From: Lactiplantibacillus xiangfangensis
GTDB taxonomy: Bacteria; Bacillota; Bacilli; Lactobacillales; Lactobacillaceae
Assembly (NCBI RefSeq): GCF_001438845.1
Contig: NZ_JQCL01000040.1
Span: 1 to 39,480, forward strand
DNA length: 39,480 nt
Reading direction: 5' to 3'
Part shown: positions 1-39,480 of the stretch, in pieces
Position numbering within the stretch: the first letter of the stretch is position 1
Layout: every line of letters begins with the position of its first letter
Program-made: the position numbers and the translations under genes
The notes under the pieces: generated by a model
Seen by the model: the letters and a program-made list of their open reading frames with translations, nothing else
What the model was told of the DNA's origin: nothing
Database searches by the model: none

Positions 1-84
1 CATGGCCTTTTTGGTCCAATTATTTAAGTGGTGCACTTGAATTGTAAATCAGGCTACATAAATTTTTATGGTTTAGACGAAATC

Positions 85-121
85 TTCACACTTTCTTCAC
101 AATTATGTAATAGTATATACT
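85..121 (+). promoter_or_regulatory. Promoter region with TTCACA-N5-TTCACA direct repeat
   Basis: TTCACA occurs at 85-90 and again at 96-101, an exact repeat at 11-bp spacing. About 10-14 bp further on are AT-rich -10 candidates, TAGTAT (111-116) and TATACT (116-121). Direct hexamers spaced by five bases are the usual site of OmpR/PhoB-family response regulators; the Bacillus PhoP box is TT(A/C/T)ACA-like, and streptococcal CiaR uses TTTAAG-N5-TTTAAG just ahead of the -10. The repeat is seen; the regulator is inferred. It drives the putative small RNA that follows. Confidence 0.55.
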
Positions 122-123
122 TG

Positions 124-252
124 TACCTAATAGTTATACACTTGTTCATTTTACTCCCCCAAAGTGGATGGACAAGCAAGTACAATCCCCCATATTGTAC
201 TTAAACCTAACTCTTTGGCCCTACTGCTGTATAGCGGTAGAGTCATTTTTTT
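124..252 (+). ncRNA. Putative small RNA with C-rich loops (csRNA-like)
   Basis: No ORF fits here, but three hairpins follow each other. Hairpin 1 pairs 141-148 with 169-176, plus an inner ACT/AGT, and has loop CCCCCAA. Hairpin 2 pairs 178-186 with 194-202, a perfect 9-bp stem with loop CCCCCAT. Hairpin 3 pairs 221-228 with 233-240 and runs into a T-tract, a Rho-independent terminator. Exposed UCCCC-type loops are the hallmark of small RNAs that block Shine-Dalgarno sequences (streptococcal csRNAs, staphylococcal and Listeria UCCC-motif RNAs). The expected transcript is about 125-130 nt. The 5' end is estimated from the -10. The structure is seen; function and existence of the RNA are inferred. 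Confidence 0.6.
221..252 (+). terminator. Rho-independent terminator of the putative small RNA
   Basis: CTACTGCT (221-228) pairs with AGCGGTAG (233-240) around loop GTAT, followed by seven Ts. Confidence 0.7.
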
Positions 253-257
253 ATCTA

Positions 258-277
258 TTTGTGGCAAATTTGTGGCA
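258..277. repeat. Tandem TTTGTGGCA direct repeat, 11-bp period
   Basis: TTTGTGGCA is present at 258-266 and 269-277. It lies just past the small-RNA terminator and before a second hairpin. It could be an operator, or a relic of the 3' end of a lost gene. No function can be assigned. Confidence 0.4.
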
Positions 278-312
278 GATAATTTTAATAATAAAAATTT
301 CGCACTTAAGAA

Positions 313-347
313 TCCCTAAACACTCATCTATTTAGGGACTTTATTTT
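313..347 (+). terminator. Hairpin with T-rich tail
   Basis: TCCCTAAA (313-320) pairs with TTTAGGGA (331-338) around a 10-nt loop and is followed by a T-rich stretch. It is a second terminator-like hairpin with no gene directly upstream in the window. It may be a backup for the small RNA or belong to a lost gene. Confidence 0.5.
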
Positions 348-394
348 TGTCAAAATTTTACACTAACGCAATAAATGCTAAAATTTTCCAACAA

Positions 395-420
395 AAAAAC
401 GACACCCCGTTCGGCTGCCG
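395..420 (-). terminator. Weak terminator after the 426-797 gene
   Basis: On the minus strand an 8-bp stem with one mismatch and a GU pair, loop GAACG, runs into seven Ts just after the stop codon of the membrane-protein gene. Confidence 0.45.
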
Positions 421-425
421 CTAAC

Positions 426-797
426 CTAACTTGCCATGTTGCCAAACCACACTAATAAAACGTCAAAAATCAAAAATAGTAAGTTGAACTGTAATAACCA
501 CCAGTTCATGAGCCCCTTCTCACGCACCATCCCCGCAATGGATAGTCCAATCCCAACCAGTGGAATCAAGCCACCCTGAAAAACCCGGTAAAGTGGTAGG
601 TACGCCTGTTCCGCAATGAACGCTGGCCCCGTTAGCTGACCAAGCAAAACAAAGAGCAAGAACACCCCAATATTTAGCAAGGAACAAGCAAATGCCGTCT
701 CCGTCAAGGTTCCCATCGATAACCGAAAATGAAACCCCATGCGTAAGACGAACGTGCCGATGATCCCCACGGCTAAAATAACGCCAATAATTACCAT
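426..797 (-). CDS. Small integral membrane protein, function unknown
   Basis: The protein is about 123 residues long and almost entirely hydrophobic. Four membrane segments can be drawn: the N-terminal helix, one around LLNIGVFLLFVLLGQL, one around GGLIPLVGIGLSIAGM, and a C-terminal WWLLQFNLLFLIFDVLLVW. I recognise no motif and no family. The frame stays open upstream to a GTG at 833, but that codon has no usable ribosome-binding site. The ATG at 797 lies 12 nt after AGAGGAG and is preferred. The gene is single, and a weak terminator follows. Nothing in the context points to a role. Confidence 0.6.
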   Translation of the reverse strand: MVIIGVILAVGIIGTFVLRMGFHFRLSMGTLTETAFACSLLNIGVFLLFVLLGQLTGPAFIAEQAYLPLYRVFQGGLIPLVGIGLSIAGMVREKGLMNWWLLQFNLLFLIFDVLLVWFGNMAS

Positions 798-905
798 AAA
801 ATAAAACGACTCCTCTTTATCTATCGTTTTCACCTTACGCCAAAAAGGCCGAGCCGCCTACTACTTACCCACAAGCTTAATCTTTTTTTAGCAAAGCGCT
901 GGCCA

Positions 906-934
906 AATAAAAAAGCCCAGACCCCCGTCTAGAC
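906..934 (-). terminator. Terminator of the 962-1306 gene
   Basis: On the minus strand GTCTAGAC pairs with GTCTGGGC (+ strand 927-934 with 915-922), including GU pairs, with loop GGGG and a following T-run. Confidence 0.7.
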
Positions 935-961
935 CTTGTCCCCATGACTTATAGATAATTG

Positions 962-1306
962 TTAACTCTTTGACGCTGCCGGTACTTTTAATACCTTAGA
1001 TTTCAACCCTACAACTTGAACCACAACTCGCTTCTGACCTTTAACAGGCATTCGAACTAAGAAGCGACCATCCTGCTTGTTAGAAATAACTTGCCGAACT
1101 TTTTTGCCACTGTGAAAAGTTACAATGACGCCGTGCTTTGTTCGACCGTGAATGGTCGCCGTTTCGGCGCTTGAATGATAAGCCATCTTGGCAACGACTT
1201 GGCGACGGCTATGCCGATGATAATCTCCTTGTAAACTATATTCCGAGCCAAAAATCAAGACACAACCCGCAATCACCATTAATGTCAGCGACCAAAATTG
1301 TTTCAA
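962..1306 (-). CDS. Small exported or membrane-anchored protein, unknown
   Basis: The 114-residue protein starts with a hydrophobic segment (about residues 4-21) and continues as a very basic, beta-rich domain full of Lys, Arg and Val. An IAGC sequence around residue 15 could be a lipobox, but the residues after the Cys stay hydrophobic, so an uncleaved N-terminal anchor is equally possible. The start is a TTG preceded by a run of six Gs (GGGGGG) about 8-9 nt upstream. It has its own terminator, so it is probably monocistronic. I do not recognise a family. The basic outer domain might contact the cell wall or DNA, but that is a guess. Confidence 0.6.
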   Translation of the reverse strand: MKQFWSLTLMVIAGCVLIFGSEYSLQGDYHRHSRRQVVAKMAYHSSAETATIHGRTKHGVIVTFHSGKKVRQVISNKQDGRFLVRMPVKGQKRVVVQVVGLKSKVLKVPAASKS

Positions 1307-1384
1307 TCAACGCACCCCCCAGACCGGTCCCCATAACCGGTAACTTAATGACTTTATCATAAGCGAAGACGGCGTTAACGCCAC

Positions 1385-1418
1385 AAAAAAGGTGCAAAGC
1401 CTAAAATAGCCTGCACCA
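1385..1418 (-). terminator. Terminator of the two-component operon
   Basis: On the minus strand GGTGCA and TGCACC (+ 1412-1417 and 1391-1396) close a hairpin with GGCT/AGCC inside, followed by TTTTTTG. It lies 51 bp after the response-regulator stop. The palindrome GGCGTTAACGCC sits next to it at 1371-1382. Confidence 0.75.
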
Positions 1419-1468
1419 ACGTTAATTTGTTTTTATTAAAAATAACGATTTTGTTACATTAGAGTCAA

Positions 1469-2236
1469 TTAACTCAATTCAATTGACCATTCGGACGTCT
1501 TGATCAGCTGTAACAAGTCGTGCATCTTACGAATGGCAATATCGACCGTTTCCCCGTTCTCAAAGTAACCGAGCTGGTGTTGCTTATCGACCCGCACAAG
1601 CATTTGCGGATTAACTAGGAAACTTTTATGCACCCGAAATAATTCTGGGTGTGCGACCGTCTCATCACTGATTTTACCGTTATATTGAACTAGTCGGTCA
1701 ATTAAATGCAATTCCAACTTATTACGGCTCGCGCCCGTCTCAATAAATAAGACTTGGTCCAGGGGTAAGTTGAATAGTTGGCCGCCCTTAGAGTAAGAAA
1801 ACATAACCTTACTAATGGCACCCTGCTTTGTATAGCGTTCATAAGCGACCCGGATATCCTTTTCAACCTTAGCCTTGACCATATCAGGTCCTAAATCCTT
1901 AACCACAAAATCAAGGGGTTCAATCCGCCGTTCAAACGTCAAAAAGGCCATTTCTGAGTGGGTCGATACGAACACGATCTTCGCGTTAACGTCTAATTCA
2001 CGAATCTTTGTCGCTAACTCCAAGCCGTTTAAGGTCTGACCGGGATACTCAATATCCAAAAAATAGAGTCCTTCAACCGCGGGCTGTGCCATTAAGTAAT
2101 CTAATAGCTGCTGTGCCCGGCCCGTCGCAAGTGTCACCTCCATGTCAAAATCATTAATCATAATATGATTCGTAATGGTCTGCTTTAACGTAGCTAACTG
2201 TTCCGGATCATCTTCAACGATAAAGGTTTTTAACAT
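1469..2236 (-). CDS. AgrA/LamR-like LytTR response regulator
   Basis: Cytoplasmic DNA-binding response regulator of 255 residues, the usual AgrA length. The receiver domain fills residues 1-125: acidic pocket E8-D9-D10, phospho-acceptor D61 in the FLDIEYPG motif, and conserved K113. A LytTR domain covers about 145-250, with the typical FxRVHKSFLVN segment. It should bind direct repeats in promoters after phosphorylation by the kinase encoded just upstream (7-nt gap, same operon). L. plantarum is known to carry the Agr-like pairs LamC/LamA and LamK/LamR; this pair fits the second because no lamB/lamD peptide genes adjoin. The family call is firm; the Lam name is inferred. Confidence 0.9.
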   Translation of the reverse strand: MLKTFIVEDDPEQLATLKQTITNHIMINDFDMEVTLATGRAQQLLDYLMAQPAVEGLYFLDIEYPGQTLNGLELATKIRELDVNAKIVFVSTHSEMAFLTFERRIEPLDFVVKDLGPDMVKAKVEKDIRVAYERYTKQGAISKVMFSYSKGGQLFNLPLDQVLFIETGASRNKLELHLIDRLVQYNGKISDETVAHPELFRVHKSFLVNPQMLVRVDKQHQLGYFENGETVDIAIRKMHDLLQLIKTSEWSIELS

Positions 2237-2243
2237 GCTTCAT

Positions 2244-3557
2244 TCACTCACTTTCAATACTAATAATAAACTCAAACCGCTGACATGCGCTGATTTCATA
2301 CGTCACGTTAGGCAGTGGATCAAGTAATTCACGGACCGTTGCAAGCCCTTGACCGTGTCCAGCACCTTTAGAAGTATGCCCGGCCACCATTAAATCATCT
2401 AATCGAGCAATTGGCTCACGTAACGAATTGGTAAACATCAACTCGACCATGCAAGGATACTTCACGACGGCCACAGCAATCTGACCGTCCGCCTGACTGG
2501 TGACGGCCTCAATCGCATTGTCTAGTAAAATTCCACTGACCCGGGCTAAAGTTACCGGATCAATTGCCAGGTGTTCGACCGGCGAATCAGCTTCCAGCCG
2601 CACCTGAATGCCAGCTTGGCGCGCAGCGGAAAACTTGTTTTGGATAATGGCTTTTAATGATTTATCTTTAATCTGTTCCAAATTATCAAAATGTCCGAAA
2701 TCACGCGTCAAACTTTGCTTTGACCGGTCAACGACCGAATCAAAATAGTCTTTCAGCTCCGGATCATGGGCCGTATTGATATACTCGCCCAGTGACAATA
2801 AAATATTTTGATAGTCATGCCGGAATTTTCTTAAGTTTTGATAGCTGCTTTCAAGGTTATCAACGTAAATATCATATTGATGCCGTTCCAATGCTTGCCG
2901 GTGAGCCTGCACCCGCATGGTATAGCTATAAAATAGATAAATAAACGTTCCCGCATTGATCATCAAAATGGCCACCAGAATGATCATTAAGATTCCTAAG
3001 AATCCTGACCCAATGTTATAGTTATCCGCCGCAGTGGTAATCGCAAAGAAGGCGATCGCCACCACAACCAAGGCACTCACAATCACGTTTAGCATCAAAT
3101 CATCACTAAACTGGTGTGGATGACGCTTTTGTATCATTTTAAAACTGAGCGCAACTGCCAACATGCAGGCCGTTACGATAATTTCGCCAACCAATTCAAA
3201 TAGCCAACCACTCCACTGGTCCAGGCCAAAATTGAAGATGTGAAAAATCGTTTCGGTGGCGTAATTCCCAAAGAAACTGAACAAAATGTAGGCTAACGTG
3301 GCCGTTAAGCTCGTTACGATAAAGTACCGTTTTCTACGAACAAACGCGAGTAAGCCTAGGTTCACTAAGAACGTAATAATGTCTGAATAATTATCATACA
3401 ACATGTACAGTCCCGTTAAGAACGCTGCCATGAATACGACGCTGACGTAAACTTTGCGTTGCCGCAATTCACGATTCATCAGAATTTGTAGGATAAACAC
3501 CAACATGACCGAATACCAATGGTCAAAGGCGGCGATGTACCAATAAACGTAAACGAT
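2244..3557 (-). CDS. AgrC/LamK-like sensor histidine kinase (HPK10 type)
   Basis: Membrane sensor kinase, probably for a cyclic peptide signal. The N-terminal half has about six membrane helices. The cytoplasmic part has the HPK10 H-box FRHDYQN (His about residue 230 counted from ATG 3506), an N-box with LLDNAIEA and a glycine box GAGHGQGL. The first ATG, at 3506, has no ribosome-binding site and cuts into the first helix. The frame is open upstream with no ATG, GTG or TTG as far as a stop near 3632. A strong AAAGGGG lies 7 nt before an in-frame ATC at 3557, so I place the start there. The response-regulator gene follows after 7 nt. Kinase call sure; start tentative. Confidence 0.85.
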   Translation of the reverse strand: MVYVYWYIAAFDHWYSVMLVFILQILMNRELRQRKVYVSVVFMAAFLTGLYMLYDNYSDIITFLVNLGLLAFVRRKRYFIVTSLTATLAYILFSFFGNYATETIFHIFNFGLDQWSGWLFELVGEIIVTACMLAVALSFKMIQKRHPHQFSDDLMLNVIVSALVVVAIAFFAITTAADNYNIGSGFLGILMIILVAILMINAGTFIYLFYSYTMRVQAHRQALERHQYDIYVDNLESSYQNLRKFRHDYQNILLSLGEYINTAHDPELKDYFDSVVDRSKQSLTRDFGHFDNLEQIKDKSLKAIIQNKFSAARQAGIQVRLEADSPVEHLAIDPVTLARVSGILLDNAIEAVTSQADGQIAVAVVKYPCMVELMFTNSLREPIARLDDLMVAGHTSKGAGHGQGLATVRELLDPLPNVTYEISACQRFEFIISIESE

Positions 3558-3699
3558 GACTGCACCCCTTTCCCCGCGTACCGATGGTTCAATACTCTTA
3601 TTGTAGCGAAAGACTATCAGTTTGTATATTTAGGCTACCAAAACTTAATAATCTTTAACGTTTCGTTGCGTTTTTAACCGACTCTTGAAAGCCATACCA

Positions 3700-3732
3700 A
3701 AACAAAAGGGATGCGATTCAGAGTCGCATCCC
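3700..3732 (-). terminator. Terminator after the 3768-4370 gene
   Basis: A perfect 9-bp stem (GGGATGCGA, 3708-3716, with TCGCATCCC, 3724-3732), loop of 7 nt, is followed on the minus strand by TTTTGTTTT. Confidence 0.85.
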
Positions 3733-3767
3733 CATATGATTAGCTTTAACAACAAAAATTAATTTTT

Positions 3768-4370
3768 CTAATGAAAGTCACCGGGCATAAAGCTTTCAAT
3801 CACCGCGGTGGTATTGAACGTTTCAAAACTGTGTATGCTTGCTTCATCAATTTCAGCGTAACGAACCGCAATTTGTGGGCGTTGCGTTAGATCAAACATA
3901 TTAACGTAGTTGAATTCCACATACTTTTTGTGTTCACTGTGAATGAAGCCAGTATAGCTATCCCCATGCTTCTTGATCCGACCGGATAACTGAATGACCC
4001 GATCGTGTTTGAACGCTTGATTTAACAAGGTTTTCAGTAATGAATGCTTATCAGATTTCTTTAAGAACTTAACAACTAACCGTTCCGTGTTCCAAACGTC
4101 ATAGTAGCCGCGTTGTTGGGCTAGTGTAATAATCGTGGCCATACTCTTCAAATAATCCGTACCACTAACGACCTTAGCAAGGGAAGCCTTGCGGAAGACG
4201 ACCAAACCATCTAGTTCACCATCAACGTTGATTGCTTTGACAAGTACAAATTTTTCGTCCTGTTGAACAACAAAACCAACACTAAATTGTTCGTTGGTCC
4301 CTTTAGAATAGATCTCAACGAGCTGCTTATTCTTAATCGCTTTAGCCAAATCGTCGCGAATCGCACTCAT
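3768..4370 (-). CDS. Uncharacterised two-domain protein, possible duplicated beta-barrel
   Basis: Soluble protein of about 200 residues with no signal peptide or membrane segment. Two stretches resemble each other loosely: one near the N-terminus (around LVEIYSKG..GFVVQQDEKFVLV) and one in the second half (around VIQLSGRI..GFIHSEHKKYVEF). Both alternate hydrophobic and polar residues as in small SH3- or Sm-like barrels. A helical Lys-rich linker joins them. I recognise no family. The ATG at 4370 follows GGGGGAAC, so it is preferred over the ATG 18 nt upstream. The gene stands alone with its own terminator. A nucleic-acid or regulatory role is possible but not shown. Confidence 0.65.
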   Translation of the reverse strand: MSAIRDDLAKAIKNKQLVEIYSKGTNEQFSVGFVVQQDEKFVLVKAINVDGELDGLVVFRKASLAKVVSGTDYLKSMATIITLAQQRGYYDVWNTERLVVKFLKKSDKHSLLKTLLNQAFKHDRVIQLSGRIKKHGDSYTGFIHSEHKKYVEFNYVNMFDLTQRPQIAVRYAEIDEASIHSFETFNTTAVIESFMPGDFH

Positions 4371-4510
4371 GCGTGTTCCCCCATTCAATGATGTTTAGCG
4401 TTACCTACTGGAAAATTTATAGTACGCCACCATATTTTCAATAACCATCATAACACTTGTAAAACGATTAATTCAAACGGTGAATGCTACAAATTGATTT
4501 CTTTTGATTA

Positions 4511-5332
4511 TTATAGAATAAATTTGTTAATAATCTCTGCTAAAGCATCATGATTATTGTCCGCCGTAGTCACGTATTTGGCAGTTTGTTTGACCTTATC
4601 AATCCCATTGGCCACACTGACTGGCAAACCGGCTACTTCTAGCATCGGTAAGTCGTTATTATTATCCCCAACGGCAATGATCTCACTGGGTTGGATGTTC
4701 AGTGATTTTCCAAGCTGAACAGCCGCACTCCCCTTATCAATCCCAGCGGGGTTAAATTCAACGTAACGATCTGAAGAGTACGTTACGGCCAACTGGGATG
4801 GGTCAACATTGGCTTCCACATCCGCACGCATTTGTTTCCGTTCAGCCATAGTTGGTAACGCCATGATAATTTTCATCACGTTCATATCCTTAAAGCGACT
4901 GAAGTCCGTGTCATCAACGGCTTCAAAGCTAACGCCCCGGTTACGCAGATACGCGGAATCATCTGGCGTTTGATTGTAAATATACAAAACGTCCTGGGTA
5001 TAAACGTGGGTCGCAGCGTTTGGATTAGCAATCCCAGCAGCGAATACTTTTTCAGCTACCGCGTACGGCATTGCATTAACGATCATCGGCCGGTTGCCCT
5101 TGTTTTCAACAATTAAGCCACCGTTATACGAAATCGAATACTGATTAGGTTGGTCCTTTAATCTCATTTTTGCTAAGTCATTTTGAAACGACGTATAGCT
5201 CCGGCCAGAATTAGGCACAAAGTAAACACCCTTAGCACTGGCAGCTTGAATCGCAGCCGAATTACCATCGGATAACGAACCGTCGTCGTTCATCAAGGTT
5301 TCATCCAAATCACAAACAATCATTTTATACAT
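4511..5332 (-). CDS. Cof-type HAD-superfamily phosphatase
   Basis: Cytoplasmic Mg-dependent phosphatase of 273 residues, probably acting on sugar phosphates or other small phosphorylated metabolites. Motif I is CDLDETL with nucleophile D8 and acid D10. Motif II is the Ser in VPNSGRSY. A motif III lysine lies in GIDKGSAA. Motif IV is GDNNNDLPML. The long insert between motifs II and III is the C2 cap of the Cof/IIB subfamily. The ATG follows GAGAGGG at good distance. These enzymes are numerous in lactobacilli and their substrates overlap, so no specific one is named. No partner genes adjoin. Confidence 0.92.
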   Translation of the reverse strand: MYKMIVCDLDETLMNDDGSLSDGNSAAIQAASAKGVYFVPNSGRSYTSFQNDLAKMRLKDQPNQYSISYNGGLIVENKGNRPMIVNAMPYAVAEKVFAAGIANPNAATHVYTQDVLYIYNQTPDDSAYLRNRGVSFEAVDDTDFSRFKDMNVMKIIMALPTMAERKQMRADVEANVDPSQLAVTYSSDRYVEFNPAGIDKGSAAVQLGKSLNIQPSEIIAVGDNNNDLPMLEVAGLPVSVANGIDKVKQTAKYVTTADNNHDALAEIINKFIL

Positions 5333-5476
5333 ATCAATACCCTCTCAAAGTTAGATTACTATTCCACTCTATCGAAGTCACAGGGCAAATGCAACCGCTT
5401 TAATAAAATGGATATACATTAGAGAAATAAAAATATGGTTAATAAGATAACAATTTTCACAGTCACCATATGAACC

Positions 5477-5508
5477 ATAAAAAACCACATTCAAAAATGA
5501 ATATGGTT
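5477..5508 (-). terminator. Terminator directly after the antitoxin pseudogene
   Basis: An 11-bp stem (5483-5493 with 5498-5508, one GU pair) with a loop of four is followed on the minus strand by TTTT. It ends the transcript 9 nt after the antitoxin stop, leaving no room for a downstream toxin gene. Confidence 0.8.
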
Positions 5509-5516
5509 TAGCCAAC

Positions 5517-5787
5517 TTACCGAAGATGATTACGAATTGACCGGTACACAGCATTGTAATCGAGATTGGTGTCATCCGCTGCTGTAAGAAATTTTGAATC
5601 AGCAGCCGTTAATGCGCTGGGCTCAGCCTTTTCAATTATTAATTTATCATCAGATCGTATTTCAATCTTTACACTGCTTTCCTTGATAAGTTTAAATTGT
5701 TCCACCATTTTACTTGGAATCGTTACAGCCGACGCCCCCGCCTATGGTAATAACTTGTTCTTCAACACTTCGAACGTCGTCTTTCAT
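5517..5787 (-). pseudogene. AbrB/MazE-type antitoxin, frameshifted
   Basis: Reading from ATG 5787 gives MKDDVRSVEEQVITIGG, the start of a SpoVT/AbrB swapped-hairpin domain, then a stop after about 25 codons. The next frame continues the same domain as ASAVTIPSKMVEQFKL... and ends with an acidic antitoxin-like tail (...NLDYNAVYRSIRNHLR). Removing one base from the run of five G (C on +, 5735-5739) joins them into one protein of about 89 residues with the family's GG(x)SAVTIPS core. The gene is therefore probably inactive, or the run was misread. The terminator follows at once, so no PemK/MazF-type toxin gene accompanies it. TTGATA and TATTAAT upstream could be a promoter giving an almost leaderless mRNA. 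Confidence 0.75.
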
Positions 5788-6047
5788 GTTAGATTAATAC
5801 GAAGATACTAACAATATCAACCATTTAGATTTGCTTAACTATCAAATAGCTCCCAAAAATTCACTTCCAATTAATATCAAGATACCCGGTCAATTCAGAC
5901 TAAATAAAATTGATCCATGACCCTTATTCACAATCCATAGCGTAGGGGGAACGAATAACGCTCTCTGGATAACATCCATTTATTGCGGGCATCGACCCAA
6001 TAATCTAAAATAACCATACAAGCATTCGAAAACGGAGGCGCTCAGTC

Positions 6048-7147
6048 GTGAATTGGAAAACTAACTTTCAGCCCCAGATTTTGCAACGTGGATCTGACTA
6101 TAATGCCCGCGGCTTAGTTCGCCATTTCAAAATTGTTTTCAATCAAATAACGGCGACCGTAACGGGATCAAATGACTATTACGTCACGATTAAGACCGAT
6201 CCACTAACTTTTCACTGTACCTGTCCTTACGCTAGTAACGGGCACCTTTGCAAACACATGGCTGCGGTCCTTTTTCATAGTGAACAAGTCAATTCCACCA
6301 CGGACCCCTTTAGCTCAGGCCAACTAACAAAATTTCAATTAAGCTTGCTGCCATACCTAGTTGCAAAAGATTTTGCCGGAATCACCAATCTCACTGTCCA
6401 GCTTTTTGATCAGTTTGATCAACAGAAAATCAGCGGACACCAACTTTCCTTAAACCTTCAGTGGGTGTTAACTCAACTGAGGGTCATCCCTACCACGCAT
6501 GCTGACTTAGTTGCGTGCTTTCAATGGACTGGCACAGCGTATTTAAAGTTTGCTAACTGCGGCTCTAACCCAATATTGCTTCATAATCAAACTTTGGATA
6601 GTGGTTTCCAGATTGACTGCTCACTCGCTTGGCAGAATTGGTATCAGAAAAATGATTCAAAATTTAATGACTTAATGTTTGAATGGCTATGTCAGCATAT
6701 CATCCAGCTTCCGTGGACAGAATCATTTCCATTAGAAGACGTCCTTTTTGATTCCCGTTTATATTTACAACCCAACGAACAAAAAAGAAGTTAGCCGTTA
6801 TCGATAACAAGCTAGCCACGTTTTCAGAAGAAAGAGCTGAACAATTCGTCTTTCTTCAATTTTACCAGAGTACATGGATCCGTTATCGAGTTAGCGTGAT
6901 GATCAGTTTAGACCTCCCTACCGCAGATACGCAGGATTTTTGTAATACCTATTGTTCTTATCCAGTTGTCTACCGGTACTTTTTAAAACGTTGCCGTGAT
7001 TTGAATGAAAAACAGACGGCTATTAACTACCTCAAACGATGTATCAACTCTCCAAAACTTGATGACGAGTCCAAAGACCTTCTCAAAACAGTGCTAACGA
7101 GCCATCCTTTTTCTTGGAAGCACCCATTTCTCGTCGACCTATCTTAA
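6048..7147 (+). pseudogene. SWIM zinc-finger protein, frameshifted
   Basis: The first part (6048-6794, GTG start after GGAGGCG) holds a SWIM zinc finger near residues 57-70: CTC, then PYASNGHL, then CKH, the C-x-C...C-x-H pattern of DNA- or protein-binding SWIM domains. It stops just after a run of six A at 6781-6786. Shifting frame there lets the reading go on without a stop through KLAVIDNKLATFSEE... and into the residues that seem a separate small ORF at 6896-7147. Together they make about 366 residues. One missing A explains the break. Bacterial SWIM proteins often accompany Snf2 helicases, but none is here. Slippage in the A-run could restore the frame at low level. Confidence 0.75.
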
Positions 7148-7308
7148 GACTTACGGACATTCGTTATGAATTAAAGTTTATTTTCTGATGAATTCTCGTG
7201 CCGGTCTTTAGATAGCGCGGTGACCTAACAAAATAAAACAATGCCAACCAGTGCTTATATTTTCATTCATCCATTGAATGCCTACTCTACCGCCTTTATG
7301 CTTTCTAG

Positions 7309-7337
7309 TTGAGCCCACCCGCAATTTTCGCTATACT
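7309..7337 (+). promoter_or_regulatory. mscL promoter
   Basis: TTGAGC (7309-7314), a 17-bp spacer and TATACT (7332-7337) lie 40 bp before the mscL start: a good sigma-A promoter. Confidence 0.7.
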
Positions 7338-7376
7338 AAGTCAAAACTAAAACTCAAAGGGGAAGTTTGGATAACT

Positions 7377-7760
7377 ATGATTAAAGAATTCAAGGAATTT
7401 ATCGCTCGCGGCAACGTGATTGACTTGGCAGTTGGGGTCATCATCGGGTCTGCATTTACAGCCATCGTGAAGTCATTGACTAATAACCTAATCAACCCGT
7501 TAATCGGGATTTTCTTAGGGCGGATCGACTTATCCAATCTAAAAGTTAGCATTGGCGACGCCACGTTCAAGTACGGCGCTTTTCTGAACTCCGTTATTAA
7601 CTTCTTCATCGTCGCCATCGTCGTCTTCTTCCTCGTTAAAATTATTAATAAAGTTGCTAACAACAAACCTGAAGAAGAAGTCGAAGAAACACCAGAAGCT
7701 TCAGAACAATACTTAGCCGAGATTCGTGACCTATTAAAAGAACAAGCAAAAAATAAATAA
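7377..7760 (+). CDS. mscL: Large-conductance mechanosensitive channel MscL
   Basis: Pentameric membrane channel that opens under membrane tension and releases solutes during osmotic downshock. The 127-residue length is typical. The N-terminal amphipathic segment [24 protein letters not shown] runs into TM1, with the conserved [13 protein letters not shown](S/A)AF pore motif. TM2 is around [19 protein letters not shown], followed by the charged cytoplasmic helix that ends [10 protein letters not shown] start at ATG 7377, the start of the family motif; the frame is open further upstream but that part carries the promoter. It is monocistronic with its own promoter and a strong terminator. Confidence 0.97.
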
Positions 7761-7774
7761 TTTGTTTTCAAACA

Positions 7775-7816
7775 AAGTTTCAATCCCAAATAGCCATCCG
7801 GGATTGAAACTTTTTT
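7775..7816 (+). terminator. mscL terminator
   Basis: An 11-bp stem (GTTTCAATCCC, 7777-7787, with GGGATTGAAAC, 7800-7810) is followed by six Ts. Confidence 0.9.
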
Positions 7817-8107
7817 GTATTGCTACTAAGCTATTACAGCCGAAAACAACAGCTAATCTCAATAATTTTGAAGCAAGTCTCAATTTGATTTATCAGCTTT
7901 TCATTCACAACGTTCTTGCAAGTCACCCTTTCGTCGACTATAATTTTTATATTGTGCTTACAAGATTCAATGAACGATTAATCGGATTATCTGGTTCTAA
8001 CTGTGGGACATTATTAAAATTCGATACTAAACCGCATAATATATATGGTGTAAAGAGCTTTTTTGTTATACAATATGTTGTGCAATTTTCTATAAAGAGG
8101 GGCTATC

Positions 8108-8755
8108 ATGGTGATAATAACAGCAGGAATGATTGGAGTCGGCAAGACCACGTTAACGGGGCTCATTGCCGATCACCTTGGAACTAAAGCATTTTACGAA
8201 CCAGTCGGTGACAACCCAGTTTTGCCACTTTACTACTCGGATCCTAAAAACTACGGTTTCCTATTACAGATTTATTTTCTAAACAAACGGTTTGCAATGA
8301 TCAAGAAGGCCCTGGCCGATGACAATAACGTTCTCGACCGTTCAATTTACGAAGACGCCCTCTTCACCAGAGAAAACAATGCTGAGGGAAACATCTCAGA
8401 CACTGAACTGAACGTCTACCTGCAATTGTTAGACAATATGATGACCGAACTAACCGAATTACCTAAAAAAGCACCGGACTTGATGGTCTACTCCGAAACC
8501 GACTTTGATACAATTCTTTACCGCATCAAAAAACGTGGTCGTGATTACGAACAATTCGATCACAATCCTGAATTGGAATCATACTACTTCAAGATGTGGA
8601 CAGCTTATCGTAAATGGTTCGACGAATACGATGCTAGTCCTAAGATGAAGATTGATTTACAAAAATACAACTTAGAAAAACCCGAAAATCAAAAAGCCGT
8701 CTTGGCTCAGATTGACGCTGAACTGGGTAAGATCCGCAACCCAGCAAGTGTCTAA
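8108..8755 (+). CDS. Deoxynucleoside kinase (dAK/dGK family)
   Basis: Cytoplasmic kinase of 215 residues that phosphorylates deoxyadenosine or deoxyguanosine for nucleotide salvage; lactobacilli depend on such enzymes. The P-loop is GMIGVGKTTL near residue 7. DRSIYED is the DRS motif of the family, preceded by the substrate-binding Glu of YEPVG and the FLLQIYFLNKRF helix. The LID-like RIKKRGRDYEQ provides phosphate-binding arginines. In L. acidophilus two such kinases form a heterodimer encoded by adjacent genes; here only one gene is present. The start follows AGAGGGGC. A perfect bidirectional terminator separates it from the convergent next gene. Confidence 0.93.
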   Translation: MVIITAGMIGVGKTTLTGLIADHLGTKAFYEPVGDNPVLPLYYSDPKNYGFLLQIYFLNKRFAMIKKALADDNNVLDRSIYEDALFTRENNAEGNISDTELNVYLQLLDNMMTELTELPKKAPDLMVYSETDFDTILYRIKKRGRDYEQFDHNPELESYYFKMWTAYRKWFDEYDASPKMKIDLQKYNLEKPENQKAVLAQIDAELGKIRNPASV

Positions 8756-8780
8756 CCAAAGTTTATCCGGGACAAAACAC

Positions 8781-8819
8781 AAAAGCCGTTCAGAAATTTA
8801 AAATTTCTGAACGGCTTTT
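8781..8819. terminator. Bidirectional terminator
   Basis: A near-perfect palindrome centred at 8800 (stem AAGCCGTTCAG / CTGAACGGCTT and more) has A-runs on the left and T-runs on the right. It can stop both the kinase and the convergent phosphodiesterase gene. Confidence 0.9.
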
Positions 8820-8888
8820 TCTATTACTTTGGTCGAAACGTGCACCAAAAGGCAGTTTGTGGTCCACTCTTCTCTATTATCATAAATC

Positions 8889-9575
8889 TCAAACCGCAGC
8901 CCGAACATCCTGCGCTAACTCAAAATCATTCGTAATGACCGCGCTAACAGCCCGGTCAAATAACTGACGCATCTCACTAGGATCATCAACTGTCCAAACC
9001 CGTTCAGCAACGTGGTGCACGGGTTGATAATGCTCTAAATGCAGTCCTTCCAGATGCTCGCTTTTGGCAAACGCTTCGGGTGCCCCAATCTTAGCTGAAG
9101 TCAAAAAGGCGTACTTTTGTGTTGGGTCAATGGCATAGCTCCGTTTTAAGCTCTGCAAATTAAACGACGAGAACACCACGGGGTAAACGAGGTCCGTTTG
9201 TTGGACCATCCGAAGGACCTTATGTTCAATCCCCGGATAGTACTGCCGGTCAGTCTTAAATTCCAAGTTCAAGTGGACGTTTTCTCCACTCACTAAGTCT
9301 AGGAATTCCGCTAACGACGGCACCGGTTCACCATTACTTAACGTACATTGTCGCAACTCCTGAAAGGTATAATCGACGATCTTGCCGTGACTGTTAGTCG
9401 TGCGGTCCACCGTTTCGTCATGCATAATGACTGGAACCCCATCCTTCGTTAAGTGCACATCAAACTCTAATCCATCAATATGCTGACTGATGGCGTAAGC
9501 GAACCCTGCTAATGAATTTTCTGGAAACTTCACTGGGACACCACGGTGACCATAGATCAACGATTTACTCGTCAT
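8889..9575 (-). CDS. Glycerophosphodiester phosphodiesterase (GDPD family)
   Basis: Hydrolyses glycerophosphodiesters to glycerol-3-phosphate and an alcohol. The 228-residue TIM-barrel has the family's HRG (residues 10-12) with PENSLAGF, the metal-binding ExD in GLEFDVHLTKDGVPVIMHD, and the second His in MHDETVDRTTN. LNLEFK carries the later catalytic Glu. There is no signal peptide, so it is a cytoplasmic UgpQ-like rather than a secreted GlpQ enzyme. The ATG follows AAAGGGTTG. Likely role: phospholipid or lipoteichoic acid turnover. It is monocistronic. Confidence 0.93.
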   Translation of the reverse strand: MTSKSLIYGHRGVPVKFPENSLAGFAYAISQHIDGLEFDVHLTKDGVPVIMHDETVDRTTNSHGKIVDYTFQELRQCTLSNGEPVPSLAEFLDLVSGENVHLNLEFKTDRQYYPGIEHKVLRMVQQTDLVYPVVFSSFNLQSLKRSYAIDPTQKYAFLTSAKIGAPEAFAKSEHLEGLHLEHYQPVHHVAERVWTVDDPSEMRQLFDRAVSAVITNDFELAQDVRAAV

Positions 9576-9783
9576 TTAAATTCAACCCTTTCTGTCTATC
9601 CCCGGCCATTGGCACGGTATCTTGATTTTAACACGTTAAGCAACTCATTTTCAGTGCCGTCAATATAATTAATCCCATCTATACCTTACGACACTCGTCA
9701 CCTACTGCAAGCATGCCAGACTAATTCGTTTAAATCCCCACGATTCCGTAAAGATTACGTATAATTTTAGTAACCATCCTACT

Positions 9784-9823
9784 AAAAAAGGGCGCTACCG
9801 ACCATCAGCCAGCGCTCCCTTTT
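9784..9823 (-). terminator. Terminator after the universal stress gene
   Basis: GGGCGCT (9790-9796) pairs with AGCGCTCC (9811-9818, one bulged T). Six Ts follow on the minus strand. Confidence 0.75.
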
Positions 9824-9851
9824 CAATTGATCGGCTATTTGCCTGACAAAA

Positions 9852-10358
9852 TCAGACGTTGCGCGTCGATCGTTTCGGTAAATCAATTGATTTTTGTTGT
9901 AGATCCGTTCGAACAACCAGTGTATCGCAAGTGGCATTGCGAATAACGTAAGACGCGTTAGACCCAATCAGGATTCGGGTCACGTTATTGAGGCCAGTCG
10001 CACCGACCACAATTAAATCCGTCCCGTATTCAGCGGGTAACGCGGTCGCTAACAACGTTTTCGAGTTACCCGAGTGTAAGTGGACGAAGACGTCCCTAAC
10101 ACCCGCCTGCGTGGCAACCTGGCGTGATTTAACCAGGTTAGCCTTTAACTGCTTCGTCATTTCATCCAACATTTGTGGGGTTGCCGCGCCAAACCCCATT
10201 GGCCCTTGCGTGATGCCAATAAACTTTTCCGTGTTAATGATCGTCACAATGTCTAGCTGAGCGTCACACTCAACCGCAATCGCAATGGCCTTTTCTAGCG
10301 CCAACTGTGATTGAGGCGACGTATCAACACCGACTAAGATTCGCTGATATTTGGTCAT
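9852..10358 (-). CDS. Universal stress protein UspA family
   Basis: Small cytoplasmic alpha/beta protein of 168 residues, with the start motif RILVGVDTSPQS and the ATP-binding signature G-2x-G-9x-G-(S/N) seen in GATGLNNVTRILIGSNAS. It probably binds ATP and dimerises; the exact role in stress survival is unknown, as for most of the family. A short basic tail follows the fold (LQQKSIDLPKRSTRNV). The ATG follows AAGGGGGAAG, one of several G5 ribosome-binding sites in this window. It lies 25 nt downstream of the pepV stop side but has its own leader and terminator. Confidence 0.93.
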   Translation of the reverse strand: MTKYQRILVGVDTSPQSQLALEKAIAIAVECDAQLDIVTIINTEKFIGITQGPMGFGAATPQMLDEMTKQLKANLVKSRQVATQAGVRDVFVHLHSGNSKTLLATALPAEYGTDLIVVGATGLNNVTRILIGSNASYVIRNATCDTLVVRTDLQQKSIDLPKRSTRNV

Positions 10359-10383
10359 GACAACTTCCCCCTTAAATATTAGA

Positions 10384-11787
10384 TTATTTGTCCGTTGCTA
10401 AAACGGCAATTGATTCTGCGTAGATCGCCATTGCGGCCATCAAGTCATCAACTGGCTGGAATTCATTGGCTTGGTGCATCGTATCTTCCGTGTGTGGGAA
10501 CAACGCACCAAAGGCCACGCCCCGTTTCATCATTCGGCCGTACGTGCCACCACCGACGATTTCTGGTTGTGAATCGTGATCACCAGTCTGGCGACGGTAA
10601 ACGTCCATCAAATCTTTAACGATTGGATCCTCTGGGTCAACGTAGTGCGGTACCATGAAGTCACCTTGGCTAACCGTCGTTCCAACTGGGACTTGGTTCT
10701 GAACCCCGGTCGTCAAATCTGCCGGTTCGATGCCCTTAGGATAACGGAAGTTCAACGTCAAATCGCCACCATTTTGATGATCAAAGTGCAACAAACCGAC
10801 GTTCATCGTCAAATCACCCATCACGTCATCGGTATACGCTAAGCCTAAATGAACGACCCGTGAATCATCGTGTAGCTTTTCAGCGATGAAGTTCAAGAAA
10901 CCCGCAGCGTCGTCTGCAAAAGCGTAACCACTCAAGAAGCTTGCTAAGTACGTCCCAGCATTGATGCCGTTACGTGGTTCCATCCCGTGCGCCGCTTTAC
11001 CAATCACTTCTAACCGCACACCTTCAGGGACGACCGTCAATTCACCAGTCACTGGTTGTTGGTCTAAGAAGGACGTGAAATCTGCCGCAAATTTTTCATT
11101 ATCATCAGTGGCAACAACGGCAACGGCTTCCCGTGGCACCATGTTTTCACGCAGACCGGAGTCAAAGGAAATCAGGTTAAAGTCCCCGGAATCTTGATGA
11201 CCGAAGTGTAACTTCAAGCTAACGTTACCCTTTTCACCGTTGATCAATGGAAATTCGGCGTCGGGTGAAAAGCCCAAGGTTGGTGCGGGTTCAACTTCAA
11301 AGTACCGCTTCATCCCTGTCCAGTTACTTTCTTCGTCAGTCCCAACAATGAAACGAACTTTCTTATTGAGTTTTAAGCCTAATTCTTTAACAATTTTCAA
11401 GCCGTAGTAGGCTGCCATCCCAGGGCCTTTGTCATCCGAAGCGCCCCGAGCGTATAATTTGCCGTCCTTGATGGTCGGTTCAAACGGATCAGTATCCCAA
11501 CCGTTACCGGCGGGCATTTCATCAACGTGCGCCAGTACGGCCAAGGTTTCATCGCCTTCACCATATTCGGCGTAACCAACTAAGTTATCGATATTTTTAG
11601 TCTTAAAGCCATCGCGCTTTGCAATCGCTAAAAAGGTCGTCAACGCTTCTTTAGGTCCGGGACCTAATGGCGCGTCGTCCGTCGCCTTACTGTCATCCCG
11701 AAAACTAGGAACGCGTAACATCGTGGTTAAATCCGTTAAATAATCATCTTTATGCTTACCCGCTTCATTTTGCCAATCAATTGTCAT
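10384..11787 (-). CDS. pepV: Dipeptidase PepV (M20 metallopeptidase)
   Basis: Zinc dipeptidase of 467 residues, the standard PepV length, that cleaves dipeptides taken up as amino-acid source. Metal ligands lie in the VLAHVDEMPAG motif (His near residue 87), in ARGASDDKGP (bridging Asp) and in GTDEESNW (Glu pair). A long lid domain is inserted in the middle. The ATG follows GGGAGGAATG. An extended -10 (TGCTAAAAT on the minus strand, around 11819-11827) lies in the intergenic space shared with the divergent nnrD gene. Confidence 0.95.
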   Translation of the reverse strand: MTIDWQNEAGKHKDDYLTDLTTMLRVPSFRDDSKATDDAPLGPGPKEALTTFLAIAKRDGFKTKNIDNLVGYAEYGEGDETLAVLAHVDEMPAGNGWDTDPFEPTIKDGKLYARGASDDKGPGMAAYYGLKIVKELGLKLNKKVRFIVGTDEESNWTGMKRYFEVEPAPTLGFSPDAEFPLINGEKGNVSLKLHFGHQDSGDFNLISFDSGLRENMVPREAVAVVATDDNEKFAADFTSFLDQQPVTGELTVVPEGVRLEVIGKAAHGMEPRNGINAGTYLASFLSGYAFADDAAGFLNFIAEKLHDDSRVVHLGLAYTDDVMGDLTMNVGLLHFDHQNGGDLTLNFRYPKGIEPADLTTGVQNQVPVGTTVSQGDFMVPHYVDPEDPIVKDLMDVYRRQTGDHDSQPEIVGGGTYGRMMKRGVAFGALFPHTEDTMHQANEFQPVDDLMAAMAIYAESIAVLATDK

Positions 11788-11912
11788 TGAATCATTCCTC
11801 CCACGTATTATTATCTTAATTTTAGCATAGGTCGCTTAAACTTAATAATCGGAAGCCACCCCCGTTTTTCGATGGTATACTCGAAGTAAACCTTTTGAAA
11901 GTTGGTGACAAT

Positions 11913-12752
11913 ATGCAACCCATTACATCTAAATTGGTCACACAGACAATCATTGAACGCCCCGCTGAATCCTATAAAGGAAACTACGGTCGCGTGCTCC
12001 TCATTGGAGGCAATCAAAACTTTGGCGGTGCCATTATCATGGCCGCTACCGCCGCTACTTATAGCGGTGCCGGACTAGTCACCGTGGCAACCGATCCCCA
12101 AAACTTCACTAGCCTGCACGCCCGTCTACCAGAAGCAATGGTCGTGGATTACCACCAGACAGATTACTTACTCGGTCTCGCCACTAATATGGACGTCATC
12201 GTGATTGGTCCTGGCCTTGGCACGGACCCTTTTGCTGAGCGGTTACTGACCGCCGTACTTAACGCGGTACACCAACCCCAGCGCTTAGTGATTGATGGCT
12301 CAGCGCTGACATTGCTCGCCGCACATCCCCAGCCGCTACCCGCAACGCCCATCGTTGTGACACCACACCAAATGGAATGGCAACGGCTATCCGGCCTAAA
12401 GATCAGTGAACAGACACCGACCGCTAACCACCAGGCCCAACAAAAGCTCGGCGTCATTGCGGTCGTTAAGGCCCATCACACGACCATTTACACGGATCAG
12501 CAAGTCTGGTTCAATCCCGGGGGTACTCCGGCCATGGCAACCGGCGGCATGGGTGACACCTTAGCCGGCATGATTGGTGGTTTCAGCGGTCAATTTACCG
12601 ATTTCACCAACGCCATTTTAAGCGCGGTGTACCTGCACAGTACGATTGCTGACGACTTAGCCGCCAGCCGTTACGTCGTCTTGCCCCATCAAATTAGTGC
12701 CTTAATTCCTAAGTACATGCATGATTTTAGTCAGGCAGAACTAGATGACTAA
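11913..12752 (+). CDS. nnrD: ADP-dependent NAD(P)H-hydrate dehydratase
   Basis: Repairs hydrated NADH/NADPH at the cost of ADP. It is a ribokinase-like (YjeF C-terminal, CarKD) enzyme of about 279 residues. The start has GNYGRVLLIGGNQNFGGA, the family's first motif. Then come DVIVIGPGLGTDP and LVIDGSALTLL, VVTPHQMEW, and near the end the anion-hole motif GGMGDTLAGMIGG. The N-terminal epimerase domain found in fused homologues is absent. I use ATG 11913, which follows GTTGGTGA; an in-frame TTG 18 nt upstream is less likely. TATACT near 11876 may be the -10. Confidence 0.95.
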   Translation: MQPITSKLVTQTIIERPAESYKGNYGRVLLIGGNQNFGGAIIMAATAATYSGAGLVTVATDPQNFTSLHARLPEAMVVDYHQTDYLLGLATNMDVIVIGPGLGTDPFAERLLTAVLNAVHQPQRLVIDGSALTLLAAHPQPLPATPIVVTPHQMEWQRLSGLKISEQTPTANHQAQQKLGVIAVVKAHHTTIYTDQQVWFNPGGTPAMATGGMGDTLAGMIGGFSGQFTDFTNAILSAVYLHSTIADDLAASRYVVLPHQISALIPKYMHDFSQAELDD

Positions 12753-12836
12753 GGGCTGAAAATCTAAATTAGCCTTAAATTTCATTGAAACATCTTTAAA
12801 ACTGATGGAGCTCAACCCTGACTACCTAGTCTGGCT

Positions 12837-12997
12837 GTCACTGATAACATGCGGTCGTGGAAACGGATTAAACTTGAGGAGCGGTCTCCCCCCTCGTCCG
12901 GAACAATTGCACAAACCACAATTGCTCCGGACATTCCATGGCGTAGGGCTGCATAAACCATCGTCCTAACGCCACCATCACGACCGATGCTATCACC
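12837..12997 (+). repeat. Structured intergenic repeat, family A, copy A1
   Basis: The left arm (12841-12859, with CTGATAACAT then GCGGTCGTG) is matched in inverted form on the right (12980-12996), with one G bulged, closing the element. Inside, GTCCGGA and TCCGGAC flank CAATTG repeats (12896-12931) as a strong hairpin, and GGCGTAGG/CCTAACGCC forms another (about 12940-12973). The same arm and hairpin recur at 16514, 21039 and partly 25357. It lies between the convergent genes nnrD and rsuA, next to B1. ORFs inside are by-products of the repeat. Confidence 0.7.
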
Positions 12998-13053
12998 AAC
13001 AATCTCAGCACATTCAATAAAACTGGATTCTTAACAAGAGATAACCCATATTT

Positions 13054-13226
13054 AGCGAAGGCGAGCAAAATCGGTGTGCTGTGACGGCAATATTAGCCGG
13101 CGTTTCTTAGCCGACTGATATTGCGGGGCGATTCAAAGACGTGGGTTGTCGGCTTTGAATTGAGAGACCAGACCGCACTTCGGCTGGGACCGTCCCCCAT
13201 AGCACACCGGTTTTGATCGACGAAGC
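13054..13226 (+). repeat. Structured intergenic repeat, family B, copy B1
   Basis: This 173-bp element starts AGCGAAG and ends CGAAGC. Its closing arms are 13060-13080 and 13201-13221 (21 positions, two mismatches and one TG). Inside are hairpin I (13087-13093 with 13118-13124), hairpin II (GATTCAAAG with CTTTGAATT, about 13130-13161) and a conserved AGACCGCA...GGCTG...GACCGTCCCCCATAGCAC end, whose C-run can pair with the GGGG at 13125-13128. Copies B2 and B3 keep the pairing with other bases. Confidence 0.8.
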
Positions 13227-13296
13227 GAGTTATTCAGAGATAATTGTTGCCGATAACTTTAAGTCTTTCGATCTTTAACCAACTATTAGAATCGTC

Positions 13297-13335
13297 AAAA
13301 AAACGTGATCTGGGAAAATTCTCAGATCACGTTTT
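13297..13335. terminator. Bidirectional terminator before rsuA
   Basis: AAACGTGATCTG (13301-13312) pairs with CAGATCACGTTT (13323-13334); A-runs and T-runs flank it on the two sides. It serves rsuA on the minus strand. Confidence 0.85.
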
Positions 13336-13341
13336 ATATAT

Positions 13342-14082
13342 TTATTCCGCTACGGGTTGATCCGCAGCCGTTTTTAACGCCACTAATTCATCGTCCGTTA
13401 AGGTCCGATAATTTCCAGCCAATAGGCCCACTGGTAACTCTAAGGAACCAAACTTAATGCGGCGTAATTGAACCACCCGTTCACCAAGGGTCCCAACCAT
13501 CCGTTTAACTTGATGGTATTTTCCTTCGTGAATCATGATTCGAATGGTCGTGAAGTCCTCAATTTCATGGAATTCCACGATTTCTGCTTGTGCCGGTTGT
13601 AACTGGGTCCCGTCTTTTAGCGTAATGCCATCGTTGAACCCAGCTACCTGATCTGCCGTAATCTCACCGGTGACTTCAGCCTCGTACACCTTAGTCACGT
13701 GGTGTGCTGGCGCTAATAACGCGTGCGACAACGCCCCATCATTAGTAATCACGAGCACACCTTCCGTATCCTTATCTAAGCGCCCCACCGGAAACAAGTC
13801 GTCCCGATAATCGGTCGCATTGAAAAGGTCCATGACCGTTTTAGCCGTCGCATCACTCGTCGCTGTGATCACGCCGACTGGTTTATTCATCACGTAATAA
13901 AAATACTGTTGGTAGCGAACCTGCTCATCGTCTAAAAATACGGCGTCACTACCAGGATTGATCTGTTGCTTACCAGAAATCACTGGCTCGCCATTAGTCA
14001 TAATATGACCGTCTTTGATCAACCGGCGCACCTGCGTTCTGGTCCCAATCCGCATGGCGTGTAAAAATTTATCAACTCGCAT
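13342..14082 (-). CDS. rsuA: rRNA pseudouridine synthase, RsuA/RluB family
   Basis: Converts a specific uridine in ribosomal RNA to pseudouridine. The 246-residue protein has an N-terminal S4 RNA-binding domain (MRVDKFLHAMRIGTRTQVRRLIKDG) and then the catalytic domain with YYVMNKPVGVITATSD and the signature GRLDKDTEGVLVITNDG, whose Asp is the catalytic residue. HEGKYHQVKRM is the second family motif. The target (16S or 23S) cannot be read from sequence; the RsuA name follows length and Gram-positive synteny with ytgP, known in Bacillus. It starts 8 nt after the ytgP stop, so the two are cotranscribed. Confidence 0.92.
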   Translation of the reverse strand: MRVDKFLHAMRIGTRTQVRRLIKDGHIMTNGEPVISGKQQINPGSDAVFLDDEQVRYQQYFYYVMNKPVGVITATSDATAKTVMDLFNATDYRDDLFPVGRLDKDTEGVLVITNDGALSHALLAPAHHVTKVYEAEVTGEITADQVAGFNDGITLKDGTQLQPAQAEIVEFHEIEDFTTIRIMIHEGKYHQVKRMVGTLGERVVQLRRIKFGSLELPVGLLAGNYRTLTDDELVALKTAADQPVAE

Positions 14083-14090
14083 ACTTTCAC

Positions 14091-15761
14091 CTACTTAATC
14101 TTTAACTTGCGCCGTAAGCCCGCGGCCCGTCCACCAATCATTAAATCAACTAAGCGCGACTTCAACGCAAAGTAGGCGTATACGCCACCACCAACGGCAA
14201 CGGCGAGAACGACAATCAAAAAGGCCTGAGTTTTGCTTTGCTCATTTAATAAGAAGTTCAATCCGTAGACCGTTACTCTGGCCGCTAAATAAGTCATGAT
14301 TGAGTAAACTAAGATCCGGTTAACCTTAGGCAATAACTTAACGTAGCGAATGCCAAAGTTGACTTCCAAATCGTACATGGCCATCAAACAAGCGACCATC
14401 ATCCCAATGGCTGTCGCCACTAACGGACCAGCCGTTGATAAGAAGTAAATACATGGCCACTGTACAATCAGCTTAACAATTAGCCCAATTAGATAGTAGC
14501 GGATGATGTCCCGGTTGCGCGATAACCCTTGCATCAGCGCGGACACCACGGTAAATAATCCTAATATGATGGCGGTAAACGCTGAAATTTGTAAAATCAA
14601 CGTACCAATCTGATTGTAGCTATAAAATAACGTATTTAATGGTTGGGCAATGGCCGCCATCCCTAGCGCACCAGGAATCATAATGAAGAGGAACAGGATA
14701 ATTGAGTCCTCAAGTTGTTTGCGGATGTTACGCATATTATGGCTGGCCAATGACTCTGACAAGATTGGCACAACGGTCACCGCAATGGCTGAAGCTAGCG
14801 AAACAATGATCATGACTAACTTGTTGGCGTTGAATGCAAAGTAAGCATACAACGCATTGATTTTAGGCACGTCCATGTGATAAATCATCTGCATCATTGG
14901 TTGGAACGTGGCTTGGTCAAGTAAGTTAAACACGGTCGTTGCCGTATCAATGACGATAAATGGAATCGCCTGCACGATAATGTCACGGAATAATTGCCAA
15001 ATTGGAATGGCTAGTTTATGTTCACTTTGTGCTGCGAGTTCGTTTAATTCCGGCCGTTTGCGGTAATAGTACCAACCCAGTAGTAAGAAGCTCGCCGCTG
15101 CCCCGATAAATGCGGCAAAGGTCGATTGGGTAATCGCATCGACCCAGTCCCCCCGTTGCACGCGCATAATAAAGTAAGTGGCTCCCAACATGTAGAGGAC
15201 TCGAAAAACCTGTTCAATGAACTGAGAAACTGCGGATGGGGCCATTTGTTGATACCCTTGGAAAAACCCCCGGGTCAATGACATTGACGGAATAATCACT
15301 AAGGCGATCGCTAAGGCCCGCAAAACGGGAATCACGTTCGGATCACCACCACCAAAGGCCGCAGCGATTAAGCCCGCACCAAACCACATGATGAGGCCAA
15401 AAAAGATTCCAAACGCAGACGTCAGTAACAGTCCCCGTTTAAAGAGCCGTTGCCCCACCGCATATTCGTTTTGCGCGTTATATTCAGAGATTTGTTTTGA
15501 AATGGCGGATGGAATCCCACCAATAGCGACTAACAGGAAGAAGCTATAAATATTGTAGCCCTTAGCGTACAACGCATTCCCCTGGGTCGAGTTACTGCCC
15601 AGCCAAAGTACCCATGGAATAATGTAAATGGCTCCGAGTACCCGTGAAAAGACGCTACCGGCCGTCATCCAAGCCGACCCACGCACCATTTTTTGATGGG
15701 CTTCAGCTTCGGAATTAACGTGTGCCTTTTGCGGCTGATGAGCTTTCGATTCCTCAGACAT
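14091..15761 (-). CDS. ytgP: MOP-family lipid flippase, YtgP/MurJ-like
   Basis: Polytopic membrane protein of 556 residues with about 14 helices, belonging to the polysaccharide-transporter/MVF branch of the MOP superfamily. It opens with a polar cytoplasmic tail of about 25 residues and then the family start MVRGSAWMTAGSVFSRVLGAIYIIPW. In B. subtilis YtgP flips lipid II across the membrane during cell-wall synthesis; that role is likely here too, though SpoVB-like polysaccharide export cannot be excluded. ATG follows AAGTAGG. It is the first gene of an operon with rsuA. Confidence 0.9.
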   Translation of the reverse strand: MSEESKAHQPQKAHVNSEAEAHQKMVRGSAWMTAGSVFSRVLGAIYIIPWVLWLGSNSTQGNALYAKGYNIYSFFLLVAIGGIPSAISKQISEYNAQNEYAVGQRLFKRGLLLTSAFGIFFGLIMWFGAGLIAAAFGGGDPNVIPVLRALAIALVIIPSMSLTRGFFQGYQQMAPSAVSQFIEQVFRVLYMLGATYFIMRVQRGDWVDAITQSTFAAFIGAAASFLLLGWYYYRKRPELNELAAQSEHKLAIPIWQLFRDIIVQAIPFIVIDTATTVFNLLDQATFQPMMQMIYHMDVPKINALYAYFAFNANKLVMIIVSLASAIAVTVVPILSESLASHNMRNIRKQLEDSIILFLFIMIPGALGMAAIAQPLNTLFYSYNQIGTLILQISAFTAIILGLFTVVSALMQGLSRNRDIIRYYLIGLIVKLIVQWPCIYFLSTAGPLVATAIGMMVACLMAMYDLEVNFGIRYVKLLPKVNRILVYSIMTYLAARVTVYGLNFLLNEQSKTQAFLIVVLAVAVGGGVYAYFALKSRLVDLMIGGRAAGLRRKLKIK

Positions 15762-15936
15762 GTTCGTACCTACTTTCTTAGTTCAATCTTAACTATTTTA
15801 GATGAAATGCCGTGAAGTTGCAATTTAAATCCCAACTTATCGCTGAGCTTTACTGAACCTTAATCATCCTTAGTTAAATTGAATTTACAACTTAAAATCA
15901 TGCCGATTCAAACTTGTTCTAACATTAACACCTAGT

Positions 15937-15964
15937 TTGCCTTTTCAACGTCAATGGGTATAGA
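15937..15964 (+). promoter_or_regulatory. Possible promoter of the immunity gene
   Basis: TTGCCT (15937-15942), a 16-bp spacer and TATAGA (15959-15964) precede the gene at 16000, leaving a leader of about 30 nt with a G-run. Confidence 0.45.
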
Positions 15965-15999
15965 CTAAATTTAGGTCACCAATTATGGGGGGAATCACG

Positions 16000-16338
16000 A
16001 TGGACGACGAAAAATTGAACGCTTTTATCTCACAACTAAGCAAACTGTACGAAGACGCAGACGTTAAAAAGAATCCAGCGCTCCATAGGGTCTTGTTGGA
16101 CACTGCTAGTCGCTTAAACCGCGACGAAGAGTTTGGCAAAGTCGTTTCGGACTTATCACACGCCATTTCACAACGTTACGTTGCGCACCACGACGTGCCA
16201 GTTGTGTTGATTAAGTTTTATAACCAAATTCAAAAAGATGTTCAAGCCGGTAAATACGATGATACTAATATCCGTAACTACTTTATCGGGACAGGTTTAA
16301 TTTCACTCTCAATTTCATTCGGAGGGTTTTCACTTTAA
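16000..16338 (+). CDS. Bacteriocin immunity protein, EntA_Immun family
   Basis: Cytoplasmic four-helix protein of 112 residues that would protect against a class IIa (pediocin-like) bacteriocin acting on the mannose permease. It lines up along its length with the carnobacteriocin B2/enterocin A immunity type: LSKLYEDADVKKNP at the start, LSHAISQRYVAHHDVP in the middle, then IKFYNQIQKDVQAGKYD and the hydrophobic tail FIGTGLISLSISFGGF. ATG 16000 follows GGGGGGAATCACG; an in-frame ATG at 15985 overlaps that site. No bacteriocin, transporter or sensor gene lies nearby, so it is an orphan immunity gene. A 19-bp terminator follows. Confidence 0.88.
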   Translation: MDDEKLNAFISQLSKLYEDADVKKNPALHRVLLDTASRLNRDEEFGKVVSDLSHAISQRYVAHHDVPVVLIKFYNQIQKDVQAGKYDDTNIRNYFIGTGLISLSISFGGFSL

Positions 16339-16348
16339 TATTTACTTT

Positions 16349-16400
16349 AACAGTCAGGACCGCACGTTGTTATAATGACGTGCGGTCCTGACTGTTTTAA
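16349..16400. terminator. Strong terminator of the immunity gene
   Basis: A perfect 19-bp stem (16349-16367 with 16378-16396) with a 10-nt loop and TTTT on the right. Confidence 0.92.
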
Positions 16401-16513
16401 ATACTTAAAGTTCCAAAATCGTCGTCATATCAAAGGTTAACGATTAAAAATTAAGATTCTTCATCGCTCCGCCGGACAGAATAATCTTACTATTGTTATT
16501 TCCATCAGATAAT

Positions 16514-16693
16514 CGGAGGCCGCAACTGATGACATCGGTCGTGAAGGTGGTGTTGGCGCGGCGCCTTTTTGCCGGGCTTACACCACGGACGGTCCGGGAC
16601 AATTGCGTCCTTTGCAAGTGTTCCGGGCGAGGGACTAGACCGCTCCCCAGGCTAGTACCGGTCCCACGACCGCATGTCATCAGTTGCGACCGG
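16514..16693 (-). repeat. Structured intergenic repeat, family A, copy A2
   Basis: The two ends form a long inverted repeat: CCGCAACTGATGACAT then CGGTCGTG (16520-16543) matches the right arm 16665-16688 with one bulged G. Inside, GTGGTGT/ACACCAC encloses CGGC/GCCG (about 16547-16589), and CGGGACAATTGC pairs with GCAAGTGTTCCG. Beyond the left end, GCTCCGCCGGACAGAA (16466-16481) resembles the B-family end. The element lies between the convergent immunity gene and leuS. The apparent ORFs on both strands come from the repeat. Confidence 0.75.
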
Positions 16694-16780
16694 AATAGCT
16701 TTTATACCAACAAAAATCCCCGCTAAATCATCAGCTGAACTGGTAATTTGGTGGGGATTCATTATTTTTAATTGCGTGTA

Positions 16781-19204
16781 TTAGTTGGCAACCACGTTAA
16801 CTAATTTACCAGGAATAGCAATGACCTTGCGAACCGTTTTACCGTCCGTAAACTCTTTGACCTTTTCGTCAGCTAGAGCTAACGCTTCAAGATCATCTTT
16901 ACTCATATCCTTGGCAACCGTCGCGTGTGAACGAACCTTACCGTTAACTTGAAGCACGATTTGAACCGTGTTTTCAACTAACTTGGATTCGTCGTACGTT
17001 GGCCAAGTTGCGTAGGTAATGGTGTTGTCATGACCTAACAATGACCAAAGTTCTTCGGCAACGTGTGGTGCGATTGGGGATAACATCTTAACAAAACCTT
17101 CGATGTAAACGACTGGCAAGTCATCAACTTTATAAGCTTCGTTAACGAAGACCATCATTTGTGAAATAGCGATGTTAAAGCGCATGTTTTCGTAGTCTTC
17201 CGTCACTTTTTTAACGGTTTCGTTATAGACTTTCGTCAACTTACCATCGTTAATCGTCGTAACCCGGTCACGGACCCGGTTATTTTCGTCAATGATGAGG
17301 CGCCAAACCCGTTCGATCCACTTGTTAGCCCCGTGCAAGCCTTCAGTGCTCCACGGAATAGATGCTTCCAAAGGTCCCATGAACATTTCATACAACCGTA
17401 ACGTATCGGCACCGTATTGTTCCACGATTTCATCGGGGTTCACAACGTTACCACGTGACTTGGACATCTTTTCGTGGTTCTTACCCAAGATCATCCCTTG
17501 GTTAACCAACTTCTGGAAAGGTTCCTTCGTTGGAACGACACCGAGGTCATACAAGAACTTGTGCCAGAAACGGGCATAAAGCAAGTGTAAGACGGCGTGT
17601 TCAGCACCACCAACGTACAAGTCGACTGGTGACCAGTATTTCAGCTTGTCATAGTCTGCCAAGGCGTCAGGGTTGTGCGGATCAACGTAACGCAAGAAGT
17701 ACCACGAACTCCCAGCCCATTGTGGCATGGTGTTCGTTTCACGTTTCCCTTTACGGCCATTTTTATCGACAACGTTAACCCAATCGTCAATGTTGGCTAA
17801 TGGACTTTCACCAGTCCCGGATGGTTCCAAGTTCTTGGTTGCTGGTAAACGTAATGGCAATTCGTCTTCTGGTACTAAGGTCATTTCGCCGTCTTCCCAA
17901 TGAATAATCGGAATTGGTTCACCCCAGTAACGTTGGCGGGAGAAGATCCAGTCCCGTAAGCGGTAGTTGACTTTCTTTTCACCACAGTGGTGGGCTTCTA
18001 ACCAGTCGATCATCTTATCGATTGCGGCCTGCTTGTCGAGACCGTCTACGAAACCAGAGTTGATATGTTCGCCATCACCCGTGTAAGGTTGTTGGTCATA
18101 ATCATTGTCCCCAGCAATAACCGGATGGATTGGTAAATTAAATTTTTGCGCAAATTCAAAGTCACGTTCGTCGTGGGCTGGAACGGCCATGATGGCCCCC
18201 GTCCCGTATGAAGCTAAGACGTAATCCGCAATCCAGATTGGCAGCTTTTCGCCGTTAACCGGGTTGATCCCATAACTTCCAGTGAAGACCCCGGTCTTAT
18301 CCTTGTTCAAATCAGTCCGTTCAAGGTCTGACTTGCTAGCAATTTTTGCTTTGTAGGCTTTGATTGCGTCGGCTTGTTCAGGCGTCGTTAAAGATTCAAC
18401 CAAGTCGTGTTCTGGAGCTAAAACTAAGTAGCTAGCGCCAAATAACGTATCTGGACGGGTTGAGAAGACTTCAATCTTAGCATCGTCATGATCGGCAACT
18501 TGGAATTGAATTGAGCCACCAACTGAGCGGCCAATCCAGTTACGTTGCTGTTCCTTGATATTTTCTGGCCAATCAATGTCGTCCAAATCATCGATCAAAC
18601 GGTCAGCGTACGCCGTAATTTTAAGGCTCCACTGTTTCATTGGGACCCGGTAAACGTCGTAGCCGCCCCGTTCCGTCTTACCATCGACGACTTCTTCGTT
18701 GGAGACCACGGTACCGCCCATCATGTCAGGCGCCCAGTTAACGAGCGTTTCTGATTCGTAAGCTAAGCCCTTCTTGTATAATTGTTCGAAAATCCACTGG
18801 GTCCACTTGTAGTAGCTTGGATCCGTCGTATTCACTTCACGGTCCCAATCATATGAAAAACCTAACGAGCGAATTTGACGCTTGAAGTTTTTAATATTTT
18901 GGGCCGTAAAGTCTTTCGGGTTATGCCCCGTCTTCATGGCATATTGTTCAGCTGGCAAGCCAAACGCGTCCCAGCCCATTGGATGCAAAACGTTGTAGCC
19001 TTCCATCCGCTTGAAACGCGACATAATGTCGGTAGCGGTGTAACCTTCGGGATGTCCCACGTGCAAGCCTTGGCCTGATGGGTATGGGAACATGTCTAAC
19101 GCGTAATATTTTTTCTTATCCGTGTTATCCATTGCCTTAAAAGTCTTGTTTTCTTTCCAATAATGCTGCCATTTACGTTCAATGACCTTATGGTTGTATG
19201 CCAT
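16781..19204 (-). CDS. leuS: Leucyl-tRNA synthetase
   Basis: Charges tRNA-Leu with leucine in the cytoplasm. The protein has 807 residues, normal for bacterial LeuRS. The class I HIGH motif appears as [20 protein letters not shown] near residue 50, the CP1 editing domain is in the middle ([15 protein letters not shown] contains the editing Asp), and KMSKSRGN is the KMSKS loop. The frame is open to 19291, but ATG 19204 follows AAAGGGGC and starts the conserved [16 protein letters not shown]. It is controlled by the T-box leader upstream. Confidence 0.98.
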
Positions 19205-19291
19205 AATAGTGCCCCTTTCTTGCTGCTGTATGTAAGCTAGCATTGCGACTGTGACTGAAACGGTACGGCTGAACGTGCGACAGTACGGCAT

Positions 19292-19535
19292 AAAAAAACG
19301 CCCTATCAGCCACTTAAGCTTATAGGACGAAAATGATTCCGCGGTACCACCTATGATTCCACGTTGCCGTGGCCTCTTGATTTTCTTAACGCGAAACCAC
19401 GTCCGTACCTACTATTGCTTTCAGTCGGAAGACTCGAAGGTGAGTTCAGTCAGTGTGAATCCCCGTTTGCAACGACCACGGGGTTTCTGCAAAACACACC
19501 AACTTACTAATCCTTCTCGGAGTCGTAAAGTTATT
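19292..19535 (-). ncRNA. T-box leader of leuS (leucine, CUC specifier)
   Basis: A tRNA-sensing riboswitch: uncharged tRNA-Leu stabilises an antiterminator and allows leuS transcription. The T-box AGGTGGTACCGCG is exact on the minus strand (19340-19352). The specifier loop reads GAACTCACC (19439-19447), giving codon CUC (19442-19444), which is leucine and fits the gene. The terminator pairs 19322-19329 with 19299-19306 and ends in seven Ts at 19292-19298. Stem I, with CCCCGTGGTCGT... arms, fills 19450-19500. Confidence 0.95.
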
Positions 19536-19541
19536 GTTCTC

Positions 19542-19570
19542 ATGGTAGCAAACCCGCCCCCTTTTTTCAA
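19542..19570 (-). promoter_or_regulatory. leuS promoter
   Basis: On the minus strand TTGAAA (19565-19570), a 17-bp spacer and TACCAT (19542-19547) with TGC just before it: a near-consensus extended -10 promoter at the start of the T-box. Confidence 0.8.
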
Positions 19571-19631
19571 GCGTCTAACCATCAAAATCCAGAACTTTCG
19601 TGGGCTTCAAGATTAAAAAGATTATAAAGAA

Positions 19632-19640
19632 TGCTATAAT
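19632..19640 (+). promoter_or_regulatory. Promoter of the PAP2-mnmM operon
   Basis: TGCTATAAT is a perfect extended -10 located 34 bp before the PAP2 start; the -35 is weak. Confidence 0.7.
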
Positions 19641-19673
19641 AGGCGAAGAAATTTTTTTATCGGAGGTAACTGA

Positions 19674-20330
19674 ATGACGAAATATTGGCACCGCCGCGAT
19701 ACCGCGATGCTGGGCCTGTTCGCCCTCTGGCTATACTGGGTCTTTGCCGTTTGGTCACAAGCCACTTGGATTCACCACTTTGACCGCGGCGTTGCCCTTA
19801 GCCTGCACCACACACCCGCTTGGTTTCAGTCCGCTATGCTGACTTACACCCTGTTCGGCAATCCCCACAGTATGACAATTATTATCGTGATTGTGACCCT
19901 TTTGTTAGTTATTTTCAAACAAAGTAAGGGCGCCGTCTTCTTTGTCATTAACGCGGGACTGCTCGCAGCTTATGGTAATTATTTTATTAAACAAATTATC
20001 CAACGACCACGGCCAACCGCGTGGCGCTTAACTAACATCGGTGGCTTCAGCTTTCCAAGTGGTCACGCGACGACCACCACGGTTTTAATCGGTAGCCTAC
20101 TCGTCTTAGCCTACGATTTAATCCAGAACCCAACGTTGAAGCGCTGGCTATTAGGATTAGGACTCTTGCTAATCGGGTTGATGCTCGTGAGTCGCGTTAT
20201 CGTGGGCGTGCACTACCCTAGTGACGTACTAGGCGGCGCCGTACTCGGGAGCCTGCTCCTATACATCAGTACCCGCCTGACTACGGGACACCGCACCGGT
20301 AACTTTCGCTTTAAGAAGCACTTATCGTAA
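19674..20330 (+). CDS. PAP2-family membrane phosphatase
   Basis: Integral membrane phosphatase of 218 residues with about six helices. The three motifs of the PAP2 active site are complete: KQIIQRPRP, then FPSGHA, then SRVIVGVHYPSDVLGG. Substrates in this group are phosphatidic acid, phosphatidylglycerol phosphate or undecaprenyl pyrophosphate (recycling of the cell-wall carrier); which one is not visible in the sequence. ATG follows GGAGGTAACTGA. The mnmM gene follows after 28 nt to its proposed AUC start, so the two share an operon. Confidence 0.92.
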   Translation: MTKYWHRRDTAMLGLFALWLYWVFAVWSQATWIHHFDRGVALSLHHTPAWFQSAMLTYTLFGNPHSMTIIIVIVTLLLVIFKQSKGAVFFVINAGLLAAYGNYFIKQIIQRPRPTAWRLTNIGGFSFPSGHATTTTVLIGSLLVLAYDLIQNPTLKRWLLGLGLLLIGLMLVSRVIVGVHYPSDVLGGAVLGSLLLYISTRLTTGHRTGNFRFKKHLS

Positions 20331-20358
20331 CTAGTTCATTTTTTTGGAGGGATCTACT

Positions 20359-20925
20359 ATCCAACTCAGTTCTGCTCTAAACTATAGTCATACACTAATC
20401 AATCAAACCGTAAATCCGGGCGACATCGCTGTTGATGCCACCGTTGGCAATGGTCATGACACCACTTACTTAGCTAAACTCGTTGGTCCCAGCGGCCACG
20501 TTTACGGGTTCGACATTCAGGATGCGGCCATCGCAGCTACCACCAACGCACTCGCTGCAGAAAAACTGACGCATCAAGTTACATTGACTCACACGGGTCA
20601 CGAAAACTTAGCCAAAGTGTTGCCCGCGGATGCCAAAGTCAAATGTGCCATTTTTAACCTCGGCTACTTACCTGGGGGCGATAAATCGGTGGTCACCCAA
20701 GCAGCGACCACGTTGACCGCGGTTCAAGCACTAGAAGAACGTCTGGCGACTAACGGCTTAATCATTTTACTCGTTTATACCGGTCATCACGGCGGTCAAA
20801 ACGAAGCCAACCAATTGATGCAACACGTGACGAAACTCGATCAACACCAATTTCAAGTCTTACAGTACGGTTTTCTCAACCAGATTCACACCCCACCGTA
20901 CCTGATTGCCATTCAAAAAAGATAG
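20359..20925 (+). CDS. mnmM: tRNA (mnm5s2U) methyltransferase MnmM (YtqB family)
   Basis: SAM-dependent Rossmann-fold methyltransferase of about 188 residues. The SAM motif is DATVGNGHDTTYLA, followed by VYGFDIQ with the acidic ribose-binding residue; NLGYLPGGDK and VYTGHHGG are signatures of the YtqB family. YtqB/MnmM makes the last methylation of mnm5s2U at the tRNA wobble position in Gram-positive bacteria that lack MnmC. The family's N-terminus aligns at IQLSSALNYSH, where the codon is ATC (20359), 8 nt after GGAGG. No ATG/GTG/TTG fits: the TTG at 20344 overlaps the ribosome-binding site. The gene seems to start with AUC. Confidence 0.88.
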   Translation: MQLSSALNYSHTLINQTVNPGDIAVDATVGNGHDTTYLAKLVGPSGHVYGFDIQDAAIAATTNALAAEKLTHQVTLTHTGHENLAKVLPADAKVKCAIFNLGYLPGGDKSVVTQAATTLTAVQALEERLATNGLIILLVYTGHHGGQNEANQLMQHVTKLDQHQFQVLQYGFLNQIHTPPYLIAIQKR

Positions 20926-20935
20926 TACCAACTCA

Positions 20936-20978
20936 AATAAGCGTCCCACCCTAAATTTTAGAGTGGAACGCTTATTTT
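20936..20978. terminator. Terminator of the PAP2-mnmM operon
   Basis: AATAAGCGT (20936-20944) pairs with ACGCTTATT (20968-20976), with CCAC/GTGG inside, then TTT. Confidence 0.85.
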
Positions 20979-21038
20979 GTACTAAAGATTGAAAAGTCAA
21001 AAAATTTTAATAACCTGATAATCATACTTAAAGCAGCC

Positions 21039-21178
21039 GCTTCGTCAGACAGAACCGGTGTGCTAGGGGGGACGGTTCGGGACAATTGCGCATTTTGCAA
21101 GTGTTCCGGGCGAGGGGCTAGACCGCTCCACAGGCTAGACCCGGTCCCACGACCGCATGTCATCAGCGCCAACCGGAA
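21039..21178 (-). repeat. Structured intergenic repeat, chimeric A/B copy A3
   Basis: Read on the minus strand, the start (TGATGACATGCGGTCGTGG, from about 21167 down to 21149) and the CGGAACACTTGC hairpin are family A. The end (CCGTCCCCCCTAGCACACCGG, then GACGAAGC, about 21073 down to 21039) is family B. The A-type right arm is therefore missing. It lies between convergent mnmM and the MFS gene. The 66-residue ORF here is homologous to the one in A2 only because the repeat is shared. Confidence 0.7.
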
Positions 21179-21234
21179 TAGCCCAATTTACCTGTTAGCC
21201 TTAGCTTTTTTAATTTAAATCACTAACCAACAAG

Positions 21235-22743
21235 TTAAAACTCATGCTTACTTTTGTTCAATTTTTCAGCGTGTTGTGCAGCCGTCAATTGCGGGCCACG
21301 GTCCATCGCGTTGACGATGAAGGCTAAAATCACGAGGACTAACCCGATCCAGTAAACCCAGTGGAGTCCGGTATATAGGATGCCGTGCAAAGTGGGTAAT
21401 AAATCCTTCAGCAAACTGGTTGCCGTTTTCGGATTAATCAACTTGTTCATCATCGCCATGTTAGTACCGGCATGTTGCGCAATCCCTTGGTTCATCCCAA
21501 CGTTAAGCGCAATCCCAAAGATGGAGATCATCAACGTTTGACCAATCGTCCGGCTCAACGTATTAAACGAAGTTGCGACCCCCACGTTGTCCGCTGACAC
21601 CAAGTGTTGTGACGTGACCGTGGTTGCCGTAATGGTAATCCCAAAACCAATTCCGCCGATTGCTGTGATCAAGAAGAACCAGAGGAACGGCGTGCTAACT
21701 GGCAATAGCGCTAAACAAACACTCGTAACTAGAATAAAGCACAGGCTTAAAAAGAGAATCCGACGCGGGGCCCACTTGGCAAGTAGCCGTCCCGTCACAA
21801 ATGACCCGACGATCCACATCAGTGAGCTTGGGGTTACAGCAAATCCGGCCAATGAGGCGGGAACGCCTAAAATCCCCTGCGTCCACGTTGGAATGTACAC
21901 TTCGACCGCCATCAGAAAGCCACTGACTAGGGCCGCCACGGCATTTTGAATCACAAACGTGTGATTTTTAAACAAGTCCATGGAAATGACGGGCTCATCG
22001 GTCCGCTGCTCACGACGAACAAACAGCCATAAACTGAGTGCACTCACAACCCACGCCATAATAACGGTCCCCCAACTAATTGTGGCGTTCCCAAGTAATT
22101 GGAAACTAAGCATCAGGCCGAGTAAGAACAACATCAGCCAAAAGCTGCCCAAGTAGTCGACCTTAACGTGATTATGGCGTTTCGGTTCACGTAAATAAAA
22201 TTGAAACAAGAACAGCGTGATTAAGCCAACCGGCACGTTAATAAAGAAGATCCAGTGCCAGCTCAATTTATCCACGATCAATCCCCCAATTAACGGGGCT
22301 AACACGGAGGCAATCCCCCACGCGGAACTGTTGAAGCCTAAGACTTTTGCCCGGCGTTCGAACGAGTAGATGTCAGCAATGATGGTCATCGAAACTGGCA
22401 TCAAAGCGCCGGCACCAATCCCTTGAATGGCACGCCAGAAGATCAAGACCGGCATCGAATCGGATAAGCCACTCATCATGGACCCGATAATAAAGATGAT
22501 CAAACCAGCTTGCATCACCGGCTTACGACCAACTAAGTCCGTTAGCTTCCCGTAAATCGGTGTCATCATGGCATTTGTCAACAAATAAATGGAGAATACC
22601 CAGTTCATTAAGGCGACCCCGTGCAGGTCACCGACAATCGTTGGTAGCGCGGTCGACACAATGGTTCCTTCGATCGCACTCATAAACGTTGCCACGTAAA
22701 TAGCAATCGTCACTGCCACTACGTTAGTTTTACGTTGTTGCAT
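21235..22743 (-). CDS. DHA2-family MFS multidrug exporter
   Basis: Proton-driven export protein of 502 residues with 14 membrane helices, typical of the EmrB/QacA (DHA2) branch. Motif A is YGKLTDLVGRKPVM, motif C-like glycines lie in LGFNSSAWGIASVLAPLIGG, and TM1 has the acidic residue of FMSAIEGTIVSTALPTIVGDL. The substrate cannot be told from sequence; drugs, bile or peptides are possible. ATG follows GAAGGGG. It lies downstream of metK but the metK terminator separates them; no regulator gene adjoins. Confidence 0.92.
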   Translation of the reverse strand: MQQRKTNVVAVTIAIYVATFMSAIEGTIVSTALPTIVGDLHGVALMNWVFSIYLLTNAMMTPIYGKLTDLVGRKPVMQAGLIIFIIGSMMSGLSDSMPVLIFWRAIQGIGAGALMPVSMTIIADIYSFERRAKVLGFNSSAWGIASVLAPLIGGLIVDKLSWHWIFFINVPVGLITLFLFQFYLREPKRHNHVKVDYLGSFWLMLFLLGLMLSFQLLGNATISWGTVIMAWVVSALSLWLFVRREQRTDEPVISMDLFKNHTFVIQNAVAALVSGFLMAVEVYIPTWTQGILGVPASLAGFAVTPSSLMWIVGSFVTGRLLAKWAPRRILFLSLCFILVTSVCLALLPVSTPFLWFFLITAIGGIGFGITITATTVTSQHLVSADNVGVATSFNTLSRTIGQTLMISIFGIALNVGMNQGIAQHAGTNMAMMNKLINPKTATSLLKDLLPTLHGILYTGLHWVYWIGLVLVILAFIVNAMDRGPQLTAAQHAEKLNKSKHEF

Positions 22744-22830
22744 GTTTTAATACCCCTTCACTCTCAAAGCTCTTCGTCTAAAACTTTCTAACCGCGGCCA
22801 TCACCCCTTGGTCAACCTACTTTTGCCCGC

Positions 22831-22865
22831 AAAAAAAGCGACCCCATGTAAAGAGGTCGCTTTTA
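22831..22865 (-). terminator. metK terminator
   Basis: GCGACCCC (22838-22845) pairs with GAGGTCGC (22853-22860, one GU on the minus strand), followed by seven Ts on the minus strand. Confidence 0.88.
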
Positions 22866-22912
22866 GCGTCGAGTACCTACAGACCGTAACGATCCGTAGC
22901 GCTCGTTACTGT

Positions 22913-24103
22913 TTATTTATTAAATTCAGCTTTTAAGGCGTCAACCTTATCCGTGTGTTCCCACGGTAAGTCAATGTCAGTCCGACCAAAGTGACCGTAA
23001 GCAGCCGTTTGGCGATAAATTGGCCGTTGTAAGTCCAACATCTTGATGATCCCAGCTGGACGTAGGTCAAAGTGCTTCCGGATGGCACCAATTAAGGCAT
23101 CATCACTGACTTTCCCAGTACCGGCCGTATCAACGGCGATTGAAACGGGTTGTGCCACCCCAATCGCGTAGGCTAATTGAACTTCAACCTGGTCAGCTAA
23201 ACCAGCCGCAACGATGTTTTTTGCAATGTAGCGGGCGGCGTAACTAGCTGAACGGTCAACCTTAGTGGCATCCTTACCAGAAAAGGCCCCACCACCATGA
23301 TGGGCAAAACCACCGTAAGTATCCACGATGATCTTCCGACCCGTTAAACCAGCATCCCCTTGAGGACCACCGATAACGAAGCGGCCAGTTGGATTAACCA
23401 AATAACGCGTCTGATCATCTAACAAGTCCTTAGGCAACACGGCCTTGATGACTTGGTCAATGACCGTTTGGCGAATTTCATCCAGTTCAACATCGGGGTC
23501 GTGCTGCGTCGATAAGACGACGGTGTCGATCCGTTGTGGCTGGTTTTGTTCGTCATATTCCACCGTAACTTGGGCCTTGGCGTCCGGACGCAACCACTTG
23601 ATGGTGCCGTTCTTCCGCAATTCCGCAATTTTACGCATTAAGCGGTGGCTCAATGCGATTGGTAGTGGCATTAGTTCAGGAGTTTCGTTAATGGCATAGC
23701 CAAACATCATCCCCTGGTCCCCAGCACCAATTTGGTCCAGTGGGTCAGCATCACCCGTACGCGTTTCCAAAGAGTCGTCGACCCCTTGCGCGATATCCGG
23801 TGATTGTTCATCCAAAGAAACGAGGACGGCACAGTTATCACCGTCAAAGCCGTATTGGCCATCAACGTAGCCAATCGACTTGATCGTGTCACGCACGACC
23901 TTTTGAATATCAACGTAGGCCTTGGTTGAAACTTCACCAAAGACCAGCACTAACCCAGTAGTCACTGAAGTTTCAACGGCTACCCGTGCTTGTGGGTCTT
24001 GTTCCAACATTGCATCTAGGATGGCGTCACTGATTTGATCCGCGATTTTATCGGGATGGCCTTCAGAAACGGATTCCGATGTAAATAAATGTCTTTCACT
24101 CAT
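22913..24103 (-). CDS. metK: S-adenosylmethionine synthetase
   Basis: Makes SAM from methionine and ATP. Its 396 residues match the family. Conserved parts are [21 protein letters not shown] (ATP site), the [12 protein letters not shown] hexapeptide signature, GGGAFSGKD (second signature) and HFGR near the end. It is cytoplasmic and forms tetramers. ATG is preceded by the GGGGGAA ribosome-binding site, which is part of an S(MK) riboswitch, so SAM shuts its own synthesis at translation. Confidence 0.98.
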
Positions 24104-24107
24104 TGTA

Positions 24108-24197
24108 AATTCCCCCTTGATTAGTTCGGTTACAAGGCATCTAAGTCCGTTTAAATGGCTTCCAAATAAACAGACTTATCCTTTCGGGAACGGCTCA
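24108..24197 (-). ncRNA. S(MK)-box (SAM-III) riboswitch of metK
   Basis: On the minus strand the leader contains TTCCCGAAAGGA (about 24179-24190), AGATGCCTTGTAACCGAA (about 24126-24143) and AAGGGGG (24112-24118): the conserved core of the S(MK) box known from metK of Enterococcus, Streptococcus and Lactobacillus. SAM binding pairs the Shine-Dalgarno with the upstream anti-SD and blocks translation. A candidate extended -10, TGATATAGT, lies just before it (about 24201-24209). The sequence match is strong; no binding test is implied. Confidence 0.92.
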
Positions 24198-24315
24198 TAA
24201 CTATATCAGACTATCACAATCCTTGTTTTTTTAAAAGAATCTTCCTAAAATATTGACGGTTTTAACGGTGACCGTTAGGATTAAAACATTACTTCTATTA
24301 GAAAGATGTTGAGCT

Positions 24316-25035
24316 ATGATACGAATTGGAAAGCTTAAACTCAAACGTGATTATGTTCATTTAGTCGTTTTCACTATTTTACAAAGCATCATTAGCTGGT
24401 GGGCCGCTTTAGACTACGGTCGTTCATTTCAAACGGCGGAATTTTCAGCCGCCCAGTTGCCCTTAATTGGGTATACGCTAGCCGTGTCCGCCGCCATTTT
24501 TATTGTTTTAGACCAGCGAATTTCAGCGCAATGGAGTCTGATTGCCATTGGCACCTCCGTGGCCTTCGCCTTCACAAACATCATTGCTCGCGAATCCGAA
24601 TTGTTGTACCTGTTGCTCACTTGTAGCGTCTGGCTGTTCGTCATGGCCGTCCCCCGTTTTGGGATGCAAAATTACTTTGGCCTCGTGGTCTTTAGTATCA
24701 TCATGACCTTTACGATTCCAGTCGCAGTCTTCAACTTGCAAAACAACTACTTGTCGACGACTTTTTTATGGAAACTGGCCCCACTATTTACTAGTTACGT
24801 TTTTTTATACGTTCCCAGTTTTAGTCACCAGCGTCAGATCAACCAGTTAGTTTCGGCAATTACCGGCGCACTACTGGTCATTACCATCTTTTTACAACCA
24901 CTGACTTGGCAAACCATTACTGCAATTGTTATCGTCATTGCCACCTGGTTCAGTCAGCAATCGTTTGGCCGGACTCGCTGGCATTTGATGGTCAACGCGG
25001 CGGTTCAAGTCGTTTTAATGTTCTTACTCTATTAA
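24316..25035 (+). CDS. Integral membrane protein, function unknown
   Basis: Protein of 239 residues made of about seven membrane helices with short loops. The N-terminus is basic (MIRIGKLKLKRDYVH), so it should face the cytoplasm. I see no transporter, enzyme or binding motif. ATG follows a weak GAAAGATG. It is divergent from metK with about 210 bp between, which includes the riboswitch, and a strong terminator follows. Not recognised. Confidence 0.65.
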   Translation: MIRIGKLKLKRDYVHLVVFTILQSIISWWAALDYGRSFQTAEFSAAQLPLIGYTLAVSAAIFIVLDQRISAQWSLIAIGTSVAFAFTNIIARESELLYLLLTCSVWLFVMAVPRFGMQNYFGLVVFSIIMTFTIPVAVFNLQNNYLSTTFLWKLAPLFTSYVFLYVPSFSHQRQINQLVSAITGALLVITIFLQPLTWQTITAIVIVIATWFSQQSFGRTRWHLMVNAAVQVVLMFLLY

Positions 25036-25045
25036 AGTCATACAA

Positions 25046-25090
25046 ACAGGCGCTTAAAACCGGGATTACCGATTTTAAGCGCCTGTTTTT
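25046..25090. terminator. Strong terminator after the membrane-protein gene
   Basis: A perfect 14-bp stem (25046-25059 with 25073-25086), loop 13 nt, then Ts. Confidence 0.92.
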
Positions 25091-25128
25091 AAATAGCTGA
25101 TGTGCCAATATCTAGACTGATCTAAATT

Positions 25129-25300
25129 AGCGAAGGCGGACAGAATTGATGTGCTGTGTCGGCAACGGTAGCCGATGATTTTTGTCGACTACCGTTGCGG
25201 GGCGATTCAAAGACGTGGGTTGGCGGCTTTGAATCGAGGTTGCAGACCGCACTTCGGCTGCGACCGTCCCCCATAGCACATCAGTTCTGTCCGCCGAAGC
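25129..25300 (+). repeat. Structured intergenic repeat, family B, copy B2
   Basis: This 172-bp element has closing arms 25135-25155 and 25275-25295, which pair over all 21 positions with a single T-G at position 12. Hairpin I is GCAACGGTAG (25162-25171) with CTACCGTTGC (25189-25198). Hairpin II is GATTCAAAG (25204-25212) with CTTTGAATC (25227-25235). A third is GTTGCAG/CTGCGAC (about 25239-25264). Boundaries are the same as in B1 and B3. It lies between a plus-strand gene and mmuM. Confidence 0.85.
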
Positions 25301-25356
25301 GCTGAAAATTGTCATTGATTCGAAAAGATATTGAGCCATCTAAGGTCGTTAAGGTC

Positions 25357-25414
25357 AAGACGCTTCTCAGGCTTGGCCCGGTCCCACGACCGCATGCTAT
25401 CAGTGGCAACCGGA
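25357..25414 (-). repeat. Partial family A repeat, copy A4
   Basis: Only one end is present: CTTCTCAGGCTTGGCCCGG, then TCCCACGACCGCATG, then CTATCAGTGGCAACCGG, matching the ends of A2 and A3 closely. It lies about 57 bp after B2 and reaches to 5 bp from the mmuM stop. Confidence 0.65.
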
Positions 25415-25418
25415 CTTA

Positions 25419-26345
25419 TTACTTAACTAATCGCGCAATCGTTGCAATATCTTCCGGCGTCGTTCGACAACAGCCCCCGATAATTTGAGCACCGTTGGCA
25501 AGCCATTTTGGTACGTAACTATCAAACTGGTGGCTCCGCGCCGTTGGTTGCCACGTCTTCGTGATTGGGTCATATTCATCCCCAGAATTAGGATACACAA
25601 TTAGTGGGATGTCGACCGCCGCACGTAGCGTTGTCAACGCTGGCGCAATGTTTTCTAGCGTCGTGCAGTTGACCCCGACCGCTTCCACGTTTGGTTGTTG
25701 TGCGACCCACGCCGCAGCTTCAGCTAACGGCGTGCCGTCACATAACGTCTGCGGGTCGGCAATACTGAAACTGACCCAGTAGTGCTGTTCGGGCCACTTT
25801 TGATTGATCAACCGAACTAGCGCTTGGACTTCATCAAATTTCGGCATGGTTTCTAAGGCTAACAAGTCTACGCCCACTTGGGTAATCAGTTCTAGCCGCT
25901 CACGGTGAAAGTCTTGATAGCCGGCCTCGTCCAACTGATACTTGCCGGTATATTCACTTCCGTCGGCCAAGTAAGCCCCGTATGAACCAATACTGCCGGC
26001 AATCAACGCTTGAAAATCAGGATGACTAGTTGCATAGTCGGTCCGCGCTTGCTTAGCGATGCTGACGGCATCTTGAATTAACTGCCGGGCGCGCGGTGCA
26101 GCAATACCCGCTTGCACAAACGCCGGCACGCTAGCTTGGTAAGTGTTCGTAATCGTAATCCGAGCACCCGCGTCAAAGTAACTACGATGCACCGCTGCAA
26201 TTGCCTCTGGATGATCGAGCATCGCCGTTGCCGACCACAGTGCACTATCCGTTTGGACCCCACGCTTTTCTAGTTCCGTTGCCATTGCACCATCCAAGAC
26301 GATGGGTCCTTGTTTTAATAGTTTCTTTACAGTTACAGCTTGCAT
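25419..26345 (-). CDS. mmuM: Homocysteine S-methyltransferase
   Basis: Transfers a methyl group from S-methylmethionine (or SAM) to homocysteine, giving methionine. Protein of 308 residues with the zinc-binding cysteines of the family: one in VGVNCTTL and a pair in IGGCCRTTPEDI near the end. The start LDGAMATELEKRG is typical. Divergent mmuP supplies S-methylmethionine, so the two form a salvage module. ATG follows GAGAGGAAATC. Confidence 0.95.
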   Translation of the reverse strand: MQAVTVKKLLKQGPIVLDGAMATELEKRGVQTDSALWSATAMLDHPEAIAAVHRSYFDAGARITITNTYQASVPAFVQAGIAAPRARQLIQDAVSIAKQARTDYATSHPDFQALIAGSIGSYGAYLADGSEYTGKYQLDEAGYQDFHRERLELITQVGVDLLALETMPKFDEVQALVRLINQKWPEQHYWVSFSIADPQTLCDGTPLAEAAAWVAQQPNVEAVGVNCTTLENIAPALTTLRAAVDIPLIVYPNSGDEYDPITKTWQPTARSHQFDSYVPKWLANGAQIIGGCCRTTPEDIATIARLVK

Positions 26346-26375
26346 AAATGATTTCCTCTCTGCCTAGAAGTTATG

Positions 26376-26417
26376 TTATTCTAATAGCATTACTGATTTC
26401 CTCATCTTATTCTAATA
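26376..26417. promoter_or_regulatory. Duplicated TTATTCTAATA motif in the mmuM/mmuP divergent promoter
   Basis: The 11-mer is found at 26376-26386 and 26407-26417, 31 bp apart (three helical turns). Its complement contains TAGAAT, a good -10. It may be a pair of operator half-sites, duplicated -10 elements, or both. No known methionine regulator box was matched. Confidence 0.45.
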
Positions 26418-26452
26418 CTTGCGTTCTTGCAAGTAGGGAAGGCCGTTTTCAA

Positions 26453-27829
26453 ATGTCAAAACAAACTCACCTTAGTCGCCAGATGGAATCCCGGCATGTC
26501 CTAATGATTTCGTTAGGCGGCGTCATCGGGACTGGCCTATTTCTCAGTTCCGGCTACACGATTCATCAGGCCGGACCAATCGGGACATTGCTTGCTTACA
26601 CCATTGGGGCGATCATTGTGTACCTCGTCATGCTCTGTTTAGGTGAACTTGCCGTGGCAATGCCCTACACCGGGGCGTTTCACGTGTACGCTAAAAAGTA
26701 TATTGGTCCCGGAACTGGCTTTACGGTGGCCATTCTTTACTGGTTGACTTGGACAATTGCGCTCGGGTCAGAATTCACCGCTGCCGGGCTCATCATGCAG
26801 CACTGGTTTCCCCACGTTGCCACTTGGCTGTGGAGTTTACTATTCATGGTCATCATTTTCACGGTCAACGCCTTATCGGTCCGGTGGTTCGCCGAAACCG
26901 AGTTCTGGTTTTCGAGTATTAAAGTCTTCGCTATTATTGCGTTTATTATCCTAGGTGGACTGGCCATCGTTGGCATCTTGCCACTTCACGGCCACACCAC
27001 CGCCCCGTTGCTCACCAACTACACTAAAAACGGGTGGTTTCCTAACGGTTTTGGCGGGGTTTTCACGACCATGCTGACCGTTAACTTTGCCTTTTCAGGA
27101 ACGGAATTAATTGGGATTACCGCTGGCGAAACCAAGGACCCGGCCCACACGATTCCCGCGGCGATTCACACGACTTTGTGGCGCCTGATTATCTTCTTTG
27201 TAGGCAGCATGTTCGTCATGGCAGCGTTGATTCCTTATCAACAGGCCGGCGTGACGCAGAGTCCCTTCGTACTCGTCTTCAAGGAAATCGGGATTCCGTA
27301 CGCCGCCGATATCATGAACTTTGTCGTGCTGACCGCCATTATGTCAGCCGCTAACTCGGGACTCTACGCTTCCACCCGGATGTTGTGGTCTTTAGCTAAC
27401 GAAGGCACCATTCCCGTGATTTTTAAAAAGACGACTAAACGCGACGTCCCGATATTTGCCCTGATGGCTAGTATGATTGGCGGCATTTTAGCCTTGTTAT
27501 CAAGCATCTACGCGGCCGGTTCCGTTTACTTAGTCCTAGTTTCAATTTCAGGTTTAGCCGTTGTGCTCGTTTGGATGGCGATTGCCCTATCTGAAATCAA
27601 CTTTCGCAAAGCTTACGTTAAAAGCGGTCAGTCGCTGGATAAATTGGCCTTCAAAACGCCTGGTTATCCGGTAGTACCCTGGCTGGCCTTCATCTTAAGT
27701 GGCCTGTCATGCTTACTCATTTGGTTCGATCCTAATCAACGGATTGCGTTGTACTACACGCTTCCGTTTGTGGCCATCTGTTACGTCGGTTACTACATCA
27801 ACGAAAAGATCAAGCGCGCTAAAAATTAA
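26453..27829 (+). CDS. mmuP: S-methylmethionine permease (APC family)
   Basis: Membrane transporter of about 458 residues with 12 helices, amino-acid/polyamine/organocation superfamily. TM1 has the signature [16 protein letters not shown]; the loop ESRHVLMIS before it and [14 protein letters not shown] later are typical of the amino-acid transporter branch. The divergent mmuM gene supports S-methylmethionine as substrate, as in E. coli mmuPM; other amino acids remain possible. ATG 26453 follows GGGAAGG. The open frame upstream to 26348 would read the promoter region. Confidence 0.85.
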
Positions 27830-27840
27830 GCCTTAAAATT

Positions 27841-27898
27841 AAACTCATGGTGCGACAGTACTTTCAATCATTGAAAGCCTGTCGCGCCATGAGTTTTT
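27841..27898. terminator. mmuP terminator
   Basis: A very long hairpin (27841-27858 with 27879-27896, one GT pair) has a second stem CTTTCAAT/ATTGAAAG inside, then Ts. Confidence 0.9.
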
Positions 27899-27951
27899 AT
27901 ATTAAGACGTTTTTGATTCGATTATCGCTCGATAACGTTGTTAAATAAGCG

Positions 27952-27987
27952 TTTAAAGCGCTTAACTAAAAATATTTATGCTATGAT
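27952..27987 (+). promoter_or_regulatory. hemH-mntH promoter with cre-like palindrome
   Basis: TGCTATGAT (27979-27987) is an extended -10. TTTAAAGCGCTTAAC (27952-27966), just upstream, resembles a CcpA cre site (centre GCGC) but with about four mismatches to the TGAAAGCGCTTTCA ideal. The promoter is likely; the cre is tentative. Confidence 0.45.
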
Positions 27988-28046
27988 TATTTTAAAGTTA
28001 CGGACTAAAAAGACACGTTTCAATAAAAAACAAAGAAGTTGATTTC

Positions 28047-29003
28047 ATGAGTCGTGGTTTATTACTTGTTAATTTAGGGTCGCCGGCGACCCCCAAAACA
28101 ACCGATGTTAAAAGTTACCTCCGCGAGTTCCTAAGTGATCAAAGCGTGGTCGAAATGCCACCCGCCCTGTGGCAACCAATCTTGCGCGGCATTATTTTAC
28201 CGACGCGGTCATGGCGCTCAGCCACGTTTTACCGGGACTGCTGGTTGCCAGCCGGCTCACCGTTGATCGTACATAGTCAATCTTTACGCGATCAGGTTCA
28301 AGCAGCACTTCCAGGCTGGGATGTCCGGCTAGCCATGACGTACGGCCAACCAGATATTGGTGACACGTTGAGCGCCATGGTTGCGGATGGTTGTCAGCAT
28401 CCCGTCGTTTTGCCGCTCTTTCCACAGTACACGCAAAGTACGCACCAGGGCATCATTAACCAGGTCAACGCAACGGGTATCCCGCACACTCTGATCCATC
28501 ATTTTTACGACCAGACCACTTATCAGCAATTATTAGCCGCCAAAATCGAGAAAAGCTACCAGCAACACCACTTCGACGCCGTTGTATTTAGCTACCATAG
28601 CATCCCGACCGCAATGGTCCGCCATGGCGACCCCTACCAAAAAGAATGTGAAGCAACGACGACGGGCGTCAGCCAGTATTTGCCATCGGTACCGAAGGAC
28701 CAAATCGTGACGGCCTACCAATCCAAATTTGGACCAATGCCGTGGCTTAAGCCCTACCTGCGCAACGAACTGATGCAGCTCGTTGAAATGGGTAAACGAG
28801 ACGTTTTAGTCGTGACACCATCGTTTGTTTGCGATTGCTTAGAAACCTTAGAAGAAGATTTCGTCCAAAATTATCAAGCTTTTCGCGCCAGTGGTGGCGA
28901 TCGGTTTGAGCTGGTACCCTGCTTCAATGACGACCCCGAGTTCGCCCACTTTCTTGCTAAGCTGGTCCTAAATACTCAGGAGGCGGTTGCTAATGACGCC
29001 TAA
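28047..29003 (+). CDS. hemH: Ferrochelatase (HemH/CpfC)
   Basis: Inserts ferrous iron into a porphyrin; in Gram-positive bacteria usually coproporphyrin III. The protein has 318 residues and the family landmarks GLLLVNLGSPATP at the start, the His of VVFSYHSIP (metal entry) and a Glu-rich DCLETLEED near the end. No other haem gene is seen, and lactobacilli generally lack the pathway, so it may use imported porphyrin or act as a haem-handling enzyme. Its last 11 bases overlap the start of mntH, so the two are translationally coupled. Confidence 0.95.
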   Translation: MSRGLLLVNLGSPATPKTTDVKSYLREFLSDQSVVEMPPALWQPILRGIILPTRSWRSATFYRDCWLPAGSPLIVHSQSLRDQVQAALPGWDVRLAMTYGQPDIGDTLSAMVADGCQHPVVLPLFPQYTQSTHQGIINQVNATGIPHTLIHHFYDQTTYQQLLAAKIEKSYQQHHFDAVVFSYHSIPTAMVRHGDPYQKECEATTTGVSQYLPSVPKDQIVTAYQSKFGPMPWLKPYLRNELMQLVEMGKRDVLVVTPSFVCDCLETLEEDFVQNYQAFRASGGDRFELVPCFNDDPEFAHFLAKLVLNTQEAVANDA

Positions 29004-30318
29004 TAAACGCCACAGTTTAGAAGAAATCAACCAAAGTGTGGCCGTTCCCGACGTCTACCAGAGTGCTTTTTGGCAAAAGTTTCTCGCTTACAGTGGTCCC
29101 GGCGCCCTCGTTGCCGTGGGGTACATGGACCCAGGTAACTGGTTAACCTCACTAGCCGGCGGGGCGCAATTTCAGTACCGGCTACTGGCAGTACTCGCCC
29201 TATCAATTCTCGTTGCCATGTTCATGCAGGCCTTGGCCATCAAGCTGGGCGTCGTCGCGCGTCAGGATTTGGCCCAGGCCATTGCCAGTACCCTTCCTAA
29301 GCCCGTGCGTTACGCCGCTTGGATACTAAACGAAGTCGCCATGATGGCAACTGACATGACCGGCGTTATCGGAACGGCGCTAGCCTTGAAAATGCTATTT
29401 GGCTTACCCTTACTATTCGGTATCTTACTGACAATTGGGGACGTCTTAGTTGTACTCCTCTTCCTACGCTTCGGTATCAGACGGGTTGAGTTCATTGTAT
29501 TACTCGCAATTTTGACGGTCGGCATCATCTTCGGACTAGAGGTCGCCCGTGCCCACGTCGATACTAGCGCAGTGTTCCGGGGATTCATCCCAAATAGTCT
29601 CATTTTTAAAGACCACCAAGCGCTCGTATTGAGTTTAGGTATTTTAGGCGCAACCATCATGCCGCATAACCTATATCTGCACTCATCATTAGCTCAGAGT
29701 CGGCGCTACGACTATCACGATCCCGTTCAGGTTCATGAGACCTTACGATTTGCCAACTGGGATTCCAACGTGCACCTCGTGGCGGCATTTCTAATCAATG
29801 CCCTCCTGCTTGTTTTAGGTGGCAGCCTATTTTTTGGTCATACCCACGCGTTGGCAAGCTTGCAAGCCGTCTTTCATGGTCTGCAAAATAGCGCCATCGT
29901 CGGTCAATTAGCCAGTCCCTTAATGGGCGGTCTTTTCGCGTTAGCCCTGCTTATCACCGGACTGATTTCATCCATTACGAGCACCTTAGCGGGGCAAATC
30001 GTGATGGAAGGTTACCTGCACATTCGGCTCCCATTGTGGCAGCGGCGGCTATTGACCCGTTGCGTGACACTAATTCCCATTCTCATCATCGGTTTTATGG
30101 TCGGCTTTAGTGACCAGGCCTTTGAAGCCCTGATTATTGACGCCCAGGTCGCCCTAAGCGTGGCGTTGCCATTCACGATGCTGCCACTGGTCGCTTTGAC
30201 TAGTAACCGCAACTTGCTTGGCACCCACGTTAATTCAACCGGGGTTCGCATCCTTGGTTATACGCTTGCTATTATTATCAGCTTATTAAACATTGACTTA
30301 ATAATTAATCTATTTTGA
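28993..30318 (+). CDS. mntH: Nramp manganese/iron transporter
   Basis: Proton-coupled Mn(II)/Fe(II) importer of 441 residues with about 11 helices. TM1 carries the metal-binding DPGNW motif (GYMDPGNWLTS) and TM6 the MPHNLYLHS motif, with Asp-Asn and Met-His as ligands. ATG 28993 lies 9 nt after GGAGG; a TTG 6 nt before it is too close. It overlaps hemH by 11 bp. Manganese is the main antioxidant metal of L. plantarum, which keeps several MntH paralogues. A strong terminator follows. Confidence 0.95.
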   Translation: MTPNKRHSLEEINQSVAVPDVYQSAFWQKFLAYSGPGALVAVGYMDPGNWLTSLAGGAQFQYRLLAVLALSILVAMFMQALAIKLGVVARQDLAQAIASTLPKPVRYAAWILNEVAMMATDMTGVIGTALALKMLFGLPLLFGILLTIGDVLVVLLFLRFGIRRVEFIVLLAILTVGIIFGLEVARAHVDTSAVFRGFIPNSLIFKDHQALVLSLGILGATIMPHNLYLHSSLAQSRRYDYHDPVQVHETLRFANWDSNVHLVAAFLINALLLVLGGSLFFGHTHALASLQAVFHGLQNSAIVGQLASPLMGGLFALALLITGLISSITSTLAGQIVMEGYLHIRLPLWQRRLLTRCVTLIPILIIGFMVGFSDQAFEALIIDAQVALSVALPFTMLPLVALTSNRNLLGTHVNSTGVRILGYTLAIIISLLNIDLIINLF

Positions 30319-30336
30319 GCTAATTATTACCGCCAC

Positions 30337-30373
30337 AAAAAGGGAGTTGAGACAAATGCCTCAGCTCCCTTTT
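30337..30373. terminator. hemH-mntH terminator
   Basis: AAAAGGGAGTTGAG pairs with CTCAGCTCCCTTTT (one GT), loop of 8 nt. A-runs on the left also allow minus-strand termination. Confidence 0.88.
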
Positions 30374-30536
30374 ACCACCGTGACTAAGATGGCGGATCAA
30401 TTAACCAGTTCAAATCGTCATTCGAACCCGTGAAGTGATTTAATGACATTACAACATGGCGCCATCGATAAGTCAATCCTTATTCAAGTTTAACTAATTA
30501 TTTCAAAGTACGGTCGTCAAGGTTAAGCGCCGTTAA

Positions 30537-31436
30537 TCAGTCGGGGGTATTAACAAGGTACGCCCGTAAAAACGCCTCTTCGTCGTCATTGGCTTGCTGA
30601 CCGACGGCATTCTTTTGGTCGACTAAGAACACGTGTCCTTGGGGGACTTCAGATGTTCCATACATCTTGAAGACGTGTGAAATTTTCTTAGCCGTCATGA
30701 ACCCGTCCATCTTTGCCGAATTATTACGTAAGAAGTCCGTGTTTCCCGTACAAATAAACGTCGGGATAAATGGCGCTTGCAGGTAATCTTCCGTCGCTAA
30801 CCGTTGCCGCTGAGTTTTGACAATTTCAGGTGGAAAGTAGCCGGCACCCGCAGCTGTAACCATCCCTGGATCTAACATAAATAACGCTGCACTATTCAGA
30901 ACTAACGCCCGAAAATGCAACTTAGTCAGCGTATAGCCGAACAGACTACGGTAGTCAGGATTCGTTAAAATCGTGGCATACTGTTCAGCCATCTGTCCGC
31001 CAGCACTATCACCCATTAAGATTACATTATTCGGGTCTAGTCCGTATTCCTCGGCGTGTTCAGCGACCCAGTGGACATAGGCGTCAACGTCATCCAACTG
31101 GTCGGGAAAAACCACGTCCGGGGCCAATCGGTAATTAGGATTTACAAAAGCAAATCCCCGTTGCGCCCAGTTCAAGCCAAAAAATTGATAAGTTTCCTTA
31201 GTCCCGTAGCACCAGCCCCCACCGTGAATATTAATAATCGTTGGAATGGGTTTTGATACGCCGGTCGGTAAATATAAATCTAATAGGTGCCATGGTCGCT
31301 CAGGCCCATAGCTTAGGTCATTCACCCGCTTGACACCTGGTACTTCGGTTGGTAAACCCGCGTCACGGCGATCATCATTTGCCTTAAACGATTGCCGCAA
31401 GTCCATAATTGCCTTTTTTTCTGATACGCTTGTCAT
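30537..31436 (-). CDS. Alpha/beta-hydrolase esterase (HSL-type)
   Basis: Cytoplasmic esterase or lipase of 299 residues. HGGGW forms the oxyanion hole, and GDSAGG contains the nucleophilic Ser: the pattern of the hormone-sensitive-lipase (bHSL) family. The acid is probably the Asp of CTGNTDFL and the His that of VPQGHVFL. Substrates are likely short-chain esters. ATG follows GGAGGCGC. A TTGCCG-N18-TAAAAT promoter lies upstream. Single gene. Confidence 0.9.
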   Translation of the reverse strand: MTSVSEKKAIMDLRQSFKANDDRRDAGLPTEVPGVKRVNDLSYGPERPWHLLDLYLPTGVSKPIPTIINIHGGGWCYGTKETYQFFGLNWAQRGFAFVNPNYRLAPDVVFPDQLDDVDAYVHWVAEHAEEYGLDPNNVILMGDSAGGQMAEQYATILTNPDYRSLFGYTLTKLHFRALVLNSAALFMLDPGMVTAAGAGYFPPEIVKTQRQRLATEDYLQAPFIPTFICTGNTDFLRNNSAKMDGFMTAKKISHVFKMYGTSEVPQGHVFLVDQKNAVGQQANDDEEAFLRAYLVNTPD

Positions 31437-31459
31437 GAAAGCGCCTCCATTACCAATTA

Positions 31460-31489
31460 ATTTTAAGCCTTAAACTTAGCAACCGGCAA
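31460..31489 (-). promoter_or_regulatory. Promoter of the esterase gene
   Basis: On the minus strand TTGCCG (31484-31489), an 18-bp spacer and TAAAAT (31460-31465). Confidence 0.6.
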
Positions 31490-31499
31490 GGGAAACTTT

Positions 31500-31593
31500 A
31501 TGCTACAATAAAAACCGTCGTTATCTTAAAGATAACGGCGGCCATGAAACGAATTGGCTTGAATATACGTGCTATATATTACTTCGTTTCATC
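31500..31593 (+). ncRNA. Structured leader or small RNA before the metallophosphoesterase
   Basis: TGCTACAAT (31501-31509 region) is an extended -10. Right after it, an 11-bp hairpin pairs 31515-31525 with 31531-31541 (loop TTAAA, one GU). Then a second long hairpin pairs ATGAAACGAA (31544-31553) with TTCGTTTCAT (31583-31592) around AATATA/TATATT. There is no T-run after it, so it is probably a 5' leader of the gene at 31728 rather than a separate RNA. I cannot match it to a known riboswitch. Confidence 0.45.
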
Positions 31594-31727
31594 CATAATT
31601 ATAACAGATAAAGGTTACGATGAGTTTGCAGAGTAATTACAAACGTGCAAATTATCACCCCCGCCTTTTCCAGTCATCCACTTCCAAGCTAGTGGATATG
31701 GATACATAGAGAAAGGAAGTCCTACTG

Positions 31728-32564
31728 ATGGTTAAAATTGCAGTGCTTTCCGACGTTCATGGTAACGCCACTGCTCTCGAAGCTGTCTTGCATGACGCTT
31801 CGGCACAGGGCGTTGACGACTACTGGACAGTCGGCGATATGACGGTCCGGGGCCCCGAATCTGAACGGTGTTTAGACCTATTGGATGCCGTCCAACCGTC
31901 CGTTTACGTCCTCGGCAATCATGAACAAAATTATCAAAAAGTTCTGAAAGCGACACCGACTAACTTCACCAAGCCTAAGCAAGTTATGGCGACCATTTTG
32001 ACTGCTTATGACCGCCGACAGTTAAGCCCGTCACACTTTCAGCAATTATTACAATTACCGCTGACCGTGACCAAACACGTGGGACCACTGACCATTCGTT
32101 TACAGCACGTCCTACCTAATTTTGCCAGCGGACACTCACTCGCTCCCACGGCCGAACAGGTTAATTTTGACCAGGCTACCGCCGGAGACGTGGACATTGT
32201 CATTTACGCCCACACTCATCAGCCCATCATGCGGTACTCGACCCGGGGGCAACTGATTTTAAACGCAGGGACGGTCGGTCTTCCGACTGCCGTCAACCCC
32301 CGTCTACGTCAGCCCCGTGCGTCTTACCTGATCCTGACGATCGATGAGCAAGGCTTGCAAAATACCGAGTACCGCCAAGTTGATTTTGACTGGCGCCTGG
32401 CAATTCAAATTGCGAAGGACCGCAACCTACCCTACTTGCCATTCTATGAACAAACGTTGGCCACGAATGCTTACCAATACGCGCCTAGTGCCGTATCCGC
32501 TTACAACATCCAGCACGACATGGATAAGCAAGCACATCTGATTCTTAGCGATAATCGTCGCTGA
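31728..32564 (+). CDS. Calcineurin-like metallophosphoesterase
   Basis: Two-metal phosphoesterase of 278 residues. The five blocks are present: SDVHGN (DxH), VGDMTVRGP (GD), LGNHE (GNHE), a late His region and YAHTHQP (GHTH type). It is cytoplasmic. The arrangement resembles YfcE/MJ0936-like phosphodiesterases, whose natural substrates are mostly unknown. ATG follows AAAGGAAG. A long structured leader precedes it. Confidence 0.92.
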   Translation: MVKIAVLSDVHGNATALEAVLHDASAQGVDDYWTVGDMTVRGPESERCLDLLDAVQPSVYVLGNHEQNYQKVLKATPTNFTKPKQVMATILTAYDRRQLSPSHFQQLLQLPLTVTKHVGPLTIRLQHVLPNFASGHSLAPTAEQVNFDQATAGDVDIVIYAHTHQPIMRYSTRGQLILNAGTVGLPTAVNPRLRQPRASYLILTIDEQGLQNTEYRQVDFDWRLAIQIAKDRNLPYLPFYEQTLATNAYQYAPSAVSAYNIQHDMDKQAHLILSDNRR

Positions 32565-32676
32565 AAAAACACTAAGAATTCGGTAGAAAATAGTTTCATT
32601 CTGTCATGATTTCTGTATACTGTTTAAGTCGAGCGTTGAACGTTAACGTTTGGTTTCAAGAGAGGAGTCATGATTA

Positions 32677-33198
32677 ATGTACATTAAACAAGCAACCCTT
32701 GATGATTTAGATACGATCATCGATATTTTAAGCGACGGGCGTAACCAGTTAGCCGAGGCCGGGGTCGACCAATGGCAAGGCGACTATCCTTCCCGCAAAC
32801 AAATCACGGGCGATATTATGCAAGGTGTCGCGTTCTTAGTCAACGCTGACGATAACGCGACGGTCGGCGCCGTGGCGATTGTCCCATCGCCAGACGCCAC
32901 TTATGACACGGCTAACGCTGAATGGTTGAATAAAACGGAGCCTTACCGGGTGCTCCATCGCGTGGCGATCCATTCAAGTCACGCTGGTCATGGCTATGCC
33001 ACCCAATTATTTGAAAAGATTATTACGCACATCACTGAAAAACACGCCGAAATTAAAAGTATTCGGATCGACACCCACTCCGACAACTTAGCAATGCAAC
33101 ATTTAATTGCCAAGATGGGCTTCCAACGGGTCGGTGAAATGGTTGGTGTTTACCACCACGATGACGTTTGTTATGTTTATGAAAAATTGATCCACTAA
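32677..33198 (+). CDS. GNAT-family N-acetyltransferase
   Basis: Acetyl-CoA-dependent acetyltransferase of 173 residues. Motif A is the HRVAIHSSHAGHGYATQLFEK segment with the pyrophosphate loop; IRIDTHSDNLAMQHLIAKMGFQRVG is motif B. The N-terminus (YIKQATLDDLDTIIDIL) is the usual first beta-alpha unit. The substrate is unknown. The start follows GAGAGGAGTC. A terminator follows at once. Confidence 0.92.
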   Translation: MYIKQATLDDLDTIIDILSDGRNQLAEAGVDQWQGDYPSRKQITGDIMQGVAFLVNADDNATVGAVAIVPSPDATYDTANAEWLNKTEPYRVLHRVAIHSSHAGHGYATQLFEKIITHITEKHAEIKSIRIDTHSDNLAMQHLIAKMGFQRVGEMVGVYHHDDVCYVYEKLIH

Positions 33199-33202
33199 AC
33201 AA

Positions 33203-33246
33203 AGCGCTACCCAAGCTGGATTTCCAGTTTGAGTAGCGTTTTTTTG
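33203..33246 (+). terminator. GNAT gene terminator
   Basis: CGCTAC... (33205-33220) pairs with ...GTAGCG (33223-33238) with one mismatch, then seven Ts. Confidence 0.88.
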
Positions 33247-33366
33247 TTATGCTCTAACAATTGAAATATCAATTTTGGATTTGAATGTTATTGGCCTAAT
33301 GCTTGAACTAATCTAGTCCGATGGTTTAATGAATTTTTGAGCCATCACATTAGTAGATCTAATTTT

Positions 33367-33538
33367 AGCGAAGTCGGACAGTCTGGTTGTGCTGTGTCGG
33401 CAAGATTAGCGGGCGGTTCTCAGCCGCTTATCTTGCGGGGCGATTCCAAGACGCGGGTTATCGGCTCGGAATCGAGGCCACAGACCGCAGTGTGGCTGGG
33501 ACCGTCCCCCATAGCACAACCGGACTGTCCGACGAAGC
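33367..33538 (+). repeat. Structured intergenic repeat, family B, copy B3
   Basis: This 172-bp element has closing arms 33373-33393 and 33513-33533, which pair over 21 positions with the same single T-G at position 12 as B2. Hairpin I pairs GCAAGAT (33400-33406) with ATCTTGC (33430-33436) and AGCGG with CCGCT. Hairpin II is GATTCC..AG with CT..GGAATC. Five arm positions differ from B2, each with the matching change opposite. It lies between the convergent GNAT and ASCH genes. Confidence 0.85.
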
Positions 33539-33612
33539 AAATATTTTATGAATAACTATGGCATTGACGTTAATCTTAGGCACATTAAATGTTGCGACCG
33601 TCCTTGATTTTA

Positions 33613-34134
33613 CTAATCAGGATTAGACAGTACGTGCTTAATTTTGGTCAAAACATCTTTATTCTGGTGCACCGTTTGACAATCTTGATCTAGCAAGTAC
33701 GCCAATTGATCTCGACGCGGTGGCCGGTCCAAGTAAACGTAACTGCGGGGCGCAACAAAGTTCGGGAATTGCGCCTTTAAGTCGGCTAAGCTCACCGGTT
33801 CAAAAGTGATGGCGCTCGTCACCGGAATTGCTAGTCCCGTGCTTGCAGGTGCTAGGTACGCCATCGTTACTTGAGGATCATCCCCTTGCAGTCTGGCGCC
33901 AAGCCGACCCAGAACTGCGGGTGCCGCTGTAATTGCCGGGGCGCACTGGACGTAGCCGCTGATGCCGCCATGCTTTCCGGTCGTATAAATAAACGCTTGA
34001 AATGCCCGTGGATAAAAACGACGCCGGAACTCGATCACCTTATCGCCAGTTGCAATCGCCGCAGCTGGTTGCGGATGTAGCGAAAACAATAACGTTGGTA
34101 ATTGGGGGTCATAATAATCCTGAACGGTTGCCAC
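33613..34134 (-). CDS. ASCH-domain (PUA-like) protein
   Basis: Soluble protein of 173 residues. The N-terminal half has the ASCH fold pattern: LLFSLHPQPAAAIATGDKVIEFRRRFYP, then AFIYTTGKHGGISGYVQC. The charged ExRRR of the second strand is the putative RNA-binding cleft of this family. The C-terminal helical part (PPRRDQLAYLLDQDCQTVHQN...) is not recognised. ASCH proteins bind RNA or, in YqfB, hydrolyse N4-acetylcytidine. The start is GTG after TAGGTGATT. Confidence 0.8.
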   Translation of the reverse strand: MATVQDYYDPQLPTLLFSLHPQPAAAIATGDKVIEFRRRFYPRAFQAFIYTTGKHGGISGYVQCAPAITAAPAVLGRLGARLQGDDPQVTMAYLAPASTGLAIPVTSAITFEPVSLADLKAQFPNFVAPRSYVYLDRPPRRDQLAYLLDQDCQTVHQNKDVLTKIKHVLSNPD

Positions 34135-34315
34135 GTAATCACCTACTTTACTTTAAATTGAATGCTTTTAGTATAAGCCATGTGCAACCTCGGAACAAAA
34201 GACGAACTTTTTAACGTTTGTAATTTTAATTATCCGGATTTATATGTTGATAAGCTGGAAATTACCGTTTTTTTATTGTATATTGTTCGTATCAACAGTA
34301 AAGGTGGAATTAATT

Positions 34316-35392
34316 GTGCACTGGTTAGCAGATTTATTAGCCGCCGTGGGGGTCGTCTTGAACGGGATTCCTCAAGGTATTATGGCGATGACGCTCGGAT
34401 TTGCCGTTTTTCCGACCGCCTTTTCATTTGGATTGGCAGCACTGGTTAACGGTGTTGCCGGCTCGGTTGCCCCGATTTCATTTCAAGCGGAATCCTTAGC
34501 CTTAACCGGACATTTAGGCAAGGACCTCCGCGAGCGAACTTCAATCATTTTCTTTGGGGCAGCTATCATGTTAGCAATCGGGCTAACGGGATCGTTGACC
34601 CGCATCGTCGACATCTTAGGCAATCAAATTATGGCTGGGATGATGGCCGGGGTTGGCTTGATGCTCGCCAAAATTGCTCTACAGATGACTAAGGAACAGC
34701 GCAACTTCGGGTGGCTGTCAATTGCACTCGCCACTGTGACTTACATTCTCAGTAAGGACTTAGTCTGGACCATTGCCATTTCCGTTATTGGGACGAGTTT
34801 ATACGCGGTCTTCGGCGAAAAGTATCACGCGACCCTTCCAGAACACGTTACGGCCCGCAAATTTCAATTTGTGAAACCCTTAGTCAACGTAAAAATCTTA
34901 CGCGGAGCACTAAGCCTTGCCTGCTTAAATATCGGTGCCAACATTTCATACGGCCTGATTACAGGACAAATGACGGGACAAAAGCCTAACCCAGTTAACC
35001 TTAACTTATTGACGAGTACGCAAGCGCTGGCCGACTTTGGAACGAGTTTACTCGGTGGTGCACCCGTCGAAACCATTATTTCTGCGACCGCTAGTGCACC
35101 GGAACCCGTGATTGCCGGTGTCTTAATGATGGTCATCATGGCAATTATTCTACTAATGGGCTGGCTCCCTAAAGTGGGGCAATATGTTCCTAGCGCTTCG
35201 ATTGCCGGTTTTCTATTTATCCTAGGGACCGTCGTTATCTTCCCAGAAAACGCCGCGACCGCCATGCACGGTTCAATGGGGACAATTGCTGGAATCACTT
35301 TAGTCATTACAGCGCTGGTCGACCCATTTACCGGCCTACTCAGCGGTGCCATTTTGAAATTTGGTTTGCCATTATTAGGATTGGGGATCTAA
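34316..35392 (+). CDS. Purine permease, NCS2 (AzgA-like)
   Basis: Polytopic membrane protein of about 358 residues with about ten or more helices. GSVAPISFQAESLALTGHLGKDLRERTSIIFFGA and GGAPVETIISATASAPEP are parts typical of the guanine/hypoxanthine/adenine permeases. I start at GTG 34316, which follows AAAGGTGG; the frame is open to 34244 but that stretch holds the probable promoter. The next gene, a purine-type phosphoribosyltransferase, begins 3 nt after the stop, so uptake and conversion to the nucleotide are one operon. Confidence 0.88.
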   Translation: MHWLADLLAAVGVVLNGIPQGIMAMTLGFAVFPTAFSFGLAALVNGVAGSVAPISFQAESLALTGHLGKDLRERTSIIFFGAAIMLAIGLTGSLTRIVDILGNQIMAGMMAGVGLMLAKIALQMTKEQRNFGWLSIALATVTYILSKDLVWTIAISVIGTSLYAVFGEKYHATLPEHVTARKFQFVKPLVNVKILRGALSLACLNIGANISYGLITGQMTGQKPNPVNLNLLTSTQALADFGTSLLGGAPVETIISATASAPEPVIAGVLMMVIMAIILLMGWLPKVGQYVPSASIAGFLFILGTVVIFPENAATAMHGSMGTIAGITLVITALVDPFTGLLSGAILKFGLPLLGLGI

Positions 35393-35395
35393 CAC

Positions 35396-35941
35396 ATGTC
35401 AAAAACTTACGAACTAACACTAGGACCACTCAAGCGCAACCTGCCACTGGTCAGAATCAACCCAACGACTACCATTGCGTCGTTCGTGCTACTAGGTGAC
35501 GCGGAACTAACGGAATACGCTGCCGACCAGCTGAGCCAAAAACTAGCCGGCACACCATTTGATTACCTTGTCACCATGGAAAGTAAGGGCATCCCGTTGG
35601 CACAAGTACTAAGTGACAAGACCCACCATCCCCACTTCATCGTGCTGCGTAAAAGCGTTAAGGATTACATGCACGCTCCGGTTTCCGAACCCGTACACGC
35701 AATTACCACTAGTTCAGACCAAAAATTAGTCTTAGACGGGGCCGACGCGGCGCTAATTAAAGGCAAACGGGTCATCATTGTCGACGACGTCATTAGTAGC
35801 GGGGGGTCGTTAAATACGGCCCGCGCCCTCCTAAACCAGGCTGGTGCCACCATCGTTAAACAGTTGGCAATTCTCGCTGAAGGGGACGCAGCCGACCGCG
35901 ACGATATTGATTTTTTAGCACCCCTCCCCTTATTTAAATAA
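35396..35941 (+). CDS. Adenine-type phosphoribosyltransferase
   Basis: Cytoplasmic enzyme of 181 residues that joins a purine base to PRPP. The PRPP motif is VIIVDDVISSGGSL near residue 125. The N-terminal and hood regions (MESKGIPLAQVLSD) resemble apt/xpt-type (COG0503) enzymes. Because it is coupled to a purine permease (3-nt gap), adenine or another purine is the likely base, but whether it is the main apt or a variant cannot be said. A strong bidirectional terminator follows. Confidence 0.85.
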   Translation: MSKTYELTLGPLKRNLPLVRINPTTTIASFVLLGDAELTEYAADQLSQKLAGTPFDYLVTMESKGIPLAQVLSDKTHHPHFIVLRKSVKDYMHAPVSEPVHAITTSSDQKLVLDGADAALIKGKRVIIVDDVISSGGSLNTARALLNQAGATIVKQLAILAEGDAADRDDIDFLAPLPLFK

Positions 35942-35951
35942 TCTTTCACTA

Positions 35952-36000
35952 AAAAATAGTGATTCAGAATTACTCAACAAATTTCTGAATCACTATTTTT
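35952..36000. terminator. Bidirectional terminator
   Basis: A perfect 18-bp stem (35952-35969 with 35983-36000) with A-runs left and T-runs right lies between the purine operon and convergent murI. Confidence 0.93.
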
Positions 36001-36013
36001 AATTTTACTTACT

Positions 36014-36796
36014 TTAAGCTTCAATCCCATGATCGAACAACTTTTGATACAAAGCTAATTCTTCAGGCGTATTGCGACTACTCATGAAGCGAATCGTCCG
36101 CTCACGTGATGCAGGCTGTAGCAAGTTCTTTTGTTTTAATTGATGCTGCAAGTTCCGACTGATTCCCGCATAGCCGGTGTAGACACTAACGGGATGGTCG
36201 AATTCTGATTGAATTAACTTTTCAATAAACGGGTAGTGGGTGCAGCCTAAAACTAACCCATACGCTTGTGCCGTCGCAACCGTCCCCAACAACTGGTGGA
36301 CGAGTTGCTTAATTTCCGGAAGCGCCGCTTTGCCCTGTTCAATTAGGTCGGCTAACCCTGGACAGGCTAACGATTGAATAGCCGTTCGTGCTTGATATTT
36401 AGCGACCTGCGCGTTGTACTTGGGCAAACTGATCGTTAACGGCGTCGCCATTACTAAAATGTGGCGTTTGCCCGCATCCACGGCTTCTTTTAAAGCTGGT
36501 TCAATGCCTAAGATGGGCAGTTCCGGATAAGCAGCCATCAATTCGGGCTTAGCCGCACTGGTTGCCGTGTTGCACGCAATCACGACTGCTTTAACTTGTT
36601 GCTGCCGTAGCGTTTCAATTACGTTAGTAGCCAACGTGCAAACCTCGGTCGCGGATTTTTCACCGTACGGGGCGTTAGCCGAATCCCCATAAAAAATAAA
36701 ATCTTCATTTGGCAAATCGGCTGCCAAAGTCCGTAACGTACTAATTCCACCGACCCCGGAGTCAAAGACCCCGATTGGTGCATCTAATCGTTCCAT
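36014..36796 (-). CDS. murI: Glutamate racemase
   Basis: Interconverts L- and D-glutamate, supplying D-Glu for peptidoglycan. 260 residues. IGVFDSGVGGISTLR is the N-terminal signature. The two catalytic cysteines lie in VIACNTATSA and LGCTHYPF. YGDSANAPYGEKS contacts the substrate. ATG 36796 follows AGAGGG; an ATG 24 nt upstream is less likely. Single gene. Confidence 0.97.
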   Translation of the reverse strand: MERLDAPIGVFDSGVGGISTLRTLAADLPNEDFIFYGDSANAPYGEKSATEVCTLATNVIETLRQQQVKAVVIACNTATSAAKPELMAAYPELPILGIEPALKEAVDAGKRHILVMATPLTISLPKYNAQVAKYQARTAIQSLACPGLADLIEQGKAALPEIKQLVHQLLGTVATAQAYGLVLGCTHYPFIEKLIQSEFDHPVSVYTGYAGISRNLQHQLKQKNLLQPASRERTIRFMSSRNTPEELALYQKLFDHGIEA

Positions 36797-36916
36797 TTCA
36801 ATCCCTCTTATGTCATCCAATCAAGCGTCCACTGATTGGACCAATCTTTGTTGTCACGTGTACCGATATTAAGCATACGCCCGTTTTTGCCTTGATACAA
36901 AATTTATTATACGCGG

Positions 36917-37561
36917 TTAATAGACCGTAATCTCGCGGCCATCCACACTGATCAGTTGATCTTCAACAAGGAGTTTAAATTGCCGACTTAACGTTTCCGG
37001 CGTCACGCCCAGATAGCTAGCTAATTCTTTTTTCTTCACCGGTAATCGAAAGTGTGTTTGTTGGTTTTCTTGGCTAACTTGTTGTAAATATGTAAGTAGG
37101 CGTTCCTTAGAACCAAGATTGCTGGTCAAGGCACTCATGGACTCTAAGGCGGTTAAGCGGTCCCCTAACGCATTTAACAAGTTCAGTGCCAAGGTTGGGA
37201 CCCGCTTGACTAAGTCTTGAAAATCACGGCTCCCAATGGAACAGATGCGAGTATCTTCCACCGTCTCGGCGTAATTATAATGTGGCCGTTGCGCAAATAG
37301 CGCCGCTTCACTGTCAATGGCGCCGGGACGTAACATGTACAAAATCTTTTCCTTACCATTTTCATTCAATTGGTATACTTTGACCTGTCCCCGATCAATG
37401 ATCATCATCCGGTCTAACAATGTCGTGGGCGCATACAGGACGGTTCCCTTGGGAAAAAGTTGTTGGTGGACGGATATTTTAGCTAACGCCGTAATGTCGT
37501 CGTCACTCAGTCCCTGGAAGATTGAAGCGGATTGCACACATTTAAATGCAGAATGGGTCAT
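36917..37561 (-). CDS. Crp/Fnr-family regulator, Flp-like
   Basis: DNA-binding regulator of 214 residues. A cyclic-nucleotide-like beta-roll fills 10-120 and a winged helix 140-214, with recognition segment YLGVTPETLSRQFK: the E..(S)R pattern that contacts TGA half-sites. There is no Fnr iron-sulfur cysteine cluster, but Cys8 and a second Cys in DTRICSIG could form the redox-sensing disulfide described for lactobacillus Flp. A TTGAC-N4-GTCAA palindrome lies between it and the divergent gene. The regulator is likely self-controlled and tied to redox, metal or arginine use. Confidence 0.88.
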   Translation of the reverse strand: MTHSAFKCVQSASIFQGLSDDDITALAKISVHQQLFPKGTVLYAPTTLLDRMMIIDRGQVKVYQLNENGKEKILYMLRPGAIDSEAALFAQRPHYNYAETVEDTRICSIGSRDFQDLVKRVPTLALNLLNALGDRLTALESMSALTSNLGSKERLLTYLQQVSQENQQTHFRLPVKKKELASYLGVTPETLSRQFKLLVEDQLISVDGREITVY

Positions 37562-37575
37562 TTATTTTTCCTTTC

Positions 37576-37589
37576 TTGACAAATGTCAA
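37576..37589. promoter_or_regulatory. Fnr/Flp-like palindrome TTGACAAATGTCAA
   Basis: A perfect 14-bp dyad, TTGAC-AAAT-GTCAA, 14 bp before the Flp-like start and about 70 bp before the divergent gene. Fnr-type sites are TTGAT-N4-ATCAA, and Flp is reported to prefer TGA-N4-TCA, which this contains. It probably represses or activates both genes. Confidence 0.65.
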
Positions 37590-37660
37590 TTTTTTCTAGT
37601 TGCTTTTAGTATACACTTGGCTTCATTGAAAGAAAGTCAAACAATCTGGAGGATCAACTT

Positions 37661-38224
37661 ATGAAAATCTATCAAGCAAACATCGTTCCGTTAAACGCCG
37701 ATATTATTGGTTCAGCTGCCCATGGTTCCGCGCTATTCGTCGTCAATGGCGACCAACTCGTCGTTACGATTGAAATGTTCGATACGCCGGCTAATCAGCA
37801 ACACTGGGAACATTTCCACGGCTTCCCAGATGGTCAAACGGCGCAGATTGCAACGGCCGCGCAAGACGTTAACCACGACGGCTTCGTTGACTTACCAGAA
37901 ACCGAACCCGTTTCCGGGACAACCATGGTCCCATTTAACGATACGCCGGAAACTATGGACATCCCTAACGACGCCTACCCGGTTGCCGATGCCAATGGTT
38001 ACTTTGCCTACACTAAAATCGTGCCATTAAAACAACTGGACGCTGAATTTAAGAAAGCTTTCCATGATAGTGACCTTGAACTCGATAAGCGGGTCATCTA
38101 CATTCACGGGGTTGCGAATAGTTTAGACTTACCCGCGACAGTTGCTGGCGAAGTCGCGAACTACGACGCGCACGTCACCCTGCCAATCGCGGTCGGCAAG
38201 ATTAACGCCGTTACGCTAGATTAG
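37661..38224 (+). CDS. Unknown soluble protein with His cluster and EF-hand-like loop
   Basis: Protein of 187 residues without signal peptide. WEHFHGF is a His-rich motif, followed about 20 residues later by DVNHDGFVDLPE, which has the D-x-N-x-DG-x-x-D-x-x-E spacing of a calcium-binding EF-hand or dockerin loop. A second His region is VIYIHGVANSLDLP. This looks like a metal-binding or redox protein, distantly like CHRD/Cu-Zn SOD folds, but that is only resemblance. It is divergent from the Flp-like gene with the shared palindrome between, so it is a likely target. ATG follows TGGAGGATC. Terminator at 38281. Confidence 0.75.
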   Translation: MKIYQANIVPLNADIIGSAAHGSALFVVNGDQLVVTIEMFDTPANQQHWEHFHGFPDGQTAQIATAAQDVNHDGFVDLPETEPVSGTTMVPFNDTPETMDIPNDAYPVADANGYFAYTKIVPLKQLDAEFKKAFHDSDLELDKRVIYIHGVANSLDLPATVAGEVANYDAHVTLPIAVGKINAVTLD

Positions 38225-38280
38225 TTGTTTAATGTGAACCAGGCTCAATTTTCAAATAACCAACTACAAAATTAATCATC

Positions 38281-38317
38281 TTCCCGCTGAGTGCTTTGCT
38301 GGCTCAGCGGGAATTTT
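38281..38317 (+). terminator. Terminator
   Basis: TTCCCGCTGAG (38281-38291) pairs with CTCAGCGGGAA (38303-38313), then TTTT. Confidence 0.88.
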
Positions 38318-38408
38318 AGTTTCCGGCCTAAAATTATTTTTTCAATTGCCACATCTTTAAGATTCGCAGTATGATGGATGAGTAAAATACGTTAGCGGGG
38401 CAAGCCAA

Positions 38409-38984
38409 ATGGGAACAGTCATCTTATTTTTAGTCATTTATTCTGCAATTACATTTTTTAAGAAGGTCTCGCCGTACATTATCTTAGTGGCGGTGATACT
38501 TTATATTTACACGCTAATTAAAAAGATCTTCATTTTTTCGTGGCAAGCGTTAACCAGCGTGCCAGGTTTAATCATCATTGGGCTGCTTTTACTCGGACTG
38601 ATTGGCTATTACGGCTACCGTCACAATCGCTGTGCAGTGTGTGGCAAAATGTATCGGCAAAACCAGTACGTTGCTGTCACCGACGACAAGGTGTGCCTGA
38701 ATTGCATGCAAGCCATTGGCGTAGATGTAAAACAACTTCCCACCGCGGTTCACGTTGAAAAGACGCTTACGGTGGCTGAAATTAAAGCACTTCAGAAAAA
38801 CAACATCATTATCGATCCCTTACAGCGTTGGGAAGCTTATCAAGCCAAGGATGCCACGCCTGAATCGTCGACGTTAACGGCTAAACAAGTCACTGATCTG
38901 CGTGAATTGAAACGGTTACTAGATGATGGCATCATTACCCAAGCTGATTTTGACGCAAAGAAGAGACAAATCTTAGGCATCTGA
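38409..38984 (+). CDS. Membrane protein with zinc ribbon and SHOCT domain
   Basis: 191 residues. Two membrane helices come first (about 1-32 and 50-70). Then comes a small zinc ribbon, CAVCGKMY followed by VCLNCMQ, i.e. two CxxC knuckles. The C-terminus (DLRELKRLLDDGIITQADFDAKKRQILG) is a clear SHOCT domain, a short oligomerisation module common in membrane and secreted proteins. Function unknown. Start after GGGGCAAGCC. A small broken gene follows on the same strand. Confidence 0.8.
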   Translation: MGTVILFLVIYSAITFFKKVSPYIILVAVILYIYTLIKKIFIFSWQALTSVPGLIIIGLLLLGLIGYYGYRHNRCAVCGKMYRQNQYVAVTDDKVCLNCMQAIGVDVKQLPTAVHVEKTLTVAEIKALQKNNIIIDPLQRWEAYQAKDATPESSTLTAKQVTDLRELKRLLDDGIITQADFDAKKRQILGI

Positions 38985-39096
38985 TGAATAAATTTCATCC
39001 CCTTTCTAAGGATAATCATGATACGATTAGCTCAAGAAGTATAAAGCGCTTTCAAAAAATAATCAGACCATGCTTGTTTCGAAAGGAGCCCTCACT

Positions 39097-39468
39097 ATGC
39101 AGGCCACCGGCATACAAAAAATTAGTCCCCACCTTACCATTGACTGAGACCATCGAACTTTTACCGTCAATGATGGGACTCATTTAGAGACCTATCAATT
39201 TGCGCAATTAAAAAACAGCCACGTCATTCAGGTTAGGGATACTAAACAAAAACAGAATTTACTGACACGCACCCTCGTTGGCAGCTTCATCGCCGGTTCT
39301 GTGGGTGCGTTAGCAGGCGCATTAGGTGCGGATCAGCCGTACACAGTTTGCCATGAATTGACACTTCGCCTAACACTGACTAACAACAAGACTTACGATT
39401 TTAAATTGATTACGGCACCTACTAAGAACGTGTTTGGATACTTTGACATTCGATTTGATTTTAGTTAA
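39097..39468 (+). pseudogene. Small membrane-associated protein with in-frame TGA
   Basis: From ATG 39097, after GAAAGGAGCC, the frame runs 16 codons (MQATGIQKISPHLTID), meets TGA at 39145-39147, and then continues open for 106 codons to TAA at 39466. The TGA most simply replaces a TGG (Trp). The rest, DHRTFTVND..., is followed by a glycine/alanine-rich membrane segment (LVGSFIAGSVGALAGALGAD) and a beta-rich tail (HELTLRLTLTNNKTYDFKL). Small proteins of this form often go with SHOCT genes, and one stands upstream. It is probably a recent nonsense mutation. Confidence 0.7.
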
Positions 39469-39480
39469 ATTAGATCAAAA

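Follow-up and report, generated by a model that had tools for sequence, protein, structure and literature searches.

A 172 bp intergenic repeat of Lactiplantibacillus xiangfangensis, at positions 25129–25300 of the 39,480-nucleotide stretch of DNA that we analyzed (the window), is one copy of an elaborately folded module, module B, and covariation among its copies strongly supports the conclusion that selection acts on the fold. We consider it fairly probable that the whole of our account is correct, namely that the module is folded, that it is carried by MITE-like elements, and that it would act as RNA, the last of these being drawn from comparison of sequences.

The window holds three copies of module B (B1, B2, and B3). 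Rereading the sequence at 13054, 25129, and 33367 confirmed that they are 173, 172, and 172 bp long, as originally predicted, and that all of them start with AGCGAAG and end with CGAAGC. In ungapped comparison, B1 is 65% and B3 77% identical to B2. The copies had been taken for a free 172 bp family; they are real, but B often stands head-to-head with a second module, A, and many copies lie inside MITE-like elements, which have inverted repeats at their ends and duplicated target sites. The features of the window are as follows.

25129–25300, plus strand: B2, module B, 172 bp; covariance-model match 25125–25308
25136–25149, plus strand: 5′ arm of P1, the closing stem of B2, with the 3′ arm at approximately 25280–25294; consensus structure, hand-converted from alignment columns
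25162–25198, plus strand: P2 side hairpin of B2 (hairpin I of the original prediction); consensus structure, hand-converted
25199–25271, plus strand: P5 branch of B2, enclosing hairpins P3 and P4; consensus structure, hand-converted
25203–25236, plus strand: P3 hairpin of B2 (hairpin II), with conserved AAAGACGTGGG..CGGCTTT; alignment and consensus structure, hand-converted
25238–25265, plus strand: P4 hairpin of B2, with conserved CAGACCG..GGCTG; alignment and consensus structure, hand-converted
25361–25416, plus strand: module A fragment downstream of B2; repeat families D3 and I3, no match to model R3
13054–13226, plus strand: B1, module B, 173 bp; model match 13050–13234
12823–13013, minus strand: module A, head-to-head partner of B1; 78.3 bits, 36 bp between the model matches, aligned as row B029
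12749–12762, plus strand: left terminal inverted repeat of the A+B1 element, degenerate; 3 mismatches
13265–13278, minus strand: right terminal inverted repeat of the A+B1 element, degenerate; 2 mismatches, no exact target duplication
33367–33538, plus strand: B3, module B, 172 bp; model match 33363–33546
33254: doubtful left end upstream of B3; 3 mismatches, nothing else upstream
16507–16704, plus strand: module A, alone; 115.3 bits
21069–21182, plus strand: truncated module, apparently a B end fused to an A end; model match 21069–21148 only
20982–20995, plus strand: terminal inverted repeat beside the truncated module; 1 mismatch

Two other structured RNAs in the window scored above their Rfam thresholds: a T-box leader (19320–19529, minus strand) and a SAM-III (SMK box) riboswitch ahead of metK (24101–24205, minus strand). 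Judged by eye, the MetK protein is approximately 94–95% identical to PDB 7r3b, which most likely places the host in Lactiplantibacillus.

In the consensus structure, module B spans approximately 175 nt: stem P1 closes the fold, P2 is a hairpin at its side, and P5 is an inner branch that carries two further hairpins (P3 and P4). Five differences between the closing stems of B2 and B3 had been described as compensated, and direct comparison of the arms showed that each is matched on the opposite arm; the position numbers assigned to them (2, 10, 11, 13, and 15) fit a count begun one base before the first varying pair. Hairpins I and II were likewise found to change in sequence and keep their pairing in the consensus structure of 30 copies from the L. 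xiangfangensis genome. In these 30 copies, aligned on sequence only with MAFFT, 34 of the 62 helix pairs had two-sided changes. With 59 diverse sequences (the types found in this genome, relatives within the genus, and one other genus), in an alignment that was fitted to the model structure and is thus biased in its favor, 56 of the 62 pairs had changed on both sides, 94.5% of cells paired, and the covariation score was 0.604, compared with 0.186 for the shuffled control and at most 0.091 when pairing partners were slid. For 87 sequences, drawn from several genera and including two loci from beyond the family, in an alignment that was fitted with the same bias and has two rows that are opposite-strand shadows, the corresponding values were 59 of 62 pairs and a score of 0.708, compared with 0.191 and at most 0.103.

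We assessed the significance of individual pairs with a home-made tree-based null in the style of R-scape, in which substitutions are re-dealt on a FastTree tree. Values of E < 0.05 were obtained for 34 of the 62 pairs and for none of 16,409 off-structure pairs in the 59-sequence set, and for only 13 of the 62 pairs and none of 16,228 off-structure pairs in the unfitted 30-copy set. The original prediction, which had called for covariation across many copies, went as far as selection on structure rather than sequence. The first half of that statement is strongly supported; the second is not, as 49 of 184 positions, loop and junction bases included, are invariant among the 30 copies, and the sequence is therefore selected too. 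Assembly or masking fails in two copies, whose modules are interrupted by stretches of N (G000 C53:225276–225453 and C35:7953–8150).

Module A (approximately 200 bp) is a homologue of B that lies on the opposite strand beside 25 of the B copies in this genome, a set of blocks that was selected for a conserved upstream block and hence because its members carry module A. It has the same architecture as B, and it resembles a fourth type of B that was itself found by the B model. Of 20 loci from other genera, 9 had an opposite-strand neighbor within 250 bp, and all 9 of these pairs were head-to-head. A scan for promoters across 12700–13350 yielded 2 promoter-like sites, compared with 0.9 expected, none of which falls in the spacer between A and B.

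The unequal tolerance of the helices for G·U and A·C indicates which strand folds. Paired cells in module B included 125 G·U and 21 A·C, approximately six to one; the counts were 185 and 48 in the diverse set, and 116 and 35 in 23 A modules read outward, which were picked for the strand test because module A was present. Because a double-stranded palindrome would tolerate G·U and A·C equally, we conclude that one strand folds and that it runs outward in each module, so that the folding strand leaves the middle of an A-B pair outward in both. Consensus energies were −88.9 for B, compared with −71.3 on the other strand, and −99.0 for A, compared with −74.5 on the other strand. The excess of G·U fits RNA and single-stranded DNA alike. 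It also bears on the idea that the repeats are ordinary imperfect palindromes, kept by DNA-level hairpin correction or gene conversion with no functional selection. Closely similar cores with different flanks do occur among the copies (B002 and its best match, 95%), as this idea would have it, but templated correction would not yield such an excess, and what is kept across genera is a multi-branched fold whose loops and junctions include invariant bases; we regard this explanation as very improbable.

We then considered how the modules are distributed in the 2.99 Mb genome, in which 40 matches were scored by blast. A covariance model built from the 30 copies (R1) gave 119 matches at E ≤ 0.01, and when eight opposite-strand overlaps were dropped, 111 places remained, fragments included. 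The copies belong to at least four sequence types. According to a simple ORF caller, and with neighboring copies counted separately, the 111 places comprise 55 convergent gaps, 45 co-directional gaps (22 with the copy in sense and 23 in antisense orientation), 6 divergent gaps, and 5 that could not be assigned. Such a distribution is in keeping with promoters being avoided, and it speaks against a leader that serves particular genes. No recurrent neighbor protein beyond ordinary paralogues was found within 1.5 kb of the copies, and so the element has no coding capacity of its own; the one large cluster of ORFs near copies is the repeat itself read through. A riboswitch-like cis-regulatory leader of the neighboring genes would be compatible with the compact conserved fold and with the position of the streptococcal copies described below, which lie directly before purE. 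With neighbors that do not recur, sense and antisense copies in nearly equal number, and half of the places in convergent gaps, we see hardly any prospect that this is the explanation.

The preference for convergent gaps could instead be taken to reflect a bidirectional 3′-end element, a terminator or stabilizer useful to the host and selected at gene ends in the manner of REP or BIME. However, an insertion of any kind is least harmful in a convergent gap. The B1 and B2 gaps have ordinary terminators separate from the repeats, and the aligned copies have no T-run after the core. Turnover is also fast: in genome G012, which shows 91–92% identity in two proteins, R1 found no match under strict filters, and the gap that holds B2 has no insertion. 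A host 3′-end element is thus improbable, and we return to mobile elements as the carriers of the module.

Outside the modules, the L. xiangfangensis genome has conserved inverted ends, CTAAAGRTTGAAAG and its complement. With up to one mismatch allowed, the genome has 73 occurrences of this end motif and one of a reversed control; in its exact form, the motif is present in 12 of 21 genomes of the genus and the control in none. Among 33 end pairs in stretches of the L. xiangfangensis genome, a few of which share an end, 13 have exact target duplications of 7–8 bp; in 500 mis-pairings of the ends, the mean was 0.5 and the largest value 2. The end-bounded forms include A+B, B only, and A only, with one A-only element having its own duplication, and each of the larger end-bounded elements that we examined holds at least part of a module. 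The CTAAAGRTTGAAAG inverted repeats, together with exact target duplications in a good part of the copies, make these elements MITE-like. One clean absent site, that of B001, was found in the near relative G004, where TTATTTAG stands once; in the L. xiangfangensis genome, the left copy of this duplication has two mismatches. B040 and the B1 copy of the window were also considered as empty sites in G004 and rejected, since remnants there indicate deletions in G004.

B2 itself has no recognizable terminal repeat, and B3 has at most the doubtful left end listed above. The G004 copy in the B2 gap does have a left terminal repeat, and the gap is free of insertion in G012, the more distant of the two genomes. 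In the gap that holds B3 (L247), G004 has a differently oriented A/B insertion (L248).

A possible source of the transposition activity was found in G008, a genome of the same genus. A 1565 bp element with the same ends (L194, 535–2099) encodes a 451-residue transposase that scores 481.6 bits against the IS4 model NF049925 (cut-off 250). This IS4-family insertion sequence shares its 14 bp ends with the repeats, and 18 bp of its left end are identical to B019 of the L. xiangfangensis genome; it differs in having the transposase and no module, whereas the repeats have modules and no recurrent gene. No inward-facing pair of ends 1–3 kb apart was found at up to one mismatch in the L. xiangfangensis genome, although some of its contigs stop near copies. 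Across 52 loci of relatives and other genera, end-motif matches were as frequent as in the reversed control (11 and 10, respectively), so the link to MITEs holds only within the genus and, outside it, at a single locus (L212), which has clear ends and a TTACTAC duplication. Within the genus, L065 is a probable end-bounded case. A second end motif in genus g16 (GCCGCCTTACCGTTCGC) proved to be the end of module A and not a separate terminal repeat.

Two further observations concern the ends. Many contigs of G008 and G018 begin or stop beside the end motif (e.g., G018 C7:16–29 and G008 C20:64–77), possibly because near-identical copies split the assembly, and this may reflect recent activity. At L274:421–460 (G000 C15), a 40 bp pair of facing ends stands with no module between them, perhaps as a relic of a deleted element.

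Folded single strands of DNA are recognized at attC sites and at the ends of IS200/IS605 elements. The fold of module B might accordingly be needed as single-stranded DNA, with a transposase, a recombinase, or the replication fork reading the folded strand and RNA playing no part. The elements are mobile, as the target duplications and the absence of B001 from G004 attest; a surplus of G·U relative to A·C would be equally expected of one folded DNA strand; and the larger end-bounded elements that we examined retain a module in whole or in part. However, a folded strand is not normally required by transposition of the cut-and-paste kind, to which the ends, the target duplications, and the IS4-type transposase point. 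Moreover, the 1565 bp insertion sequence has the same ends and no module. We judge this alternative unlikely, while giving it real weight beside a fold that acts as RNA.

The module is found well beyond this genus. R1 matched 17 of 60 genomes (the L. xiangfangensis genome, 15 of the 20 further genomes of its genus, and one from a different genus). In the family, a second model, R2, matched 75 of 301 genomes, which belong to 12 of the 40 genera sampled; in the order, it matched 22 of 395 genomes, three of which are outside the family, and among 398 genomes of the phylum, it matched the L. xiangfangensis genome alone. A third model, R3, which was built with two loci from outside the Lactobacillaceae and two opposite-strand shadows, matched 53 of 395 genomes of the order in 18 of 80 genera; 28 of these genomes are outside the family, many with weak matches (up to E = 1e-3) that are less certain than those of R2. 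Copy counts from scans of more than 40 genomes are lower bounds, as filters were stricter and no more than 44, 8, or 6 candidates per genome were scored. A scan of contigs from named genomes returned 27 matching stretches, all from one uncultured Lactobacillus MAG. Neither B2 nor the streptococcal relative had a blastn match in the plasmid and phage collections, and of four pattern matches in viral contigs, none fits R2 at E ≤ 1. Among the loci from relatives, L074 has five weak module matches within 1.4 kb (586–1971), split three to two between the strands, and a purine riboswitch aptamer above its Rfam threshold (L068:60–158, minus strand, 73.2 bits) lies within 1.5 kb of a module.

Although R2 was built without streptococcal loci, it matched one streptococcal genome at E = 8.8e-14. 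At six loci (L305, L306, L307, L311, L313, and L314), the gap between purD and purE holds a single module, which is in sense orientation and just before purE. The genus Streptococcus and both genes were recognized by eye, PurE from the letters after the module and the frames of L292; a scripted test for the PurE motif was negative at all loci because it examined the longest frame (PurK-like). Five of the six copies have the modeled fold, and L314 differs in P4. The streptococcal loci and one further locus match the Rfam family RF02616 (SSRC8_2) at 24.9–39.8 bits, below its threshold of 72 bits, and the match covers hairpins P3 and P4 and, in L294, the enclosing helix as well. L314 also has a second partial match to RF02616 upstream of the module. 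SSRC8, the type RNA of the family, was observed on Northern blots in S. pyogenes, with its ends mapped by RACE (PMC3675131). RF02616 thus shares a P3-P4 core fold with the streptococcal relatives, and with those relatives only; it is a 281-position model of a single-locus sRNA, whereas the modules in the L. xiangfangensis genome are multicopy. The streptococcal copies and the transcribed SSRC8 are the best hint that the fold may act as RNA, and single sense-strand copies in an operon gap, related to an RNA that is transcribed, also count against a fold needed only as single-stranded DNA.

Rfam has no match for the copies in the window, and B2 has none to RF02616 at E ≤ 10; a match of B2 to RF01691 (Bacillus-plasmid; 17.3 bits, E = 0.2) was taken as chance. 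The outcomes that the original prediction had named as contrary to it were a lack of significant covariation and a family already held by Rfam. Neither was found, since selection on the fold is supported (with our own null, not R-scape itself) and Rfam is without the window copies. Its further statement that no described element is like this one needs to be narrowed: it stands as regards Rfam and the window copies, but comparable kinds have been described in BOX and the bcr repeats, and distant streptococcal relatives match RF02616 below threshold. Our literature search, which reached few subscription papers, found no description of the element.

The BOX elements of Streptococcus pneumoniae are described as having terminal repeats and target duplications, with a fold predicted for the transcript and an insertion sequence proposed as their source (PMC3049150). 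With approximately 100 or more intergenic copies and a modular makeup, BOX resembles the present element in all of these respects; compared by description only, the present element differs in its multi-branched fold, its two homologous outward-facing modules, and strong covariation over many genera. The bcr1–bcr18 repeats of the Bacillus cereus group are high-copy interspersed repeats that are partly MITE-like, some with conserved structure, and copies were found in transcripts (84 of 165 and 62 of 155) (PMC3446304, PMC6542083). They resemble the present element in their high copy number, in being partly MITE-like, and in having conserved structure, but they are reported to occur in the B. cereus group only and to be linked to a TTTAT motif, whereas the element here has other ends and another range (PMC3446304, PMC6542083). 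By analogy, the element appears to work like BOX and bcr and yet to be separate and more elaborate, a new variant among the structured bacterial MITEs.

We propose that module B folds as a single strand, with P1, P2, and the P5 branch bearing P3 and P4; that an IS4-type transposase or a relative would move the elements in trans; and that the fold would act as RNA once a transcript leaves the element. With the two modules facing outward, a transcript that crosses the element from either side would meet one correctly oriented module last. The fold might shield the neighbors from read-through, or process or stabilize the end of the transcript, and insertions in gaps behind genes would thereby be tolerated; that this is the benefit of the fold is a guess, and a rather doubtful one. 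Tentatively, and with less than even confidence, we suggest that the modules belong to an uncatalogued Lactobacillales RNA superfamily, in which an ancient single-copy fold (streptococcal purD-purE) was captured and amplified by transposon-like elements of the Lactobacillaceae, often as two outward-facing copies, with survival of the element depending on the RNA fold.

The RNA catalogue lacks this elaborate, selected fold, which occupies about a hundred places in one genome and recurs among food and fermentation bacteria in a dozen of the genera sampled. With covariance models, a strand test, and an insertion sequence that has matching ends, the element can be approached in harmless laboratory strains, and the streptococcal copy between purD and purE is a single-copy version suited to work on function. 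If the fold acts as RNA, the element would make it possible to test directly why structured RNA is carried by small mobile elements of bacteria, a question that is open for BOX and bcr. If an RNA fold was indeed captured, the fitness of this mobile element would lie with a structured RNA that is present in both orientations.
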